Source: Polyangiaceae bacterium
GTDB taxonomy: Bacteria > Myxococcota_A > Polyangia > Polyangiales > Polyangiaceae
Assembly: GCA_019637295.1 (NCBI GenBank)
Contig: JAHBVX010000001.1
Span: 843,501 to 907,500 of the forward strand
Direction: 5' to 3'
DNA: 64,000 bases
In this document: positions 1 to 64,000 of the stretch, in pieces
Layout of the letters: the number at the start of each line of letters is the position of its first letter
Position numbering within the stretch: the first letter of the stretch is position 1
Position numbers and translations under genes: made by a program
Notes under the pieces: generated by a model
Databases searched by the model: none
The model's input: the letters and a program-made list of their open reading frames with translations, nothing else
What the model was told of the DNA's origin: nothing

Positions 1-1027
1 CCCACTCCACCCAGCGCTTGTCCAACACTTGATCGAAGAAGCCGGCGAGGGAGGGGTACGCGCGCTGGAACGCGCCGCGCACCATCGAGCGCGCGCCCTC
101 CCAGGTCACGGTGCTCTCGGTCTTCACCGGCAGCGGCGCCTCCAGGTCGTACCAACAGACCTCTTCCTGGCCGAAAGCGCGCGCCTTCAAGCGCAAGAAG
201 CGGCGCGCAACCTCGGCGTTGGCCTCCACGGCTTCGAACATGGCATCCAGGGTCTTTCGCGAGATCGCCGCGTCGAACAAGGCCGCGTCCAGGAAGTGCG
301 GCACGCCTCGCCGGCGATAGAGCGAGTGCCGCGTGCCGGCGATGGCGTTGAGGGCCGCCGCCGCGACGTCGGCCACGCCTTGCCACGCCTCGTTGCCTCC
401 GCGAAAGGCTGCCTCGCGCACGGCGCGATCCGGATTGCTCGTGAGGGAGCGTCGCTGACTCATGCCCAGGGTCTCCCGGCGTCCGTCCGGCCAGGCCATC
501 TCGAAGGTCAGCGTGCCGCTCACGGTGTCGTACAGGCGGCCCCAGGCGTGGATGCCATCCGTGCCCAGATCCGCGGCCAGACCTTCGAGCGCGGGCTCCA
601 TCGACAGGAGCGCCTCGTCGCGCAGGCGCGTGATGAAGAAGCTCGCCCCCGCGAGCTCGGGACGCCCGGCCAGAGACGCGATGTCCGCATCCGTCGCGCC
701 ACGAACCGCGCGCTGCAGCTCCACGCCGAGCTTCTGCACCTCCGCGCCCAGCACGCTCAGCTTGCCGGCTTCCCGCCGGTAGGCCTCGTTCGCGGCGTCG
801 CATGAGCCCAGAGCGTGGGTGTATGACCAGACGTGGCTCAGCCGCGCGCCGATCCCCTCGTAGCGTTCGAGCACGGAGGCCCACGCCGACTCGGTGTCCG
901 GTCCCAGCACGGCGAGGCGAGCGGCCTCGGCCGTCAGCTCTGTCACGTCCCGCGCGAGATCCGCCAAGAACGCGCGGTGCTCGGGGCCGTCGAAGGTGGG
1001 GAAGAAGGGCGAGAGGTCCCAGTTCAT
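1..1027 (-). CDS. M3-family oligoendopeptidase, 3' end cut off by window edge
   Basis: The minus strand reads open from an ATG at 1027 to base 1, giving 342 residues. It begins MNWDLSPFFPTF, the usual opening of M3B oligoendopeptidase F proteins (N/K-WDLSPLF). The helical N-terminal half typical of the family follows, with stretches such as LTSNPDRAVREAAF and NAIAGTRHSLYRRRG that resemble the family's conserved region ahead of the catalytic domain. The zinc motif HExxH lies beyond the window edge, so catalysis cannot be checked. These are cytoplasmic zinc peptidases that cut oligopeptides. Start choice: in-frame GTG codons exist upstream, but the ATG gives the family N-terminus. It is co-directional with the amidase at 1098, 70 bp upstream. 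Confidence 0.85.
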   Translation of the reverse strand, partial: MNWDLSPFFPTFDGPEHRAFLADLARDVTELTAEAARLAVLGPDTESAWASVLERYEGIGARLSHVWSYTHALGSCDAANEAYRREAGKLSVLGAEVQKLGVELQRAVRGATDADIASLAGRPELAGASFFITRLRDEALLSMEPALEGLAADLGTDGIHAWGRLYDTVSGTLTFEMAWPDGRRETLGMSQRRSLTSNPDRAVREAAFRGGNEAWQGVADVAAAALNAIAGTRHSLYRRRGVPHFLDAALFDAAISRKTLDAMFEAVEANAEVARRFLRLKARAFGQEEVCWYDLEAPLPVKTESTVTWEGARSMVRGAFQRAYPSLAGFFDQVLDKRWVEW

Positions 1028-1097
1028 CAGCGGTGCGTTCACGAAGCTCTGCTTAGCGCCGCTGACCCAGGGCGAGAAGCCCCAGCGAACACGTCGC

Positions 1098-1889
1098 TCA
1101 GCGCAGCGCCTGCAGCGCCGCCCGGCCGACCGCTCCCGCGAAGGCCCGGCGCGTCTCGGGCTCGCGAAAGCGCCGAGCCTCACGGTCGTCGAGCGCGTGG
1201 TGGGTCTCGATCACGACGGACGGCATCGACGCCGCCTGCAGCACGAAGATGCCGTCGCGCCCGGAGCGTTCGCGAAACACTCCCGGGCTGCGGTCCACGA
1301 GCTCGTAGTCTCCAGCGTAGTGCTTGCCGTCGTAGGGCAGAAACCCGGTGCGACGCAGCGTCGAGCCCAGCGCCAGCGCGAACCTGCGTCGAGCTCGGGC
1401 GAGCGCGTCGTCGCCCTCGTCGGCCGTGAGCACGCTGAAGCCCGGGGCGTGCCGCGAGCGCGGGCAGGACAGGCCGGGCTCGGGCGACCACTCGGACGCC
1501 CGGCCGCGCACGTCCGAGTGCAGGCTCACGAACAGCTCGGCGCCCCACGCCGTCGCCTCGTCCACGCGCTCACGGTAGGTCGGGCGCCTGCCGTCACCGC
1601 GGCTCACCAACACATCGAACGCGCCCGTCGCGCGCAGCGTCTCTGCCACGTCCGTCGCGAGCGAGAGCGTGAAGCGTTCCTCGGGCTCGCACAGCGCGGA
1701 GAGGTTGCCGGTGTTGTCGCCGCTGCCGTGACCCGCGTCGAGGTACAGCCGTACCGGGCGCTGGCCCGAAGCCTCCGGCAGCGCTTGCCACAGCCAGGCT
1801 TCCTCCGGCCACGCGGCGCCGCCGACGGGTCCCGCGGGCGTCAGCCCAGCCAGGACCCCTCCGAGCAGCGACACGAACGCAGCACGCAC
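1098..1889 (-). CDS. N-acetylmuramoyl-L-alanine amidase (Amidase_3), exported
   Basis: This zinc amidase cleaves the bond between MurNAc and L-Ala in peptidoglycan. Three zinc-site regions of Amidase_3 are visible: LYLDAGHG (first His), LFVSLHSD (second His) and VIETHHALDDRE (the Glu-bearing region, usually VExxFhsN). The frame stays open up to 2150, but the upstream part reads through a decayed duplicate of the gene itself (2113-2206). I therefore prefer the GTG at 1889, preceded by GGAAGA about 8 bases upstream. It gives 263 residues opening with an export signal (VRAAFVSLLGGVLAGL, then a small-residue cleavage region), as expected for a periplasmic enzyme. The family assignment is firm; the start is an inference. 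Confidence 0.85.
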   Translation of the reverse strand: MRAAFVSLLGGVLAGLTPAGPVGGAAWPEEAWLWQALPEASGQRPVRLYLDAGHGSGDNTGNLSALCEPEERFTLSLATDVAETLRATGAFDVLVSRGDGRRPTYRERVDEATAWGAELFVSLHSDVRGRASEWSPEPGLSCPRSRHAPGFSVLTADEGDDALARARRRFALALGSTLRRTGFLPYDGKHYAGDYELVDRSPGVFRERSGRDGIFVLQAASMPSVVIETHHALDDREARRFREPETRRAFAGAVGRAALQALR

Positions 1890-2112
1890 GCCGGGATCTT
1901 CCGCCGAGTCGCGCTCGCTGGGCGAGTTTGTGGCGACCCTGCCGAGCTGATTCGCATTCTCGAGACCGGCATCGAGCGCGGCTGCGCACCCGAGAGGCTT
2001 CCGCGCGGCATCGGATCCGGCGCCAGGATGCTCGACGGCCTCGTGTCGAGCGCTTGCCCTGACGCGAAGTGACGAGCCATCGAGCACGAGCGGCGGAAGT
2101 GACGCGCCTCGT

Positions 2113-2206
2113 CTCGGCGCCCCACGCCGTCGCTCAGTCCACGCGCTCACGTAGGTCGGGCGCCGTCACCGCGGCTCACCGACACCTCGAGCGCGCCCGT
2201 CCGCGC
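2113..2206. repeat. Decayed duplicate of an internal amidase segment
   Basis: About 94 bp here match bases 1537-1629 inside the amidase gene in the same orientation, at roughly nine in ten positions by eye. Shared blocks include cggcgccccacgccgtcg, tccacgcgctcac, gtaggtcgggcg and ccgtcaccgcggctcacc. Small indels break the reading frame. The duplicate occupies the far end of the 316-bp gap between the amidase and the outer-membrane protein and stops at the latter's stop codon (2206-2208). The rest of that gap (1890-2112) holds no gene I can support. Confidence 0.8.
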
Positions 2207-3222
2207 TACATCAGCTTGACGAGCCCGCGCAGTCCCGCGAAATACGCTTGGGTGGCGCGGGCGTCGTAGCCGAAGAATTTCTGGATGTAGCCGAGCTCAA
2301 CGGCCAGGTGCTCAGTCACCAGGAAGTAGGGCATGAGCGCCACCGCGAAGCGCGCGGCGCGGATCCGATCGCGATGCTGGGTCGGACCCGGATCCCCCGG
2401 CTGGGGCAAGACCTGCGGGCTGTAGGCGCGATCGAAGCGCGCGTCGTAGCGTTCGTGGATGTCCCCCTCCACGTACGGGCCGGCCTTCACGCCGGCCTTC
2501 CATGGGAGCAGCCAGGTGTCCGCATTGAAGTGAAGCCAGTTGCCCATGGCCACGGCGCCGTTCTGCTCCTTGCCGAAGGGGCGTGTGCCCGAGCCGAGGT
2601 ACATCATCGACTCGTAGGTGAGCCAGTCGGTCAGCTCTACCCCCATCTGCCAGCCGCCCGCGAAGTAGTCGAGGCGCGGGTTGGCGAACTTCTCCTTGTC
2701 CATCCCGATCGGGATGGTGCCGCGCAAGAACACGCCGAAGGCGAACTTGGGATCGAACGCCAGCGCGGCGGAGATGCTCGGCGTGAGCAAGGTGCCACGG
2801 TCCTCGGCGTAGAACTCGCACACGCCGCCGCCCAGGAATCGCGCGCCGGCGGCGCACTCGGGCACGAGCTGCGTAGGAGTCGACGAGCCCTCCGGCTGCA
2901 CCGCCCACTTGCTCGGGTCGTTGCGCTCGGCCGGCGACTGGTAGTACGTGGCCTCGAGCCGCGCCGAGAAGAACTGAAGCGGACCGTAGTGGCCGAAGGT
3001 GTAACCGACGCCGAGCTTGTACTCGTAGAAGTCCCGAGCCTTCACCCAGGAGGCCTCGTTCTCGTTCGGCTCGATCTTGCCGCGCTCCGCCGTCGCCTGC
3101 AGGTTCACGTCGAGCTCCCCCGGCCGACCACCCACCGACGTCGCCACGAACCCGTGGGCGGAGGCCGCGCCGAGCACCAGAAGACCACCTGCGCCGAGCG
3201 CCGCCAGCCACCGCTGTCCCAT
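2206..3222 (-). CDS. Secreted/outer-membrane beta-barrel-like protein of unknown role
   Basis: This is a 338-residue protein with a clear Sec signal (MGQRWLAALGAGGLLVLGAASAHG). The mature part alternates short polar turns with strands rich in Tyr, Phe and Trp (YEYKLGVGYTFGHYGP, FFSARLEATYYQ, FAFGVFLRGTIPIG, LAVELGYIQKFFGYDAR), the look of an outer-membrane barrel. It ends in a hydrophobic strand, LRGLVKLM. No enzyme motif was seen. An ATG four codons upstream (3234) is possible, but 3222 gives the better signal peptide. It lies upstream of and co-directional with the amidase, which may mean a shared envelope role; that is inference. Confidence 0.75.
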   Translation of the reverse strand: MGQRWLAALGAGGLLVLGAASAHGFVATSVGGRPGELDVNLQATAERGKIEPNENEASWVKARDFYEYKLGVGYTFGHYGPLQFFSARLEATYYQSPAERNDPSKWAVQPEGSSTPTQLVPECAAGARFLGGGVCEFYAEDRGTLLTPSISAALAFDPKFAFGVFLRGTIPIGMDKEKFANPRLDYFAGGWQMGVELTDWLTYESMMYLGSGTRPFGKEQNGAVAMGNWLHFNADTWLLPWKAGVKAGPYVEGDIHERYDARFDRAYSPQVLPQPGDPGPTQHRDRIRAARFAVALMPYFLVTEHLAVELGYIQKFFGYDARATQAYFAGLRGLVKLM

Positions 3223-3271
3223 CGAGGCGAGCATACGTCAGCTGTGTGGTGGTGGTTTCGCTGATTCGCGC

Positions 3272-4285
3272 CTAGTCGGAGTTGCAGACGTCGTTGCCGT
3301 CCCGGGTGATGGCGCAGACGCCGTCGTAGCCCGCCGCGATCTCCGCGATGTTCTCGAAGCCCGGCATGGTCGTCGGCACGTGCTCGCCGCCTCCGAGAGC
3401 TCCCCAACAAGAGACCTTGCCATCGGCGAGCAGCGCGCACGTGTGATACGGCCCGGCTGCGATCTGCGTCGCGCGCGGCAGGCCGGCGACCGGGCGTGGT
3501 ACCTCGTCGCTCGGGGGCCGCCCGAGCTGACCGTTGCCGTTGTTTCCCCAGCACCACACGCTGCCGTCGCGACGTCGCGCGCAGGCGTGGGAGCCGACCG
3601 CGACCTCCACCGCCTCAGTGACCCCTGACACCTCTTGCACGACTTGGCCCGACGGGCCGAAGCAGCTCACCTTGCCGTCATCCAGTGCGACACACGCCTG
3701 AAAGAACCCGGCGGAGATGGAGCGGACCTTGCCGTTCACCGTCACGCGCTGCGGGCGCGTGCGCGGCGGATTCGCTCCCATTCCACCCCAGCACCGAACG
3801 GAGTCGTCGGCGAAGAGGGCGCACATCATGCGATTGCCGACCGCGAGCTTCACCGCCGCGGGGACATCCGGCACCTCGCGGGGCTCCCAGCGCCCCTCCG
3901 TCGTGCCGTCCCCGAGTTCACCGTTCTCGTTGTGCCCCCAACACAGCAGCTCTCCCGAGCGCTCGATCACGCAGGCGTGCATCTCCCCCGCCGCGATCTC
4001 GCGGACATTGCTCAGACTCGTGAGCGGTTGGCCGGCGAGCCGCGCGCCAAAGGAGCGAACACGACAATCGACGTGCTCGCCCTTGCGGATGCACGTCATG
4101 CCCTGGGCGACGGCGACGCGCGCGCCGGTGTCCGTCGGCTCGGGCGCGGGCGCGTGGGGTTCTCGCTTTGCCGTAGGCGCCTCGACCTCAGTGTTGGCCG
4201 CTGTCGGCGGAGGAGCGGCGCTGCGCGGGGGTGGGGTTGCGCACGATGGCAGCAAGAACAACCCGAACACGATCGCTCGTGACAC
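3272..4285 (-). CDS. RCC1-repeat lipoprotein
   Basis: A GTG at 4285 begins a 337-residue protein with a lipoprotein leader (FGLFLLPSC, Cys about residue 15), a Pro/Ala/Thr-rich linker and then about five RCC1-type blades. Each blade ends in the hallmark C-W-G/F-G turn: CWGHNENGELGDGT, CWGGMGAN, CFGPSGQV, CWGNNGNGQLG, CWGALGGGE. The repeat predicts a seven-bladed-type propeller anchored to a membrane. Such lipoproteins are numerous in myxobacteria and their ligands are unknown. Strong Cys content in the blades (CVALDDGKVSC, CARRRDGSVWC) suggests disulfides outside the cytoplasm. It points away from the S23 island that starts just upstream. Confidence 0.85.
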   Translation of the reverse strand: MSRAIVFGLFLLPSCATPPPRSAAPPPTAANTEVEAPTAKREPHAPAPEPTDTGARVAVAQGMTCIRKGEHVDCRVRSFGARLAGQPLTSLSNVREIAAGEMHACVIERSGELLCWGHNENGELGDGTTEGRWEPREVPDVPAAVKLAVGNRMMCALFADDSVRCWGGMGANPPRTRPQRVTVNGKVRSISAGFFQACVALDDGKVSCFGPSGQVVQEVSGVTEAVEVAVGSHACARRRDGSVWCWGNNGNGQLGRPPSDEVPRPVAGLPRATQIAAGPYHTCALLADGKVSCWGALGGGEHVPTTMPGFENIAEIAAGYDGVCAITRDGNDVCNSD

Positions 4286-4418
4286 CCGCCCATGATAGCG
4301 GCTACCCGGTCAACCAACTCGGAAAGTTCAGAGCGCAGGTCGGTGCGGCGCGGGGACGGGGGGTCTGCGCAGAGCAGGTGGGCAGGGGGCAGCGGACTCC
4401 CGGGCGTGGGGCGCGCCC

Positions 4419-4600
4419 ATGCTCCGTATCTATCCCGTCGTGCTTCAGCTCATCGAACAGCTTCGCCGCAGCCTCGGCATTCTCGATTACAAGGACGCGA
4501 TCTGTCCCGTCAGCTTCGTCGGCCCGTCAGTCCCGAGCTGCGCTGCGAGTTCGATCGCGTCATCGGCTCACTCGTGCGGCTCGTCGAGCGAGCGGGGTGA
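4419..4600 (+). pseudogene. Internally deleted copy of the four-helix-bundle (S23) gene
   Basis: From ATG 4419 the sequence matches the intact gene at 4882 (MLRIYPVVLQLIEQLRR, then LGILDYKD), then jumps to its last 23 codons, ending at TGA 4598-4600. The span is 182 bp against 327 bp in the intact copy, so 145 bp are missing and the two halves are out of frame. The deletion ends lie at a shared CCCGTCAG. About 29 bp that carry the AGGAAGG ribosome site of the intact copy are also missing just before the ATG, so it is doubly dead. Flanking bases match too (cccgggcgtggggcg before, the 7-base array after). Confidence 0.85.
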
Positions 4601-4623
4601 TGGGTTGAGAAGGGGGGGCGCGA

Positions 4624-4672
4624 GGGCAGTGGGCAGTGGGCAGTGGGCAGTGGGCAGTGGGCAGTGGGCAGC
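4624..4672. repeat. Tandem array of GGGCAGT, seven units
   Basis: Six perfect GGGCAGT units are followed by one GGGCAGC. The array begins 23 bases after the stop codon of the S23 pseudogene. An array of identical length and sequence follows the intact gene at 5232-5280. A short degenerate piece (gggcagggggcagcgga) also precedes the pseudogene near 4380. The span 4673-4881 between the array and the next gene shows nothing I can name. Confidence 0.95.
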
Positions 4673-4881
4673 GGGAAGAGGGATGAGCGCAGCGCGTTGC
4701 GGGTTGTGCGGGTGCTGGCTTGGCTGATTCGAGTCTGCCCGGGTGCTCGGCCGCGTCTAGGACCCTTCGCACGCTTCGCGTGCTCGGTCCGCTGGCGCGG
4801 CGCCTTCGGCGTCCTCGACTCGGCCTGCGACCCCCGGGCGTGGGGCGGGGGTGGCTTTTGCCAGGAAGGAATCAAACGCCC

Positions 4882-5208
4882 ATGCTCCGTATCTATCCCG
4901 TCGTGCTCCAGCTCATCGAGCAGCTTCGCCGCATTCTCGGCGTCCTCGATCACAAGGACCGCGATCTGTCCCGTCAGCTTCGCCGCTGCAGCGCGAGCTG
5001 CGCGCTCAACCTCAGCGAGGGTCAGTACTCTCGGGGCAAGAACCGCGCTGCGAAGTATCACATCGCTCTCGGCTCCGCGCGCGAGATGCTCTCGTGTCTC
5101 GAGGTCGCCGCGGCGCTCGGCTACATCTCGCCCGTCAGTCCCGAGCTGCGCTGCGAGTTCGATCGCGTCATCGGCTCACTCGTGCGGCTCGTCGAGCGAG
5201 CGGGGTGA
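4882..5208 (+). CDS. Four-helix-bundle protein (S23/IVP family)
   Basis: This 108-residue protein has the family pattern: a first helix (LRIYPVVLQLIEQLRRIL), then LSEGQYSRGKNRAAKYHIAL, GSAREMLSCLEVAAALGYI and a last helix (FDRVIGSLVRLVERAG). The family was first found encoded in intervening sequences of 23S rRNA genes and now occurs widely, including beside reverse transcriptases. Its biochemical role is mostly unknown, although members form pentameric helical bundles. A good ribosome site (AGGAAGG) stands 12 bases before the ATG. A deleted second copy lies 460 bp upstream, and both copies are followed by the same 7-base tandem array, so gene plus array appears to have been duplicated as one unit. 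Confidence 0.85.
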   Translation: MLRIYPVVLQLIEQLRRILGVLDHKDRDLSRQLRRCSASCALNLSEGQYSRGKNRAAKYHIALGSAREMLSCLEVAAALGYISPVSPELRCEFDRVIGSLVRLVERAG

Positions 5209-5231
5209 TGGGATGAGAAGGGGGGGCGCGA

Positions 5232-5280
5232 GGGCAGTGGGCAGTGGGCAGTGGGCAGTGGGCAGTGGGCAGTGGGCAGC
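5232..5280. repeat. Second tandem array of GGGCAGT, seven units
   Basis: Six GGGCAGT plus one GGGCAGC, identical to 4624-4672, starting 23 bases after the stop of the intact S23 gene. Similarity between the two duplicated units ends at the array (gggcagcggga), so the array marks the unit's right-hand edge. Immediately after it the truncated tail of another gene begins. Confidence 0.95.
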
Positions 5281-5281
5281 G

Positions 5282-5470
5282 GGAGCCGGCCGGCTCGAAG
5301 CCAGCGGGACGCTCGCCGCCGCGCCGTTCCTCACCCGGCGCGCGGTCACCATCGGACTGGGGGCCGACGACGATCCCTTGGAGGTGATCGAGCTGCCGAC
5401 CACGGCGCTCGCGCCGCCCAAGGCAGGATCGAACGGCGGCAACGACGGGGTCCTGTGGCCGGTGCGCTGA
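5282..5470 (+). pseudogene. C-terminal remnant of a gene truncated at the repeat array
   Basis: The frame ending at TGA 5468-5470 carries about 60 codons with strong third-position G/C bias and protein-like content (GTLAAAPFLTRRAVTIGLGA, then DDPLEVIELPTTALAPP, ending GVLWPVR). Upstream the frame runs straight into the GGGCAGT array and has no credible start. I read it as the tail of a plus-strand gene whose 5' part was lost when the S23/repeat unit arrived. Its family is not recognisable. The stop overlaps the probable start region of the next gene, so the two were probably once translationally coupled. Confidence 0.55.
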
Positions 5471-6861
5471 CGCGCTTCGCGGCCGCCGCCGGTGCTCGCG
5501 TCGAGTTTCGCTGGCGGAGACTCACCGTCGCACGCGGTGCAGCCCGCGAGCAGCGCGAGCCCGGCGGCGCGACGCCTGCGGGCGGCACCGGCGGCTGGGC
5601 GTGGGACAGCGGCAGCGGCGGGAGCACGGGTGGCACCGGTGGCGCGACGCCTTCGGGCGGCACCGGCGGCACGACGGGCGACGGCGGTTGGCCGGTGGAT
5701 CCGGCGCTGTGGAAGACTCCCGCGTGGAATCCGCCGGGGTGCAACTTCTTGCAGGCGACGGAGCCGGTCAAGGCCGTGCCAGCGACGCCCTGGGTGGCTT
5801 GCGACAACGGGGTCGCCGGTTGCCAGCTGCTGGAGACGTCGCTGGTGCCGGGCGAGAAGACCGCCGCACACAGCAAGTTCGGCGCGCTGAACAACGCGCG
5901 CCGCCAGAACGGGAGCACGTACTTCTCGGGCGTGCTGATGCTGGGGACGTACGACCACGCCGCGACGGTGTACGCGCTGGACGCCACGCCGCTCGCGGTG
6001 TGGCGGGCGCCGGACACGCTGGCCAACGGATGCACTGTCGCGGAGTCGACTTTCGGAGAGCATGGGGGGGTGAGCTCGCGGTTCAGGTATCGCGTGGTGG
6101 TTGGGGAGAGCGCCGTTCGCATCATCTACGGTGAGCTGCCGGCGCTGCTCGGACCGAACCCGTCGTACCTGGACATGGACAAGTCCGTGACGGGGCTGGA
6201 GTTGTTCACGGTGAACCATGTCCGCTTCTCCTCCACGATGATGGCGCTGTACACCGGCCTCAACCCACATGTGTATGTCTGGCCGTACTCCGGTACGCCT
6301 ACTCAGATTCCGAAACCCGCGGACGTCTCCGAGCAGCACTCCCCCATCGTAATCGGCAGCGAAGTGGTGTTCACCCGATATGGCAGCCCGACTAGCACGG
6401 GGTTCGCGGTGCGGCGCGCGAACGGGAACGTGGACATGCTCCACACCAAACCGACGGCGTGGGCGGCGAAGCTCCGGAAGGACGACGCCAACTACGTCTG
6501 GCAAGAGCTCACGGACACCGGAATACTGGAGCTGTGGACGAGCCCGCTGACGAAGCCCGTGACGGCGTTTCAACCGAAGCTCGTGCGCGTAGTCGAGAGC
6601 GCGAGCGGCAGCTTCGTGGGCGCCGCCTTCGGCGAGGGGTGGTGGGTGTACCGCAAGGACATCGACACGCTGCGCGCCGTGCGCATCAGCGACGGCCACT
6701 GGGTGGACATGCCGCCCCCCAAGGACAAGGGCTGGATCGAGCCCTTCGCGGTGGTAGAGGGCGAAGTGTGGGCCAACGTGCAGCACGTCCCCGGCACCGC
6801 GAACGGCGTGAGCAGCATCGTACGCGTGCCCATCGCGTCGCTGGGTGCGCCCAAGCCGTGA
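5455..6861 (+). CDS. Secreted beta-rich protein with a flipped lipoprotein leader
   Basis: As written, GTG 5455 starts a 468-residue protein whose N-terminus (AGALTRFAAAAGARVEF, then an Arg-rich stretch) is not an export signal, followed by a Gly/Thr linker (GGTGGATPSGGTGGTTGDGG) of the kind found only after lipoboxes in this window. Restoring the inverted 81 bp (5482-5562) gives MAGALTRFAGLALLAGC, a proper lipoprotein signal, in frame. CTG 5467 (overlapping the stop before it) is an alternative start. The body (WKTPAWNPPGCNFLQ onward) is beta-strand-rich with repeated aromatic strands, resembling a propeller; no family was recognised. Both orientations keep the frame open. Confidence 0.6.
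   Translation: MAGALTRFAAAAGARVEFRWRRLTVARGAAREQREPGGATPAGGTGGWAWDSGSGGSTGGTGGATPSGGTGGTTGDGGWPVDPALWKTPAWNPPGCNFLQATEPVKAVPATPWVACDNGVAGCQLLETSLVPGEKTAAHSKFGALNNARRQNGSTYFSGVLMLGTYDHAATVYALDATPLAVWRAPDTLANGCTVAESTFGEHGGVSSRFRYRVVVGESAVRIIYGELPALLGPNPSYLDMDKSVTGLELFTVNHVRFSSTMMALYTGLNPHVYVWPYSGTPTQIPKPADVSEQHSPIVIGSEVVFTRYGSPTSTGFAVRRANGNVDMLHTKPTAWAAKLRKDDANYVWQELTDTGILELWTSPLTKPVTAFQPKLVRVVESASGSFVGAAFGEGWWVYRKDIDTLRAVRISDGHWVDMPPPKDKGWIEPFAVVEGEVWANVQHVPGTANGVSSIVRVPIASLGAPKP
5482..5562. other. 81-bp inverted segment holding a lipoprotein leader
   Basis: Read on the minus strand, this segment encodes GLALLAGCTACDGESPPAKL followed by DASTGGG, a typical lipoprotein h-region, lipobox (L-A-G-C) and start of a Gly linker. 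Turning it over in place joins LTRFA on the left to the leader and the leader's GGG to GGATPAGGTGG on the right, all in the frame of the plus-strand gene; 81 bp is exactly 27 codons. Imperfect inverted repeats flank it: right arm at 5554-5572, left arm at 5477-5500. The right arm's complement (tcgcgccgccgggctcgcg) matches the left arm over 19 bases if five extra bases are allowed. The segment may be an invertible switch or a fixed inversion. Confidence 0.7.
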
Positions 6862-6970
6862 AGCGCACCAACGCCGGTCCCGCGTCGGACCGGCCAGTAG
6901 ATGCCACAGGGCGCCCGATGTGAGCGTCACCTTAGCCCGACCGACGAAGTGTGGGCACCGGAGGCACGCT

Positions 6971-7135
6971 ATGAGACGAGTGCTTCTGAACACAGTAGTG
7001 ATGTTGGCCGCACACCTGACGTTCTGGATCGGCAGCTCACGAGATGCTGATGCAGCTGTGCTGCTACCAGCTTCCCGCCCGCGCTCGAAGGCATTTCCCC
7101 CCGCGACCAGAGTGGGGTCGTCGCGAAGCATGTAG
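6971..7135 (+). CDS. Possible small secreted peptide, 54 residues
   Basis: A GGAGG stands 6 bases before ATG 6971, and the first 28 residues look like a Sec signal (MRRVLLNTVVMLAAHLTFWI, then ending near DADA). The rest (AVLLPASRPRSKAF onward) is short and featureless, and the frame stops at 7135. The second half overlaps, on the other strand, a BrnT relic. It may therefore be the front of a secreted-protein gene broken by insertion of that relic, or a chance frame. The remainder of 6862-7290 shows no other gene. Confidence 0.3.
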   Translation: MRRVLLNTVVMLAAHLTFWIGSSRDADAAVLLPASRPRSKAFPPATRVGSSRSM

Positions 7136-7205
7136 CTGCCTCCTCGAAGGTAGCCCCATGTTTGCGCTCGTTCGCGGCCGCCTTCTTGGCATCGCACCGG
7201 ATCTC
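7113..7205 (-). pseudogene. BrnT-family toxin relic (N-terminal fragment)
   Basis: The minus strand reads EIRCDAKKAAANERKHGATF then EEAATCFATTP, which lines up with the start of BrnT toxins (typically F/I-x-W-DPAKAAANxRKHGVSFEEAATVFxDP). The usual Trp is Cys here, there is no start codon in place, and the family's later conserved half is absent. The reading frame changes after CFATT, where the next frame gives RDDP, so an indel is likely. BrnT is an RNase-type toxin of type II systems, normally paired with BrnA; no BrnA is seen. It sits beside the MntA/HepT pair, as expected in a defence or toxin island. Confidence 0.55.
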
Positions 7206-7290
7206 CGAACCCGATGCTTCCTCAACAGGGAGCGAGAGCACCACGCGCCGATTCGCGCAACCTGATGGAGGTCGTGCTAGATTACGTAAC

Positions 7291-7725
7291 GTGACGCTCG
7301 GAGAACTCGAACGCGCGGTCGCAAGCGAATTGGAGAGATACCCCGAGATAGCGGCCGCCTGGATCTTCGGATCCGCGGCGCGCGGCGAGCAGCGCGCGGA
7401 CAGCGATCTCGATCTGGCGGTGCTGCTGCGCCCCGGCTGCGATCTCGAGGCGAGCACGCCACGGCTTCGTGCGCTGGCCGGCGCGCTCGAGCGCCTCTCG
7501 GCCTCGGGTCGCGTGGACGTCCTGGTGCTCGGCGACCAGGGGTCGGTCCTTCGCCACCGCATTCTCAAGGAAGGACGGCTCGTACAGGACGCGGATCCGG
7601 CCGCGCGCATCGCTTTCGAGGGCCGGACGATCGCCGAGTACCTGGACTGGAAGCCCACCCACGAGATCGCCATGCGGGTCGTGTTCTCCGGTCTGCGAGA
7701 TCGCTTCGCACGAGGTGGCACGTGA
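7291..7725 (+). CDS. MntA-like nucleotidyltransferase antitoxin
   Basis: This 144-residue minimal nucleotidyltransferase has the family's signature GSAARGEQRADSDLDLAVL (GSxARGxxxxxSDxDL), whose two Asp residues hold metal, and a later strand VDVLVLGD supplying the third acidic position. In the known MntA/HepT systems the antitoxin AMPylates a Tyr near the HEPN active site and so silences the toxin. GTG 7291 fits the family N-terminus; reading further upstream has no support. Its stop overlaps the HepT start by four bases (GTGA), the classic coupled arrangement. A DNA-polymerase-beta-fold assignment is secure; the AMPylation role is from the family. Confidence 0.85.
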   Translation: MTLGELERAVASELERYPEIAAAWIFGSAARGEQRADSDLDLAVLLRPGCDLEASTPRLRALAGALERLSASGRVDVLVLGDQGSVLRHRILKEGRLVQDADPAARIAFEGRTIAEYLDWKPTHEIAMRVVFSGLRDRFARGGT

Positions 7726-8156
7726 CGCCCGAGGAGGCGCAGGCGAAGCTCCTGCAACTGGCCGAAGTGATGGATCGGCTGCGCGCGCTGCCTCACTCCG
7801 ACCTCGACGAATTTCGCTCGGATGACCGGAACATCGACGCCGCTCTCCGGCGGCTCCAGGTCGCGATCCAGATCTTGATCGACGTCGGAAGTCACCTGGT
7901 CGCGATGCTCGGCCTTGGCGCGCCTGACAGCAGCCGTGATCTGCTCGAGCGACTGGAGAAGGGTGGCCACTTGCCCGCCGGTTCGACTGTGCGATTCGGG
8001 AAGGCATTCGCGTTCCGCAACCGCATCGTACACCTGTACGATCGAGTCGACGACGCAATCGTGTTCGAGATCGTTCGAGATCATGGCGCAGCAGCTGGGG
8101 GACCTCGAGGAGCTCGCGGCTCGATATGCCGAGCTGCTAGCCCTAGCCACGGGTAA
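7722..8156 (+). CDS. HepT-like HEPN toxin with a frameshifted C-terminus
   Basis: This 144-residue HEPN protein is coupled to MntA. Helices (LLQLAEVMDRLRAL, RNIDAALRRLQVAIQILID) lead to the RNase motif RNRIVHLYD (R-x4-H, with the Tyr position that MntA-type antitoxins modify two residues on). A perfect 10-bp tandem duplication, gttcgagatc at 8063-8072 and 8073-8082, then shifts the frame. The present tail (VRDHGAAAGGPRG onward) is low-complexity. Removing one copy restores a family-like ending, FEIMAQQLGDLEELAARYAE then LLALATGNVAP, stopping at 8169. The catalytic motif is intact but the last helix is lost, so the toxin may be weakened or dead. Confidence 0.8.
   Translation: MTPEEAQAKLLQLAEVMDRLRALPHSDLDEFRSDDRNIDAALRRLQVAIQILIDVGSHLVAMLGLGAPDSSRDLLERLEKGGHLPAGSTVRFGKAFAFRNRIVHLYDRVDDAIVFEIVRDHGAAAGGPRGARGSICRAASPSHG
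8063..8082. repeat. 10-bp tandem duplication in hepT
   Basis: gttcgagatc occurs twice head to tail inside the toxin gene. Ten bases is not a multiple of three, so this moves translation from the frame ending at 8169 to the one ending at 8156. It could be a slippage mutation that disarms the toxin, or an on/off length-variable site. Confidence 0.9.
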
Positions 8157-8772
8157 CGTGGCGCCCTGAGCTCGGTCCGCGGTCCCGAGGACCCGAGCGC
8201 CGAGCTCGCTCGTGCTCGTCGTACAGCTCGAACAGGATCTCTCGCACGTTGCCTCCGTGCCGACGCAGCAGAAGGGCCGAGTCCACCCGAGTCGGAACCA
8301 CCCCTTGTGCAGACCACAGGGCAGCGAGCACGTGGTCGAGGACGGGAGCGGTCACCGCGAGCGTGCACAAGACATCGACTCCGAGATCGGAGTGCGTGGC
8401 CATCACCAGCGTACGTCGTCGTAGCGCACACCACAAGCGAAGCCCAGCGCGTCGCAGCCACGGGATTTGTTCCGCCTCGTCGAGCAAGACTAGTGACGCC
8501 GACAGCGCACGCCCGTTTGCGTGGGTCGGCGTATCCAGGCGCCGCGTGCCGCGCCAGCGCTCGACCGAACACCCTCGCGCCAGCGCGGCGCGTGCCACAT
8601 GCGCGAGCAGCGTAGTCTTGCCCGACCCGTGCGGTCCCAGGATCTGCCACGCGCCTACCCCTCGGGTGAGCTGGGTGACGACGTCGTCCAGAACCACGCC
8701 GCTCTGCGCGCCCCACGGCACTCTGCCTGGTGCGAAGCCGTGCGCGCAGTAGGGGTTGTGGGCCGGCGTCAC
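8143..8772 (-). CDS. P-loop ATPase, third gene of an arrestin-like operon
   Basis: GTG 8772 overlaps the stop of the gene before it (GTGA) and gives 209 residues. Walker A is GPHGSGKTTLL near residue 33 and Walker B is SLVLLDEAEQ, the D-E pair of AAA/ABC-type ATPases; THSD further on is sensor-like. It resembles small ExeA/TniB-like AAA ATPases more than transporters, since no ABC signature was seen. Frames reading through from upstream are not protein-like. It is the last gene after a membrane protein with a beta-rich tail and a stand-alone arrestin-like protein, so it probably powers or gates that complex; that is inference. Its end overlaps hepT by 14 bp, tail to tail. Confidence 0.7.
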   Translation of the reverse strand: MTPAHNPYCAHGFAPGRVPWGAQSGVVLDDVVTQLTRGVGAWQILGPHGSGKTTLLAHVARAALARGCSVERWRGTRRLDTPTHANGRALSASLVLLDEAEQIPWLRRAGLRLWCALRRRTLVMATHSDLGVDVLCTLAVTAPVLDHVLAALWSAQGVVPTRVDSALLLRRHGGNVREILFELYDEHERARRSGPRDRGPSSGRHVTRG

Positions 8773-9128
8773 TCGGTCCACCGCACCACGAACTCCGTGT
8801 CGAAGATCTCGTCGGGCCCGAGCGCGATCCGCCGCCGGACGCGCACGAGCCAGCGGATCTTGATCAAGTTCCCGTCGTAGGTCAGCGGCAACAGCGGGAG
8901 GGCGGCTCGAAATCGGTGATCGGCACGCGCCCGGCCCGGGTCGCCGTCGACCAAGACCTGATGCAGCACTACCCCCTGGTCCGTATCCCCTTTGCCCGAT
9001 GTTTCCCACAACACACTGAGCTCGACCGCGCGCTTTTCGTCGCCGGGCGCAGGTGCCAAGTGCACCGCCCCCGCCACTGATCCGCCCGGCTCCACCAAGC
9101 TGCTTTCGAGTTCGACCAAAGCGCTCAT
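8769..9128 (-). CDS. Arrestin-like beta-sandwich protein
   Basis: This soluble 119-residue protein is predicted to be nearly all beta (VELESSLVEPGGSVAGAVHL, VELSVLWETSGKG, RFRAALPLLPLTYDGNLIKI, WLVRVRRRI, DTEFVVRWTE). The combination of an early PGGxVxG turn and a late YxGxLxKIxWxVxV strand is the pattern of arrestin/Spo0M-like folds. The ATG at 9128 overlaps the preceding stop (ATGA), and its own stop overlaps the ATPase start, so all three genes should be made together. The function is unknown. The fold assignment comes from pattern only and needs a structure prediction. Confidence 0.6.
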   Translation of the reverse strand: MSALVELESSLVEPGGSVAGAVHLAPAPGDEKRAVELSVLWETSGKGDTDQGVVLHQVLVDGDPGRARADHRFRAALPLLPLTYDGNLIKIRWLVRVRRRIALGPDEIFDTEFVVRWTE

Positions 9129-10093
9129 GAGGGGATCCGGGGCAGGGCGCGAAAGGTGAAGGACTCATCATAGTCTGGCCAGCCGACGATCTCGGCGTGT
9201 ACCGCGATCACCCACGCGACCTCGTTGTGGGCGGACTGGAATGAGCACGGGCCGTCCGCCGGGATCTCCAGGTCGATCTCGAACACGCGACGGTCGTTCA
9301 CGCCGAGCCGGGCGACCTCGTCCTCGAGCAGAGTCCGAGAGAAGATCTCGTGCGATTCGGTGCGAGTGTCCGTGCCCACGGTGTACTCGACGTGCTCCTC
9401 GCAACGAAGCGTCACGCCGTAGCGAACGATGTTGGCAGGCCCTCGCTGTACGATGCGGAGACTCGTGGAGCCTCCCAGGTAGACAGGCTCTTCGGATAGC
9501 GAAATCTCCGGCAGCTTGCGGCGGGCGAGCACGCGGCGAACCGCGCCGTGCCCCACGAGGACCCCGACGCCCACGAACACGCTCAGGAACGCAGCGACGC
9601 ACAGGTTGCCGGTCGCCACAGCCCCAACGAAGATTGGGAAGGTGAATCCGTTCCAGACCAACGCGAAACCCAGCTCGAACCAACCCGCCCGACGGTCTCG
9701 GAGCGACAGCGAGCGAGGGGACGACGGATCGGGTCGCGGGGGAAGCTCAGGCAGCGGGAGTGTCGCCGCGATCTCGCCGTAGACCTCCTCCGCCAGCGCC
9801 CCCTGGCCCCGAGCGCGATAGCCTCCGGCGGGCACGATCCCTTCGGCGACCGCTCGCACCTGCACGGGTTGACTTCGCGCCTCACGCGATTGTCGTTCGC
9901 GCACGACGCCGCGCAACGAGTGAACACCGAAGCCACCAAACACCAACGCGGACACGATGGCGGAGTACAGTACGTCCTGCGACGCGAGATAGTGCCGTAC
10001 CGAAAGGATCGCGAGGACGACGCCGATGCCGAGCGGGATCAGCGCAAACAGCAGCGAGAAGAGCGTCGAGCCGAGGCTACCCCGAGCAGGCAT
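9125..10093 (-). CDS. Membrane protein with a C-terminal beta-sandwich domain
   Basis: The protein has 322 residues. Two hydrophobic segments lie near the N-terminus (LFSLLFALIPLGIGVVLAIL, VLYSAIVSALVFGGFGVHSL), then a cytoplasmic-looking loop, then two more (FELGFALVWNGFTFPIFVGA, LCVAAFLSVFVGVGVLVGHG). The last ~130 residues are beta-rich (EEPVYLGGSTSLRIVQRG, YGVTLRCEEHVEYT, RRVFEIDLEIPADG, VAWVIAVHAEI), similar in style to the arrestin-like protein encoded next. It is the first gene of a three-gene overlapped operon with that protein and an ATPase. No family name was recognised. Confidence 0.65.
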   Translation of the reverse strand: MPARGSLGSTLFSLLFALIPLGIGVVLAILSVRHYLASQDVLYSAIVSALVFGGFGVHSLRGVVRERQSREARSQPVQVRAVAEGIVPAGGYRARGQGALAEEVYGEIAATLPLPELPPRPDPSSPRSLSLRDRRAGWFELGFALVWNGFTFPIFVGAVATGNLCVAAFLSVFVGVGVLVGHGAVRRVLARRKLPEISLSEEPVYLGGSTSLRIVQRGPANIVRYGVTLRCEEHVEYTVGTDTRTESHEIFSRTLLEDEVARLGVNDRRVFEIDLEIPADGPCSFQSAHNEVAWVIAVHAEIVGWPDYDESFTFRALPRIPS

Positions 10094-10218
10094 TCGGCCG
10101 AGCGTACGACGGTTCTCCGTCGTAGCGTACCGCTAGCCGCCCGCGCGTCCGCCCCCGCCCACTCCAGCCCCAACGCGCGTCGTGCTTCCGTCTTCGGACG
10201 GTGGTAAGGGCTCGCGCG

Positions 10219-11676
10219 ATGGCGGTACGGACGAAGCTCATCGGGGTCGCGGCGGCGGGCGTGCTCCTTGGCGCGGGCGGCTGCGGTGGGCAGCGCCTGC
10301 CCACGAAGGATGGCGCGATGGGCTCTACCTTCGCGGGGCAGCGCAAGTGCCAGGCGGACGCGCACGACCGACCGTTCATCGTCGAGTGGGACGCGACGGA
10401 TATCGCCACCTTCGAGGACCGCGCCGCGCGCGACATCGTGTTCGTCAGCTACCAGGGCTGCGAGCTGCGAGTGATCGACGCCTGCTCCGACGACTCGGTT
10501 CCGGGTCGCTACGGCAGCTATTCGCCGCCGCGCTGGACCAGCGGCGGCGTCGAGAAGATCAGCATCGCCGACACGGCCGAGCTGTACGCCAAGCTGCCCC
10601 TGGGGGTCGCCACGTTCGGCGGCGAGGTCGAGCGCGGCGTCACCTTGGATCTCGAGTACCATGTCAGCGGGGTGGCCACGGCGACGCGCGCGACCATGCA
10701 CCGTGGCGCCCTGAAAGAGAACCCGGGCTGCGCGGAGGCGACGCACTTCGTCAAGGCGGTGAACCTCGGCGCCTTCGCCATTCACGCCTCGGAGTCGGGC
10801 CGCGAGTCCGCCGGCGCCAGCGTGCACGGCGTGGGCGCGGGTGGCGAGAGTCGGCGCTCGACGAAGACCGAGAAGCGCGCGGGCGTGCTCACCGCCTGCA
10901 CCGGGAGCACGGCCGCGGACAGCGACAAGTGCCGGGTGCCCATCCGCCTCTTGCTCGTCCCCATCAAGGAAGGCGAGGGCCCGGTGCGCGAAGGTGCAGG
11001 GGGCCCGGCGCATCCGGAGATCGATCTCGACGGCACGCCCATGATGCAGGCCGGCAAGCTGCGCAACTCTGCCAGCGAGAAGGCTCAACTCAAGGACGGC
11101 GCGGGCTGCCTCGCGGACTTGAACGAAGCCGACAAGATCGATCCGGATCCCACCCGCGTCTCGACCCAGCCCAAGGCGCTGCTCTGGCTCCGCGCCTCTT
11201 GCGAGATGCTGACCGGCGACTGCGACAGCGGCAAGCTCCACCTCCGTCAGGCTCGGCAGGCCCAGAGCCCGACCCTGGGCCCCGACATCATCGACCGTAT
11301 GGTGAACGACTCGGCCAAGGGCCTGTGTCCGATCTCGCTGCTCGGCACGTGGGATCGCATCGATCGTTTGAGCAGCGACATGTACTTCGCTTGGACCAAG
11401 CAGCAGCCCGCGGAGTGCAAGCGCATCGCGACCGCGCTGCTGGGCGAGCTCGACAAGGCCCCCAAGGCGGCAGACCACGAGCAGCAACGGCTGATGCGCG
11501 CAGCGACGACCGCCGTGGGCAACGCCGGCGAGTGTCTGGCGAAGGCCGGCGAGTGCAACGCCGGCAAGAGGCTCGCCCAAGAGAGCCTGCGCCGACGCGG
11601 CGACAGCCGGCACCTGGCGGAGCCCGGCTACACCGAGCGCTGGGAGAAGAGCTACCCCCAGTGCAAGGGGAAGTAG
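10219..11676 (+). CDS. Lipoprotein of unknown function
   Basis: ATG 10219 starts a 485-residue protein whose leader MAVRTKLIGVAAAGVLLGAG ends in the lipobox GAGGC, with C-G-G following. The first ~240 residues are beta-rich (FIVEWDATDIATFEDRAARD, IVFVSYQGCELRVIDAC) and resemble the N-terminal halves of other myxobacterial lipoproteins. The last ~200 are helical with repeated Cys and Ala/Leu patterns (AGCLADLNEADKID, RASCEMLTGDCDSGKLHL, GECLAKAGECNAGKRLAQES), similar to TPR-like units. An ATG six codons upstream (10201) is possible. It is divergent from the arrestin-like operon, 125 bp away. Confidence 0.7.
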   Translation: MAVRTKLIGVAAAGVLLGAGGCGGQRLPTKDGAMGSTFAGQRKCQADAHDRPFIVEWDATDIATFEDRAARDIVFVSYQGCELRVIDACSDDSVPGRYGSYSPPRWTSGGVEKISIADTAELYAKLPLGVATFGGEVERGVTLDLEYHVSGVATATRATMHRGALKENPGCAEATHFVKAVNLGAFAIHASESGRESAGASVHGVGAGGESRRSTKTEKRAGVLTACTGSTAADSDKCRVPIRLLLVPIKEGEGPVREGAGGPAHPEIDLDGTPMMQAGKLRNSASEKAQLKDGAGCLADLNEADKIDPDPTRVSTQPKALLWLRASCEMLTGDCDSGKLHLRQARQAQSPTLGPDIIDRMVNDSAKGLCPISLLGTWDRIDRLSSDMYFAWTKQQPAECKRIATALLGELDKAPKAADHEQQRLMRAATTAVGNAGECLAKAGECNAGKRLAQESLRRRGDSRHLAEPGYTERWEKSYPQCKGK

Positions 11677-11854
11677 GGTTCGAGGGCCTCTCGGTGCGTC
11701 GCCGCGAACCTTCGCGCTTGACTGTTGTCGGAGCTTGCCGTAGTCCTTCGGGCCTCGATGACCCACGACTTCACGAACACTCACTCGTCCACGCCTCGGC
11801 TAGCCGAGGTCGGAGGGCAGCGCTGAGCGTCCCATCGCCGAGCCAAGCTCGATC

Positions 11855-11893
11855 GAGGCCGCTCGGGACACTGAGCGGCCTCGCTGCATTTTG
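11855..11893 (+). terminator. Probable intrinsic terminator
   Basis: A perfect 10-bp stem (gaggccgctc / gagcggcctc, 11855-11864 and 11873-11882) with an 8-base loop is followed by gctgcattttg. It lies about 180 bp after the lipoprotein stop at 11676. The T-run is short but the stem is the strongest in the region. AT-rich sequence follows to about 11940. The rest of the 542-bp gap to the HNH gene holds the hairpin at 12094 and no gene I can support. Confidence 0.55.
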
Positions 11894-12093
11894 TCCAATT
11901 AATCCCGCCAATTACTGACAATTCTCTGATGCCTATCGCGCCGGGCTTCAATCTTCGGCGCGCTCCGAACGTCCAAGTCCACAGGCTGTCATGAACACGC
12001 AACGTCACCACCCTGCATGCGGAGTCGGTCGTGATCGCAACGGTGATCGCGACAGCTGACCGAGCGGACACTTGGGAGTCGAGAGGCTCCGGC

Positions 12094-12140
12094 GAGAGCC
12101 GTCTCTGGTCCCGACCCGAGGCGGCTCTCTTGCATTTGGC
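12094..12140 (+). promoter_or_regulatory. Hairpin in the leader of the HNH gene
   Basis: An 8-bp perfect stem (gagagccg 12094-12101, cggctctc 12122-12129) encloses a 20-base loop and is followed by ttgcatttggccc. The tail resembles that of the upstream terminator (gctgcatttt). It ends about 80 bases before the AGGAGG ribosome site of the HNH gene. It could terminate or attenuate transcription into the nuclease gene, or be an independent RNA element; the sequence alone does not decide. Confidence 0.4.
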
Positions 12141-12218
12141 CCACTCCCTTTCGTCTCTCTCCGTCCCCGTAGCACTCGGCGTCCGTCACCGCGGCGTCAC
12201 GACAGGAGGCTCGTCATC

Positions 12219-12749
12219 ATGTCCACGCGTACGCTCGTCCTGACGTCGTGGTACTTCCCGCACAAGATCATCGGCTGGCAGGACGCCATCACGCTCATGT
12301 ACCTGCAGAAGGTGGACGTCATCGTCTCCTACGACGAAGTCGTGCGCTCGCCGTCGGTGTCCATGCAGGTGCCGGCAGTGGTGCGCCTGAAGCGGAAGGT
12401 CGCCGTGCAGAAGAAGCGCGTGAAGTTCTCGCGCTTGAACGTGTACGTGCGCGACGACTGCTCCTGCGCTTACTGCGGCTCGAGGTTGGCTGTCTCGCAG
12501 TTCACCTACGACCACGTGCTGCCGCGTTCGCGCGGCGGCCGCACGGTGTGGGAGAACATCGTGACCGCCTGTGTTCCCTGCAACTCCAAGAAGGGCAACC
12601 GAACCCCCGAGGAGTGCGGCATGCGCTTGCTGCGCCCGCCGCGTCGTCCGTCGGTGCTCCCGCTGCTGCCGCCGTCGATCGACCCGGCAGAAGCTCCGCC
12701 CGAGTGGCGCGACTTCGTACAGTCGCTGCCCCAGGTCGGCGCTGGTTGA
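12219..12749 (+). CDS. HNH endonuclease
   Basis: The HNH core of this 176-residue protein spans about residues 88-130: CAYCGSRL, then FTYDHVLPRSRGG (the D-H pair carrying the catalytic His), then ENIVTACVPCNSKKGNRTPEE (second Cys pair and the Asn position). Two CxxC pairs bind structural zinc. The N-terminal ~80 residues (WQDAITLMYLQKVDVIVSYD, VPAVVRLKRKV) match a common stand-alone bacterial HNH family whose targets are unknown. A strong AGGAGG lies 8 bases before ATG 12219. It is single, not next to a restriction or phage gene, and follows a leader with two hairpins. Confidence 0.9.
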   Translation: MSTRTLVLTSWYFPHKIIGWQDAITLMYLQKVDVIVSYDEVVRSPSVSMQVPAVVRLKRKVAVQKKRVKFSRLNVYVRDDCSCAYCGSRLAVSQFTYDHVLPRSRGGRTVWENIVTACVPCNSKKGNRTPEECGMRLLRPPRRPSVLPLLPPSIDPAEAPPEWRDFVQSLPQVGAG

Positions 12750-12884
12750 TCCGTCTGGCCCGGACGTGAAACGGGCGCTCAGCGCCGATCATAGTGCACC
12801 GCGCTCCACCAGCGGTGCTCGCGTGACGCCACCCCGTGGCTTGTCGCTGGACACGGGCGGCAACGCGGGTAACCTGCGTGCACC

Positions 12885-13487
12885 ATGTTGGACGAGGATC
12901 AGACTCGCGAGCACATCGCCGCGATGCTCGATGTCGCGGTGCGCTCGGGCTACGGCACGAAGGACGAGCTCCACGAAGAGCTCGTGGACATGATCGAGGA
13001 CGAGTTCTCCGAGAGCGACGCGAGCATGATCGCCGCCGAAGTCGCACGGTTCGAGGCCAAGCTCGAGCAGGCCTGGGCGGAGCAGCTGGAGCAGGAGGCC
13101 CACTGGGAGCCAGACACGGTGAACGATCGCATCGACGCTGCGTTCGAAGCGCTGGGGGAGCGAGGCATCGTGGCGCTTCAGGACGCGGGCTACACGATGT
13201 CCGAGGGTTGGGAGGACATTCGCGAGGCAGCCGAGGAGTCCGAGGGTGCGTGGGGTGGCGTGTTCTTTCACCGCCAGGATGTGGAACGCGCGGTTGATGG
13301 CGCAGGTCTCATGCTGGCGTTCGGCGCCTTCGCCGACGGAGCCGAGCACGAGCCCGAGAGCCTGCGACTCGGCCGTGAGGTCTGCGAGGTGCTCGCCTCG
13401 CACGGCGTCGCGACGGAGTGGGATGGCACGGTCCACCAGCGCATCGCCATCCCGCCGTTTGCCTGGCGGAAGCGCCGGCGCGACTAG
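12885..13487 (+). CDS. DUF6891-like protein
   Basis: This 200-residue acidic soluble protein begins MLDEDQTREHIAAMLDVAV. Its second half contains WGGVFFHRQDVERAVDGAGL followed by MLAFGAF and ends VHQRIAIPPFAW, which match what I recall of DUF6891 (GxxFFHxQDxERAxxGxxLxLxFG). The first half is helical and highly charged (HEELVDMIEDEFSESDASMI). No catalytic residues stand out. Proteins with this domain are thought of as possible immunity-like or stress proteins, but I know of no proven role. It precedes a PHA-granule-type gene on the same strand, 63 bp apart. Confidence 0.6.
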   Translation: MLDEDQTREHIAAMLDVAVRSGYGTKDELHEELVDMIEDEFSESDASMIAAEVARFEAKLEQAWAEQLEQEAHWEPDTVNDRIDAAFEALGERGIVALQDAGYTMSEGWEDIREAAEESEGAWGGVFFHRQDVERAVDGAGLMLAFGAFADGAEHEPESLRLGREVCEVLASHGVATEWDGTVHQRIAIPPFAWRKRRRD

Positions 13488-13550
13488 CAGCGACGATCGT
13501 CGCTCCGCTTCCGGTTGCCTTCGGGCTCCGGTCGCGCTCATGCTCTGGCC

Positions 13551-13865
13551 ATGGCCTTCGAACTGGAGCAGAAGCACTCCCTCACCGTGGAGGACGCCCG
13601 CGCGCGCATCGCAGCGCTGGGAGAGTACCTGCAGAACAAGCACGGTCTGACGGTGCGCTGGACCGGTGACGACACCGCTGTGATCAGCGGCAAGTACCTG
13701 GTCGTGACCATCGAGGGCAGCGTGGTGGTCGAGTCTGGCAAGGTCCGCTTCAGCGGCAAGGACCCGGGCATGCTTTGGCGCGGCAAGGCGAGGGACTACC
13801 TGAGCCACAAGCTCGGCAAGTACCTCGACGCGGGGGTAGCCCTCGAAGCGCTGCCCCGTCGCTGA
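13551..13865 (+). CDS. Polyhydroxyalkanoic-acid-system family protein
   Basis: This 104-residue protein begins MAFELEQKHSLTVEDARARI, close to the PHA_gran_rgn family pattern (HxLgxeeAxxRixxL), followed by strands VRWTGDDTAVISGKYL and VVTIEGSVVVESGKVRFSGK. Family members are small proteins often found with polyester synthesis genes and are thought to associate with granules or act on small lipids. No PHA genes are visible nearby. The end, just before the IgGFc-type gene, is a helix (RGKARDYLSHKLGKYLDAG). Confidence 0.7.
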   Translation: MAFELEQKHSLTVEDARARIAALGEYLQNKHGLTVRWTGDDTAVISGKYLVVTIEGSVVVESGKVRFSGKDPGMLWRGKARDYLSHKLGKYLDAGVALEALPRR

Positions 13866-13918
13866 GCGCTCGCTGGCTGCCGGTCGACCCTCGCGCGGAA
13901 GGGCGCTACCCTGCCCGG

Positions 13919-15736
13919 GTGGCTCGATATCTCACCGTGCTGAAGGTCGGCGTCGTCTCTGGCATCATCGTGGCGGCGTGTTCCGCAGGGGGAGGGAGCG
14001 CCGGGCCGGGCGGTGGGGGTGGCGGACTCGGAGCGTTCGGCGCGACGGGCGGCGTGAGCGGCGACGCTAGCAGCAGCGGAGGGGCCGGCGGCGACGCGCA
14101 GGTGAGCTTCGACGCGCACCCGAGCGATGGCTGCGCGCCGGCGTGCTCGTCGGACTTCCACTCGGTGCTCAACTGCCACGGTCAGGTGGTCCAGACCTGC
14201 ACTGGCGCCGATGGCTGTGATCCCACGACCGGAGCCTGCGCGAACGCGTGTCAGGTGGCGGAGAAGACGAAGCAGTCCGTGGGCTGCGAGTACTTTCCCA
14301 CCTTCATGGAGATGTCCGAGTCCTCGTTCTGGCAGGCCAACCAGGTGTGCTTCGCGGTGATCGTCGCGAACACCTGGGATACGCACGCCAAGGTCGACGT
14401 CAAGCTCGACGGCGCGACGATCGACATCGATCAGTACGCCTACATCCCGCAAGGCTCGGGCCCGGCGCTCCAGCTCACGCCCACGAGCGTGACCAGCGGC
14501 ATCGCGCCCGGCGGGGTGGCCATCCTGTTCCTGGCCGGCAAGCAAGGCACCGAGAAGGCGCACTGCCCGGTGCCGGCGGCCATGGTGACGGGCCCGATGG
14601 TCAACGGTACCGGTCGCGGCAAGGCCTTCCACGTGACCACCGACGTGCCGGTGGTCGCCTACCAGATCAGCCCCTACGGCGGCGGCAACGCCGCGGTGAC
14701 GGGGTCGTCCCTGCTGATACCGACCAGCGCGTGGGACACCAACTACATCGGCGTCAACGCGTACAAGGCGGGCATCGCGCCGCCCAGCATGAACATCATC
14801 GCCGTCGAGAACGACACGGAGGTCACGCTCGTGCCCGTCGCGGCGGTGACCGGTGGTGGGGGGCTGCCGAGCGGCCAGGCGAACGTCCCGCTCAGCTTCA
14901 CCCTGAGCGCCGGCGAGACGGCGCAGTTCTCCCAGAACGCGGAGCTCACCGGTAGCGTGATCTCGTCGAGCAAGCCCATCGGGCTGATGGCCGGGCACAA
15001 GCAGGTGAACGTGCCCGTCGGGGTGTCCTACGCGGATCACGCCGAGCAGATGATCCCGCCGGTGCGCGCCATGGGCAGCGAGTACGTCGGGGTCATGCAC
15101 CGGCAGCGCAAGACCGAGCCCGCGGTGTGGCGTCTCGTCGGCGCGGTCGACGGCACGCAGCTCACCTGGACCGGAGGCGCCGGCGGCCCGACCACCCTCG
15201 CTCGCGGCCAGGTCGTGGAGTTTCAGGGCAGTCAGCCCTTCGTCGTGGCCAGTCAGGACGACCAGCACCCGTTCATGCTGTTCCAGCTCATGACCGGCTC
15301 CACGTTCCTCGCGGAGATGAACGGCCATGGCGATCCGGACTTCGTGTTGATGGTGCCGCCCCAGCAGTACATGACGCGCTACGTGTTCTTCGCAGATCCG
15401 ACCTACCCGGAGACGAACCTGGTCGTGGTGCGCAGCAAGGTGGGCGGCGCCTTCGCGGACGTCAACCTCGACTGCGCTGGCGTGCTGACGGGATGGCAAC
15501 CCATCGGCGAGTACGAGTGGACTCGCGTCGATCTGATGACCGGGGACTTTCAGCCCGTCGGCGGCTGCTCCACGGGCCGGCGGGAGATGTCGAGCGACGC
15601 ACCCTTCGGGGTCACGGTCTGGGGCTGGGGCACGCCGCTCACGGCGTCCTTTACCAGCAACGTGTCCTACGGCTACCCCGCGGGCATGAACATCGTGCCC
15701 ATCAATCAGGTCGTGGTCCCGCCGGTGCCGCGCTGA
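13919..15736 (+). CDS. IgGFc-binding-domain lipoprotein
   Basis: GTG 13919 gives 605 residues with the leader VARYLTVLKVGVVSGIIVAAC (Cys at the lipobox) and a Gly/Ser linker. A Cys-rich segment (CAPACSSDFHSVLNC, CTGADGCDPTTGAC) precedes a large domain with the hallmarks of the IgGFc-binding N-terminal domain: GCEYFPTFMEMSE, FAVIVANTWDT, VPVVAYQISPYGGG, NYIGVNAYK, IGLMAGHKQVNV and DHAEQMIPPVRAMGSEYVGV. In myxobacteria these are surface-anchored lipoproteins with unknown ligands; the name comes from a mammalian mucin-like protein. The frame is open upstream to 13775, inside the previous gene, so the start rests on the signal peptide. Confidence 0.8.
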   Translation: MARYLTVLKVGVVSGIIVAACSAGGGSAGPGGGGGGLGAFGATGGVSGDASSSGGAGGDAQVSFDAHPSDGCAPACSSDFHSVLNCHGQVVQTCTGADGCDPTTGACANACQVAEKTKQSVGCEYFPTFMEMSESSFWQANQVCFAVIVANTWDTHAKVDVKLDGATIDIDQYAYIPQGSGPALQLTPTSVTSGIAPGGVAILFLAGKQGTEKAHCPVPAAMVTGPMVNGTGRGKAFHVTTDVPVVAYQISPYGGGNAAVTGSSLLIPTSAWDTNYIGVNAYKAGIAPPSMNIIAVENDTEVTLVPVAAVTGGGGLPSGQANVPLSFTLSAGETAQFSQNAELTGSVISSSKPIGLMAGHKQVNVPVGVSYADHAEQMIPPVRAMGSEYVGVMHRQRKTEPAVWRLVGAVDGTQLTWTGGAGGPTTLARGQVVEFQGSQPFVVASQDDQHPFMLFQLMTGSTFLAEMNGHGDPDFVLMVPPQQYMTRYVFFADPTYPETNLVVVRSKVGGAFADVNLDCAGVLTGWQPIGEYEWTRVDLMTGDFQPVGGCSTGRREMSSDAPFGVTVWGWGTPLTASFTSNVSYGYPAGMNIVPINQVVVPPVPR

Positions 15737-15746
15737 ATGACGCCGT

Positions 15747-17303
15747 TCAGCTCGTCGCCGCGCGCCGCGCCAGCTCTTGAATCGCCTTGACGCGCTTGCC
15801 GGCGAGGCCGGCGAGCTTGAACAAGGCGCCAAAGGAGCCGCTCGCGCGCGCGACCAGCGTGTCGCCGAGGGTCGCCAGATCTTCGTTCGCGGGGAACCAC
15901 CATGGGTCCGGCTTGCTCGAGCGATCGACGAACACCGTGTGGGGTCGCGTGAAGGTGGAGTAGGCGTGCCGGCTCGACGCGACCCCGGTGCCCGTGTCCT
16001 TCACGCCGGTCCACGGCGTCTCGGCCAGGATGCCCGTGATGGCGTGGTTGTTGACCAAGGAGATGCCGACCTCCAGCTGGCGAGCGAGCGCTTCACCGCG
16101 CTCGACGTCGCGGGTCCACACCGAGCCGTTGAGTCCGTAGCGGCTGTCGTTGGCGAGGCGCACGGCCTCGTCGGCATCCTTCACGCGCTGGATCGCGATC
16201 ACCGGCCCGAAGGTCTCCTCGGTCATGACGCGCATCTGATGGGTGCAGCGATCGAGCACCGTCGGACGATAGCCGAGGCCGGTGCCGGTGGGCTTGCCGC
16301 CCGCGACGAGCGTCGCTCCGCGCTCGAGGGCGTCGGCCACGTGCGCCTCGACGATCTTCAGCTGCGCTTCGTTCTGCAGCGGGCCCAGCTCCGTGGGGCT
16401 GTCACCCGGCGCGACCCGCAAGGCGTCGGCGATTTTGCCGAGCCGCGCGACGAAGTCGTCGGCGATGGACTCCTCCACGTACACGCGCTCGATGGCCGCG
16501 CAGTTCTGACCAGCGTTGTGCAAGCCCCACTGCGCGACGCCCATCGAGGTGCGCTCCAGATCCGCGTCGCCGAGGACGATGGCGGCGTCTTTGCCGCCGA
16601 GCTCCACCGAGCAGGGGATGAGCTTCTCCGCGCAGCGCACGGCGACCTTGCGACCCGTGCTGACGGAGCCGGTGAACACGACGGCGTCGATCTCGGCGTC
16701 GAGCAGCGCGGAGGCGACGTCGCCGCCACCTTGCACGACCTGCACCAGATCCTTCGGGAAGACCTGGCCCGCGATCTCGGCGAGCCACGCGCCGCTGCGC
16801 GGGGTGTGCTCACTCGGCTTCAGGATCACCGCGTTGCCCGACAGCAGCGCCGGAAACAGGCTCTTCATGAAGTTGCCCAGGGGATAGTTCCAGGGAGCGA
16901 TGATCGCGATCACGCCTCGCGGCAACAGCTCGACCACCGCGCGCTTGCCCGGATAGTTGACGGCGCTCAACTTGATCCGCTCCGGGGCGAGTGCCTTCTT
17001 CGCCGCGCGGACGGCGGCGTCGGCGAAGTCCACCGCGCCTACCAGCTCGCTCATCAGGCACTCGGTCGGGCCACGCCCGGTCTCCTCGCTCAGCAGCGCG
17101 GTCGCGGCCTCGCGCCCCGCGAGCAACGCTCGGGCCAACGCCCGCGCCGCCTCGACCCGCGCTGGAAGCGACTGCGACGACCACTGCTTCTGCGCCGCGC
17201 GGGCGCGCTCGACCATCTTGGGCAGCGCCGCGACGTCCGTGGCCTCCACGGGCGTGAGGGGGGAGCCGTCGGCCGGGTTCTGGGTGCTAGGCAGCGTGGT
17301 CAT
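15747..17303 (-). CDS. NAD(P)-dependent aldehyde dehydrogenase
   Basis: The protein has 518 residues from ATG 17303. Cofactor and active-site motifs are in order: IAPWNYPLGNFM, NAVILKPSEHTPRSG, VFTGSVSTGRKVA, the general base in SVELGGKDAAIVL, the catalytic Cys in NAGQNCAAIERVYVE (about residue 267), and EETFGPVIAI near the end. The C-terminal tail beyond the usual ALDH end (about 50 residues, FKLAGLAGKRVKAIQELARR) is basic and helical and may bind a membrane or partner. It oxidises aldehydes to acids; the substrate cannot be told. A membrane-associated fatty-aldehyde role is possible from the tail but is only inference. It converges with the IgGFc-type gene with a 10-bp gap. Confidence 0.9.
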   Translation of the reverse strand: MTTLPSTQNPADGSPLTPVEATDVAALPKMVERARAAQKQWSSQSLPARVEAARALARALLAGREAATALLSEETGRGPTECLMSELVGAVDFADAAVRAAKKALAPERIKLSAVNYPGKRAVVELLPRGVIAIIAPWNYPLGNFMKSLFPALLSGNAVILKPSEHTPRSGAWLAEIAGQVFPKDLVQVVQGGGDVASALLDAEIDAVVFTGSVSTGRKVAVRCAEKLIPCSVELGGKDAAIVLGDADLERTSMGVAQWGLHNAGQNCAAIERVYVEESIADDFVARLGKIADALRVAPGDSPTELGPLQNEAQLKIVEAHVADALERGATLVAGGKPTGTGLGYRPTVLDRCTHQMRVMTEETFGPVIAIQRVKDADEAVRLANDSRYGLNGSVWTRDVERGEALARQLEVGISLVNNHAITGILAETPWTGVKDTGTGVASSRHAYSTFTRPHTVFVDRSSKPDPWWFPANEDLATLGDTLVARASGSFGALFKLAGLAGKRVKAIQELARRAATS

Positions 17304-17382
17304 CCGCCGCTTGTCGCAGAGTGGCTCGGCGCGGACAAGGCGCCCTCGACGACCGCCTGGCGCTGGGGGTAAGCTCACCCCC

Positions 17383-17880
17383 ATGAGGGGCAAGACCTGT
17401 CTGACGTGCTCGTTGATGATGGCGCTCGGCCTCGCCGCCTGCGGTGGCCCTGCGGAGCCGGCGAAGGTGCCCGAGCCGGAGCCGGAGCTCCCGGTCGAGC
17501 CGGACATCGCGCCCGAGCCGGAGGGGGAGCCGGAGCCCGAGCCCGACAAGCCCAGCGCGGCGGAGCCCGAGTTCCCCGAAAACGCAGGCGTGGAGGAGGC
17601 GATCGCCGCGATCAAGCAGGGCGGCACCCGAGAGAACCTCGACGCCGACGCGCTCGGCACCCCGCTCATGAACATGAAGCTGTACGAGCCGTGCAAGCCC
17701 AAGCCCAACCAGAAGGTAACGATCCGCGTCGCCATCTGGGACGGTCGCGCCGTGGGCGTGGACGTCAGCGTCGGTCCCAAGGGCGACGACAAGCTCGCGA
17801 GCTGCATCAAAGAGCAGATCCGCACCGTGACCTGGCGCGACAAGGTCAAGTCCCTCAACACGGTGGACTACGCGTTCTGA
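17383..17880 (+). CDS. Pro/Glu-rich lipoprotein with a TonB-like C-terminal domain
   Basis: The leader of this 165-residue protein, MRGKTCLTCSLMMALGLAAC, carries a lipobox. About 45 residues made largely of E-P repeats (PEPEPELPVEPDIAPEPEGE) follow, a stiff spacer suited to crossing the periplasm. The C-terminal ~75 residues (YEPCKPKPNQKVTIRVAIW, GRAVGVDVSVGPKGDDKL, ASCIKEQIRTVTWRD) have the shape of the AgmX/PglI or TonB C-terminal domain of myxobacterial envelope proteins. The role is unknown. It diverges from the aldehyde dehydrogenase; 79 bp lie between the starts. Confidence 0.7.
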   Translation: MRGKTCLTCSLMMALGLAACGGPAEPAKVPEPEPELPVEPDIAPEPEGEPEPEPDKPSAAEPEFPENAGVEEAIAAIKQGGTRENLDADALGTPLMNMKLYEPCKPKPNQKVTIRVAIWDGRAVGVDVSVGPKGDDKLASCIKEQIRTVTWRDKVKSLNTVDYAF

Positions 17881-17893
17881 GCTCGCGCGACCC

Positions 17894-18385
17894 TCAGAGC
17901 TTCACGCCGAGCGCCTGCGAGAGCGGACCGAGCGCGCGCTGACGGATCGTCAGTCGGAAGAAGAACACCAGCACGACGTGCCCCGTGAGTGGCGTCATCA
18001 GCAGCGCTGGCGAAGAGCCGTTCACGATGGTGTACACAAAGCCGAACCACACCGCCGCCAGCAGCGCAAACGCGGGGATCGGCTGACGCATCGCGAAGCG
18101 CAGCTCGCTACCCTCGGCCGTCTTGGTCACCGCACCCCAGAACAGCGCCAAGGACCGCTCGTGGTTGATGCCGCGCGCGAGCCCGGACGTGGGCAAGCGC
18201 ACCTCGAGCATGAACCCCTCGTCGCCGACCTCGCCGCGGAAGGGCATGGTGTCGCTCGGCGGCGTGCCCGAGGGCGCCACCAGCGTCCGCAGCTTGGCCA
18301 GCACCTCGTCCGGCCCGAGCGGGAGCGCGACGTGAAACGAGCAGTACGGGATGACGATGGGATCGAAGCGCTGAAGGACGGTCAC
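17894..18385 (-). CDS. Membrane protein downstream of an rSAM gene
   Basis: GTG 18385 starts a 163-residue protein. The first ~95 residues are soluble (FDPIVIPYCSFHVALPLGPD, SDTMPFRGEVGDEGFMLEV). Two hydrophobic segments follow (AFALLAAVWFGFVYTIVNG and LTGHVVLVFFFRLTI), and the chain ends RALGPLSQALGVKL. No family was recognised. It lies 47 bp after the stop of the rSAM gene on the same strand, so it may belong to the same transcript as the 36-residue peptide and the rSAM. Confidence 0.6.
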   Translation of the reverse strand: MTVLQRFDPIVIPYCSFHVALPLGPDEVLAKLRTLVAPSGTPPSDTMPFRGEVGDEGFMLEVRLPTSGLARGINHERSLALFWGAVTKTAEGSELRFAMRQPIPAFALLAAVWFGFVYTIVNGSSPALLMTPLTGHVVLVFFFRLTIRQRALGPLSQALGVKL

Positions 18386-18432
18386 CAGCGCCCGCTATAA
18401 CACTCGGCGCTTCCCCGGGGGCGGCAAAGCGC

Positions 18433-19386
18433 TCAGGGCTCCGCGCAGACCGGGACGAGCTCGTCGTCACCAAACGCGCGCAGGTAGATCCCGCGCGCGC
18501 CGCCGCACCGCCCCCGGAGCTCGCAGCCCTTGCAGCGCTCCAGGAACACGCCGCCCTCGATCGCGGACTCTTCCAGGAAGAAGCCGTGACCGCCGGGATC
18601 GACGACCCACAGATCCAGCTCCCGAGCCAGGAAGGCCGAACCCCGAAGCGACGCCGGCAGCGTGCAGGGCGGCGTGTGCAGCGACGTGATGAAATCGTGA
18701 GCGTCGGACAAGCCGAGCTCGAGCGCCCGCGCGACCTCACACGCCACGTCCCGGTAGCGCGGCATCTCTTGCTCGAGGGCAGGGTCGTTCGAGTCTGCGG
18801 CCGAGAACATCCAGACGTCGAAGCGCGAGAGCCCGAGCGCGAAGTGGCTCTGCACCATCGCCACGAGCTCGGACAAGTTGCTGCGGTAGATCAACAGGTC
18901 GCCGCTCATGGGCAGCCCGTGGCGGCGAACCTGCGCCACGCCCGCGAGCATCAAGGCGTAGCAGCCCGGCGTAGAGGTCAGGCGATCATGGGTCGCGGCG
19001 CTGCTGCCCTTGATGGAGAAGCTCACCTCCGTGACGCCCGCGCTCACCAGCGCCGCCGTGAACTCGGCGTACGAGAGCAGCATGCCGTTGGTCTGCAGGC
19101 GGACGCGGTCGAAGCCGAGCTTGCGCGCGTGCTTGACGAGCGCCAGCAGATCCTTGCGCAGCGTGGGCTCACCGCCGCCGAGCCACAGCGAGCGAGCGCC
19201 GCGCTGCCTGGCCCGCGCGAGCTGGTCGGCGATCTGCGTCGTGGTCAGGCTCGGGCCGTCGTCCCGCGCGGAGAAGCAGCCGAGACACCGGTTGTTGCAG
19301 CGGTAGTCGGCGCTCACCTCGAGCCATCGCAGCGCGCGCATCGCGGGAAGTGTTGCGGCCCGACGCGGGCCTGTCAAAGCCCTCAC
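18433..19386 (-). CDS. Radical SAM enzyme with C-terminal auxiliary cysteine cluster
   Basis: The 317-residue protein has the rSAM CxxxCxxC motif as CNNRCLGC, about 30 residues in, the SAM-contact motif GGGEPTLRKD and a later strand RLQTNGMLL. The C-terminal part has a likely auxiliary Fe-S site: an isolated Cys in LHTPPCTLP and then CKGCELRGRC-GG (C-x2-C-x5-C-x-G). Such SPASM/twitch-like clusters are typical of peptide-modifying rSAM enzymes. GTG 19386 overlaps the stop of a 36-codon gene by four bases (GTGA), so coupled translation is likely. ATG 19341 is the alternative start but has no ribosome site. Confidence 0.85.
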   Translation of the reverse strand: MRALTGPRRAATLPAMRALRWLEVSADYRCNNRCLGCFSARDDGPSLTTTQIADQLARARQRGARSLWLGGGEPTLRKDLLALVKHARKLGFDRVRLQTNGMLLSYAEFTAALVSAGVTEVSFSIKGSSAATHDRLTSTPGCYALMLAGVAQVRRHGLPMSGDLLIYRSNLSELVAMVQSHFALGLSRFDVWMFSAADSNDPALEQEMPRYRDVACEVARALELGLSDAHDFITSLHTPPCTLPASLRGSAFLARELDLWVVDPGGHGFFLEESAIEGGVFLERCKGCELRGRCGGARGIYLRAFGDDELVPVCAEP

Positions 19387-19493
19387 TCCACGGGAGGGAA
19401 CACGAACAGATCGACGCTCGGACCCAGCGCGACGAGCAGCACTTCTTGGCTGCCTGGGGGCGCGGCCTGCCCTTCGGCGATGGGCACGGCCAC
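19383..19493 (-). CDS. 36-residue candidate precursor peptide coupled to the rSAM
   Basis: GTG 19493 to TGA 19383-19385 encodes 36 residues starting MAVPIAEGQAAPPGSQEV and ending VDLFVFPPVE. Third codon positions are about 80% G/C, in keeping with real genes here, and the stop overlaps the rSAM start in GTGA. A stop only three codons upstream limits its length. There is GGGAG 13 bases before the GTG, a little far. The position and size fit an rSAM-modified peptide (RiPP precursor), but there is no Cys and no known leader motif. It might instead be a leader peptide that couples translation. I recognise no homologue. Confidence 0.5.
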   Translation of the reverse strand: MAVPIAEGQAAPPGSQEVLLVALGPSVDLFVFPPVE

Positions 19494-19556
19494 GAGCGCG
19501 CGTCAGCTCCCGCGTCAGCGGCGGGTCGTGCTAGGACTGGGGTGAGCGGAGGCCAG

Positions 19557-22500
19557 ATGGTACGTCACCCGCACCGGAAGCTCTTGGGCCAGTTGATGGT
19601 CGCGGTCGGCGCGCTGGCCACCAGCGCTGGCGCGCAGCTGCCCAACGTGTCCTACCCGGCGGACGAGGTGTTCACGGTCATCGGCCGCATCGACAAGGAC
19701 ACCGGCGCGCCCCGCGCGCACGGCACCGTGATGATGCACCAGGGTTACCTGGTCGTGGTCTTCTCGCGGGACTCGGGCGAAGGGGACGGCGGCTTCGCGT
19801 TCTTCGACGTGAGCGATCCGCGCGCGCCCGTGCTCGTGCACGCCAAGGACGACGACGAGACGGAAGACATTCGCGAGGCCCACGGCTTCGGCTTCGCCCG
19901 CATCAAGGGCCGGGACTACGTCGTGCTGCAGGCGAGCCTCGGGGTGCAGTTCTGGGACTGGACCGACGTGACGGAGCCGAAGCTGGTGAGCTACCTGAAG
20001 CTGCCGGGTATCACTGCCAGCGACTACGGCACCGGCGCCTGGTGGACCTTCTGGCAAGGGACGCACGTGTTCGTCGGCGGCTCCGGCAACGGGCTGTACG
20101 TGGTGGACGCGCGGGACCCCGCGAACGCCTTCCTCGTGCCCCCGCCGGAGGGCGCGGAGAACCCGACGCCGCCCGGTCGCCTGGGGACGTTCAAGACCGG
20201 TCCCGTCACCGCGCTGGGCAACGTGCTCGCGCTGTTCGGTATGGACCAAGGCGGCTTCGCCATGGTCGCCGTCCCCGATCCCGCGCGCCCCCAGCTCCTG
20301 TCCGCGCGCAGCATCGAGTCGGAGAAGATCTACAGCGGCATTTGGGTCGGTGATGTCTTGTTCGGCGCGGGCACGGCGGGAAACTTGATCACCATGGACG
20401 TGTCGTCGACGACCAAGATCGTCGATTCCGGCAAGAGCGTCACCTTCGACGGTCGGGGTGGCTACCTGTCCGTGCAAGACGGGTTCGCTCACGTCGGCGG
20501 GTCCAAGCGCTACTTCAAGGTGGACCTGACCAAGCCCGCGCCGTACCCCATCGTCGGCTCTGCCTCGAGCGAGCTGGCCGGTCGCGACGAGGACTTCGCG
20601 ACGGTGCTCGGCAACCTGGTGTTCGTCAGCGACGACCACGGCAAGGGCACGAGCATCGTCCCCCACCAAGCCGGGCCCGACCTCACGCCCCCCGCGGTGC
20701 TGCGGGTCGAGCCCAGGGCCGGCGCCCTCGGCCAACCGTTGACCAGTCGCGTGGGGCTGGCGTTCTCGGATCAGATCGACTTCACGAGCGTGGACGAGGC
20801 GACGGTGATCCTGCGCAAGGTGGGCGGGCCAGCGGTCGACGGCATCCGCAGCTACCAGTCCAACATCGTCTCCTTCGCGCCGCTCGCGCCCCTCGAACCC
20901 AACACCACCTACGAGCTGGTGCTCGCCAAGGGCGGCCTACGTGACGTCGCGGGCAACGCCGTCGACCCTGGGTTCGTCAGCTTGTTCTCCACGGGCAACG
21001 CCATCGACAACCCCCTGTGCAGCATCGAGTCGACCGGGCCCGCGCCCGTGGGCGCGAGCGTCACCTTCACGGCCAAGACCCCGGCGACGGGCAACCTCGC
21101 GTACGAGTGGGAGCTCGGCGGCGGCAAGACCGGCGCCGGGGCGAGCGTCTCGCACAGCTATGACGCGCCCGCGCATGTCACCGTCTTGGTGCGTATCGTG
21201 CAAGACGGCGCCATCCTGACCGCCTGTTCTCTCGCGCACACCGCGCATCGGCCCCTCGCGAGCGGCCGCCCGACGCGCAGCGGCGTGCTCGCTCTCGACG
21301 AGAGCGGCGGCGCGCTCTGGGTCGCGAATCCCGACTCGGGCAGCGTCAGTCGCCTGAACCTCGCCTCAGGGCAGCTCGAGCGAGAGATCCCGGTGGGCGA
21401 GGAGCCGCGCGCCGTCGCGCTCGCGCCGGATGGCCGCACCTGGGTGGTGAGCGAGCGCGCCTCGACCTTGAGCATCGTCTCCGGCGACGCCGTGGTGGAG
21501 ACCATCGCCCTCGGTCGCGGCACTCGCCCGGCGGGTCTCGCGTTCGCGCCGGATGGCAGCGCCGCGTACGTCACGCTGTACGCCACTGGCAAGCTGCTCG
21601 AGCTCGATCCGATCACCGGCGCCCGGCGCCGCTCGCTCGACATCGGCCCGCTGCCTCGTGGGCTCGCCGTCACCGCGGACGGCGCGCAGGTGCTCGTGTC
21701 ACGCCACGTGTCCCCGAGCGGTCACGCCGAGGTGCGGGTCGTGAGCGCGGTGGACTTCGCCGTCGACCGGGTAGAAGAGCTCGAGATGGATCTCGGTCCG
21801 GACAGCGAGGCGAGCGGGCGTGGCGTGCTCAACTACCTCCGCTCCCCCGTGATCTCGCCCGACGGCACTCGCGCCTTCCTGCCCGCCAAGAAGGACAACA
21901 CCGAGCGCGGCTTCTTCCAGGACGGCAACCCCCTCGACTTCGAGAGCACGGTGCGCGCCACCGTCGCTCAGCTGTTGTTGAGCGGGGGGGAAGACCTCGG
22001 GCTGCGTGTGGACTTGAACGACCGGAACCTGCCGTCCGACGTCGCGCTCTCGCCCCTGGGGGACTTGGCCTTCGTCGCCACCGAAGGCTCGAACACCGTG
22101 GAGGTGCTCGACGCCTACGACGGCGACCTGGTCACCTCCATCGAGGGTATCGGCAGCGCTCCCGACGGAGTCGTGTTGTCGACGGACGGCACCACGCTCT
22201 ACGTTCACTCGTTCCTGTCGCGCAGCGTCTCGGTGCTCGACGTGTCAGCCATCGTGCAGGGCGGGGCCAACCAGGCGACGCTCCTGCGACAGCTCCAGAC
22301 GGTGGAGACCGAGCCTCTGGGCGCCGCGGTGCTGCGGGGCAAGCAGATCTTCTACGACTCGTCGGATCGCCGCATGGCGCGCGACAAGTACTTGTCGTGC
22401 GCGAGCTGTCACTTGAACGGTGAGCAAGATGGCCGCGTGTGGGACTTCTGGGACCGCGGCGAGGGGCTGCGCAACACCATCTCGCTGCTCGGCAAGGCGG

Positions 22501-23225
22501 GCACGGGGCAGGGGCTGCTGCACTGGAGCGCCAACTTCGACGAGGTTCAGGACTTCGAGCACGACATCCGGGGCGCCTTCGACGGCACGGGCTTCCTCTC
22601 GGACGCGGACTTCGCGCTCACCGCCGACACCCTCGGGGCGTCCAAGGCGGGCAAGGACGAGGAGCTCGACGCGCTGGCGCTGTACGTCGCGTCCCTCGAT
22701 CGCACCTATCCGAGCCCGCATCGCCAGGCGGACGGCACAGCCACGGACGCGGCGCGCGCCGGGCGTCGACTGTTCGAGGCCTTTGGCTGCGACGGCTGCC
22801 ACGCGGGGCCGCGCACCACCTCGTCATCCCTGACGCTCGCTCTGCACGACGTGGGCACGCTCGGCGAGGGCAGCGGCGCGCGACTGGGCGAGGAGCTCAC
22901 GGGTCTGGACGTTCCGAGCCTGCAGGGGCTGTGGACCTCGGCGCCGTACTTCCATGACGGGAGCGCCGAGACGCTGACGGAGGTGCTCGAGCACGCCGCG
23001 CGCTCGGAGCGCCACGGCGCCGTTCGGTTGTTGACCAGGAAGGAGCGCGCCCAGCTGCTCGCCTACCTGACGAGCATCGACGACGACCCGATCGCAGGTG
23101 CCGACGACGCGAGCTGCTTCTGTGCGGTCGGCCCGGGTCGCCCCTCGTCCTCGAGGCCGCTCTGGCTGGGGCTCGCGCTGGCGGCGCTCTTGGGGTCGCG
23201 CCGGCGCAGGTCCGTCAGGGCTTGA
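19557..23225 (+). CDS. Large surface protein: propellers, Ig/PKD domains, di-haem cytochrome region, MYXO-CTERM
   Basis: The 1222 residues start at ATG 19557 (GGAGG 5 bases before) and open with a Sec signal (RKLLGQLMVAVGALATSAGA). In order come an LVIVD/propeller-like region (residues ~30-380), a Big_5-type Ig domain (PPAVLRVEPRAGALGQPL to LRDVAGNAV), a PKD-like domain (FTAKTPATGNLAYEWEL), YVTN propeller repeats (LWVANPDSGSVSRLNL, AVALAPDGRTWVVSE, PRGLAVTADGAQVLVS) and a cytochrome c/MauG-like part with two haem sites, CASCH and CDGCH. It ends CFCAVGPG, a hydrophobic helix and RRRR, the MYXO-CTERM sorting pattern, so it is surface-exposed. It probably has redox or peroxidase activity. It diverges from the rSAM/peptide unit. 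Confidence 0.85.
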   Translation: MVRHPHRKLLGQLMVAVGALATSAGAQLPNVSYPADEVFTVIGRIDKDTGAPRAHGTVMMHQGYLVVVFSRDSGEGDGGFAFFDVSDPRAPVLVHAKDDDETEDIREAHGFGFARIKGRDYVVLQASLGVQFWDWTDVTEPKLVSYLKLPGITASDYGTGAWWTFWQGTHVFVGGSGNGLYVVDARDPANAFLVPPPEGAENPTPPGRLGTFKTGPVTALGNVLALFGMDQGGFAMVAVPDPARPQLLSARSIESEKIYSGIWVGDVLFGAGTAGNLITMDVSSTTKIVDSGKSVTFDGRGGYLSVQDGFAHVGGSKRYFKVDLTKPAPYPIVGSASSELAGRDEDFATVLGNLVFVSDDHGKGTSIVPHQAGPDLTPPAVLRVEPRAGALGQPLTSRVGLAFSDQIDFTSVDEATVILRKVGGPAVDGIRSYQSNIVSFAPLAPLEPNTTYELVLAKGGLRDVAGNAVDPGFVSLFSTGNAIDNPLCSIESTGPAPVGASVTFTAKTPATGNLAYEWELGGGKTGAGASVSHSYDAPAHVTVLVRIVQDGAILTACSLAHTAHRPLASGRPTRSGVLALDESGGALWVANPDSGSVSRLNLASGQLEREIPVGEEPRAVALAPDGRTWVVSERASTLSIVSGDAVVETIALGRGTRPAGLAFAPDGSAAYVTLYATGKLLELDPITGARRRSLDIGPLPRGLAVTADGAQVLVSRHVSPSGHAEVRVVSAVDFAVDRVEELEMDLGPDSEASGRGVLNYLRSPVISPDGTRAFLPAKKDNTERGFFQDGNPLDFESTVRATVAQLLLSGGEDLGLRVDLNDRNLPSDVALSPLGDLAFVATEGSNTVEVLDAYDGDLVTSIEGIGSAPDGVVLSTDGTTLYVHSFLSRSVSVLDVSAIVQGGANQATLLRQLQTVETEPLGAAVLRGKQIFYDSSDRRMARDKYLSCASCHLNGEQDGRVWDFWDRGEGLRNTISLLGKAGTGQGLLHWSANFDEVQDFEHDIRGAFDGTGFLSDADFALTADTLGASKAGKDEELDALALYVASLDRTYPSPHRQADGTATDAARAGRRLFEAFGCDGCHAGPRTTSSSLTLALHDVGTLGEGSGARLGEELTGLDVPSLQGLWTSAPYFHDGSAETLTEVLEHAARSERHGAVRLLTRKERAQLLAYLTSIDDDPIAGADDASCFCAVGPGRPSSSRPLWLGLALAALLGSRRRRSVRA

Positions 23226-23970
23226 CGATGGGTGCGCCCCAGCCGTCGTACTCGCCCCCGTGCTCCTCTGCCAGCTCGAGCACCGTCATGACCACCTCGT
23301 GGATGGCGTCGAGCTCGACCTTGTCTTTGCGCACGAGCGCTGCGCCGTAGGGCAGCGCGGCGCCGTCGTCCGTGGCGCCCTCCTGGGCGTCGAAGCCGAG
23401 CGCGCGCGCCGCGCTCAAGAACGCCTCACGGCGGCGTGCATCCGCGAAGTGAACGAAGTGGTCCACCGGGCGCGGCACCGAGTGGTCATCGCCCGCCTCG
23501 CGCAGCTGAGCCACGACTCTCCTGTCCATGATCCACTGCCAGCGCTCCGCATCTGGCAGCAGGAAGTCCTCGTAGTAGCTCCAGTCCTCGTCGGGCTTGC
23601 TGCCCACGCGGTAGCCGCGGTCGGTGTCTGCCAGAGCCTCGACGACCCGCTGCTCGAGCTCCGCTTCCCGCTCCTTTGGCCCATAGAACGTGAGCTGCCA
23701 GTCGCCGTGGTTGCGCAGGCGCCCCACGAAGCACAGACCAACGCTGGCGGCGGCGTCGGTGATCCGCTCTTCGAGCTCCCAGAGCAGCTTCGCGTCCGCT
23801 TCGGAGCCCATGCCGTGGTCCGCCGCGTCCAGGATCTGCAGCCCGGCGTAGTACAGCGTGTCGAGCCCCGCTGGCCGCGAGGTTCGATAGGCGAAGTTCA
23901 GGAAGATCGACGCCGGGGCGTCATCCACGCGGCACGGATAGAACTCCCACTCGTCCACGACCTCCGTCAT
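23215..23970 (-). CDS. DUF695 plus RraB-domain protein
   Basis: Residues ~1-135 of this 251-residue protein resemble DUF695 (DEWEFYPCRVDDAPASIFLN, GRLRNHGDWQLTFYGP). Residues ~150-250 resemble RraB (DHFVHFADARRREAFLSAAR, ALGFDAQEG, VELDAIHEVVMTVLELAEEH, GGEYDGWGAPI). RraB of E. coli binds RNase E and lowers its activity; family members elsewhere may act on other partners. It is the last gene on the minus strand after the HxsD-like/methyltransferase/rSAM operon, 16 bp after the rSAM stop, so it may be part of that operon. The end overlaps the convergent cytochrome gene by 11 bp. Confidence 0.8.
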   Translation of the reverse strand: MTEVVDEWEFYPCRVDDAPASIFLNFAYRTSRPAGLDTLYYAGLQILDAADHGMGSEADAKLLWELEERITDAAASVGLCFVGRLRNHGDWQLTFYGPKEREAELEQRVVEALADTDRGYRVGSKPDEDWSYYEDFLLPDAERWQWIMDRRVVAQLREAGDDHSVPRPVDHFVHFADARRREAFLSAARALGFDAQEGATDDGAALPYGAALVRKDKVELDAIHEVVMTVLELAEEHGGEYDGWGAPIVKP

Positions 23971-23986
23971 GGCGCGCAGGTTATCA

Positions 23987-25621
23987 CTATCCCGAACGCG
24001 AGCGGAACACCTGGCCGAGCGGCTCGAGGGGCGCGTAGCCGTGGGCGCGGACGAAGTTCAAGTGTACCCCCGGGCAGGAGACGTCGTACGCGCACGTCGC
24101 GCAGCGCCGGCTCTTGGTGCGATAGCCGTGCTCCACGAAGCGAGCCGTGTAGGCGCGCACCTCCACCCGGCCGTCGTGGCCGAGCCGCGCGGTGTCCAAG
24201 ACCCGCTCGTGGCGCTCTGGCTCGCGACCGCCGAGACACGGCGGCACGTCGAAGGTGCGCACCTCCGGCGGCAGCTCGGCGAGGGTGGCGCGCACGTCGA
24301 CGTCGTGCTTGTGGTTGTCCGTCACCCGATCGTACGTCGGCAGGGTCACCACGAGTCGCGTCGGCGGGAGCTGCCCGAGCACGGACGCGGTGCTGCGGTT
24401 GAGCACCGCGCACAGCTCGGCGTTCGGCAAGCGCTCACGGAGCGCGAGCAACGCCTCGCCCGTGGTCACCAGCACGCGGCGTACGCGCTCACCCGCCGAA
24501 GTCGCGTCGACGCCAGCCCAATCCTCGAGCGACAGCCAGAAGCCCTCGGCCCGAACGCCGCGCAGGAGCGGGAGCGCGGCCGCGAGATCCGGCGCGACGA
24601 CGTGGGCGACCGTCGCCTCGGGCAGGGTGTCGAGGGCTGGCCCAGGCGCCACGACCCGGAGCAGATCCACCTGCGTCCGCGCCCGCTCGGTCAGCGCTGC
24701 CTCCAGGCCATCGCAGTAGGGCTTCAGGTAACAGTAGTGGCAGCGCTCGGGCTCGCGACAGCGCAGTGGCTCGCCCGTCTTGGTCCAGGCGTCGAGCTCC
24801 TCGCGCCGCCCCCGGACCTCGTCGTTCATCTTGTAGGGGTCCTGGATCAGATCTTCGAAGCCCTCGGTGAAGGGGGGCGGAAAGCGGTTGAGCCAGACGT
24901 GGACGTCCGGGCGCCGCGCGTACTCGAACGCCCGGCGCAGGGCATCCTCGTTGCCCTCGAGATCGTAGAACAGCGCCTTGCGCGCCGACCCCCAGGCCGT
25001 GCCAAACGGAATGATGTGCAAGAGGTCGAACTCTCTCACGCCCCACCCGATGAACGTCTCGAGCATGTCCGGCAAGTGAGCGACGTTCATCTTGTTGATG
25101 ACGATGTCCACGTTCACGATGAAGCGACCGCTGGCCAGCGCCGCCTGGAGACCGCGCACTTCCTGCTCGAACGCGCCCTGGGTCCCGACCAGCGTGTCGT
25201 GCAGCTTGGCCGTGTGACCATGAAGGCTGAAGGTGATCTCGTGCAGCCCGTTGTCCGCCGCCTGACTGAGGAACTCTGGGTATGCGAACATGCGACCATT
25301 GGTCACGGTCTGAACCTTGCGATAGCCGGCCCGACTGCCCAGCTTCACGAAGTCCAAGAAGTTCGGGTGCATCGTGGGCTCGCCGCCGGACAGGATCAGC
25401 CGCGTCGCGCCCTGCTTTCGCCCGGAGATGATCTGCGCCTTGATGTCCATGGTGGCGCGGATGCGTCCGTCGTGAGCGAGCGAGTCGAGGCAGAAGATGC
25501 AGTGATTGTTGCAGTCGTAGGTCAGCCGTACCCAGTTGCGCTGTTCATGGGCTGCGCTCTCGTGGACCTCCACCTTCTGCAGAGCGTCCGCCAGCGTCTC
25601 GGCGCCCTCCGCGTCGGTCAC
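23987..25621 (-). CDS. Radical SAM enzyme with two C-terminal cysteine clusters
   Basis: GTG 25621 overlaps the methyltransferase stop (GTGA) and gives 544 residues; a start at 25651 would overlap by 34 bp. The rSAM motif is CNNHCIFC (Cys 37, 41, 44), with LSGGEPTMHP following. A first auxiliary site lies at about residues 288-303 (CREPERCHYCYLKPYC-DG). After it comes ~200 residues without an rSAM barrel, ending in a second site: Cys in DVPPCLGG and then CATCAYDVSC-PG. Both clusters share C-x2-C-x5-C-x-G. The second half therefore looks like an extra cluster domain appended to a complete SPASM-type enzyme. It probably modifies a peptide or protein encoded nearby; the substrate is unknown. Confidence 0.85.
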   Translation of the reverse strand: MTDAEGAETLADALQKVEVHESAAHEQRNWVRLTYDCNNHCIFCLDSLAHDGRIRATMDIKAQIISGRKQGATRLILSGGEPTMHPNFLDFVKLGSRAGYRKVQTVTNGRMFAYPEFLSQAADNGLHEITFSLHGHTAKLHDTLVGTQGAFEQEVRGLQAALASGRFIVNVDIVINKMNVAHLPDMLETFIGWGVREFDLLHIIPFGTAWGSARKALFYDLEGNEDALRRAFEYARRPDVHVWLNRFPPPFTEGFEDLIQDPYKMNDEVRGRREELDAWTKTGEPLRCREPERCHYCYLKPYCDGLEAALTERARTQVDLLRVVAPGPALDTLPEATVAHVVAPDLAAALPLLRGVRAEGFWLSLEDWAGVDATSAGERVRRVLVTTGEALLALRERLPNAELCAVLNRSTASVLGQLPPTRLVVTLPTYDRVTDNHKHDVDVRATLAELPPEVRTFDVPPCLGGREPERHERVLDTARLGHDGRVEVRAYTARFVEHGYRTKSRRCATCAYDVSCPGVHLNFVRAHGYAPLEPLGQVFRSRSG

Positions 25622-26529
25622 GTGCTGTCCCGTCGATAGTGAAGCAACCACTGGTTGCTAGTGTGCGGGGAGACGTCGCGGCGGTCGAGCAGAGAGAGCG
25701 GAAAACGAGCGAGCTGGGCGGCGACCTCGGCGGCGCCGGCATTGTGGGCGTGCTCGAAGCGCGCTGGGCCCCGCTCGGCAGCCCTGGCGGCGGCGGCAGA
25801 GCGGATCACTCCGTAGGCCTCGTTGTCCACCAGCAGCAGGGTGCCACCCGGACGGAGCCGCGCGACCACCTGCTCGAGCAGGGCCCCGGCGTCCGTCAGG
25901 TGGTTGTAGCTGCGCAGGAGCAGCGCGTGGTCCAGGACCTCGGTGAGCTCCTGCAGCGAGTCGAGTCGCACCGCCGACGGGATGCGGCGCAGCAGGAGCC
26001 TAGCCCGCTCGGCGTCCGGCTCCAGCGCCAGGTAGCGCAGCTCGCCGCGTGAGGCGCGAGGCGCGAGCGCGGCGTAGTAGGGAGCCTCCCCCGCGCCCAC
26101 GTCGAGCACGGTGCCCGTCAGGTTGGCGAGGAGCTCGAGCACGCGTGCGTCGTCGCGCGTGAACACGTCATCCCGGAGCGGCACGACTCGACCGGCGCAG
26201 TCGCCGCGAACCGCGCACTCGAGGCACTCCTTCGCGCCGGTGACCTTGCGCAGATCCCGAGCGAAGTCGTCGTGCGCAACCTTGCGCGACACGTCCAGAT
26301 ACAGCTGCCCACTCACGCGCCTGACGCGTTCGACCTCTCTGGGCTCGAAGTCAGCGGTGTCGGTCTCGAACAGCCGCATGCGATCCCGCAGCCGCAGCCA
26401 GAGCGCCAGCTCCGGCCGCGCCACCTGGCGCGCGGGCTCGTCGCTCACCAGCGGGCAGCTGGCATCCGGGGCGCGAGGGACGTCCCGGCGGGGCACGAAA
26501 TGAAACGAGTTCGAGCGGAGCGTGCTCAC
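25618..26529 (-). CDS. SAM methyltransferase with an N-terminal rSAM-type cysteine cluster
   Basis: The 303-residue protein starts at GTG 26529, overlapping the stop before it (GTGA). The C-terminal two thirds form a class I methyltransferase: motif I VLDVGAGEAPYYAAL at about 141, LRYLALEPDAERA, and LRPGGTLLLVDNEAYG. The N-terminal ~115 residues hold a Cys at 25 (PDASCPLV) and CLECAVRGDC-AG (Cys 102, 105, 111), the same C-x2-C-x5-C-x-G found at the C-termini of the neighbouring rSAM enzymes. I infer a stand-alone Fe-S or zinc domain borrowed from an rSAM enzyme. The role would be methylation of the same substrate the rSAM enzyme handles. Confidence 0.75.
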   Translation of the reverse strand: MSTLRSNSFHFVPRRDVPRAPDASCPLVSDEPARQVARPELALWLRLRDRMRLFETDTADFEPREVERVRRVSGQLYLDVSRKVAHDDFARDLRKVTGAKECLECAVRGDCAGRVVPLRDDVFTRDDARVLELLANLTGTVLDVGAGEAPYYAALAPRASRGELRYLALEPDAERARLLLRRIPSAVRLDSLQELTEVLDHALLLRSYNHLTDAGALLEQVVARLRPGGTLLLVDNEAYGVIRSAAAARAAERGPARFEHAHNAGAAEVAAQLARFPLSLLDRRDVSPHTSNQWLLHYRRDST

Positions 26530-26750
26530 GGGGTCGTGACGCCCCGGTCCTCGATCGTCAGCCCCAGAGCGTAGTTGCCGAGCTCACTCGCGATCAGCGC
26601 TTCGGACACGCCGACGGGCTCCGTGATGACCACGCACCAGTAGTCGTCCGTCGCGCTCAGCGTGGCGCTGCACACCTCGGCGTACGCCTTGACCGCGGCG
26701 TCGATGGCCTCACCCGAGTACAAGTCTTTGGCGAAGCGGAGCTCCGTCAC
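26526..26750 (-). CDS. Small HxsD-like protein, 74 residues
   Basis: GTG 26750 overlaps the previous stop (GTGA) and the stop overlaps the methyltransferase start, so it is firmly embedded in the operon. The sequence (RFAKDLYSGEAIDAAVKAYA, WCVVITEPVGVSEALIASEL, GNYALGLTIEDRG) has the layout of HxsD-like proteins: a strand with YSxEAI, a helix, a strand, and a helix with ExxNYAL. HxsD accompanies the paired rSAM enzymes HxsB/HxsC in the His-Xaa-Ser system, where its role is unproven, perhaps substrate binding like PqqD. It could alternatively be the modified substrate. The assignment is by pattern. Confidence 0.6.
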   Translation of the reverse strand: MTELRFAKDLYSGEAIDAAVKAYAEVCSATLSATDDYWCVVITEPVGVSEALIASELGNYALGLTIEDRGVTTP

Positions 26751-27229
26751 TCGGGCTTCTCCGCGTCGGAGTCGTCCTCGGAGCTCGCAGCGGACTCGGC
26801 GGACTGCTTCTTCTTCTTGTACTTGTCTTCCCAGCTCATCGCGATGCCGAGCGGATCGTCGAAGGCCGTGCTCTCGTCGATGTCCATGGCCAAGAGCTCG
26901 TCGAGCCCGGGCGGCCCCGCGGCGCCGGACAGCGCCTGAGTCGTGACCTCTTCGATCAGCCTGCGATTCTCGTCCACGATCAGGCGGCGCCAGGCCTGCC
27001 CGAGGAGCTCGTTCTCGAACTCCCCCGCGAGGGCGGCCGCCGAGCTCGGGACACCGTCCTTGGGCGTCAGGCGAACGGAGATCCGACCAGGCACGGGCCG
27101 GTCCAGGAGCACGTAGCATCGGTCGATGAAGACGTACGCTGCTCCATAGATGGCGTCTTTGGGATAGAGCGCCTCGTCGAAAGAGAGCACGAGGCCCTCG
27201 GGCGTGGTTTCGGAGTCGAGCTTGGCCAC
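26747..27229 (-). CDS. HxsD-like protein, 160 residues
   Basis: From GTG 27229. The first ~105 residues match HxsD-like proteins: LSFDEALYPKDAIYGAAYVF, IDRCYVLLDRPVPGRISVRL, ALAGEFENELLGQAWRRLI, VDENRRLIEEVTTQAL. The last ~55 residues are a flexible, acidic and Lys-rich tail (DKYKKKKQ, then SSEDDSDAEKPE) that is unusual for the family. It is the first gene of the operon HxsD-like, small HxsD-like, methyltransferase, rSAM, with every junction a 4-base overlap. A strong hairpin lies just upstream (27246-27266). Likely a scaffold that presents the substrate to the rSAM enzyme; that is inference. Confidence 0.7.
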   Translation of the reverse strand: MAKLDSETTPEGLVLSFDEALYPKDAIYGAAYVFIDRCYVLLDRPVPGRISVRLTPKDGVPSSAAALAGEFENELLGQAWRRLIVDENRRLIEEVTTQALSGAAGPPGLDELLAMDIDESTAFDDPLGIAMSWEDKYKKKKQSAESAASSEDDSDAEKPE

Positions 27230-27245
27230 TTCTTCCTCACGCGTC

Positions 27246-27266
27246 CCCCGGCGCCTCGCGCCGGGG
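27246..27266 (-). promoter_or_regulatory. GC hairpin ahead of the HxsD-like operon
   Basis: A perfect 9-bp stem (ccccggcgc 27246-27254, gcgccgggg 27258-27266) with a 3-base loop stands in the 75-bp gap between the repeat membrane protein and the first HxsD-like gene. No T-run follows on either strand, so a simple terminator is unlikely. It may limit readthrough, protect the mRNA end, or be incidental in such GC-rich DNA. Confidence 0.4.
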
Positions 27267-27304
27267 CCCTGTCATAGCACAGCGCGCGGTCCCGAGGTCA
27301 GCCC

Positions 27305-27961
27305 TCACGTCAGCAGGCGAACCATGGCGCTCAGCACGGGCCGGGCCACGACGAACCAGAAGACCAACGTGACGATCGCCAAGAGGCTCAGCTGCGCCGC
27401 CCAGATCACCCACCAGCGGGACTGACCGATGCGCGCCGGCGGCAATGGCATCATTTGTCTGGCTACCAGCGCGCCGTCCGAACGCCTGATGCGCGTGAGC
27501 ACGCGCCGGCCATCCAGCTTCGACAGCTCGTGACGGAGGTGAGCGTCGATCTTGACGGTCGTGCGCGCGCCGGGGATCTCCAGGCGAAACTGCCGGCCCT
27601 GCCCCTCGCGCACGACGGCCTCTACCCAGCCGTCCTCGGCGTCCCCGCGCGCGATGCGCTCGAAGGGCGTCTGAGGCGGGAGCTGCCTCAACTCGCGTAG
27701 CCGCGGCAGCATCGGGATGATCAGCCCGAGACCTCTCCCCCCGACACCCACCATGCCGATGGAGTACACGAGCCCGCCGGATGCCATTCCCAGGCTCAAG
27801 AGGCCGAAGCCCACCTGCCCGATGACGAAGAACCCCCGCGCGACCTGGCCGATGGCGATGACCCCGGTGGCGATCTGCCCCAGCGCGAAGAAGCCCGTCG
27901 CGAACTGGCCGATGGCGATGAACCCGAAAGCGTTGTCGCCGACGTCGATGAGCTTGCCCAT
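27305..27961 (-). CDS. Membrane protein with 10-residue Gly-Gln repeats
   Basis: ATG 27961 gives 218 residues. Positions ~8-70 hold about six tandem units of roughly ten residues built as G-F/V-h-A-h-G-Q-h-A-T (FGFIAIGQFAT, GFFALGQIAT, GVIAIGQVAR, GFFVIGQVGF, GLLSLGMASG). A soluble domain (FERIARGDAEDGWVEAV, FRLEIPGARTTVKIDAHL) and one C-terminal transmembrane helix (WVIWAAQLSLLAIVTLVFWF) follow. The regular Gly spacing suggests a stacked beta-solenoid or tightly packed hydrophobic hairpins. No family was recognised. It is co-directional with and upstream of the HxsD-like operon, 75 bp away. Confidence 0.6.
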   Translation of the reverse strand: MGKLIDVGDNAFGFIAIGQFATGFFALGQIATGVIAIGQVARGFFVIGQVGFGLLSLGMASGGLVYSIGMVGVGGRGLGLIIPMLPRLRELRQLPPQTPFERIARGDAEDGWVEAVVREGQGRQFRLEIPGARTTVKIDAHLRHELSKLDGRRVLTRIRRSDGALVARQMMPLPPARIGQSRWWVIWAAQLSLLAIVTLVFWFVVARPVLSAMVRLLT

Positions 27962-28023
27962 GACCGGTGGCCGCACGGTAGCAGTTGTCGCGCGGGCCTG
28001 CGCGATGTTCTAGACTGCCTCCC

Positions 28024-28962
28024 GTGTATTGGGTCGAGGTGCAGTGCGAGTTTCAGTGTCGGGCTTGCGGCCGGCTGTCTCCCATCAACTACCTGGACTT
28101 GGACGGCTCCGTGCGCTGCCTGTACTGCGGGCTCGATCAAGCGTTCGCGCGCGCCTCCTGGACGCGAGCGCTGGACCACGCCCACGCCCTCGGGGACCTG
28201 GGCGCGGCGCACGCGGAGAGCCGCGAGCCCCACGCCTGGCTGTCGATCGCGCGCGAGAACCCGATGAAGGGCAAGACCTCCGCCGAAGACGTGCAGTCTG
28301 GCATGGTCAGCGAGCGGGGGATGCAGTTTCCCACCTCCCTGCGCATCGACGCACGCCTGCGAGAGCCCCAGTGTCAGGCGTGCTCGGTCCCGCTCGTGGT
28401 GCAGCGCCAAGGGCCCGGTCAGGTACACACCACCTGTCCGCGCTGCGGCACCCGCGATCAGTTCGCGATGCCCATCGAAGCGCCCGGCTTGTGCGCCGGG
28501 CTGCGCGCGGTGATCGCCTCGGAGCACAGCACCGAGTTCAAGCCCACGCGGGTGCAGTGCGACGCTGCCCACCCGGAGGCGGTCACCCTCGAGTGCCCAG
28601 GCTGCGGCGCGGCCATCGGCATGAACCCGGGCACTCGCCTGGCGGTGTGCCAGTACTGCCGTACCACCTCGCGTATCCCCGAGAAGGCGTTCGCCCGCGC
28701 CGGTGCGGACGCGAAGCAAGAGCCCTTCTGGCTCGCGTTCGACGGGCCGTCGCTGCTGCGCAAGCAACTGCTGCGCGAGCCCGGGGTGCTCTCGCCAACC
28801 ACGCCGCTGCTCGAGGCGAAGCTCGCGGAGCCTCCGGTGCGCAAGCGCCCTACCGCAGTCGAGCTCGGCCTGATGGTGGCGCTGCCGCTCGTCTTGCTCG
28901 CCCTGTACGCCTTCGTGGACCTGGTCTTGCTCGCGGACTACGTCACGGAGCTGCCTTTCTGA
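28024..28962 (+). CDS. Membrane-anchored multi-zinc-ribbon protein
   Basis: GTG 28024 gives 312 residues. Three pairs of CxxC motifs suggest three zinc ribbons: CQCRACGRL with CLYCGLDQ (residues ~9-40), CQACSVPL with CPRCGTRD (~116-142), and CPGCGAAIG with CQYCRTTS (~190-217). The end is a membrane segment (VELGLMVALPLVLLALYAFV, DLVLLA). Ribbons repeated in this way occur in nucleic-acid or metal-handling proteins; the role here is unknown. It diverges from the Gly-Gln repeat membrane protein, 62 bp apart. Confidence 0.7.
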   Translation: MYWVEVQCEFQCRACGRLSPINYLDLDGSVRCLYCGLDQAFARASWTRALDHAHALGDLGAAHAESREPHAWLSIARENPMKGKTSAEDVQSGMVSERGMQFPTSLRIDARLREPQCQACSVPLVVQRQGPGQVHTTCPRCGTRDQFAMPIEAPGLCAGLRAVIASEHSTEFKPTRVQCDAAHPEAVTLECPGCGAAIGMNPGTRLAVCQYCRTTSRIPEKAFARAGADAKQEPFWLAFDGPSLLRKQLLREPGVLSPTTPLLEAKLAEPPVRKRPTAVELGLMVALPLVLLALYAFVDLVLLADYVTELPF

Positions 28963-28986
28963 CGGGGCGGCGCGGGCACGGCGCCG

Positions 28987-29745
28987 CTACTCACCCGACG
29001 GCGGCGCGACGGGCAGGTGCCGGCGCTCGCCCCCGACGGGCTCCTCGGCCCGCCCGCGTCCCGCGAAGGTTCGCGGCGCGCCGGTCTGCGCCAGATCTCC
29101 CCCCAGCACCGCCACCAACCCCAGAGAGCGGGCCCGCGCGCTCGCGCGGGCGAGGAACGGCTCGGCCAGCTCCCGCGGCGGCACGAGCTGATCGGCGCAG
29201 CGCGCCGCGTCCCCGACCGCCTCCACCAGCGCCAGGTGGATCGCGCGTGCGCCGAGGGTGTGCGCGACGTGCACGATCTCCGGCAGATGTCGATAGTTCG
29301 AGCGGGTGACCACGGTAGTGATGCCGAAGGTGAGACCCGCGGCCCGCGCGCGGCGTAGACCCAAGACGGTCTCGCGGAAGCTGCCTTCGATGGTGGTGTG
29401 GTAGTCGTGCATGGCTTCGTTCGCGCCGTGCAGCGACACGTCGAGCACGTCCACTCCGCCGGCGACGAGCGAGTGCGCGTAGCCCGCTTCGGACAGGCGC
29501 CTGCCGTTGGTCTGCACCATCACCGACCAGGCGCCGCGCTCGCGCGCGAGGGTGGCCCAGCCTGGCAGCCCCTCTAGCAGCGTGGGCTCACCGCCGACGA
29601 AGGCCACCCGGTCCCCGGTCTGGATGGAGCTCACCTCTCGCTCGATCGCCGCGAGCTCGTGCTGCGGAAGCTCCGTGCGCAGCGTGCCCGGCGCGCAGAA
29701 GCGGCAGGCGTTGTTGCAGTGAAAGCCGAGCTCGATACGCCGCAT
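28987..29745 (-). CDS. Radical SAM enzyme paired with a Tat-exported protein
   Basis: The 252-residue protein begins MRRIELGFHCNNACRFCAPG; the rSAM Cys residues are 10, 14 and 17. VGGEPTLLEGLP is the SAM-contact motif, and VMVQTNGRRLSEAGY and LDVSLHGANEAMHDYHTT are strongly conserved in this group. The C-terminus (about 40 residues) lacks the Cys cluster found in the other rSAM enzymes of the window and is Arg/Gly-rich. It starts 14 bp after the stop of a Tat-signal protein, so the pair is probably one transcript. The likely role is to modify that protein before export through the Tat system, which carries folded proteins. Confidence 0.85.
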   Translation of the reverse strand: MRRIELGFHCNNACRFCAPGTLRTELPQHELAAIEREVSSIQTGDRVAFVGGEPTLLEGLPGWATLARERGAWSVMVQTNGRRLSEAGYAHSLVAGGVDVLDVSLHGANEAMHDYHTTIEGSFRETVLGLRRARAAGLTFGITTVVTRSNYRHLPEIVHVAHTLGARAIHLALVEAVGDAARCADQLVPPRELAEPFLARASARARSLGLVAVLGGDLAQTGAPRTFAGRGRAEEPVGGERRHLPVAPPSGE

Positions 29746-29759
29746 CCCCCTTGCGCTCC

Positions 29760-30269
29760 TCAGTCGACGTGCCGTCTCACGCGCTGACTGTCGAGTCGCT
29801 CGCGCAAGGTCGCGTAGCCGTCCCGCGACAGATGCGCCTCGTTGGCGCGGATGACCTCGGCCAGCGCCATCGCGCACAGTCCCTGCTCCTCTCGAGTGGG
29901 CGTGGAGCCGTCGCCGAGGTTGGAGACGAACACATCGAAGTGCTCGCTCCGGCCAGGCGCCTGCGGCGCGCCGAGTGAGCGATCCGCACGACACACGTCC
30001 AGCTGGAACGCACTGCCCGACTCCGCACTCGCGATCAGGATGAGCGCGCCATCTTCGGATGGGCGAACCGCGAGGACTTGCCAGCGAGCCAGCGTGCTCC
30101 CGGCGACGAGCGGGGCGATGAGAGGGTACGCGCTGGCTGCGCCCGCAGCCGGGCTCGGCAGGCTCGGTGCGGCCGGGGCCGCGGTGCTCACGGCCGGAGC
30201 GACGCCGAGCGCGGTGGCACCGGCTCCGAGCGCTCCCATGGCCTTCCTTCGGCTGATGGTGGACGACAT
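29760..30269 (-). CDS. Tat-signal protein, possible rSAM substrate
   Basis: ATG 30269 gives 169 residues opening MSSTISRRKAMGALGAGATAL, a twin-arginine signal (S-R-R-K-A-M) with a mild hydrophobic core and a cleavage region near STAAPA. After a Pro/Ala spacer the body (STLARWQVLAVRPSEDGALI, LIASAESGSAFQLDVCRADR, HFDVFVSNLGDG, CAMALAEVIRANEAHLSRDG) is a small mixed alpha/beta domain with two Cys. An ATG four codons upstream (30281) is possible. Export in folded form together with an rSAM partner right behind suggests a cofactor or peptide modification made in the cytoplasm. No homologue is recognised. Confidence 0.65.
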   Translation of the reverse strand: MSSTISRRKAMGALGAGATALGVAPAVSTAAPAAPSLPSPAAGAASAYPLIAPLVAGSTLARWQVLAVRPSEDGALILIASAESGSAFQLDVCRADRSLGAPQAPGRSEHFDVFVSNLGDGSTPTREEQGLCAMALAEVIRANEAHLSRDGYATLRERLDSQRVRRHVD

Positions 30270-30323
30270 GGCCTCTGCCATGGTCTGACACGAGACCGGC
30301 CGAGGTCAACTCGCCTGTGCAAG

Positions 30324-32921
30324 TCAGGCCTTCTCGAAGCGAAACTTGCCGTCCTCGACGGTCACGTTGATCGTGGCACCCTCCGGATAGGAGCCGCTCA
30401 GCAGCGCTTCGGCCAGCGGATCCTGCACCTCCCTGAGGATGGCGCGGCGCAGCGGCCTGGCGCCGAGCGGCGGGTCGTAGCCCAGATCCACCAGCCGCGT
30501 CTTGGCGGCTTCGTCGAGCGCGAGCTTGATGCGTCGGTCCGCGAGCAGACGCTCGAGCTTGCGGAGCTGAATGTCCACGATCAGCCGCAGGTGTTCCTTG
30601 CTGAGGGCGCGGAATACGACCACGTCGTCGATGCGGTTCAAGAACTCGGGACGGAAGAACTGCCTCAGCTCGTCGAGCAGCACGTCGCGTAGCGCCTCGC
30701 GGCCCTCGTCGCTGTCGAACAGCTTCGCGTCGGACTCCAGGATGCGCAGCGAGCCGATGTTGCTGGTCATGATCACGACGGTGTTCGAGAAGTCCGCCAA
30801 GCGTCCGCGCCCGTCCGTCAGTCGTCCGTCGTCGAGCACCTGCAACAGCAGGTTGAACACGTCCTGGTGCGCCTTCTCCACCTCGTCGAACAAAAGCACC
30901 GAGTAGGGGCGCCGCCGCACGGCCTCCGTCAGGAAGCCGCCTTGGTCGCTGTCGGCGTAGCCGGGTGGTGCGCCGATCAAGCGCTGGGCCATGTGTCGCT
31001 CCATGAACTCGCTCATGTCCAGCCGGGTGAGCGCGAGCTCATCGTCGAACAGGAACTCCGCGAGCGCCTTGCCGAGCTCCGTCTTGCCCACGCCGCTCGG
31101 ACCCAAGAACAGAAAGGAGCCGATGGGCTTGCCCGGATCCCTGAGCCCCACCCGGCCCCGCCGCACCGCGCGGCTCATGGCGCCGACCGCGTCGTCTTGA
31201 CCCACGACCCGCTGCTCGAGGCGCTGCTCCATCTTGAGCAGCTTGTCGGCTTCGCCCTCCAACATCTTGGCGACTGGGATCCCGGTCCAGACCGCGAGGG
31301 TCTGGGCCACGTCCTCCTCGGTCACCTCCCGCGACAGCTCGAGCGCCCCGCTGCTGCGCGCCGCCTCCTCCGCAGCTTTGTAGCGCTTCTCGAGATCCGG
31401 GATGGTCACGTGTTCGAGCTCGCCTAGCCGCGCGAAGTCTTTCCCCTCCCGAGCCGCTTCCCGCGCCTTGTTCGCCGCGTCGAGCTCCTGGGACAGCGCG
31501 CGAACCGCGGCTACTGCGCCGCGGCGCGACTCCATCTTGGAGCGCAGCTCGGCGACCTTGGGCTCGAGCTGCTGTGCTTCGGCGACGAGCTTGTCTCGCG
31601 CGACCTGGCTCGTTCGGTCCTGGGAGTGGTTCAGCGAATGGATCTGCGCGTTCAGCGACTCGAGGCGGCGCATCGCTTCGTCGGCCTCCGGAGAGACGCC
31701 GTCGGTGTTCACCCGCTTGGCCGCCGCGGACTCATCCATCAGATCGATGGCGCTGTCCGGCAGGAAGCGATCTTGCACGTAGCGCTTCGCGAGGCGTACG
31801 GACGCCACGATCGCGCCCTCGCCGATCTCGACTTGGTGGCGCTCCTCGTAGCGGCTGGCGATACCGCGGACGATCTCGATGGCGCCGTCGGGTGAGGGCT
31901 CCTCCACCGGGAGCGTCGTGAAGTAACGCAGCACCGCGGCGTCCTTGTCGGCGATCTTGCGCAGCCCCTCCGGCGTGGTGGTCGCCAGCATGCGCAGCTC
32001 TCCCCGGGCCAGCGGGCTCTTGAGCAGATCCCCCACGGTGGAGCCCGTCGGGCCTTGAGCGAACAGCTGCTCGACGCTGCGGGCCACGAGGATGGGCATC
32101 GCCGGTCCGCCCTCGGAGAACGACGCCAGCAGGTTGCGCACGCGCTCGTCCACGTCGCTGCGCAGCCGCGTGCCCGCGATCAACGCCGCGGAGTCGAGCT
32201 CGAGCAAGCGCACTCCAGCCAGGCTCGTGGGCACGTCGCCAGCGGCGATGCGCTGGGCCAGCGCGGCGATCACGGCGCCCTTGCCGACGCCCGGCTCGCC
32301 CACCAGCAGCGGGTGGCTCTTCTGCCGTCGCTCCAGGATGGTGAGCAGGCGCCGCACCTCGCCGTCGCGGCCAATCACGGGATCCAGTCGCCCTTGGCGC
32401 GCGTCTTCCACCAGGTCGTAGGTGTATCGCTCGGTCGTGACTCCGTGGCTCTCGCGCCGGCGCAGCTGCCGCGGGACCGAGTGAAGCGCGCCGAGGTGCG
32501 CTCGAAGCGAGCCTGGGCCCACTCGGTGCGCGCCGAGGATCTCGCCCGCGGGTCCCCGGATCTCTTGCGAGAGCGCGTTGAGGACGTGCTCCACCTTGAC
32601 CGCCTCGGACCGGTCCCGCTCACCCTCGCGCTGAGCACGCTCGAGCAGATCGAGCATGCCGGCGGACAGGTATGCCGACTCGTTGGACTTGGGGATCGCG
32701 CCCAGGGCGCGCTCGGTCGCGGACTGCAGCTCGACCACGTCCACCCCGGCGGCTCGAAACACCGCCACCACGCCGGGGTCACGCTCGAGCGCCCGAACGA
32801 GCAGGTGGAGGGGCTGCACCTCCGGGTGCTTGCGTTCGTCGGCCAATGCCTGGGCGCCGGCGACGAGGGCCCGGGCGTCCGGTGCGTAGCGGTCGAGGGA
32901 GAGCGTGGTGGTCTCGGACAT
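30324..32921 (-). CDS. ClpB-type disaggregase with a degenerate first ATPase domain
   Basis: The 865 residues have the ClpB layout: N domain (1-150), NBD1, the coiled-coil middle domain (~410-540) and NBD2. NBD2 looks active: GPSGVGKTEL, Walker B SVLLFDEVEKAH, pore loop GAPPGYADSDQGG. NBD1 is unusual. Walker A reads GEPGVGKGAV (208-217, the Thr after Lys is Gly). The Walker B region is PILVARSVEQLF, where F-I-D-E-L is normal. The pore segment is AGTRLRSDVDER in place of AGAKYRGEFEER, losing the pore Tyr. ClpB normally rescues aggregated proteins with DnaK; this paralogue may use NBD1 for structure only. It is divergent from glutaredoxin. Confidence 0.9.
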   Translation of the reverse strand: MSETTTLSLDRYAPDARALVAGAQALADERKHPEVQPLHLLVRALERDPGVVAVFRAAGVDVVELQSATERALGAIPKSNESAYLSAGMLDLLERAQREGERDRSEAVKVEHVLNALSQEIRGPAGEILGAHRVGPGSLRAHLGALHSVPRQLRRRESHGVTTERYTYDLVEDARQGRLDPVIGRDGEVRRLLTILERRQKSHPLLVGEPGVGKGAVIAALAQRIAAGDVPTSLAGVRLLELDSAALIAGTRLRSDVDERVRNLLASFSEGGPAMPILVARSVEQLFAQGPTGSTVGDLLKSPLARGELRMLATTTPEGLRKIADKDAAVLRYFTTLPVEEPSPDGAIEIVRGIASRYEERHQVEIGEGAIVASVRLAKRYVQDRFLPDSAIDLMDESAAAKRVNTDGVSPEADEAMRRLESLNAQIHSLNHSQDRTSQVARDKLVAEAQQLEPKVAELRSKMESRRGAVAAVRALSQELDAANKAREAAREGKDFARLGELEHVTIPDLEKRYKAAEEAARSSGALELSREVTEEDVAQTLAVWTGIPVAKMLEGEADKLLKMEQRLEQRVVGQDDAVGAMSRAVRRGRVGLRDPGKPIGSFLFLGPSGVGKTELGKALAEFLFDDELALTRLDMSEFMERHMAQRLIGAPPGYADSDQGGFLTEAVRRRPYSVLLFDEVEKAHQDVFNLLLQVLDDGRLTDGRGRLADFSNTVVIMTSNIGSLRILESDAKLFDSDEGREALRDVLLDELRQFFRPEFLNRIDDVVVFRALSKEHLRLIVDIQLRKLERLLADRRIKLALDEAAKTRLVDLGYDPPLGARPLRRAILREVQDPLAEALLSGSYPEGATINVTVEDGKFRFEKA

Positions 32922-33029
32922 CGCGATGGACGCTACCCCGGGTCACCCGGCGCTCGAAGCGAAGCCTGCGCGCCCCTGGCGCTCGCGGAAAATCGTCGTA
33001 TATTCGGGGGATTGTCGGCCAGAGTGGTG

Positions 33030-33275
33030 ATGTATCGCACGCGCTTCTGCGGCTACTGTCTGCGAGCCGAGTGGCTGCTGCGCCGTAAGGGCGTCGCGTT
33101 CGACTCCATCGACGTAGGCGGCGATCAGCCGCGGCGCGCCTGGTTGCGTGAGGCCACGGGCCAGCACACGGTGCCGCAGCTCTTCATCGACGGGCAGTCC
33201 ATAGGCGGCTACACCGAGCTCGCCGCGCTCGACGAAAGCGGCGAGCTCGATCGACGCCTCGGTCTGCTGCGCTGA
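33030..33275 (+). CDS. Glutaredoxin
   Basis: This 81-residue protein begins MYRTRFCGYCLRAEWLLRRK, with dithiol active site CGYC (the usual form is CPYC), followed by the glutathione-binding cis-Pro region TVPQLFIDGQSIGGYTELAAL, both classic glutaredoxin features. It reduces disulfides with glutathione. Two GTG codons directly precede the ATG. It is shorter than E. coli Grx1 but complete. It lies 108 bp from the divergent clpB start, so both stress genes could share a regulatory region; no obvious operator was seen. Confidence 0.9.
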   Translation: MYRTRFCGYCLRAEWLLRRKGVAFDSIDVGGDQPRRAWLREATGQHTVPQLFIDGQSIGGYTELAALDESGELDRRLGLLR

Positions 33276-33345
33276 CGGTGGCAAGTAGTCGATCACCGCG
33301 CGGCTACCGCCGCCGTTGGTGTATACTTGGTGCCTGGAGCTTCGG

Positions 33346-33471
33346 ATGCGGGCGTTGGGGTTGGCGATGGTGCTTCTCGGCTGGGTCTCGATGGGCGTGG
33401 GGTGCGCCGCTGGGGTCGTCACGGCGCAGGCACCGGCGCCTGCCAGGCCAGCGCCAGGAGGCGCGTCGTGA
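33346..33471 (+). CDS. 41-residue lipoprotein coupled to the Sel1 gene
   Basis: ATG 33346 to TGA 33469-33471 encodes 41 residues: MRALGLAMVLLGWVSMGVGC is a lipoprotein leader with Cys at 20, then an Ala/Pro-rich tail ending GGAS. The stop overlaps the start of the Sel1 gene in GTGA. A possible -10 (TATACT) lies about 20 bases upstream. It may be a true mini-lipoprotein, or serve mainly to couple translation to the next gene. Confidence 0.55.
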   Translation: MRALGLAMVLLGWVSMGVGCAAGVVTAQAPAPARPAPGGAS

Positions 33472-34349
33472 GCCTGGGTGTTCGGGCCTGTTGCCTCGCG
33501 GCGTGCCTCGGCGCGACGGGCTGCGGCGCGCGTGTGCAGCCTGGCGCCCCACCGCAGAGCGCGGCAGCGGCCAAGCCGGCGCAGAAGCCGAACGCCCCGC
33601 CCAAGCGCGACAAGAGCGAGGCCGCGCGCGCCTACGAGCGAGCGTGCGAGCTCGGCTCTCCCCGCGGCTGCAACGACCTGGGGGTACTGTACGCGGACGG
33701 TGACGGGGTCGCCCAAGACCCGGTTCGCGGCGCGAAGCTGTTCCAGAAGGCTTGCGAGCAAGGTTTGCCCATGGGCTGCAACAACTTCGCCTTCGCGCAA
33801 GAGACGGGCGCTGGCGTGCCCGTGGACGTCGCTGCAGCAGCGCGCCTCTACGAGCGCGCGTGCTCGGCGGGCGCTGCAGTCTCCTGCAACGCCCTGGGCA
33901 ACCTCCACTACGCCGGCCACGAGGTGAGCAAGGACGTCGCCAAGGCGCGCTCACTCTTCGAGCGGGCGTGCGAGGGGCGCTACACGATGGGCTGCGTGAA
34001 CCTCGCCGCGCTGCTCGACGAAGACGGCGCCACGAGCGTCGAGCTCTCCCGCGCAGCGGAGCTCTATCGCTCGGGCTGTGACGCGGAGATCGCCCTGGGT
34101 TGCACTGGGATCGGCTCCATGCACCTGCGCGGGGTGAGCGTCGCGAAGAACGCGCAGGTGGGGCTGGCGTTCTACGCCACGGCGTGTCGACTCGACGCCA
34201 GCGCTGGCTGCTACCAATACGGCATGGCCCTGATGCACGGCGAGGGGGTGACCCCGGACCCTCGCGCCGCACGCCCCGTCTTCGAGAAGGCGTGCAACCG
34301 CGGTCACCCCGAGGCCTGTGCGGAGCTCGGCGATCTGCTCGGCCGCTGA
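33468..34349 (+). CDS. Sel1-repeat (Hcp-like) lipoprotein
   Basis: GTG 33468 gives 293 residues. The leader VRACCLAACLGATGC carries several Cys; the last, before GARV, sits in a lipobox-like context. After a Lys/Ala/Pro spacer come about seven Sel1 units of ~36 residues, each with a Cys pair as in Helicobacter Hcp proteins (YERACELGSPRGCNDLGVLY, LFQKACEQGLPMGCNNFAFA, YERACSAGAAVSCNALGNLH, FERACEGRYTMGCVNLAALL). The paired Cys would form disulfides linking helices, consistent with an extracytoplasmic site. Sel1 solenoids bind proteins; the partner is unknown. Confidence 0.85.
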   Translation: MSLGVRACCLAACLGATGCGARVQPGAPPQSAAAAKPAQKPNAPPKRDKSEAARAYERACELGSPRGCNDLGVLYADGDGVAQDPVRGAKLFQKACEQGLPMGCNNFAFAQETGAGVPVDVAAAARLYERACSAGAAVSCNALGNLHYAGHEVSKDVAKARSLFERACEGRYTMGCVNLAALLDEDGATSVELSRAAELYRSGCDAEIALGCTGIGSMHLRGVSVAKNAQVGLAFYATACRLDASAGCYQYGMALMHGEGVTPDPRAARPVFEKACNRGHPEACAELGDLLGR

Positions 34350-34394
34350 CGCAGGGGGTTTCGCTATTGCCCCACGCGCTCTAACCTGCCGAGC

Positions 34395-35360
34395 GTGCCA
34401 GTCCTCGGGGACTTCCCCTACGCCTTCCTCGTCACGCTGGCAGTGACCCTGGGCCTGTTCTTCGGGAGCTTTCTCAACGTCGTCATTCATCGCGTCCCGC
34501 GGGACGAGAGCGTGGTCTTCCCGGGCTCGCGCTGTCCCGGCTGCGGCAAGCCCATCGCCGCCTGGGACAACCTGCCCGTGGTCAGCTGGCTGTTCTTGCG
34601 CGGGCGCGCGCGCTGCTGCAAGACGCCCATCTCGGCGCGCTATCCGCTGATCGAAGCGCTCGGCGGCGGTGCCGGTTGGGCCGTGCTCGAGACACGCGTG
34701 CTCGCGCTGTCACCCGAGAGCGCCTGGACGGTGGCCCTCGGCACCTTCGCACTCTATCTCGCGCTGGTGCTCGGCTTGATCGCGGCGGCGTTCATCGATC
34801 TCGAACACATGATCTTGCCTGACGCCATCACCCTCGGGGGCGCGGCGCTCGGCCTGGCTACCGCCGTGTGGCGCGACGACGTGACGCTCGGTGGAGCCGC
34901 CATCGGCAGCGCCATCGGATTTCTGCTGGTGTGGGTCCCGTTCGATCTCCTGTATCGATTGGTGCGAGGACATCCGGGCATGGGCCTCGGGGACGCCAAG
35001 CTCATGCTACTTGCCGGAGCTTGGTTTGGTTGGCCCGGCGCGGTGTTCGCGCTGCTCGCGGGTTCGGTACAAGGGACCGTTGCCACGGTCGCGGTGTACG
35101 TGGCTCGCGGGCGCATCGACGAGCCCGAGGCCGTTACGCGCGAGCGCGAAGAGATGCTCGCGGAGCTCGACGCCGCCGAGGGCGACGAGAAGGAGCGACT
35201 GCGCGCCGAGCTCGAGCAAGACCCCATCTTCAACCCGCCGGAGGAGGGGCTCGGCCGAGCACGCGTGCCCTTCGGTCCGTTCTTGGTGCTCGCGATCGTG
35301 GAGTATGCTCTGTTCGGTGCGTGGCTCAGAGAGGCGTTCGGGACATGGTTCGTCGTCTGA
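34395..35360 (+). CDS. pilD: Prepilin peptidase / N-methyltransferase
   Basis: The 321 residues from GTG 34395 include several transmembrane helices. The two aspartates of the aspartic peptidase are in FIDLEHMILPD and GMGLGDAKLM. The N-terminal domain carries FGSFLNVVIHRVPR and the zinc-site half CPGCGKPI, as in TFPP enzymes that cut and methylate type IV prepilins and type II secretion pseudopilins. The second Cys pair, normally RCRxCxxPIS, reads ARCCKTPIS, so one ligand is displaced. An inserted loop of ~55 charged residues (REREEMLAELDAAEGDEKER and more) precedes the last helix. It overlaps the next gene by 16 bp. Confidence 0.9.
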   Translation: MPVLGDFPYAFLVTLAVTLGLFFGSFLNVVIHRVPRDESVVFPGSRCPGCGKPIAAWDNLPVVSWLFLRGRARCCKTPISARYPLIEALGGGAGWAVLETRVLALSPESAWTVALGTFALYLALVLGLIAAAFIDLEHMILPDAITLGGAALGLATAVWRDDVTLGGAAIGSAIGFLLVWVPFDLLYRLVRGHPGMGLGDAKLMLLAGAWFGWPGAVFALLAGSVQGTVATVAVYVARGRIDEPEAVTREREEMLAELDAAEGDEKERLRAELEQDPIFNPPEEGLGRARVPFGPFLVLAIVEYALFGAWLREAFGTWFVV

Positions 35361-35818
35361 GAGGCGCCCTGCTCGCGGGGCTCGCCGGCGCGCTCGCCTG
35401 TGGCTCCCAGCTTCGCGCGCCGCCGCGCGACGCCCACGTGGGCGTGCTGCCGCCGACCTACGTCGACTATCCGCCGCCTCCCGCGGTCGCCGAGTCGATC
35501 CCTCGGGATCCCGGCGGTGCCTGCGTGTGGCTGGACGGTCACTGGGACTGGCTCGGCCGACGCTGGGAGTGGGCACCAGGGGGCTGGGTCACACCGCCCG
35601 AGGGCTGCTTCTACGCCGCTCCCTTCATCAACTGGGAGCCAACCGCGGGCGCGAGCCGGCTCACCTACACTCCCGCGCACTGGTACCCGCGCGAGCGCTC
35701 GGGCATGAGCGAGGAGCAAGTCCGCACTGCGTGCCGCAAGCCCGTGCCCTGTGGCCCGCCCGCGAAGCCGTACAAGGCGCCGGTTGGCGGGAATGGACTC
35801 AGCGACGCTGAGCGCTGA
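35345..35818 (+). CDS. Trp-rich lipoprotein
   Basis: The leader of this 157-residue protein, MVRRLRGALLAGLAGALAC, ends in a lipobox Cys. A Pro-rich stretch follows (PTYVDYPPPPAVAES), then CVWLDGHWDWLGRRWEWAPG and GWVTPPEGC, similar to the YXWxPGHW motifs of small bacterial secreted proteins. Four Cys in the second half may pair. The start lies inside the end of the prepilin peptidase gene, implying co-translation, but a role in pilus assembly is not established. The end overlaps the convergent cyclophilin gene by 20 bp. Confidence 0.7.
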   Translation: MVRRLRGALLAGLAGALACGSQLRAPPRDAHVGVLPPTYVDYPPPPAVAESIPRDPGGACVWLDGHWDWLGRRWEWAPGGWVTPPEGCFYAAPFINWEPTAGASRLTYTPAHWYPRERSGMSEEQVRTACRKPVPCGPPAKPYKAPVGGNGLSDAER

Positions 35819-36461
35819 GCACCACCACCTCGGTCACGGGCACGTCTTGGTAGGTGCCCTGAGTGGTGGTCGGCACGGCGCTGATCGCGTCGAGGACCGC
35901 CGAGCCTTCGATCAGGCTGCCGAACGCGGCGTAGTCTCCGTCCAGGCCAGGCGCCCCCGCGGGATTGTTCACCAAGAAGAACTGACTGGTCGCGCTGTCG
36001 GGTAGGGACGTGCGCGCCATCGAGATCGCGCCGTAGCCGTGCTTGACCTCGGGATGGATCTCGAGGGCGATGGGAGGCTTCGTGGCTTTGGGGACCAAGC
36101 CCGACTGAAAGCCGCCGCCCTGGATCACGAAGCCGGGGATCACGCGATGAAAGATGGTGCCGGAGTAGAAGCCCTCGTCCACGTAGGACAGGAAGTTCGC
36201 AGTCGTCACGGGCAGGCGCTCCGGATCGAGCTCGATGGCCATCGTGCCGAGGGAGGTCTCGAACTCGACCACGGGGTTGCCGACCGCGCCGCCCGCGCCC
36301 GACGCGCCGCCCGAGCCGGACGCGCCCCCCGAGTCCGGGGTGGCGCCGCCCGAGCCGCCCGCAGCGTCGAGTCCCGCGTCGCTGGCGCCACCGGCGCCGC
36401 CGCCGCCGCTGCTGCACGCGCATACCAGCCAGAAAAACACGCCTAGTGCCGCCCGCTCCAT
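35799..36461 (-). CDS. Cyclophilin-type peptidyl-prolyl isomerase lipoprotein
   Basis: The leader of this 220-residue protein, MERAALGVFFWLVCAC, is followed by ~45 residues of Gly/Ser/Ala linker. The cyclophilin domain (from VVEFETSLGTMAIELDPE) has FHRVIPGFVIQGG (catalytic Arg, Phe and Gln positions), ISMARTSLPDSATSQFFLV and YAAFGSLIEG. It isomerises Xaa-Pro bonds in proteins, here probably in the periplasm or at the outer membrane. It is shorter than eukaryotic cyclophilins, as bacterial PpiA/B usually are. Confidence 0.9.
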   Translation of the reverse strand: MERAALGVFFWLVCACSSGGGGAGGASDAGLDAAGGSGGATPDSGGASGSGGASGAGGAVGNPVVEFETSLGTMAIELDPERLPVTTANFLSYVDEGFYSGTIFHRVIPGFVIQGGGFQSGLVPKATKPPIALEIHPEVKHGYGAISMARTSLPDSATSQFFLVNNPAGAPGLDGDYAAFGSLIEGSAVLDAISAVPTTTQGTYQDVPVTEVVVLSAQRR

Positions 36462-36577
36462 CCGCTCAGCCTAGACCAGGGTGGACCTCTCGGGAATGGC
36501 CCCGCTTCGTGCCATGGCGCTCCTGCGATTCGGCCCTAGGCACTCAGGAGTCGCCGCAAGTACGGTTACGCCGAGGA

Positions 36578-36594
36578 GGGTGACTCCGTCACCC
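36578..36594 (+). promoter_or_regulatory. Hairpin in the leader of the ThDP-enzyme gene
   Basis: gggtgac and gtcaccc (36578-36584, 36588-36594) form a perfect 7-bp stem with a 3-base loop, 26 bases before ATG 36621. No good ribosome site is visible in the stretch after it (cagaccaaagacg). It may control translation or be an operator half-site pair. The rest of the 159-bp gap holds nothing else I can name. Confidence 0.35.
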
Positions 36595-36620
36595 GTCGGC
36601 AGCGGGTCAGACCAAAGACG

Positions 36621-38264
<1,644 letters not shown>

Positions 38265-38300
38265 CGTGCCCCGTTGCACGAGCCCCGAGGGAGACCAGAG

Positions 38301-39737
<1,437 letters not shown>

Positions 39738-39752
39738 TCCCCCCGCGTTGAC

Positions 39753-40715
39753 TCACGCCGCTGACTCGGCGGACTCGGGCTTGCTCGTCGCGCGGCGCAG
39801 CACGTCGAGATAGCCGCTCGCGATCTCGGCGTCGTCGAGCACACCCGCCTTCAGCAGCATGCGGTGCGCGGCGGGTAGTCGGTAGTGCGGCACGAACATG
39901 AACAGGTGGTGTTCGAGGTGGAAATTGACGTTGTGAGGCGCAAGGAACAGCCGCTCCGGCAGCGACGCGATGGTAGTGCGGGTGTTCCTCAGCGGATCGG
40001 CGGCGTCGTCGATGGCCGCGTGCTCGGCGATGCTGCGTAGGCGCAGCACCAGCGAGTAGCCCGTGAAGGCGGGCAGCACCCAACCGAGAAGATACGCCTC
40101 GGGGTGGCCCGCGGCGGTCAGCGCCGCGAGCATCGCGCCGTTGGTGATCAAGAAGCCCCGCTGGGTAGCGACGAAGTCGCGAAGCACAGACCCAAGGCTC
40201 CTGCCTTCGAGGCCCTGGCCCTTCGGCGACAGCCCCGAGCTCAGCCTCGCGAGCATGCGGTAGCGTTGCCAACCCGTCTGCCCGGTCAGGTCCCGCAGGA
40301 CCTTGCGCCAGAAGCTGCTGCGCGTGATGGGGAACGGCTTGGCGAGCTCGAGATCCGGATCCGCGTCGGTCCAGGTCTCCCGGTGATGCACCAGGTGATA
40401 GGCGCGATACACCTCGGTCTTGACCATCGTGGGATAGGCCGCGAGCCAGTTGCCGACCAGCTCGTTGGCGCGCTTGCTCCGCAGCACCAAGCAGTGGGCC
40501 GCCTCGTGCATCAAGATGGCCAGCGCCAAATGACGCGTGCTGACCACGACCCACATGACCAGGAACGTCAGGACACCTGGCCACCGGCAGTACAGCACAA
40601 AGCTCGAGGCGATGAGCGCCCAGGTGAAGGCGAAGGAGCCAAGACCCCTGAGCGGGGACAATCGACGAAGCTCGGCGAGCTGGGCGTCGGACAGGTATCT
40701 CGTGGTGGTGGACAT
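39753..40715 (-). CDS. Membrane fatty-acid desaturase
   Basis: The 320-residue protein has the three His boxes of the non-haem di-iron desaturases: HEAAHCLVL, YHLVHHRETWTD, and NVNFHLEHHLFMFVPHYRLP. Hydrophobic segments lie between them (FTWALIASSFVLY, GVLTFLVMWVVV, AYLLGWVLPAFTGYSLVL). It inserts double bonds in acyl chains or related lipids, in the cytoplasmic membrane. The ATG at 40715 follows the regulator's stop (40717-40719) after a single base, so the two genes are translated together. Regulation by the PaaX-like partner is likely. Confidence 0.9.
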   Translation of the reverse strand: MSTTTRYLSDAQLAELRRLSPLRGLGSFAFTWALIASSFVLYCRWPGVLTFLVMWVVVSTRHLALAILMHEAAHCLVLRSKRANELVGNWLAAYPTMVKTEVYRAYHLVHHRETWTDADPDLELAKPFPITRSSFWRKVLRDLTGQTGWQRYRMLARLSSGLSPKGQGLEGRSLGSVLRDFVATQRGFLITNGAMLAALTAAGHPEAYLLGWVLPAFTGYSLVLRLRSIAEHAAIDDAADPLRNTRTTIASLPERLFLAPHNVNFHLEHHLFMFVPHYRLPAAHRMLLKAGVLDDAEIASGYLDVLRRATSKPESAESAA

Positions 40716-40716
40716 C

Positions 40717-41520
40717 TCAGCTCGCTCTGGCCATCGCCGACAGGTGGGCGGGAGCGCCCTCCATCGGGGTCGCCGCCAGGGCTCGAGCCCACAGCTCGCG
40801 TCCAACGGCGTCGTAGGTGATCATCGTCTCCCACAGCTCTCGCCGGCGGTCGGCGGGCAGGAGCTCGGTGGGCAGCCAGGGATCCGTCGCCAGCACGCGG
40901 ATGGCGCGACCTCCCTTCACGAAGGTCTCGACCAACGCGCGCTCGAGCGGCTTGTCGCGCACGCGGTTCAAGCTCGCGGACAGCCCACGCAGCGTACGGT
41001 CGTAGCTCGCGTCTAGGGCTCGGAGATCGTAGAGCCGCGTCGCGAAGCTCTGCGCCAGCGACGCGCTCAAGCTCGAGGCCGCGAAGAGCTCGGCGTGGGC
41101 GTCGAGACCCAAGCCCTGCAAGTCTGACTCGAGCTCGTCGCGACTGCGGGCGAGATTGTCGGGACGGACCCAGAGCCCCGCGAGCCCCTCCCGAAAGCCC
41201 AGCAGGGATAGCGCGCGCAGCGAGCGTCGACGCTCGGCCCGCAGCGTGCCCTTGGGCATCCACACCGCGAGCCACTGTCCGCTCCACGGTCGTCGCTGCG
41301 CCTCGCCCGAGCGCCAGCGCTCGACGTGATGCGTGAGCGCGTCGGTGTCGCTGGCCAGTCGGTACCGTCCGCGCTCGTCGCTCTCGACCTTACCCGCGGC
41401 GAGCAGTCGCGTCGTCGCGACGCGCACGGCGTTGTCGCTCAGCCCGAAGGGCGCGCCCGCCAGCACCAGCACGCGAATGGGGATGGTCGTCGGCGCCGCC
41501 GCACGCAGCAGGTCGAGCAC
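40717..41520 (-). CDS. PaaX-like transcriptional regulator
   Basis: The region reads as an N-terminal winged helix (GAPFGLSDNAVRVATTRLLA, AGKVESDERGRYRLA), a PaaX middle domain (WSGQWLAVWMPKGTLRAERR, GFREGLAGLWVRPDNL) and a helical C-terminal domain (DRRRELWETMITYDAVGREL). PaaX proteins repress phenylacetate genes in response to phenylacetyl-CoA; here the coupled desaturase suggests a lipid-related ligand such as an acyl-CoA. The frame extends to a TTG at 41589, but that codon lies in a likely -35 box, so I take GTG 41520 (AGGAG 4 bases before; 267 residues). Confidence 0.75.
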   Translation of the reverse strand: MLDLLRAAAPTTIPIRVLVLAGAPFGLSDNAVRVATTRLLAAGKVESDERGRYRLASDTDALTHHVERWRSGEAQRRPWSGQWLAVWMPKGTLRAERRRSLRALSLLGFREGLAGLWVRPDNLARSRDELESDLQGLGLDAHAELFAASSLSASLAQSFATRLYDLRALDASYDRTLRGLSASLNRVRDKPLERALVETFVKGGRAIRVLATDPWLPTELLPADRRRELWETMITYDAVGRELWARALAATPMEGAPAHLSAMARAS

Positions 41521-41560
41521 GAGACTCCTGGGCGAAACCTCCGGGTGAGCCAAGTCCGGA

Positions 41561-41589
41561 ACATTACAATCATACGCACATAGCGTCAA
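41561..41589 (-). promoter_or_regulatory. Candidate promoter of the PaaX-like/desaturase operon
   Basis: On the minus strand, TTGACG (41589-41584) and TAATGT (41566-41561) are separated by exactly 17 bases in an AT-rich pocket that stands out from the GC-rich surroundings. They are placed correctly for transcription of the regulator from GTG 41520. The -10 box is only a moderate match. Confidence 0.4.
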
Positions 41590-41592
41590 TCT

Positions 41593-42195
41593 TTGAAATA
41601 TGCGGACGGCGCTCGACGGAGCGCACTTGACGGCGTTGGGACCCAGGCTCCTTGCCTGGCCGGCCGGAGGGACAATGACGCAGTCACGCAGTCACGCAGT
41701 ACTCCAGACCGGGTCCAAGCTTGCACCGGGGGCGAGTTCATCGCCGTTGGCGATCGGTGGATCGTGTCGAGCGCAGCGTGCAAGCGACTCGACCCAGCCC
41801 AAGGTTGCAACGGGTGCGCGACCGGTGGCGATGGGAAATGCACATCGGGCTACAACGCGCTGTGGGGTTGGCGCAACAAAGTGCAAGTGACGCGCTTCAT
41901 GTGGGATCTCATCGACACCAGCACCGACGGCGGGTGGGACAACGTCGACCACACCGCGGGAAGTCTCATCACGGCGATGCAGTCCATGCCGACCGGTTAC
42001 GGGGTAGACGGCTCGTGCCACGAGCCCGAACGTCCTCCGGATCAGAACTGCAACCCTGCATTCGACGGCTTTCCCGTGATCGGCGGCACTGGTTCCAGGG
42101 ACGCCTACAATCCCAGAGACATTTCGGACCTCTTGCCACAGGATCTCGCGAACGTCATGAGCATCAACTGCGTCGCCTTCGCGACGGACAACTGA
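41593..42195 (+). pseudogene. Truncated secreted-protein gene (C-terminal part)
   Basis: An open frame of 200 codons whose last ~130 look real: CKRLDPAQGCNGCATG, VQVTRFMWDLIDTSTDGG, WDNVDHTAGSLITAMQSMPT, VIGGTGSRDAYNPRDISDLL, ending NVMSINCVAFATDN. The first ~60 codons do not look like a signal or domain and cross a 2.9-copy tandem of acgcagtc (41678-41700). I read it as the C-terminal remnant of a secreted Cys-containing protein joined to unrelated DNA. A second, shifted frame from 41600 has no support. The family is not known to me. The next 107 bp to the GT39-like gene hold nothing else. Confidence 0.4.
41678..41700. repeat. Tandem acgcagtc, 2.9 copies
   Basis: Two complete acgcagtc units and a third lacking its last base lie at the 5' side of the truncated gene. 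Like the GGGCAGT arrays at 4624 and 5232, they contain GCAGT and abut a broken gene. Confidence 0.8.
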
Positions 42196-42302
42196 TGGTC
42201 TCCCAATGATTGCGTAGATGCGTCAGCTGCTCGCCACCCAGTTCTCGCGTGGCCATAGGTGTGCTCTAGTCGCGACCCGTACTGCCTTCGTTTGGGGTCG
42301 CC

Positions 42303-43937
42303 ATGCGTATTGCCCATCGCTTGCCGCTGATCGCTGCCTTGGCGCCCGTCATCGCAGCTGTCGCGATACTGATCTCGTTTCACTACTTCTTCCTGCGGGC
42401 ACCAGGTCCGATTGGGAGCGACGACGGCTACACCCTCGCGCTGGGAGAACGACTGCTCGATGGGCGGTGGCTCCCGTACGTGGACGGGGCAAGTCACCGG
42501 GGGCCGCTGCTCTACTGGCTCGCCGCGCTAGCGCAGGCCACGTTCGGGCGCTTCGAGTGGACGGGCGGCCGGTGGCTCATGTTCCTGAACTGCTTGGTCA
42601 CGGTGGCTGGTCTGACGGGCATCGGACTCGTCGCGCGTGCGCCTCTGGCCGGAGCGATCGGGGCGCTCCTGTACGCCTACCTCGTCGTGACTCTCGACCC
42701 CGGCGCGTCCTCGGGGGTCAACGGGGAGCCGCTGGCCGGGTGCTTCGCCGTGCTGGCGATCCTGGCGACGGCCTGTGGGATGTTGCGAGCCGAACCTGGA
42801 CGCCGGCGTCTGCTGTGGCTCGGCGTCGCCGGTTGTCTTTCCGCGCTGGGGGGCTTCACCAAGCAGACGGCGTTCCCGCTGTTTGCCCCGCTGATCGCGT
42901 GGGTTGCCATCGCGTCGCTCGTAGAGGCAGGGCTCACGCGTCGTGAGCGTGGGACGCAGATTGCCGCCCTCCTGCTGGGGTTCGCCATCCCCGGGCTCGC
43001 CATTGTCCTTCGCTACTGGCGCGTCGGCGAGCTCCACACGTTCTGGTACTGGTTCTACACCTACAACGCCGACGTCTACATGCAGCCGTTCGCAGACGCG
43101 CCGTTCCGCGAGGTGTTCGGAACCTACGTGCGCGCCAACCCGTGGCCCTTTGGCATCGTGTGCGGCGCCGTTGCGTTGGGATTGGTCAGGCCGGTGTTCG
43201 AGGCGGACCCGTTCCCGCGAGGACTTCCGAGGAGCTACGTCGCCCACGCTCTGGAGGTAACCGTGGCGTTGTCGACGGCCGCTGCATACGTCGCATACGC
43301 GAGCCCCAAACGGTTCTGGTTTCCCTACCAGATGCTCGTCTACCCATTCCTGTCGCTGCTGCTGGGGTTACGAGCCCACGCACTCTTCGAGCGTTCGACG
43401 GGTGGGGTAGTCGCCCGGGCATCGGGCTACCTGGTGTTCGGCGCCATGATGGTCGGATGGACTGGGTATGGTGCGAACCAGAGGCTGAAGGAGCTCGTGA
43501 GCCAGCGACGTTCCGGCGGCTGGCGCGCGGCGCGTCCGGACCCGATGTGTGAGCTGATAAACCAGCACACGGGCGCTGCAGACCCCATCTACGTCTGGGG
43601 CTTCGAGGCTGACTTGTATCTCACCTGTCGCCGTCATGTCGCCGCACGGTTCACGTACGCGACTCTGGTCGTTGGCACCGTGCCCCCGTTCTGGACGCAG
43701 CCCCGCCCGGAGCGGGTCGCGCGGGACGCGCGCCGCTTGTTGGTTTCCGATCTGAAGGCAACGAGGCCCAAGCTCATCCTGGACTTACCAGCTCGAATGG
43801 GGAACCAGTCTCTCCGGAGCGTGCCCGAGTTGGTGACCTTGATCGATCACGACTACTGCCGCATCGAGCTCGCGGCCGGGCTGCGCAAAGGTACGGCCTA
43901 TGTGCGACTCGACCAGCCAGCTTGCACCGCGCGCTGA
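42303..43937 (+). CDS. GT39/PMT-like membrane glycosyltransferase
   Basis: The 544-residue protein has about ten hydrophobic segments in its first 400 residues (LPLIAALAPVIAAVAILISF, GGRWLMFLNCLVTVAGLTGI, GTQIAALLLGFAIPGLAIVL, VFGAMMVGWTGYG) and a soluble C-terminal tail. The first loop holds GPIGSDDGYTLALGERLLDG then YVDGASHRGPLLYW, the acidic loop expected of the GT-C fold (ArnT/PMT type). Such enzymes move a sugar from a polyprenyl phosphate to lipid, protein or glycan outside the membrane. The acceptor is unknown. Codon choice looks a little less GC-extreme than in neighbours. Confidence 0.75.
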   Translation: MRIAHRLPLIAALAPVIAAVAILISFHYFFLRAPGPIGSDDGYTLALGERLLDGRWLPYVDGASHRGPLLYWLAALAQATFGRFEWTGGRWLMFLNCLVTVAGLTGIGLVARAPLAGAIGALLYAYLVVTLDPGASSGVNGEPLAGCFAVLAILATACGMLRAEPGRRRLLWLGVAGCLSALGGFTKQTAFPLFAPLIAWVAIASLVEAGLTRRERGTQIAALLLGFAIPGLAIVLRYWRVGELHTFWYWFYTYNADVYMQPFADAPFREVFGTYVRANPWPFGIVCGAVALGLVRPVFEADPFPRGLPRSYVAHALEVTVALSTAAAYVAYASPKRFWFPYQMLVYPFLSLLLGLRAHALFERSTGGVVARASGYLVFGAMMVGWTGYGANQRLKELVSQRRSGGWRAARPDPMCELINQHTGAADPIYVWGFEADLYLTCRRHVAARFTYATLVVGTVPPFWTQPRPERVARDARRLLVSDLKATRPKLILDLPARMGNQSLRSVPELVTLIDHDYCRIELAAGLRKGTAYVRLDQPACTAR

Positions 43938-43962
43938 CGCCCCGCTCTTGGCACCCTCGACT

Positions 43963-45018
43963 TCAAGCGACCCCGCCTCGCCTCCGAGTACGCGGCAGAT
44001 ACTCGAGCGCCTTGAGGATGCCGAGACGCACCGGCGAGCGATGGTGAGAGGCACCCCGCCGCGAGAGGATCTCGTCGCGGTGTGCGAGGTAGTAGTCGTA
44101 AGACTCCGCGATCATCTCGGCGTTGCTGTACGCGGGCGTGATGCCGAGGTGGTCCTTGATGGCCGATAGGTCGAAGAACATCTCTCGGCCGTACATCAGC
44201 GTGTGGTAGTCCCCGAGCGGGGACAGACCTAGCTTGCTGGTGACCTTCATGCCGAGCTGCGTGGCGCGTAGCGGCAGCGCGATGACGGGGCTCGACGAGC
44301 CGGCGTGGCGCACGAGCCCCTCGAGCAACTCGCGCATCGTCCCGAAGCGATCCGTGCCGGCCAGGTAGACCTCGCTCTCGGACCGTCGATCCGCCGCCGC
44401 GCACACCCGCGCGAGGTCGTCAGCGTGCACGAACTGGTAGCGGTTGTTGCCCGGGCCCAGCGTGAACACGGGGCTGCCGCGCCGGACCCACTCGAACAGG
44501 ATCTGAAAGATCCCGAGGCGCCCGTGGCCGAGGATGGTCCGCGGCCTCACGATGCTGACGCTCAGCCCAGCGTCGATGAAGCGCGCGGCGAGGCGCTCGC
44601 CCTCGAGCTTGGCGTGGCCATAGGCCTCCCGCGGGCGCGGCGGCGTCTCCAGGGTGACCGGGTTCGCGTCGGGCACGCCATAGATGGCGCTCGACGAGAC
44701 GAGCACGACCTTGCGCACCTTGGCGGCCGCACACGCTTCCAAGAGGAGGCGGGTGCCCTCGACGTTCACCGACCAGAACTGCTCCCGGTCCTTGGCCAGC
44801 GGCACCTGCGCTACGTTGTGGTGCACCACCTCGACGCCCGCGAGCGCGCGCTCGATCACGGCGCGATCGCGGATGTCTCCCAGCACCAGCTCGGTCTGCG
44901 CGGGACGGTCGGCGTTCTCGACCAGATCCAGGATCCGAACCCGGTCCCCGCGCCCGAGCAGATGCTGCACCAGCACCTCGCCAAAGAAACCCGAGCCCCC
45001 AGTCACCAGCGTCGTCAT
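43963..45018 (-). CDS. NAD(P)-dependent epimerase / 3-beta-HSD-like protein
   Basis: The 351 residues form an extended SDR: VTGGSGFFGEVLVQ (nucleotide-binding GxxGxxG), LVLGDIRD, then VHHNVAQVPLAKD, catalytic VLVSSSAIYG and YGHAKLEGE (YxxxK), and ivRPRTILGHGRLG-like VSIVRPRTILG. It matches sterol/3-beta-HSD-type dehydrogenases more closely than sugar epimerases because of the R-P-x-x-I-x-G run and YQFVHADDLAR. A second, related dehydrogenase is at 51999. The sequence alone does not tell the substrate. It ends tail to tail with the GT39-like gene, 25 bp apart. Confidence 0.85.
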   Translation of the reverse strand: MTTLVTGGSGFFGEVLVQHLLGRGDRVRILDLVENADRPAQTELVLGDIRDRAVIERALAGVEVVHHNVAQVPLAKDREQFWSVNVEGTRLLLEACAAAKVRKVVLVSSSAIYGVPDANPVTLETPPRPREAYGHAKLEGERLAARFIDAGLSVSIVRPRTILGHGRLGIFQILFEWVRRGSPVFTLGPGNNRYQFVHADDLARVCAAADRRSESEVYLAGTDRFGTMRELLEGLVRHAGSSSPVIALPLRATQLGMKVTSKLGLSPLGDYHTLMYGREMFFDLSAIKDHLGITPAYSNAEMIAESYDYYLAHRDEILSRRGASHHRSPVRLGILKALEYLPRTRRRGGVA

Positions 45019-45145
45019 CCCGAGGCTCCTCTACCACGGCGACTCCGCAGGCTGGCTCGCGGGAATCGAGCGGAGCGACCGGCGTCCATAAGTCCGCCTG
45101 TCGCCAACCACTCACCGAGCACCAGCCGAAGGAACGGAGCCCACC

Positions 45146-46528
45146 ATGAGCCAGCTGCGGACCATTCAACTGCTTGGAATTGCGGTATTTTCTGCCGTGC
45201 TGGCCTTCGGCGCCTGCGGCGGCGACTCGGACGAGCCGGGCGCCGGAGGAAAGGGCGGCGCGGACTCCGGCACGGATGGCAGCAGCCCGGACTGCAAGGG
45301 CGTAGGCATCACCTGCGCCGAGGACGGCGACTGCTGCACCAAGAACTGCGACCCCACCGCCAACGTGTGCTCCAAGACCCCCGGCACGTGCATCGCGGCG
45401 GGCGACGGCTGCTCCATCGGTCCGGACTGTTGTTCTTTTGCCTGCGTGGACGGCAAGTGTTCGAGCAGCCAGTGCATCGAAGACAACGCAGCGTGTGCGG
45501 CGGACGGCGAGTGCTGCAGCGGGAAGTGCGACTCGGGCACCTGTACGCCGCTGAACACCGCGTGCAAGACCTCGGGCAACCCCTGCGCGGGTCACGGTGA
45601 CTGCTGCTCCAAGTACTGCACCGGCGGCAAGTGCTCGGCCACGCCCTCGTACTGCACCCAGAGCGGCGACGCTTGCGCCAACGACTTCGAGTGCTGTGGC
45701 GGCAAGTGCAGCAAGGCGAGCGGCTCCACCCTCGGCACCTGCAGCGTCGCGGACGCATCCGGCGCGGGCGGCTGCCTGACCGCCGGCGAGGTCTGCGCTG
45801 GCGGGGCCGTGTACGAGGGCGGCACGCTGCCGATCTGCGGCGGCGCGTGCTGCAGTCGTGCGTGCTACCCCTATGGACCCACGGGCGTGCTCATCTGTCA
45901 GCCGCCGAGCGGCTGCGCTCCCACCGGGGAGACCTGCCAGGACGACGTGGACTGCTGCGGCTCGGCCACACTACCGGACGGCCTGACCGCCAAGATCACG
46001 TGCAGCAAGGCCTCGGGGGCGACCGTGGGTCGCTGCAATCAGGGTACGGGTTGCACGCCGGCGGGCGGCATCTGTCGTCTGCAGAGCCAGTCGTGCAACG
46101 AGAACGCCAACTGCTGCTCGGGTAACGTGCTTCAGAAGAACACCTGCAAGCAGGACAACCTGGGCATCCCGCGGTGCCTGGCGGCAGAGGTGGACTGCAC
46201 GGATCCGAGCGGCTACGTGGGCAAGGCGTGCTCGACGAGCGCGGACTGCTGCAACCTGCCCTGCGTGCCGAACCCCGGCGGCAACCCGCCCCTCGTCTGC
46301 GGCAGCGCCTGCGTCGACGCTGGCGGCGCGTGCACCACCGCGGCGGACTGCTGCGCGGGCCTACCCTGCACCGTGCCACCGGGCTCGACCCAAGCGGTGT
46401 GCGGCGATTACCCCGAGCAAGACGGCGGGCTCCCGTGCGCGACCTACGGCCAGGCTTGCACCGTGGCGGGGGATTGCTGCAACAATATCCCATGCACCAA
46501 CGGCGTCTGCATGGCACCCGTGCGCTGA
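45146..46528 (+). CDS. Cys-rich repeat lipoprotein
   Basis: The leader of this 460-residue protein ends in SAVLAFGAC (lipobox), then a Gly/Ser linker, then about ten disulfide modules of the form C-x5-C-x4-GDCC-x3-C-x4-G-x-C (CAEDGDCCTKNCDPTANVC, CAADGECCSGKCDSGTC, CAGHGDCCSKYCTGGKC, CTVAGDCCNNIPCTNGVC). The repeated CC with spaced partners resembles Dickkopf/knottin-like modules and animal toxin folds; myxobacteria have several such surface proteins with unknown targets. Near its 3' end another lipoprotein gene starts in a different frame (46492), overlapping by 37 bp. Confidence 0.8.
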   Translation: MSQLRTIQLLGIAVFSAVLAFGACGGDSDEPGAGGKGGADSGTDGSSPDCKGVGITCAEDGDCCTKNCDPTANVCSKTPGTCIAAGDGCSIGPDCCSFACVDGKCSSSQCIEDNAACAADGECCSGKCDSGTCTPLNTACKTSGNPCAGHGDCCSKYCTGGKCSATPSYCTQSGDACANDFECCGGKCSKASGSTLGTCSVADASGAGGCLTAGEVCAGGAVYEGGTLPICGGACCSRACYPYGPTGVLICQPPSGCAPTGETCQDDVDCCGSATLPDGLTAKITCSKASGATVGRCNQGTGCTPAGGICRLQSQSCNENANCCSGNVLQKNTCKQDNLGIPRCLAAEVDCTDPSGYVGKACSTSADCCNLPCVPNPGGNPPLVCGSACVDAGGACTTAADCCAGLPCTVPPGSTQAVCGDYPEQDGGLPCATYGQACTVAGDCCNNIPCTNGVCMAPVR

Positions 46529-46881
46529 TCCTCGCCGCGCCGCTGCTCGCGGCCCTGCTCGCGTGTCGCTCCAAGGCCACCAGCACCGAGGCGACCGGCG
46601 GCGGCGCCGCTACGGGTACGCCCGCGCAGGCGCCGGGTCCCGGCGGAGGAGTGACCATCACCCAGAGCGGCGACGGCGGCGTCTCGGTCAGCGGGGGAGC
46701 GCCCATGAAGGGCGATCCCAAGGTCTGCGCAGCCTATCAGGCGTGTTGCTCGCACCCCGAGATGGGGCTCTTCTGCGCGCTGACCCAGGCCGCGGTCAAG
46801 GGCGACTGCAAGCGCGCCCTCGACGGGGCTCGCTCCCACCTCGACGAACGCGGCCTCACGGCTCCTGCGGGCTGCAAGTGA
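46492..46881 (+). CDS. Small lipoprotein overlapping the Cys-rich gene
   Basis: ATG 46492 gives 129 residues: a leader with an Arg/His n-region (MHQRRLHGTRALILAAPLLA, then ALLAC lipobox), a Thr/Gly spacer (TEATGGGAATGTPAQAPGPG) and a compact domain with four Cys (DPKVCAAYQACCSHPEMGLF, CALTQAAVKGDCKRAL, DERGLTAPAGC). Two of the Cys are adjacent, as in the upstream repeats. The 37-bp overlap with the previous gene in another frame implies co-expression. Function unknown. Confidence 0.7.
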   Translation: MHQRRLHGTRALILAAPLLAALLACRSKATSTEATGGGAATGTPAQAPGPGGGVTITQSGDGGVSVSGGAPMKGDPKVCAAYQACCSHPEMGLFCALTQAAVKGDCKRALDGARSHLDERGLTAPAGCK

Positions 46882-46928
46882 CCCAGCGAAGGATTGCCCT
46901 GGCGCTGCGTTGCGCTAGCTTCACGCGA

Positions 46929-47675
46929 GTGAAGGTGCGACTGGCTCCGTCTCGGTGGTGGCCCCTGCTGCCCCTGCTGCTCGCGCTCTCGGCCTCGAGC
47001 TCGCCAGCCTTGGCGCAAGGCGCCCCGTCGTCGAAGGCCGCTTCGGCCCAGGCGGCGAAGAAGCAGCTCGCCGCGACCAAGGGCGCGCTGGCGGCGCTCG
47101 GCTCGGCGCGCCACCCGGGCAAGCTGGACGGTAGATCGCGGCTGCTGTTCGACCAGGCGCTGCGCGCGCTAGCGGAAGGCAAGCACGAGGCGGCGCAGCA
47201 ATCCTTGGGCGAGCTGCTGCGCGGCAGGTCGCACGCCGAGGCTCGCAACCTCGGCCGCTACCTGCTGCTTCGCTCGTATCACGGTGACGCGCTGATCTCG
47301 AGCTTGGCCGGGCGAGCTCATCGCACGAGCGCGCAGCGCGCGGCGCTGAACGCTCACCACAAGGCGCTCCTTCAGCTGCGCGCCAAGACGAAGGCCGAGC
47401 CGACCCTCTTGGTCGTGCCCATTTTGAAGCTGCTGCCCACGGGCCCCGACGCCTTCTCCAAGCGAGAGGTCGAGCTCGAGGTCACGCGGGACGACGTCGA
47501 GGCGGCCGTGGCGCACGCGAAGGAGCGCTTGGAGCAGCTCGCGCAAGCGGACGAGGTGCTGCTGCTCGACCTGCAGTCCGCGTTGGCCGAGAAGAGCGCG
47601 CCGCTCCAGCTCGCGACGCGACTGCTGAAGGCCTTCGACGAGACCGCCGCCAGCGTGACGCGGAACGTGCGCTGA
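46929..47675 (+). CDS. Exported helical protein of unknown function
   Basis: GTG 46929 gives 248 residues with a Sec signal (RWWPLLPLLLALSASSSPAL, AQ). The mature part is predicted helical with Ala/Leu/Arg heptads (AAKKQLAATKGALAALGSAR, LLFDQALRALAEGKHEAAQQ, SLGELLRG, AAVAHAKERLEQLAQADEVL), suggestive of a TPR-like or coiled-coil periplasmic protein. It follows the small lipoprotein by 47 bp. No motif identifies a role. Confidence 0.65.
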   Translation: MKVRLAPSRWWPLLPLLLALSASSSPALAQGAPSSKAASAQAAKKQLAATKGALAALGSARHPGKLDGRSRLLFDQALRALAEGKHEAAQQSLGELLRGRSHAEARNLGRYLLLRSYHGDALISSLAGRAHRTSAQRAALNAHHKALLQLRAKTKAEPTLLVVPILKLLPTGPDAFSKREVELEVTRDDVEAAVAHAKERLEQLAQADEVLLLDLQSALAEKSAPLQLATRLLKAFDETAASVTRNVR

Positions 47676-47764
47676 GCCCTGTTGCGCAGGCTACGTCTGG
47701 CTGACGCCCTGACGTCGCGCCCGGGCTTGACCGCGACGTCGGTTCACGCCGCCGCGGAGCGAAC

Positions 47765-48571
47765 TCACCGTGAGCGACGCAAGCGCTCGAGCTCCGCGCG
47801 CAGCGACTCGTTCTCGGCGGCGAGGCCCTCAGCGCGCTTGGCTTCGTCCTCAGCGCGCTTGGCTTCCTCCTCGGCTTGGCGAAGTGCGGCGTCACGGGCT
47901 TCCACCAACTCCGCGACCATGCCGTTCAGCTTGCCCACCAGCTCGTCCATGAAGAGCAAGGGAGCGGTGCCGTGGTAGAAGCGGAGCATTCCGCTCTCGA
48001 TCGTGAGCGCCAAGCCGAGCACCTCGGAGGTCAAGCGTCCAGCCTGGGGCACGACGCGTTCGTAGCTCGACGACCCCGGCGTGAGCCGATAGCCGTGGAT
48101 GCGTCCGCGAGGCCGGTCGAACACGAAGTACTCGGGGATGCCGAGTCGCGCGTAGCGCACGACGTTCGTCTCGAAGTCCTTCCTCGCGTCGCCTCCGACG
48201 TGGACCTCGATCACCAAGTCGAGGCCCTTGCCCTCCTGGGCGACGATCCAGCTCGAGCGATCGTGGGACTCGACCTCCGTCACGGCCAGGATGTCGGGGC
48301 AGAAGCGGGCCTCTCCCGGATAGTAGGTGACCAGCTCGCTCGACACGTACACGCGGCGCCCGATGCTGCGGAAGAACTCGTCGAGCGCGTCGCGCGCGCG
48401 CTCCTTGGGCTTGCGGTGCGTGTCCCCCTCGGGCGGATGCAGGTCGAGCGGCATGTCCGTCGGGAGCGACCCCACGAGCCGCTCGCGCTCGGCGGGCGTC
48501 AAGCGATCCCAGATCTCCTGTGGGGGCGCGCGGGGGTCCGCGGGGTCGATGATCCAAGCGGCCTCGGCCAT
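47765..48571 (-). CDS. Uma2-family nuclease with a C-terminal coiled coil
   Basis: The 268-residue protein carries the PD-(D/E)xK core of Uma2 (DUF820): ARFCPDILAV (the D), LDLVIEVHVGGDARKDFE (E-x-h... K) and ARLGIPEYFVFD. Uma2 proteins are numerous in cyanobacteria and myxobacteria; their targets are unknown. The last ~50 residues form a coiled coil (ARDAALRQAEEEAKRAEDEA, KRAEGLAAENESLRAELERL) as in other long members. ATG 48577, two codons upstream, is also possible. Confidence 0.85.
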   Translation of the reverse strand: MAEAAWIIDPADPRAPPQEIWDRLTPAERERLVGSLPTDMPLDLHPPEGDTHRKPKERARDALDEFFRSIGRRVYVSSELVTYYPGEARFCPDILAVTEVESHDRSSWIVAQEGKGLDLVIEVHVGGDARKDFETNVVRYARLGIPEYFVFDRPRGRIHGYRLTPGSSSYERVVPQAGRLTSEVLGLALTIESGMLRFYHGTAPLLFMDELVGKLNGMVAELVEARDAALRQAEEEAKRAEDEAKRAEGLAAENESLRAELERLRRSR

Positions 48572-48717
48572 GCGCATGGAGCTTACCACGCGGCGAGAGC
48601 GACCGTCAGGCGGGATGACGGCGAGCTGCGCGAGAGAGCGCTGGCGAGCTCGTGCGCCGACAGCCGAGCCCGCGTCGAGGTGGTGCTGACTGCTCGCAGC
48701 CGAGTACAATACCCGGG

Positions 48718-49029
48718 ATGACCCACGCACCCCAGCCGCTCACCATCAAGTTCGACAAGCCGGGCTTCTTTCTGACGGATGTGCGGCTGGTCGTGAGCTT
48801 GGACGGCGCGCCGATCCATGACGGGAGTTTCGCGAGCGGCTTCGAGGTCACCGTGCAGGTGCCCCCGGGCGAGCACACGCTCGAGACGCACCTCGACCTC
48901 GGGGTGTTTGGGCGCAAGCGTCGCAGCGTGCTCACGCTCTCACCGGCGGCTGGCTGGGTAGCGTCCCTGAGCTATAGCCGGCTCTGGGGCAACTTCAGCA
49001 AGAAGGTGGAGCTTCGAAGGGTGGGCTGA
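48718..49029 (+). CDS. Small beta-rich protein, 103 residues
   Basis: From ATG 48718. There is no signal peptide. The sequence is nearly all beta (PLTIKFDKPGFFLTDVRLVV, SLDGAPIHDGSFASGFEVTV, VPPGEHTLETHLDLG, LSYSRLWGNFSKKVELRRVG), including a PPGEHTLE turn like that of PEGA and carboxypeptidase-regulatory domains. A likely single immunoglobulin-like fold. No partner gene; the Uma2 gene is divergent, 146 bp away. Confidence 0.6.
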   Translation: MTHAPQPLTIKFDKPGFFLTDVRLVVSLDGAPIHDGSFASGFEVTVQVPPGEHTLETHLDLGVFGRKRRSVLTLSPAAGWVASLSYSRLWGNFSKKVELRRVG

Positions 49030-49076
49030 CGGGGCCAACGGGGGCCCGCCCCCGAGACGTCTTCGAAGACATCGCC

Positions 49077-50540
49077 TCAACGCGGGGCGCTGGCGAACGC
49101 CTGCGCGTTGCGACGCGCCAGCGCCATGATGGTGCCCTGGGGGTTTACTCCAGGTGAGTCGCACAGCATGCTCGCGTCGTTGATGCGCAGGTTCTCGTAG
49201 CCGTAGAGTCGCCCGAAGCTGTCCGCCGCGCACTCGCTCTCGTCTTCCCCCATCGGGCAGGACGAGAAGGCGTGCACCGTCACCAGGCCGAGGCCCGTCT
49301 TGGGCAGAGGCTCCGTGAGCCAGCGCGCGGCCGCCGAGTCCGTCTCGATGGACGGCAGCCCCGCGACCGAGGGATGTACGGCCTTGGCGCCCGCGGCCAA
49401 GAGCAGCGCCGCGAGCCGCGCGAGACCGGCGCTCAAGTGAATGACGTCCTGCTCCGACAGTCGATAACCGATGAGCGTGGAGTCCGCGCCGAAGAAGGCG
49501 GGGCGCACCCAGCCGCGCCCGCTGCCGCGCACGCCGACATAGTAGTGTGCGAGCTGCCGGTGATGCCTCATCTCGTCGCGATTCTCGCGCCAGTTCTCGG
49601 CCAGCGTCATCGCGAGCTGACCCGGGGTGCAGAAGGCGCCGCCGAGCGAAAGCTCTGGCCAGAACTCTTTGACCTGTAGCAGCGGCAGGACATGAGCGTG
49701 CGCATCCACGTTCTCGTCGAACCGAGCAGCCACCTTCAGGTAGGGATGGACGCGCAGGGTGTTGCCGACGCGCCGGCGGATGCCGCTGCGCCGCAGCAGG
49801 GAGGGCGTCTCCGTGGGACCAGCGCACACGAACACGTGCTCGGCCTCGAAGCGGAGCAACTCGCTCGACCCGTCTGGGTTCGTGCGACGCGCGATGACGC
49901 CCGTACAGCGCTTTCCCCGGGTCAGGAGCTGCAGCACACGCACGCCGGCGATCACGCGTGCGCCCGCGGCGCGCGCCTGAGGGAGCACGCTGCGGCTCAT
50001 GCCAGACTTCGCCCCGGTAGGGCAGCCCTGTGCGCAAGCGTTGGTGCTCTGGCAGCCCGGCGCCGCGCGGGGAACTTCCTGGTACGACCAACCCATGCGT
50101 TCGACGCCGCGTGCGAACAGCTCCGTGCTGCGCGGCCAGGGACGGTCGCTCGTCCCCACGCCGAGCGCCTCCTCCGCCCAGTCGAAGTGGGGCGCGAGCT
50201 CCTCTTCGCTCGCGTCGGCGAGCCCGTACTGCGTCTTCCAGCGGAGCAACACCTCGCGTGGAGCGCGATGCCAAAATCCGCTGTTGATCTCGGTGCTGCC
50301 GCCGACGCAGCAGCCCTCGACGTAGCCAATGGGTGTGCGCCCAAGGATGGGCGTCATCCCGCCGCGCCGATACAGCGCGCGCATGGCGCGGGGGGCGGGC
50401 GCTCCGTAGTCCGTCAGGGCGTGCTCGCGGCCCTCTTCGAGCACGATGACGTCGAGTCCGGCCCGCGCCAGCTCGAGCGCCGTGACCGAGCCACCGGCGC
50501 CCGAGCCGATGACCAGCACCTCGGCGTCACGCTTCGGCAA
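49077..50540 (-). CDS. GMC-family FAD oxidoreductase
   Basis: The 487 residues start with the FAD dinucleotide fold EVLVIGSGAGGSVTALELAR, with VEGCCVGGSTEINSGFWHRA (GMC signature region) and the Cys-containing CQSTNACAQGCPTGAKSG common in bacterial GMC oxidases. The C-terminal part has VHAFSSCPMGEDES, then INDASMLCDSPGVNPQGTI (catalytic His and Asn region). It oxidises an alcohol. The TTG at 50540 overlaps the previous gene by 14 bp; GTG 50519 is an alternative that trims seven residues. It is the third gene of an operon with a 3-beta-HSD-like dehydrogenase and a flippase fusion, hinting at a sterol, hopanoid or polyprenol substrate. Confidence 0.85.
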   Translation of the reverse strand: MPKRDAEVLVIGSGAGGSVTALELARAGLDVIVLEEGREHALTDYGAPAPRAMRALYRRGGMTPILGRTPIGYVEGCCVGGSTEINSGFWHRAPREVLLRWKTQYGLADASEEELAPHFDWAEEALGVGTSDRPWPRSTELFARGVERMGWSYQEVPRAAPGCQSTNACAQGCPTGAKSGMSRSVLPQARAAGARVIAGVRVLQLLTRGKRCTGVIARRTNPDGSSELLRFEAEHVFVCAGPTETPSLLRRSGIRRRVGNTLRVHPYLKVAARFDENVDAHAHVLPLLQVKEFWPELSLGGAFCTPGQLAMTLAENWRENRDEMRHHRQLAHYYVGVRGSGRGWVRPAFFGADSTLIGYRLSEQDVIHLSAGLARLAALLLAAGAKAVHPSVAGLPSIETDSAAARWLTEPLPKTGLGLVTVHAFSSCPMGEDESECAADSFGRLYGYENLRINDASMLCDSPGVNPQGTIMALARRNAQAFASAPR

Positions 50541-52002
50541 GCGCCCGCTCCCCTCGATCTCGGACCAGGGACCTCGCCGGAGTCGCGCCGCGCAGCTCTC
50601 GCCGCAGCACCTCGTGCTCGTAGAACGCGATCAGCGCGACGCTCCGGAGCGCGCGGAAGAACTGGCGAACGGGCGGGACCTTGCCGTACGCGAAGGCCTC
50701 GACCCAGGGGCGAAGTCGGTCGGCGGGCACCCGCTGCAAGGGACGCAGGAAGCGCAGCGCCGTGAGTCCACGGAACCCGGCGAGGCCCAGCGCCATCAGC
50801 CACGGCAAGTGACCCGGCAGATCGGCGAGCTCACTCTCCACGAAGCGGGTGACGTCCGCGAGGACCTCTTCGCGGCTCGCCTCCGGCGCGTCGTCGATTG
50901 GGATTAGCGCCGCGCACAAGAGCGCGAGCTCGGAACTCGGTGGGCGTCGCGTCGCGCGAGTCGGTTTGATGGACGCAACGGGAGCGCGCTCCTCGCGGTC
51001 GGACCACGGCTCCGCGCGCGCCGCCTGCGCCGCGAGCCCCGTGAGCGAGATGCCATAGGTGGTGGCGATGGCGACGCCCCACAGGGTGACGGGCACGAAG
51101 AACGACAGGTGAACGACCGTGGCGTAGCTGAGCGCGACGGCCTCGGACACACCGAGCGTCACCAGCGTCGTCATGCAGAAGAAGTGAAAGGTACCGATGA
51201 AGCCTGGCGTGGAGGGCGCCAGGATGCCCAGGTTCGTGACGCACAACGCGGCAGCCGCGACGAACGGGTCCGGCGCCAGCCCGAACGCAGGCAAGAGCAG
51301 CAAGAACATGCCGCCCTCGAGCACCCAGATCCCCACGCTGAGGGCCAGGGCGCCCAGCGCGGCGCCGGTGGTGCGCAGGTAGGAGACACCCATCACCAGC
51401 TCGGTCACCGCGCGCACCACCCGGTCGTGAACCCGCGCTCCGAAGAGCTGCGCGGTCCGGCTGGCCAAAGACGTGATCGCGCGCGGCGCCAGCACCGCGA
51501 GCAGCACCGCGCCGCTCGCGAGACCGAACACGCTCGCGCCCACGCCGAGGGTCGCGTCGAACAGCGGCGCGCGAGGTAGGCGCAGGGCGGCGAGCAACAG
51601 CAGGAGCAAGAGCGCGAGCCCGTCCAGGATACGCTCGAGCAACGTCACGCTGAGGGCCTGAAGCGCGGGGACGCCGGCTTCCTTGGAGAGCATGCCCGCG
51701 CGCACGAGCTCTCCGAGCCGCGCGGGCAAGACGTTGTTGGCAGCGTAGCCGAGGACCACGACGCTGGTTGCTCGCGGAACCGACAGGTAGGCGTCGTTGC
51801 TGAGCAGCTTGCGACAGCGGAACCCACGCAGGAAGTGCCCTGCCACGTAGCTGAGGACCGCCAGCGGCGCCCAAGGCCAAGGCGACATCTCGCCGAGGGC
51901 GGCGCTCCACTTGGCGTAGTCGATGTTGCGAAACGCGAGCGCCAGGAACAGGACGCTCGAGAGCGTACCCACGATGAGCGCGACGAGGCGTCGCTTGTTC
52001 AC
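50527..52002 (-). CDS. Flippase-like (LPG_synthase_TM) protein fused to a GMC-partner domain
   Basis: GTG 52002 overlaps the epimerase stop (GTGA) and gives 491 residues. Residues ~1-320 have about eight hydrophobic helices, including LSYVAGHFLRGFRCRKLL, VVVLGYAANNVLPARLGELV and LLERILDGLALLLLL, the conserved run of the UPF0104/LPG_synthase_TM family; LGILAPSTPGFIGTFHFF closes it. Residues ~345-491 are soluble (LPWLMALGLAGFRGLTALRF, DRLRPWVEAFAYGKVPPVRQ, IAFYEHEVLRREL) and resemble the small partner domain that usually accompanies GMC oxidases. The direct next gene is a GMC oxidase, supporting a membrane-bound complex. Confidence 0.75.
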   Translation of the reverse strand: MNKRRLVALIVGTLSSVLFLALAFRNIDYAKWSAALGEMSPWPWAPLAVLSYVAGHFLRGFRCRKLLSNDAYLSVPRATSVVVLGYAANNVLPARLGELVRAGMLSKEAGVPALQALSVTLLERILDGLALLLLLLLAALRLPRAPLFDATLGVGASVFGLASGAVLLAVLAPRAITSLASRTAQLFGARVHDRVVRAVTELVMGVSYLRTTGAALGALALSVGIWVLEGGMFLLLLPAFGLAPDPFVAAAALCVTNLGILAPSTPGFIGTFHFFCMTTLVTLGVSEAVALSYATVVHLSFFVPVTLWGVAIATTYGISLTGLAAQAARAEPWSDREERAPVASIKPTRATRRPPSSELALLCAALIPIDDAPEASREEVLADVTRFVESELADLPGHLPWLMALGLAGFRGLTALRFLRPLQRVPADRLRPWVEAFAYGKVPPVRQFFRALRSVALIAFYEHEVLRRELRGATPARSLVRDRGERALAEA

Positions 52003-53075
52003 GCGCTGCCCGAAGCCTTTGGGCCTAGCAGGCCCTGCTCGACGCACCAGCGCAGGCTCCTGCGCATGCCCTCCTCCAGCGCCACCTCGGGCGCGTAGCC
52101 GAGCTCGCGCTTGGCCTTCTCGACGCTGCAGGCGATGGTCTTGTTCATCTCGCTCAGCACGTGGATCTTCTGGTGATAGAGGCCCACGCTCTGCAGCGCG
52201 CCGTCCACGAGGAACGCCACGCCGCTGGCCAGGGACGGCAGGCGCATCCGACCGTGGGCGCAGGGGATGCCGAGCTCGTCCTCGAGCAGGCGCTCGACGG
52301 TGTCGATGACCTCTTTCATGGTGTAGGGCCGTTCGTCGGCGATCCAGTAGGTCTGTCCGGCGGCGCTCTGCACCGCGCCGGCCAGCAACAAACCCTGACA
52401 GAGGTTGTCGATGTAGGCCATCGAGCGGCGGTTGTTGCCGCCGCCCACGATGGGCGCGCGTCCGTCCCGGATCATCTCGAAGAACAGGGTCTGTCGCGGC
52501 GGCTGGTACGGCCCGTAGAACCACGGGGGCCTGACGACGACGGTCTCGAGGTCTCCGCGCTCGAACGTCTCCTTCACCCGCTGCTCCATCAGCATCTTGG
52601 ACTTCCCGTAGCCCATGTAGGGCGCATACGGTGAGGCCTCGTCGAACACGTCGTCCGGCGACGGGTTCGTCCCGATGGGCGAGTTGCTCGAGACGATCAC
52701 CGCGCGACCGACCCCCGCCGCGGTGGCGGCCGCCAGCACGTTGCTCGTGCCCTCGACGTTGATGGCGAAGAAGTCGGAGACGCGCCTCGGATGCACGACG
52801 CCAGCGCAGTGATAGAGCCGCGCGCCTCGAGCGCCCTCGCACAGCTTCGCGCAGTCAGCGGGCACCCGGATGTCGCCCACCACGATCTCGACGCGCTCGC
52901 CCGCGCCCTCGAGCGCCTCGGCTTCTCCGGGCAGCACCAGGCAACGCACGCGCTCGGGGAGCGGAACGTCCGCGAGCGCGCGCGCCTCGAGCCCCTCGGT
53001 CAAGGCGCGGACCATCGCTCGTCCGAGCCAACCCGCACTTCCGGTCACGATCCCGAGGCCGCTGTGCTGTGTCAT
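51999..53075 (-). CDS. 3-beta-HSD-like NAD(P) dehydrogenase
   Basis: ATG 53075 gives 358 residues: GIVTGSAGWLGRAMVRAL, VEIVVGDIRVP, LYHCAGVVHPRRVSDFFAIN, VEGTSNVLAAATAAGV, catalytic VIVSSNSPIG and YMGYGKSKMLME (YxxxK), then VVVRPPWFYGP. An extended SDR of the 3-beta-HSD/sterol dehydrogenase type, also resembling OleD. An ATG eight codons upstream is possible. It is the first gene of the operon with the flippase fusion and GMC oxidase. A hydroxyl-to-ketone step on a membrane lipid is the best guess for this operon. Confidence 0.85.
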   Translation of the reverse strand: MTQHSGLGIVTGSAGWLGRAMVRALTEGLEARALADVPLPERVRCLVLPGEAEALEGAGERVEIVVGDIRVPADCAKLCEGARGARLYHCAGVVHPRRVSDFFAINVEGTSNVLAAATAAGVGRAVIVSSNSPIGTNPSPDDVFDEASPYAPYMGYGKSKMLMEQRVKETFERGDLETVVVRPPWFYGPYQPPRQTLFFEMIRDGRAPIVGGGNNRRSMAYIDNLCQGLLLAGAVQSAAGQTYWIADERPYTMKEVIDTVERLLEDELGIPCAHGRMRLPSLASGVAFLVDGALQSVGLYHQKIHVLSEMNKTIACSVEKAKRELGYAPEVALEEGMRRSLRWCVEQGLLGPKASGSA

Positions 53076-53141
53076 CGCGGGGACTGTAGCCCGAGTCACG
53101 CCCGCGGAAACCCCGCTCGTGCTCGGTGGCCGACGGCCCCC

Positions 53142-54362
53142 TCACTCCGCGACGGTCTTGAAGAACATGTCCGCCACCGCCGCGTGGCCCGCGTCATTGG
53201 GGTGAATGCAGGTGAGGTCGAACCACAACGGCTGGTTCGGGCCGCGATAGCAGGGGCCGGAGGGGTCGTTCCGCTTGTAGCCGTGGCCGCAGAAGCCCTC
53301 GAGCATGAAGATCATGTCGCTCTGGGTGTCGACGGCGATCTTCAGGTACTGCTCGTTGGCCCAGATGACCATGTCGGCTTGAGCCTGCTTGTCCTGCCAG
53401 GGCTCGATGCCAGCCAGGCTCGCGCTGCTGCACGCGGTGGTGTCGCCGGTGCCGTCGGTGAACTCGAAGTTGTTGGCGAACACCACGTCCACCCCGCCGG
53501 GCACGTTGTTCGGATCCTTGAGCCACTCCATGGTCTCGCGCAGCAGCTGCACGAACCCCTGCGTCGCCTGCCACAGCTCGGGGATGGTCTTGGGTGGGTT
53601 CGCGCCGCCGCCGTCCTTGGTGATCGACGCGATGTCGTTGCCGCCCATGGTCATGATCACCAGATGACGCAGGTGGCGCTTGTTCTGCGGGATGCAGTCG
53701 ACGACCTGGTTGCTGTCCTTCATCAGGTCGTCGGTGCGAGCCCCCCACTTCGAACAGCTGATGAAGTCGCCAGACTCCTTGGGCAGCGCGACGCCGTTGA
53801 ACGGATCCGCTCCGCCCCAACCCAGGCCCGGAGCCTTCAAGTTGAAGTGGGTGGCGAGCTTCTTGGCCAGGATGGCGCGGTACACGTTGGCCGGGTTGAG
53901 GTTCGACGGCGGTGTGCCCACGGTCACCGAGTCTCCGAGAAACACCACCCGCTGAACGCCGGTGATGTTCTGGTGGTTGGTACCCTGACAGTGCGAACCC
54001 ACGACTGGGTTGAACTGGTCATAGTTCAGGCTCACGTTCGAGCTCTGGTTGACGAACTGCTTGGCCAGACACTCCGCCACGGTGAGGGGTCCGGCGTCTG
54101 CGCCTGCGTCGCTCGACGTTCCCGCGCTGCCCGAAACCCCAGCATCGCTCCCGCTGCTGCCCGCCTGTCCGCCGCTGCTGGCGTTGCCGGCGCCGCCACT
54201 GGACGCGCCGCCGGTCGAGGTGCTTCCCCCGGTGCTCGTCGTCCCGCCGGTCGTGCCGGCGTCCCCCGCCGCGCCGCCGGTACCGGCCGAACCGGGAGCG
54301 TCACTGTCGCTCGAGCCACACGCCGCCAGCCAGCCGATGAACAAGAGCGCCGCTACCCTCAT
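53142..54362 (-). CDS. GDSL/SGNH-hydrolase lipoprotein
   Basis: The 406-residue protein has the leader MRVAALLFIGWLAAC, about 75 residues of Gly/Ser/Thr linker, then an SGNH fold: VVFLGDSVTVGTP (catalytic Ser block I), GGADPFNG (block II Gly), MTMGGNDIAS (Asn block III) and CIHPNDAGHAAVADM (Asp/His block V). Cys residues around the active site (GSHCQGTNHQN, DFISCSKWG, LEGFCGHGYKRND) may form disulfides. It removes acyl or acetyl groups from a lipid or polysaccharide outside the cell. It is divergent from pckG. Confidence 0.85.
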   Translation of the reverse strand: MRVAALLFIGWLAACGSSDSDAPGSAGTGGAAGDAGTTGGTTSTGGSTSTGGASSGGAGNASSGGQAGSSGSDAGVSGSAGTSSDAGADAGPLTVAECLAKQFVNQSSNVSLNYDQFNPVVGSHCQGTNHQNITGVQRVVFLGDSVTVGTPPSNLNPANVYRAILAKKLATHFNLKAPGLGWGGADPFNGVALPKESGDFISCSKWGARTDDLMKDSNQVVDCIPQNKRHLRHLVIMTMGGNDIASITKDGGGANPPKTIPELWQATQGFVQLLRETMEWLKDPNNVPGGVDVVFANNFEFTDGTGDTTACSSASLAGIEPWQDKQAQADMVIWANEQYLKIAVDTQSDMIFMLEGFCGHGYKRNDPSGPCYRGPNQPLWFDLTCIHPNDAGHAAVADMFFKTVAE

Positions 54363-54555
54363 GATGCCGGGCAGTATACCGGCCCGCCGGCCGGACGCAC
54401 GCCGAAATCGGCACCCCACGGGACTGGGCCCGAGATTTCCAAGGGTTTGTCGCGAGGCCCCCCCCTGGCGGGTCCGGTGCTAGGGTCCCGGCGGCCCAAG
54501 GGTGACGGCGCTCCGGCGTCTCCCCCGAGACCGAGACCCGAAAGCGAGGATCGTG

Positions 54556-56394
54556 ATGGCAGGTCGTACCGAGCACGCAAAGCTTCTCTCGTGGATCGAA
54601 GAGCTCGAGGCGCTGTGCCAGCCAGATAGCGTCTACGTCTGCGACGGCAGCCAGGCGGAGTACGACCGACTGTGCGCCGAGATGGTCGAGAGCGGCACGC
54701 TCATCCGACTGAACCCGGCGAAGCGACCGAACAGCTTCCTCGCCCGGTCCGACCCCCGCGACGTCGCTCGCGTCGAGCAGCGCACCTTCATCTGCAGCAC
54801 GAACAAGAACGACGCCGGGCCGACCAACAACTGGGTCGAACCCAGGGAGATGAAGGAGCGCCTGACCGGTCTGTTCAAGGGCTGCATGCGCGGGCGCACG
54901 ATGTACGTCGTGCCCTTCTCGATGGGGCCCCTCGGCTCGGACATCGCCAAGCTCGGCGTGCAGATCACCGACAGCGCGTACGCCGTGGCGAACATGCGCA
55001 TCATGACCCGCATGGGTCAGGGCGCGCTCGACGTCCTCGGGCGTGACGGTGAGTTCGTGCCGTGCGTCCACTCGGTCGGTGTGCCGCTGGCGCCGGGGCA
55101 GAAAGACGTTCGCTGGCCCTGCAACCCGGACAACATCAACATCGTCCACTTCCCCGAGACGCGGGAGATCTGGTCGTACGGCTCGGGCTACGGTGGCAAC
55201 GCGCTGCTCGGCAAGAAGTGCCTCGCGCTGCGCATCGCCTCGGTCATGGGTCGTGACCAGGGGTGGCTGGCAGAGCACATGCTGATCGTGGGGGTCGAGA
55301 ACCCCGAGGGCGAGAAGACCTATGTGGCCGCGGCCTTTCCGAGCGCCTGCGGCAAGACCAACTTCGCGATGCTCGTGCCCCCCAAGGGCTTCGAGGGCTG
55401 GAAGGTCCACACCGTGGGCGACGACATCGCCTGGATCAAGCCGGGCGCAGACGGCAAGCTGTACGCCATCAATCCCGAAGCGGGCTTCTTCGGCGTGGCC
55501 CCGGGCACGGGCGCCAAGACCAATCCGAACGCCATCGCGACGCTGCACGCCAACTGCATCTTCACCAACGTCGCGTACACGGACGACGGCGACGTGTGGT
55601 GGGAGGGGCTCACCGACGAGCCTCCGGCGCATCTCATCGACTGGAAGGGCGAGGACTGGACGCCGAGCAAGGGCACGCCGGCGGCGCATCCCAACTCGCG
55701 CTTCACCGCGCCCGCTTCCCAGTGTCCGAGCATCGATCCCGAGTGGGAGAACCCGAAGGGGGTCCCGCTGCGCGCGTTCATCTTCGGCGGGCGGGTCTCC
55801 AAGGATCAGCCCCTCGTCTATCAAGCGTTCAACTGGTCACACGGCGTGTACCTCGCGGCCACCATGGGCTCGGAGGCCACCGCGGCGGCCGTGGGTCAAG
55901 CCGCGATGCGGCGCGACCCGTTCGCGATGCTGCCCTTCTGCGGCTACAACATGGCGGACTACTTCAACCACTGGCTCAACGTGGGCCGCCAGTTCCCGAA
56001 CCCGCCACGCATCTTCCGCGTGAACTGGTTCCGCAAAGACGACGACGGCAAGTTCATCTGGCCGGGCTTCGGCGACAACATGCGAGTACTGAAGTGGGTG
56101 GTCGACCGGGTCCGCGGGCGGGGCTACGGCATCGAGAGCCCCCTGGGCTGGATGCCTCGCTACGACGACATCAACTGGCAGGGGGTAGACTTCTCGGAAG
56201 ACCAGTTCACGGGCTTGATGGCGGTAGAGAAGGACAGCGGCACCCACGAGGCTCACGCCCACGAGGAGCTGTTCGATCGCTTCTTCGATCGGCTGCCCAA
56301 GGAGTTCGTGTACGAGCGCGAGCTGCTGCGGTCCAGGCTGTGGCGCTCGCCGGATCACTGGGAGATCAGCCACACGCTACACGGCGGGTTGTGA
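54556..56394 (+). CDS. pckG: Phosphoenolpyruvate carboxykinase (GTP)
   Basis: The 612 residues from ATG 54556 contain the family's landmarks: [39 protein letters not shown], the PEPCK P-loop [13 protein letters not shown] (about residue 261), [10 protein letters not shown] (metal Asp), [13 protein letters not shown], and [15 protein letters not shown] for the nucleotide lid. It converts oxaloacetate and GTP to PEP and CO2, the first committed step of gluconeogenesis. Length and motifs are normal. A GCGAGG sits ahead of the start; an ATG-free 54-base extension upstream is not needed. It is convergent with the next rSAM gene, 7 bp apart. Confidence 0.95.
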
Positions 56395-56401
56395 GCGCGT
56401 C

Positions 56402-57430
56402 CTACTCCGCCGCGTCGCGCTTCAGCACCGGGTCGAGGCCGTCCCAACCGTAGCGGCTGAGGTAGTTCTTCCAGACGCCTTCGCAGCGCGCGTCGTAGCG
56501 GCACTGCCGACACTCGGCGCGCTTGGCGCGCTCGGCGTCGTCGAGATCCGAGCGATACACGAGCAAGAGGCCCTTGCCCTGGCCCTCGCCCCGCCGGTCG
56601 TCCTTGCGCTCCACCGGCAGGTCGACGCGGCTCTCCAGATCGAAGTGCCGGTACTTCTCCACGTAGCCCCGGTTGAAGTCGGGGATGCTCTCGGTGGCAC
56701 ACAGCGGAATGTCGACCAAGAACGCCATGGGCTGGGCCTCGCCGCTGTCCGCGATGAAGCCAGCAAAGGCCGCTGCGATCTGCTCGTAGCGGGGGAAGAG
56801 CTGGTCGAAGTACGTGTCCGCGCGGCCGTTGGCCTGCATCACGTTGAACACCACCTGATCGACGCCATGGCTGCGCAGGAAGCGATAGATGTCCAGCAGG
56901 TGCGGCAGGTTGCGGTGGGTGAGCACCGTGGAGGTGTGCAGCTCCACGCCGTAGGGCTTGAGTCGGGTGGCGCTGTCGAGGCCTGCGACGGTCTGCTCGA
57001 AGCTGCCCGGCGTGCGCGTGAGCCCCTCGTGCAGGCGCTTGTCGTGCCCATGGATGGAGATGTACACGCGGTTCAGTCCGCGCTTGGCCAGCGCCGCGGC
57101 GTAGGGGAGGTGTCCGAAGCGACGGCCGTTGGTCATCACGCTGATGCGCCGGAAACCAAGCTCCTTGGCCCAGCTCACGAACTGAGGAAAGTCGTCCCGC
57201 GTGGTCGGCTCGCCGCTCGTGAAGCACACCTCTTCGAGCCCGCGGTGCTCCTCGAGCACCCAGCGCACGCGCTCGGGGGTCATGGCGCTGTTGTTCACGT
57301 AGCGCCCCTCCCGGTCCTCCTCCATGCAGAAGATGCAGTTGTTGTTGCACACCGCGCCGATCGGGATGTGCAGTCGCTCGTCGCGACTCTCTAGCCGCTC
57401 GACGACGCTGCTCTGCTGCGCTGGCTGCAT
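56402..57430 (-). CDS. Radical SAM enzyme with a C-terminal cysteine cluster
   Basis: The 342 residues from ATG 57430 have the rSAM motif CNNNCIFC (Cys 28, 32, 35), with FTSGEPTTRDDFP as the SAM-contact loop. LDSATRLKPYGVELHTSTVL and VFNVMQANGRAD follow. The C-terminal part has an isolated Cys in VDIPLCATES and CRQCRYDARC-EG (C-x2-C-x5-C-x-G), then VWKNYLSRYGWDGLDPV, the layout also seen in the enzymes at 18433 and 23987. It has no clear partner gene. The divergent gene at 57516 is a small MYXO-CTERM-like protein that could be a neighbour by chance. Confidence 0.85.
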   Translation of the reverse strand: MQPAQQSSVVERLESRDERLHIPIGAVCNNNCIFCMEEDREGRYVNNSAMTPERVRWVLEEHRGLEEVCFTSGEPTTRDDFPQFVSWAKELGFRRISVMTNGRRFGHLPYAAALAKRGLNRVYISIHGHDKRLHEGLTRTPGSFEQTVAGLDSATRLKPYGVELHTSTVLTHRNLPHLLDIYRFLRSHGVDQVVFNVMQANGRADTYFDQLFPRYEQIAAAFAGFIADSGEAQPMAFLVDIPLCATESIPDFNRGYVEKYRHFDLESRVDLPVERKDDRRGEGQGKGLLLVYRSDLDDAERAKRAECRQCRYDARCEGVWKNYLSRYGWDGLDPVLKRDAAE

Positions 57431-57515
57431 GGCGGACACCCTCGATGGTCCCGCGGCCAATGCGATCGGTCAAGCGGGCCTTGGCGCCGAGGGACCACTC
57501 CCGTAGGATCCGGCG

Positions 57516-57992
57516 ATGATTCGCGGCGCTCGCTTGGCGGTAGTGGGGCTGTTTCTGTCGCTCTGGGCCCCGTCGGCTCTGGCCGACCTCGCCCCCGAGC
57601 CTGGCTACGTCGAGAGTTGTAGCGTCGCGCGCCACCAGGTTGGTGGCGCGAGCTGTGTCGCGTGTGGCGCGAGCTTCGAGGACACGGAGGCGTGCGAGAA
57701 GGAGCATCAGCCGAGGGGCTACGCCAAGCGGTGCCAGACCTCCGGCGCGTCGGTGTGGACCGAGGTGTGGTGCCGCGGGGGCGATCCGAGCGCGGTCCCC
57801 CAAGGCGAGCCTGCGTCGCCGGCCGGTCCAGCGGGAGCCCCGGAGAAATCGGGCTCCTGCGGCGCATGCGCGGTCGGCCAGCCCGCGAGCGACCCGCTCC
57901 CGCTCGCGCTGCTGCTCGCGTTTGGAGCCGTCGTTGTCTTGCGCCCGCGGCTTCGTCACCTGACGTCGCCGCGGCGCGACACTCCGGTATAG
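57516..57992 (+). CDS. Small exported Cys-rich protein with a MYXO-CTERM-like end
   Basis: The 158-residue protein has the signal ARLAVVGLFLSLWAPSALA, then eight Cys in a compact domain (VESCSVARHQVGGASCVACG, FEDTEACEKEHQPRG, RCQTSGASVWTEVWCRGG), a Pro/Ala spacer, and SGSCGACAVGQPASDPLPLA followed by a hydrophobic helix and Arg residues (VVVLRPRLRHL). The last part fits MYXO-CTERM (C-x-C before a helix and basic tail), which targets proteins to the outer surface. A surface anchored disulfide-rich domain is likely. Its stop is 7 bases before the Lhr start. Confidence 0.75.
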   Translation: MIRGARLAVVGLFLSLWAPSALADLAPEPGYVESCSVARHQVGGASCVACGASFEDTEACEKEHQPRGYAKRCQTSGASVWTEVWCRGGDPSAVPQGEPASPAGPAGAPEKSGSCGACAVGQPASDPLPLALLLAFGAVVVLRPRLRHLTSPRRDTPV

Positions 57993-57999
57993 TCGCCTC

Positions 58000-60900
58000 A
58001 TGGCGTCCGTACTCGATCGCCTCCGCGAGCCAGCGCGCGCGTGGTTTCAGGCCACCCTCGGTGAGCCTACGTCGGTGCAGGCGCAGGGTCTCGGGCCCAT
58101 CCTCGACGGCCACAGCGTGCTGCTCTCGGCGCCCACCGGCTCTGGCAAGACGCTCGCGGCGTTTCTGGCTGCCATCGAGGGGCTGACCCTCGGCGAGGAG
58201 CCGCCGGTACCCGAGCGCCTGCGGGTGATCTACGTCTCGCCGCTCAAGGCGCTCGCGGCGGACATCGAGAAGAACCTGCGCACTCCGCTGGTGGGCATCG
58301 TGCGACAGGCAGAGGCGCTGGGTCACCCCTGTCGAGTGCCCACCGTCGCCATCCGCACGGGTGACACTCCGCAGCACGAGCGCGCGGCCTTTGCTCGCCG
58401 TCCCCCCGACATCCTGATCACGACCCCCGAGTCCCTCTACCTGCTGCTCACCTCCGAGGCCCGCGCCCGGCTGACGAGCGTGCACACGGTGATCGTGGAC
58501 GAGATCCACGCGCTCTGCGGCACCAAGCGCGGCTCGCACCTCTTCCTGTCCCTCGAGCGACTCGAGGCGCTGATCGGCGGTAGGCAGCGGCTGCAGCGCA
58601 TTGGGCTGTCCGCCACCCAGCGGCCGCTGGACGTCGCGGCGGCGCTCTTGGGCGGGGCCGAGGTGGACGGGGACTCGCGCCGACCGCGGGCGGTCACCGT
58701 CGTGGACGCCGGCCGTCACAAGCAGCTCGAGCTGAGGGTGGAGGTGCCCATCGAGGACCTGGAGCCGGTGGTCACGAAGGACCCCGACGCGCCTCGCGCG
58801 CCGAGCGTGTGGCCCGCCATACACCCGCGCCTCGTCGAGCTGATCCGCGCGCACCGCTCGACGATGGTGTTCGTGAACAGCCGCCGGCTCGCCGAACGCC
58901 TCGCCGGCGCGATCAACGAGGCTGCCGGGGAGGAGCTCGCGCTCGCTCACCACGGCTCGGTCTCCTTGCAGCAGCGCACGGTCATCGAGGAGCGGCTCAA
59001 GCAAGGTGCGCTGCCCGCCATCGTGGCGACGTCATCCCTCGAGCTCGGTATCGACATGGGCGCGGTCGACCTGGTGATTCAGATCGAGGCGCCGCCGTCG
59101 GTGGCCTCTGGTGTGCAGCGAGTAGGTCGCGCGGGGCACTCGGTTGGCGAGCCCTCGAGGGGCGTCATCGTGCCCAAGTACCGCGGGGATCTGCTGTCTT
59201 GCGCCGCGGCGGCCAAGCGCATGATGCACGCCGAGGTCGAGGAGATCCGCGCCCCGAGATGCCCCCTCGACGTGCTGGCGCAGCAAGTGGTCGCCATCGT
59301 CGCGATGGACGCCATCTCCGCTGACGAGCTGTTCGCGATGGTGCGCCGTGCCGCGCCGTTCGCCGAGCTGCCGCGCCGCACCTTCGACGACGTGCTCGAC
59401 ATGTTGAGCGGTCGCTACCCCTCGGAGGAGTTCACGGTCCTCCGGCCGCGGCTCACTTGGGACCGCACCAGCGGAGCGCTGCGGGCCCGCGACGGCGCGC
59501 GCCGCGTGGCCGTCACCGGCGGGGGCACGATCCCCGATCGCGGGCTCTACGGCGTGTTCTTGGCGGACGGCGGAGGAGAGCGCAGCCGTCGCGTGGGCGA
59601 GCTCGACGAAGAGATGGTGTTCGAGTCGCGGGTCGGCGACGTGTTCGTGCTCGGCGCGTCGTCTTGGCGCATCGACGAGATCACCTCGGATCGCGTGCTC
59701 GTGAGCCCCGCGCCGGGCCAGGCTGGGAGAATGCCGTTCTGGCACGGGGACAGACCCGGTCGCAGCGCCGAGCTGGGCCGAACCCTTGGCGCGCTCGCGC
59801 GGGAGCTGGTCGACAGCACACCCGCCGCTGCCGAGCGGCGCCTGATCAGCGAGCACGGGCTCACGGACACCGCTGCGCGGGCCCTGGTCGGCTATCTCGA
59901 GCGTCAGCGCCAGGCGACCGGCGAGCTGCCGAGCGATCGGACCGTCGTGATCGAGCGCTTCGTCGACGAGGTGGGCGACTATCGCGTGTGCCTGCTCTCG
60001 CCGCTCGGCGCGCGGGTGCACGCCCCCTGGGCGCTCGTCGTGGCGGCGCGCTACCGCGAGCAAACCGGGGGCAACGTCGACGTGATCCATGGCGATGATG
60101 GGATCGTGTTTCGCTTTCCAGAGGCGGATGCCCCGCCGGAGCCGAGCGCCTTTCTGCTACCCGCCGCGGCAGTTCGGGACGCCGTCGTGGCGAGCTTGGG
60201 TCACAGCGCGCTGTTCTCCAGTCACTTCCGCGAGAACGCCGCGCGGGCGCTGCTGCTGCCCAGTCGCCGTCCGGGTCGTCGCACCCCGCTCTGGGCGCAG
60301 CGCAAGCGCGCGTCGGACTTGCTCGCCGCGGCCGCGCGGCACCCAGCCTTTCCCATCGTGCTCGAGACGGTGCGCGAGTGCCTCAGCGACGTGTTCGACA
60401 TCCCAGCCCTGGTGCAGTTGCTCGAGGGCATCGAGCGTCGCGAGATCACGGTGCGTACGGTGGACTCGGCGCGGCCATCACCGTTCGCACAAAGCCTGCT
60501 GTTCGGCTACGTCGCCCACTTCATGTACGAGGGAGACGCGCCGCTCGCGGAGCGGCGCGCCCAGGCGCTGGCCCTCGACCCCGCGAGGCTGCGCGAGCTG
60601 CTCGGTGATCCCGAGCTGCGTGAGTTACTCGACCCGGTCGTGCTCGACGAGGTGGAGCGCGAGGTGGGGCGTTTGACGGAGTCCGCGCTGCAGGGCGAGG
60701 ACGGCTTGCACGATCTGCTGATCGCGCTCGGACCCCTCGCGCTGGACGAGATCGCGCTGCGGGCCGAGCAGGGCGCACCCGTCGAGGAGTGGGTGCGCAC
60801 GCTGCGCGTGGACCGACGAGTGTTCGAGCTGACCATCGCTGGTGAGCGTCGGATCGCCGCCGTCGAGGATGCATCGCGACTACGCGACGCGCTCGGCGTC

Positions 60901-62439
60901 GTCCCGCCGCTCGGCATCCCTGCGTCTCTGCTCGAACCCGTGCAGGCGCCGCTGCTGGACTTGGTCGGCCGCTACAGCCGGACCCATGGCCCCTTCACGC
61001 TGGCCGACGTCGCCGCCCATTTCGGCCTGGGAGTAGCGCCCGTGCGTGAGGCGCTGGGCGAGCTGGTGCGCCGTGGGCGCGTCGTGGAGGGAGAGTTCTT
61101 GCCGCGCGGCGTCGGGAGCGAGTGGTGCGACTCGGACGTGCTGCGCAAGCTCAAGCAACGCTCCCTGGCGCGCCTTCGGCACGCGGTAGAGCCGGTGGAC
61201 CAACGCACCTACGTTCGCTTCCTGCTGGATTGGCAGCGCATTACTCGACCGGCGCGGGGAGCGGTGGCGCTCTTCGACGCTATCGAGCAGCTCGCCGCCG
61301 CGCCAATCCTGGCCTCTGAGCTCGAGCGCCGCGTCCTGCCCGTGCGCATTGCCGACTACAGCCCGGCGATGTTGGACGAGGCCTGCGCAGCCGGTGAGAT
61401 CGTGTGGTGCGGGCTGGAGGCGCTGGGCGCCGGCGACGGTCGCATCGCGCTCTACCCCGCCGAGCAGTACGACCTCCTCGCGCGTCGACGCGAGCCCGCG
61501 GGCGGAGAGCTTGCTGGGCGTGTGCGCGCGGCGCTGGGCGCGCGAGGCGCCTCGTTCTTCACTGAGATCGCCGGCGAGGTCGGGGGCTACCCCCCAGACG
61601 TTCTCGCCGCGCTGTGGGAGCTGGTCTGGGCCGGTGAGGTCACGAACGACACGCTCGCACCGCTGCGATCGTTGAGCCGCGGTGGTGGCGTCGCGGCGGA
61701 GCGTCGCAGGAGGCCTGGGCGCTTCGGAAAGCAGGCCCGCTTGCCCGGGAGCGAGGGACGCTGGTCGCTGTTGCGCTTGCGGAGCGACGCGGAGCGGAGC
61801 ACCGAGCGTCGCGCAACGCTGGCCCAAACCCTGCTCGCACGCTACGGCGTGTTGCCCCGGGATGCCGTGCGTGCCGAGGGCATCGACGGCGGGTTCTCGG
61901 CGGTGTACCCGGTGCTGCGCGAGCTGGAGCTCGCGGGCAAGGCACGTCGGGGCTACTTCATCGCCGGGTTGGGCGCGATGCAGTTCGCCTGGCCGGGCGC
62001 CGAGGATCGCTTGCGCGCGCTCGTCGGCGACGCGGATCAGGAGCTGCGCATCGTGTCGGCCACCGACCCGGCCTGTCCGTGGGGCGCTGTGCTGCCCTGG
62101 CCCGAGAGCGCGGGCCACCCGGCGCGCACCGCCGGCTCGAGCGTGGCGCTGCTGGGCGGCGAGCTGATCGCCTGGCTCGGAAAGCGCAAAGAGAGCATCG
62201 TCACCTTCGAGGGCGCTGCGGGCACGGCCGGGATCGAGGCGCTCGCAGGCGCTCTCGACGCCGTCGCTCGTGCGCCGGGTCGCCGCGCGCTGACCATCCG
62301 TGAGATCGATGGCGCGCCGCCGGAGCAGGGCGTGCTCGGTCAAGCCCTGATGCAGCGCGGGTTCGTCTCCACCTCCCGCGGGCTGTTGGCTCGCGGTGGG
62401 AGCGCCGCCGCCTGGCGAGAGCGCGACGTCTCGAGCTGA
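58000..62439 (+). CDS. lhr: Lhr-family superfamily 2 helicase
   Basis: The 1479 residues start with the helicase core: Walker A SAPTGSGKTLAAFL (residues 43-56), motif Ia VSPLKALA, motif II VDEIHAL (DEIH at 167-170), motif III LSATQRP, motif V in TSSLELGIDMGAVDLVIQIE and motif VI VQRVGRAGH. The Lhr-specific winged-helix and core domains follow, and the long C-terminal region ends in the Lhr-C type segment (ARYGVLPRDAVRAEGIDGGF, IAGLGAMQFAWPGAEDRLRA). Lhr translocates 3' to 5' on DNA and unwinds RNA-DNA hybrids, with a role in repair and mutagenesis. Length is in the range of full-size Lhr (about 1500). Confidence 0.9.
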   Translation: MASVLDRLREPARAWFQATLGEPTSVQAQGLGPILDGHSVLLSAPTGSGKTLAAFLAAIEGLTLGEEPPVPERLRVIYVSPLKALAADIEKNLRTPLVGIVRQAEALGHPCRVPTVAIRTGDTPQHERAAFARRPPDILITTPESLYLLLTSEARARLTSVHTVIVDEIHALCGTKRGSHLFLSLERLEALIGGRQRLQRIGLSATQRPLDVAAALLGGAEVDGDSRRPRAVTVVDAGRHKQLELRVEVPIEDLEPVVTKDPDAPRAPSVWPAIHPRLVELIRAHRSTMVFVNSRRLAERLAGAINEAAGEELALAHHGSVSLQQRTVIEERLKQGALPAIVATSSLELGIDMGAVDLVIQIEAPPSVASGVQRVGRAGHSVGEPSRGVIVPKYRGDLLSCAAAAKRMMHAEVEEIRAPRCPLDVLAQQVVAIVAMDAISADELFAMVRRAAPFAELPRRTFDDVLDMLSGRYPSEEFTVLRPRLTWDRTSGALRARDGARRVAVTGGGTIPDRGLYGVFLADGGGERSRRVGELDEEMVFESRVGDVFVLGASSWRIDEITSDRVLVSPAPGQAGRMPFWHGDRPGRSAELGRTLGALARELVDSTPAAAERRLISEHGLTDTAARALVGYLERQRQATGELPSDRTVVIERFVDEVGDYRVCLLSPLGARVHAPWALVVAARYREQTGGNVDVIHGDDGIVFRFPEADAPPEPSAFLLPAAAVRDAVVASLGHSALFSSHFRENAARALLLPSRRPGRRTPLWAQRKRASDLLAAAARHPAFPIVLETVRECLSDVFDIPALVQLLEGIERREITVRTVDSARPSPFAQSLLFGYVAHFMYEGDAPLAERRAQALALDPARLRELLGDPELRELLDPVVLDEVEREVGRLTESALQGEDGLHDLLIALGPLALDEIALRAEQGAPVEEWVRTLRVDRRVFELTIAGERRIAAVEDASRLRDALGVVPPLGIPASLLEPVQAPLLDLVGRYSRTHGPFTLADVAAHFGLGVAPVREALGELVRRGRVVEGEFLPRGVGSEWCDSDVLRKLKQRSLARLRHAVEPVDQRTYVRFLLDWQRITRPARGAVALFDAIEQLAAAPILASELERRVLPVRIADYSPAMLDEACAAGEIVWCGLEALGAGDGRIALYPAEQYDLLARRREPAGGELAGRVRAALGARGASFFTEIAGEVGGYPPDVLAALWELVWAGEVTNDTLAPLRSLSRGGGVAAERRRRPGRFGKQARLPGSEGRWSLLRLRSDAERSTERRATLAQTLLARYGVLPRDAVRAEGIDGGFSAVYPVLRELELAGKARRGYFIAGLGAMQFAWPGAEDRLRALVGDADQELRIVSATDPACPWGAVLPWPESAGHPARTAGSSVALLGGELIAWLGKRKESIVTFEGAAGTAGIEALAGALDAVARAPGRRALTIREIDGAPPEQGVLGQALMQRGFVSTSRGLLARGGSAAAWRERDVSS

Positions 62440-62443
62440 GCCC

Positions 62444-62821
62444 TCACGGGCTGGTCGCGAGCCCGAAGCCGAACATGGCCGCGAAGAAGCCGAAGTAGGC
62501 GAGCCAGAACAGCAGCATCAGGCCGCCGATCACGCCGCCGGCGATCATGCCGGCGAGGGCGAGCCCGTCGCCACCGATCGTCTCTGGATGCTCCCGCGCG
62601 AGGCGGCGAGCCCGCGCCCCGAGGTAGATGGCCACGAACCCGAGCGGAAAGCAGGACCACGCCATGATGCCGCACACCAGCGCGCCGATGGCCTCGCCCG
62701 AGGGCTGCGGTGTGGAGGGGCGCACGGGCGCGCCATAGCTGCCGGCGGGCGGCGGGACGAACTGTGGGTAAGCCACCGGAGCCGGCGGTGCAGGGGCGGG
62801 TGGTTCCGGCGGGCTCTGCAC
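62444..62821 (-). CDS. DUF4190-like membrane protein
   Basis: The ~125-residue protein has a Pro-rich start (SPPEPPAPAPPAPVAYPQFV, PPPAGSYGAPV), then two hydrophobic hairpins (EAIGALVCGIMAWSCFPLGF, VAIYLGARARRLA; DGLALAGMIAGGVIGGLMLL, FWLAYFGFFAAMFGFGL), the DUF4190 layout. The frame is open to 62992 across the end of the neighbouring gene. I place the start at GTG 62821 with low certainty because no ribosome site is clear. Function unknown. It converges with lhr, 4 bp apart. Confidence 0.6.
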   Translation of the reverse strand: MQSPPEPPAPAPPAPVAYPQFVPPPAGSYGAPVRPSTPQPSGEAIGALVCGIMAWSCFPLGFVAIYLGARARRLAREHPETIGGDGLALAGMIAGGVIGGLMLLFWLAYFGFFAAMFGFGLATSP

Positions 62822-62870
62822 GGCAAGGGGAGATTGAATCGAACCGTCGCGAGGGTCAACGCACTTGGTC

Positions 62871-63920
62871 TCAGGGCAGCCCGAGCCCCGGCACGTTGAG
62901 CTCGAACCGGTAGAGACCCTTGCGGGCGGTGACGAACAGCGTCTTGCCGTCCGCGCCGCCGAACGCACAGTTGGCTGGGATCTCGGGGACACTCAGCGTG
63001 TCGTGCAGGCTGCCATCCGGCGCGTAGACTTCGACGCCCGCCGTGGTGGTGACGTAGAGGTACCCCTGCACGTCGACCGCCATACCGTCGGCGCTCGCTG
63101 ACGTGTCCGTGAACTTGGCCGGGTTCGAGGTCGTGCCGTCCGAGGCGACGTCGTAGCGACGGACCAGCGCCTGTTGTGTGTCGGCCACGTACAGCACGGA
63201 CTCGTCCGGGGACAGCGCGACGCCATTCGGGGTCGGCAGGCTCGCGTCGACGAGGTGAAGAACTCCCGCGGGCGTCACCCGGAACACTCCCTGAAAGCCG
63301 AGCACGTTGGGGTTGCCCCCGTACGCCGGATCCGTGAAGTACAGCGTCCCGTCGCTGCGCACGATCACGTCGTTCGGTGAGTTGAGCGTCTTGCCTTCGT
63401 GGCTGTCCACGACCGTCTGGGGTGGGTTGCCGCCGGTGCTGCGCGACAGCCGGCGTCCGCTGTGCTCGCAGGCCACCAGCCGCCCCTGAGTGTCGAAGGC
63501 CAGGCCGTTGGAGTTGCCGCTCGGAGTGCGGAACGGCGTGGCGGGACCTGCGCCCGTGAGCGCGAAGATCGCGTTGGCCGGGATGTCGGAGAAGTAGAGG
63601 GTGGAGGTCGGCTTGTGCCAGGCGGGCCCCTCGAGGAAGGTGAAGCCGCCCTGCACGAGCACTGCCGGGCCGACGCCGGCGGTCGGGTCGACGAAGCCCG
63701 CGTCCGGAGCCACCGCGCCGCCGCTGCCACTGGTGCCACCCGTCGCGCTGCCGCCGCTGCCGCCGCCGCCGCCCGTCGCGCCGCCGGACCCGCTGCTCCC
63801 ACCGCTGCTAGCGCCGCCCGCGCCACCGCTGGCAGAAGACGTCGGCTCGTCGTCGCTGCCGCAAGCGGACGTCGCCGCGAGTAGCGTTCCCAGCACGAGA
63901 GCGAGGGCGAATCGAGTCAT
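62871..63920 (-). CDS. SMP-30/gluconolactonase-like lipoprotein
   Basis: The leader of this 349-residue protein, MTRFALALVLGTLLAATSAC, is followed by ~50 residues of Gly/Ser/Thr linker. The propeller domain has FLEGPAWHKPTSTLYFSDIP (metal Glu), GNSNGLAFDTQGRLVACEHS, LNSPNDVIVRSDGTLYFTDP (metal Asn), PNGVALSPDESVLYVADTQQ (metal Asp) and GMAVDVQGYLYVTT, the SMP-30/LRE pattern. Such enzymes hydrolyse lactones such as gluconolactone. Here the lipoprotein leader puts it at the periplasm or cell surface. The last ~80 bases of the window show nothing else. Confidence 0.85.
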   Translation of the reverse strand: MTRFALALVLGTLLAATSACGSDDEPTSSASGGAGGASSGGSSGSGGATGGGGGSGGSATGGTSGSGGAVAPDAGFVDPTAGVGPAVLVQGGFTFLEGPAWHKPTSTLYFSDIPANAIFALTGAGPATPFRTPSGNSNGLAFDTQGRLVACEHSGRRLSRSTGGNPPQTVVDSHEGKTLNSPNDVIVRSDGTLYFTDPAYGGNPNVLGFQGVFRVTPAGVLHLVDASLPTPNGVALSPDESVLYVADTQQALVRRYDVASDGTTSNPAKFTDTSASADGMAVDVQGYLYVTTTAGVEVYAPDGSLHDTLSVPEIPANCAFGGADGKTLFVTARKGLYRFELNVPGLGLP

Positions 63921-64000
63921 GTCAGTCTCCCGGACGCCGAGCGTCGGCGCGAACCTTCATCTCCAGTGAGCAGACGCGCACGTCTCGACCCACTCGCACA

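Follow-up and report, generated by a model that had tools for sequence, protein, structure and literature searches.

A four-gene operon of a Polyangiaceae bacterium as a likely displaced segment of an expanded HxsA4-type His-Xaa-Ser radical SAM system

Here, we report that four tightly coupled genes in a Polyangiaceae genome have quite likely been displaced from an expanded HxsA4-type His-Xaa-Ser (Hxs) radical SAM system, which occurs widely in Myxococcota. This operon lies in a stretch of 64,000 nucleotides (hereafter the window) and encodes an HxsD protein, a small HxsD paralogue (HxsD_rel), a methyltransferase and a radical SAM protein (rSAM_A). We base this reading on which genes are present, on conserved gene order and overlaps, on co-occurrence, and on the Cys and SAM motifs kept among homologues: the families occur together across genomes, near-complete single clusters are found in some relatives and the HxsD/HxsD_rel overlap is kept, which together argue that the operon is a rearranged part of such a system. 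The probable target of about five radical enzymes and the methyltransferase is a small protein built from 10 to 58 perfect His-Gly-Ser repeats.

Table 1. Genes of the operon and other system genes found in the window and elsewhere in the same genome
Feature	Position	Strand	Length	Description	Profile match or remark
HxsD	26747..27229	(-)	160 aa	conserved C-terminal tail motif PLGIAMSWEDKYKK	TIGR03976; alignment of 12 homologues
HxsD_rel	26526..26750	(-)	74 aa	small HxsD paralogue	NF038315
Methyltransferase	25618..26529	(-)		predicted class I, N-terminal four-Cys (SPASM-like) region	
rSAM_A	23987..25621	(-)	544 aa	predicted active radical SAM half and degenerate second radical SAM/SPASM half	
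Tat173	29760..30281	(-)		small twin-arginine-signal protein, fold unassigned	
rSAM_B	28987..29745	(-)	252 aa	radical SAM without SPASM end	PF04055; 14 bases after Tat173
rSAM_C	18433..19341	(-)		radical SAM, Cys-rich C terminus	
HxsC4	56402..57430	(-)	342 aa		NF038332, 577 bits (cut-off 500); ~29 kb from operon
HxsA4	G000:C20:395298-395567				NF038313, 88 bits (cut-off 55); other contig, same genome
HxsB	G000:C8:35554-36957				TIGR03978, 550 bits (cut-off 370); other contig, same genome

The four genes are joined by GTGA 4-base overlaps at all three junctions, and the coordinates, the strand and the overlaps proposed in the initial annotation were all reproduced. Third-position GC is 0.87-0.89 in the frames tested, i.e., a strong coding bias, and close homologues of the operon proteins are mostly 45-74% identical. 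A DUF695/RraB gene had been described as following the operon; its 16-base spacing from rSAM_A was confirmed, but no homologue was found in the related loci searched and we consider it an unrelated neighbor. The large beta-propeller/cytochrome protein (19350-23225), the protein at 27305-27976 and the zinc-ribbon-like protein (27985-28962) were also rejected as members, none of them being conserved with the system.

Both small proteins had been proposed as HxsD-like, and profile searches agree: HxsD_rel scores 73.2 bits against NF038315 ("HxsD-like protein"; cut-off 41), and HxsD scores 48.6 bits (E 8e-13) against TIGR03976, just under the cut-off of 50, with an orthologue in locus L049 reaching 52.2 bits. 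Compared profile to profile, the two match each other with an E of 5e-6 over 67 columns. A fold search with the predicted HxsD model, in which an RRE/PqqD-like winged helix was also considered, gave Rpb11/RpoL-like chains as the best structural matches, at a middling Z of ~7. The 4-base overlap of HxsD and HxsD_rel is kept in nearly all related loci checked and is thus not a product of chance. In canonical clusters HxsD_rel overlaps HxsB by 4 bases; in the lineage of the window it leads into the methyltransferase.

rSAM_A scores 63.5 bits against the radical SAM family PF04055, and 11 Cys are invariant in 20 sequences (C37/41/44, C288/294/297/303 and C462/507/510/516), which supports the putative metal clusters expected when the protein was called a two-cluster enzyme. 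With a radical SAM core carrying CxxxCxxC and conserved auxiliary-cluster Cys, it has the features of the SPASM/twitch proteins. Its C-terminal half matches rSAM_C with 94.3% probability over 194 columns in profile comparison; judged by its motifs, rSAM_A is a predicted active radical SAM/SPASM-like half followed by a degenerate second half. The nearest solved relatives include BlsE, viperin and the RiPP maturase SkfB. It was rejected as an HxsC4 (121 bits against NF038332, cut-off 500) and as a classical HxsC (96 bits against TIGR03977, cut-off 267.9), and the profile search matched it to no known housekeeping equivalog. The third operon protein, whose best Pfam match is PF13489 at 24.6 bits against a gathering score of 27, is by its motif I (D143xG145xG147) a putative divergent class I methyltransferase; this motif and C25, C102, C105 and C111 are invariant in 15 sequences, and the four Cys support the putative metal cluster for which it had been described as cluster-bearing. 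Many relatives carry it as a fusion with a whole radical SAM module.

The initial annotation stated that HxsA, HxsB and HxsC are all lacking here, which does not hold: HxsC4 is in the window, HxsA4 and HxsB are on other contigs, and all three co-occur with the operon enzymes across the order. The HxsC4 of the window gives 88 bits against the classical HxsC model TIGR03977, below the cut-off of 267.9. In this genome, the components are dispersed over at least three contigs and do not form the single cluster that is usual for such systems. HxsA4 consists of a leader and then AQHCS(HGS)15W; in relatives it is a leader and AQHCS(HGS)nW, with n = 10-58. The 15 HGS units are perfect in the protein, yet they are spelled with varying codons (Ser, for instance, by AGC or TCG), which suggests that selection acts on the peptide. 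HxsA4 is most likely the substrate of the system; among the substrates suggested earlier, something encoded elsewhere fits best, and HxsD_rel or the acidic tail of HxsD less so, their canonical coupling being to HxsB. NHLP exporter and Nif11-type genes stand beside HxsA4 on its contig; they are not beside HxsA4 in L119 or L124, and we therefore treat this neighborhood as coincidence.

Co-occurrence was analyzed in 97 Polyangiales genomes, 42 of which have rSAM_A. The methyltransferase is found in 40 genomes (39 with rSAM_A), HxsA4 in 40 (39), HxsC4 in 38 (37), Tat173 in 41 (40) and HxsB in 42 (38), and Fisher tests against rSAM_A gave p values of 7e-18 to 1e-23 for every family tested, with shared ancestry ignored. 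Some relatives have complete or nearly complete clusters. In L197 and L198 the order is methyltransferase-HxsD-HxsD_rel-HxsB-HxsA4-rSAM_C-rSAM_A, faced by Tat173 and rSAM_B; L178 has methyltransferase-HxsD-HxsD_rel-HxsB-HxsA4-HxsC4, then rSAM_B, Tat173, rSAM_C and rSAM_A; and L107 has HxsA4-HxsC4-rSAM_A plus the methyltransferase. Tat173, rSAM_B (fragmentary in L120) and HxsD-HxsD_rel-methyltransferase-rSAM_A occur in L120, L125, L127, L128 and L206. The order Tat173-rSAM_B-HxsD-HxsD_rel is kept in several genomes, and Tat173 adjoins rSAM_B and HxsD in relatives. The rSAM_C homologue directly follows HxsA4 and precedes rSAM_A in L197 and L198, lies between these two genes in L118 and comes after HxsC4 in L054. 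Please note that just 12 of 80 loci have HxsA4 within 10 kb of rSAM_A; the two are thus often linked through a shared genome rather than a shared neighborhood. Another genome of the same genus (G001) keeps HxsD-HxsD_rel-methyltransferase without an rSAM_A orthologue and has a Trp-halogenase-type flavoprotein after the methyltransferase instead. Far from being confined to one genome, the operon is conserved across Myxococcota. Its genes form a conserved functional unit, and the earlier proposal of a multi-protein modification machine is supported.

We infer that HxsA4 would be translated as a precursor carrying an N-terminal leader and would serve rSAM_A and the methyltransferase as substrate. 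HxsD and HxsD_rel may jointly assist the radical SAM enzymes as partners without a catalytic role; HxsB, HxsC4, rSAM_A, rSAM_B and rSAM_C would perform radical chemistry either on the repeats or on the conserved Cys and Trp that flank them, and the methyltransferase would then methylate the product. The candidate exported partners are Tat173 and, in many relatives, a MopE-like lipoprotein. Tat173 was considered as a MelC1-like copper chaperone and this was rejected, the sole hint being a match of E 0.27 in the signal region, with no Pfam match.

The place of these exported proteins can also be read otherwise, i.e., the enzymes act mainly on Tat173 or on a MopE-like PF11617-type lipoprotein, with HxsA4 serving as a scaffold or as one substrate among several. 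Linkage to rSAM_A is as tight for Tat173 (40 of the 42 rSAM_A genomes) as for HxsA4, and in 14 loci MopE-like lipoprotein genes are found no more than 3 kb from system genes, mostly within 31 bases, while the genome studied here contains only about two dozen of them. MopE itself binds copper through a modified Trp (kynurenine) and two His (PMC3423442). The window, however, has no MopE-like gene, Tat173 has few invariant residues, unlike a modified site, and the HxsB/HxsC systems take their name from the His-Xaa-Ser peptide; we regard this explanation as unlikely. That rSAM_A and the methyltransferase make a small molecule or cofactor and are mere genetic neighbors of the Hxs genes could be argued from BlsE and viperin, which stand besides SkfB among the closest solved structures, yet HxsA4 is present in 39 of the 42 rSAM_A genomes and direct contiguity with HxsA4, HxsB or HxsC4 is seen in L107, L118, L132, L197 and L198, and this makes such a role very improbable. 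The least credible reading is a self-contained machine of the four operon proteins acting on HxsD_rel or on the acidic tail of HxsD: strict translational coupling and the conserved tail motif speak for it, but HxsA4, HxsB and HxsC4 co-occur with the operon and are contiguous with it in relatives, and canonical clusters couple HxsD and HxsD_rel to HxsB, not to the methyltransferase or rSAM_A.

We thus keep to the displaced segment of an HxsA4-type system, by which scattered genes are joined into one testable set: an ordered-repeat precursor, five radical SAM enzymes, a methyltransferase and export partners. Its notable parts are the tandem active/degenerate radical SAM design and the methyltransferase with Cys-cluster motif that is often fused to another radical SAM. 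Such a gene set can stay conserved as a genome-wide unit after cluster break-up. More tentatively, and with considerable doubt, a secreted or surface poly(His-Gly-Ser) protein of up to ~58 repeats might be rebuilt lengthwise by the five radical SAM enzymes and the methyltransferase into a repetitive metal-binding or redox material of a new kind, assembled with the Tat-exported partner and MopE-like lipoproteins. Sandaracinus, Polyangium, Minicystis, Nannocystis, Plesiocystis and Enhygromyxa are cultured hosts in which the product can be sought.

Hxs systems are predicted from sequence alone. The His-Xaa-Ser (HxsABCD) radical SAM system of the NCBIfam models TIGR03976-TIGR03979 was reportedly defined by Haft and Basu, whose work is cited in PMC9062424. 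Our literature search found no study of the myxobacterial system, in line with its being called undescribed, and no paper assigning a product to Hxs systems. The "rare" HxsA4, HxsC4 and HxsD-like models of NCBIfam (NF038313, NF038332 and NF038315) belong to the same system, and HxsA4, HxsC4 and HxsD_rel pass the curated cut-offs; in contrast, that annotation does not include rSAM_A, the methyltransferase (or its radical SAM fusion), rSAM_B, rSAM_C or Tat173, for which no curated equivalog model gave a match. With SPASM/twitch peptide maturases (SkfB, PqqE, PapB and others), rSAM_A shares the CxxxCxxC core and the extra Cys sets typical of auxiliary Fe-S clusters; it differs in having two auxiliary Cys sets, one per tandem module, the second module being without a SAM-cluster motif. 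Like HxsABCD, the myxobacterial system has homologues of HxsB and HxsD, paired radical SAM maturases and a protein with His-Xaa-Ser repeats. It differs in that Xaa is Gly, that the repeat is both long and perfect, that its HxsC is of the HxsC4 type, and that it additionally contains at least three further radical SAM proteins, a methyltransferase, HxsD_rel and a Tat protein.

We found that the four genes which the initial annotation had placed on the minus strand are indeed arranged so, and 3/3 junctions are GTGA 4-base overlaps; coding bias is strong in the frames tested, and DUF695/RraB lies 16 bases beyond the unit. The first protein scores 48.6 bits against HxsD (TIGR03976, cut-off 50), the second (HxsD_rel) clearly belongs to NF038315, "HxsD-like protein" (73.2 bits, cut-off 41), the third appears by family search to be a divergent class I methyltransferase, and the fourth, rSAM_A, is a radical SAM protein matching no curated equivalog. 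HxsA, HxsB and HxsC had been taken as absent, which does not hold: the window contains a radical SAM gene, HxsC4 (NF038332; 577 bits, cut-off 500), and HxsB (550 bits, cut-off 370) and the His-Gly-Ser repeat protein HxsA4 (88 bits, cut-off 55) are located elsewhere in the genome.

We found only two HxsD genes in this genome, and the second is in a compact paralogous cluster (L044, L045) with its own Tat protein, HxsD_rel, HxsB and HxsA4 (ending in HGQW). This cluster also contains three radical SAM genes and one MopE-like gene, and a paralogue of rSAM_A is ~6 kb upstream. There are 64 radical SAM matches in the genome, many of them clustered. The HxsA4 gene on C20 (L105) has an NHLP-type exporter beside it, along with a weakly Nif11-like leader and a thiopeptide-type biosynthesis protein; these neighbours are not conserved in two relatives.

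Features and their coordinates (C, other contigs of the source genome; L, gene loci)
Feature	Location	Strand
HxsD	window 27229-26747	-
HxsD_rel	window 26750-26526	-
Methyltransferase	window 26529-25618	-
rSAM_A	window 25621-23987	-
1291-residue secreted protein	window 19350-23225	+
Clp-type AAA+ ATPase	window 30324-32921	-
HxsC4	window 56402-57430	-
HxsB	C8:35554-36957	
HxsA4	C20:395298-395567	
L105 region	C20:386000-395600	
Compact cluster	C21:93092-100632	
rSAM_A paralogue	C21:86802	
HxsA4, 58 perfect HGS repeats	L151:3036-3779	
HxsA4, 52 perfect HGS repeats	L197:9270-9962	
Trp-halogenase-type flavoprotein	L205:1590-3254	
Similar flavoprotein	L133:5417-7621	
Similar flavoprotein	L136	
Similar flavoprotein	L201	
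MopE-type	L045:9320-11137	
MopE-type	L107:6032-8407	
MopE-type	L116:7928-9973	
MopE-type	L125:6512-8215	
MopE-type	L127:6357-8183	
MopE-type	L128:5930-7711	
MopE-type	L129:6010-8172	
MopE-type	L132:2-1258	

Scanning 84,980 species genomes gave 212 rSAM_A relatives, the best 80 of which include Polyangium, Minicystis, Sandaracinus, Nannocystis, Plesiocystis and Enhygromyxa, together with MAGs labelled Kofleriaceae and Myxococcaceae. Two loci (L197, L198) read methyltransferase-HxsD-HxsD_rel-HxsB-HxsA4-rSAM_C-rSAM_A, then Tat173 (a twin-arginine-signal protein) and rSAM_B on the opposite strand; L178 reads methyltransferase-HxsD-HxsD_rel-HxsB-HxsA4-HxsC4, then rSAM_B, Tat173, rSAM_C and rSAM_A. 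The window arrangement, i.e., Tat173, rSAM_B, HxsD-HxsD_rel-methyltransferase-rSAM_A, recurs in L120 (rSAM_B fragmentary), L125, L127, L128 and L206. Almost every locus retains the HxsD/HxsD_rel 4-base overlap. What HxsD_rel itself runs into differs, being HxsB in canonical clusters (again with a 4-base overlap) and the methyltransferase in the window's lineage, and the simplest reading is relocation of HxsD and HxsD_rel from HxsB to the methyltransferase-rSAM_A pair. Synteny reaches beyond the system, because the Clp-type ATPase adjoining Tat173 is also found in seven related loci.

Among 97 genomes of the source order, rSAM_A and HxsB each occur in 42, Tat173 in 41, the methyltransferase and HxsA4 (above cut-off) in 40 each, and HxsC4 in 38 (4 under cut-off). 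The set of rSAM_A, methyltransferase, HxsA4 and HxsC4 is complete in 33/97 and wholly missing in 54/97; pairs with rSAM_A give Fisher p of 7e-18 to 1e-23, a statistic that ignores shared ancestry, although distribution within the family is patchy. Three of the four genomes with HxsB and no rSAM_A (G020, G021, G064) probably carry classical Hxs systems.

Eleven Cys of rSAM_A are invariant (n=20): C37/C41/C44, the SAM-cluster motif, C288/C294/C297/C303 and C462/C507/C510/C516. Its C-terminal half is best read as a degenerate second radical SAM/SPASM module, since it aligns with rSAM_C (194 columns, 94.3% probability) from past the SAM-cluster loop; the AlphaFold2 model (mean pLDDT 83) matches BlsE, SkfB, viperin and MoaA. 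Across the aligned methyltransferases, four Cys and motif I are invariant, and in many relatives this enzyme is the C-terminal half of a ~610-residue protein with a complete radical SAM/SPASM module ahead. HxsD is a homologue of HxsD_rel (E 5e-6), and the high-confidence HxsD core model best matches Rpb11/RpoL-type subunits, at a middling level; pairing of the two may be taken as a lead, no more. The secreted protein encoded between rSAM_C and the operon combines RoxA/MauG-like cytochrome c motifs with Ig-like, PKD and beta-propeller regions.

HxsA4 consists of a leader with LP-F and G-L elements followed by AQHCS(HGS)nW, n = 10-58. In the source genome (n=15) the repeats are perfect in the protein while codons vary, including both Ser codon families, which indicates that selection acts on the peptide. 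We infer from linkage that HxsA4 is the substrate. Most likely, it would undergo leader-guided radical modification in which HxsD and HxsD_rel serve as partner proteins and several radical SAM enzymes work on the repeats or the conserved Cys and Trp; the methyltransferase would perform a methylation step, and export with Tat173 would come last. The observed basis is gene content, conservation and motifs only. Two findings count against this simple picture: HxsA4 is often distant, being within 10 kb of rSAM_A in only 12/80 loci, and G001, of the same genus, has no rSAM_A orthologue and carries a Trp-halogenase-type gene 3' of the methyltransferase (L205). Similar flavoprotein genes are near the methyltransferase in Polyangium, and the C-terminal residue of HxsA4 is Trp. 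MopE-type (PF11617) metal-binding lipoprotein genes, only about two dozen in the source genome, lie <3 kb from system genes in 14 loci, mostly at ≤31 bases, and the lipoprotein is likely an extra component.

Our literature search found no paper on this system. NCBI curated models (HxsA4, HxsC4, HxsD-like) cover part of it, and five families that we link to it lack a curated equivalog; we file it with the His-Xaa-Ser kind, as a variant form.
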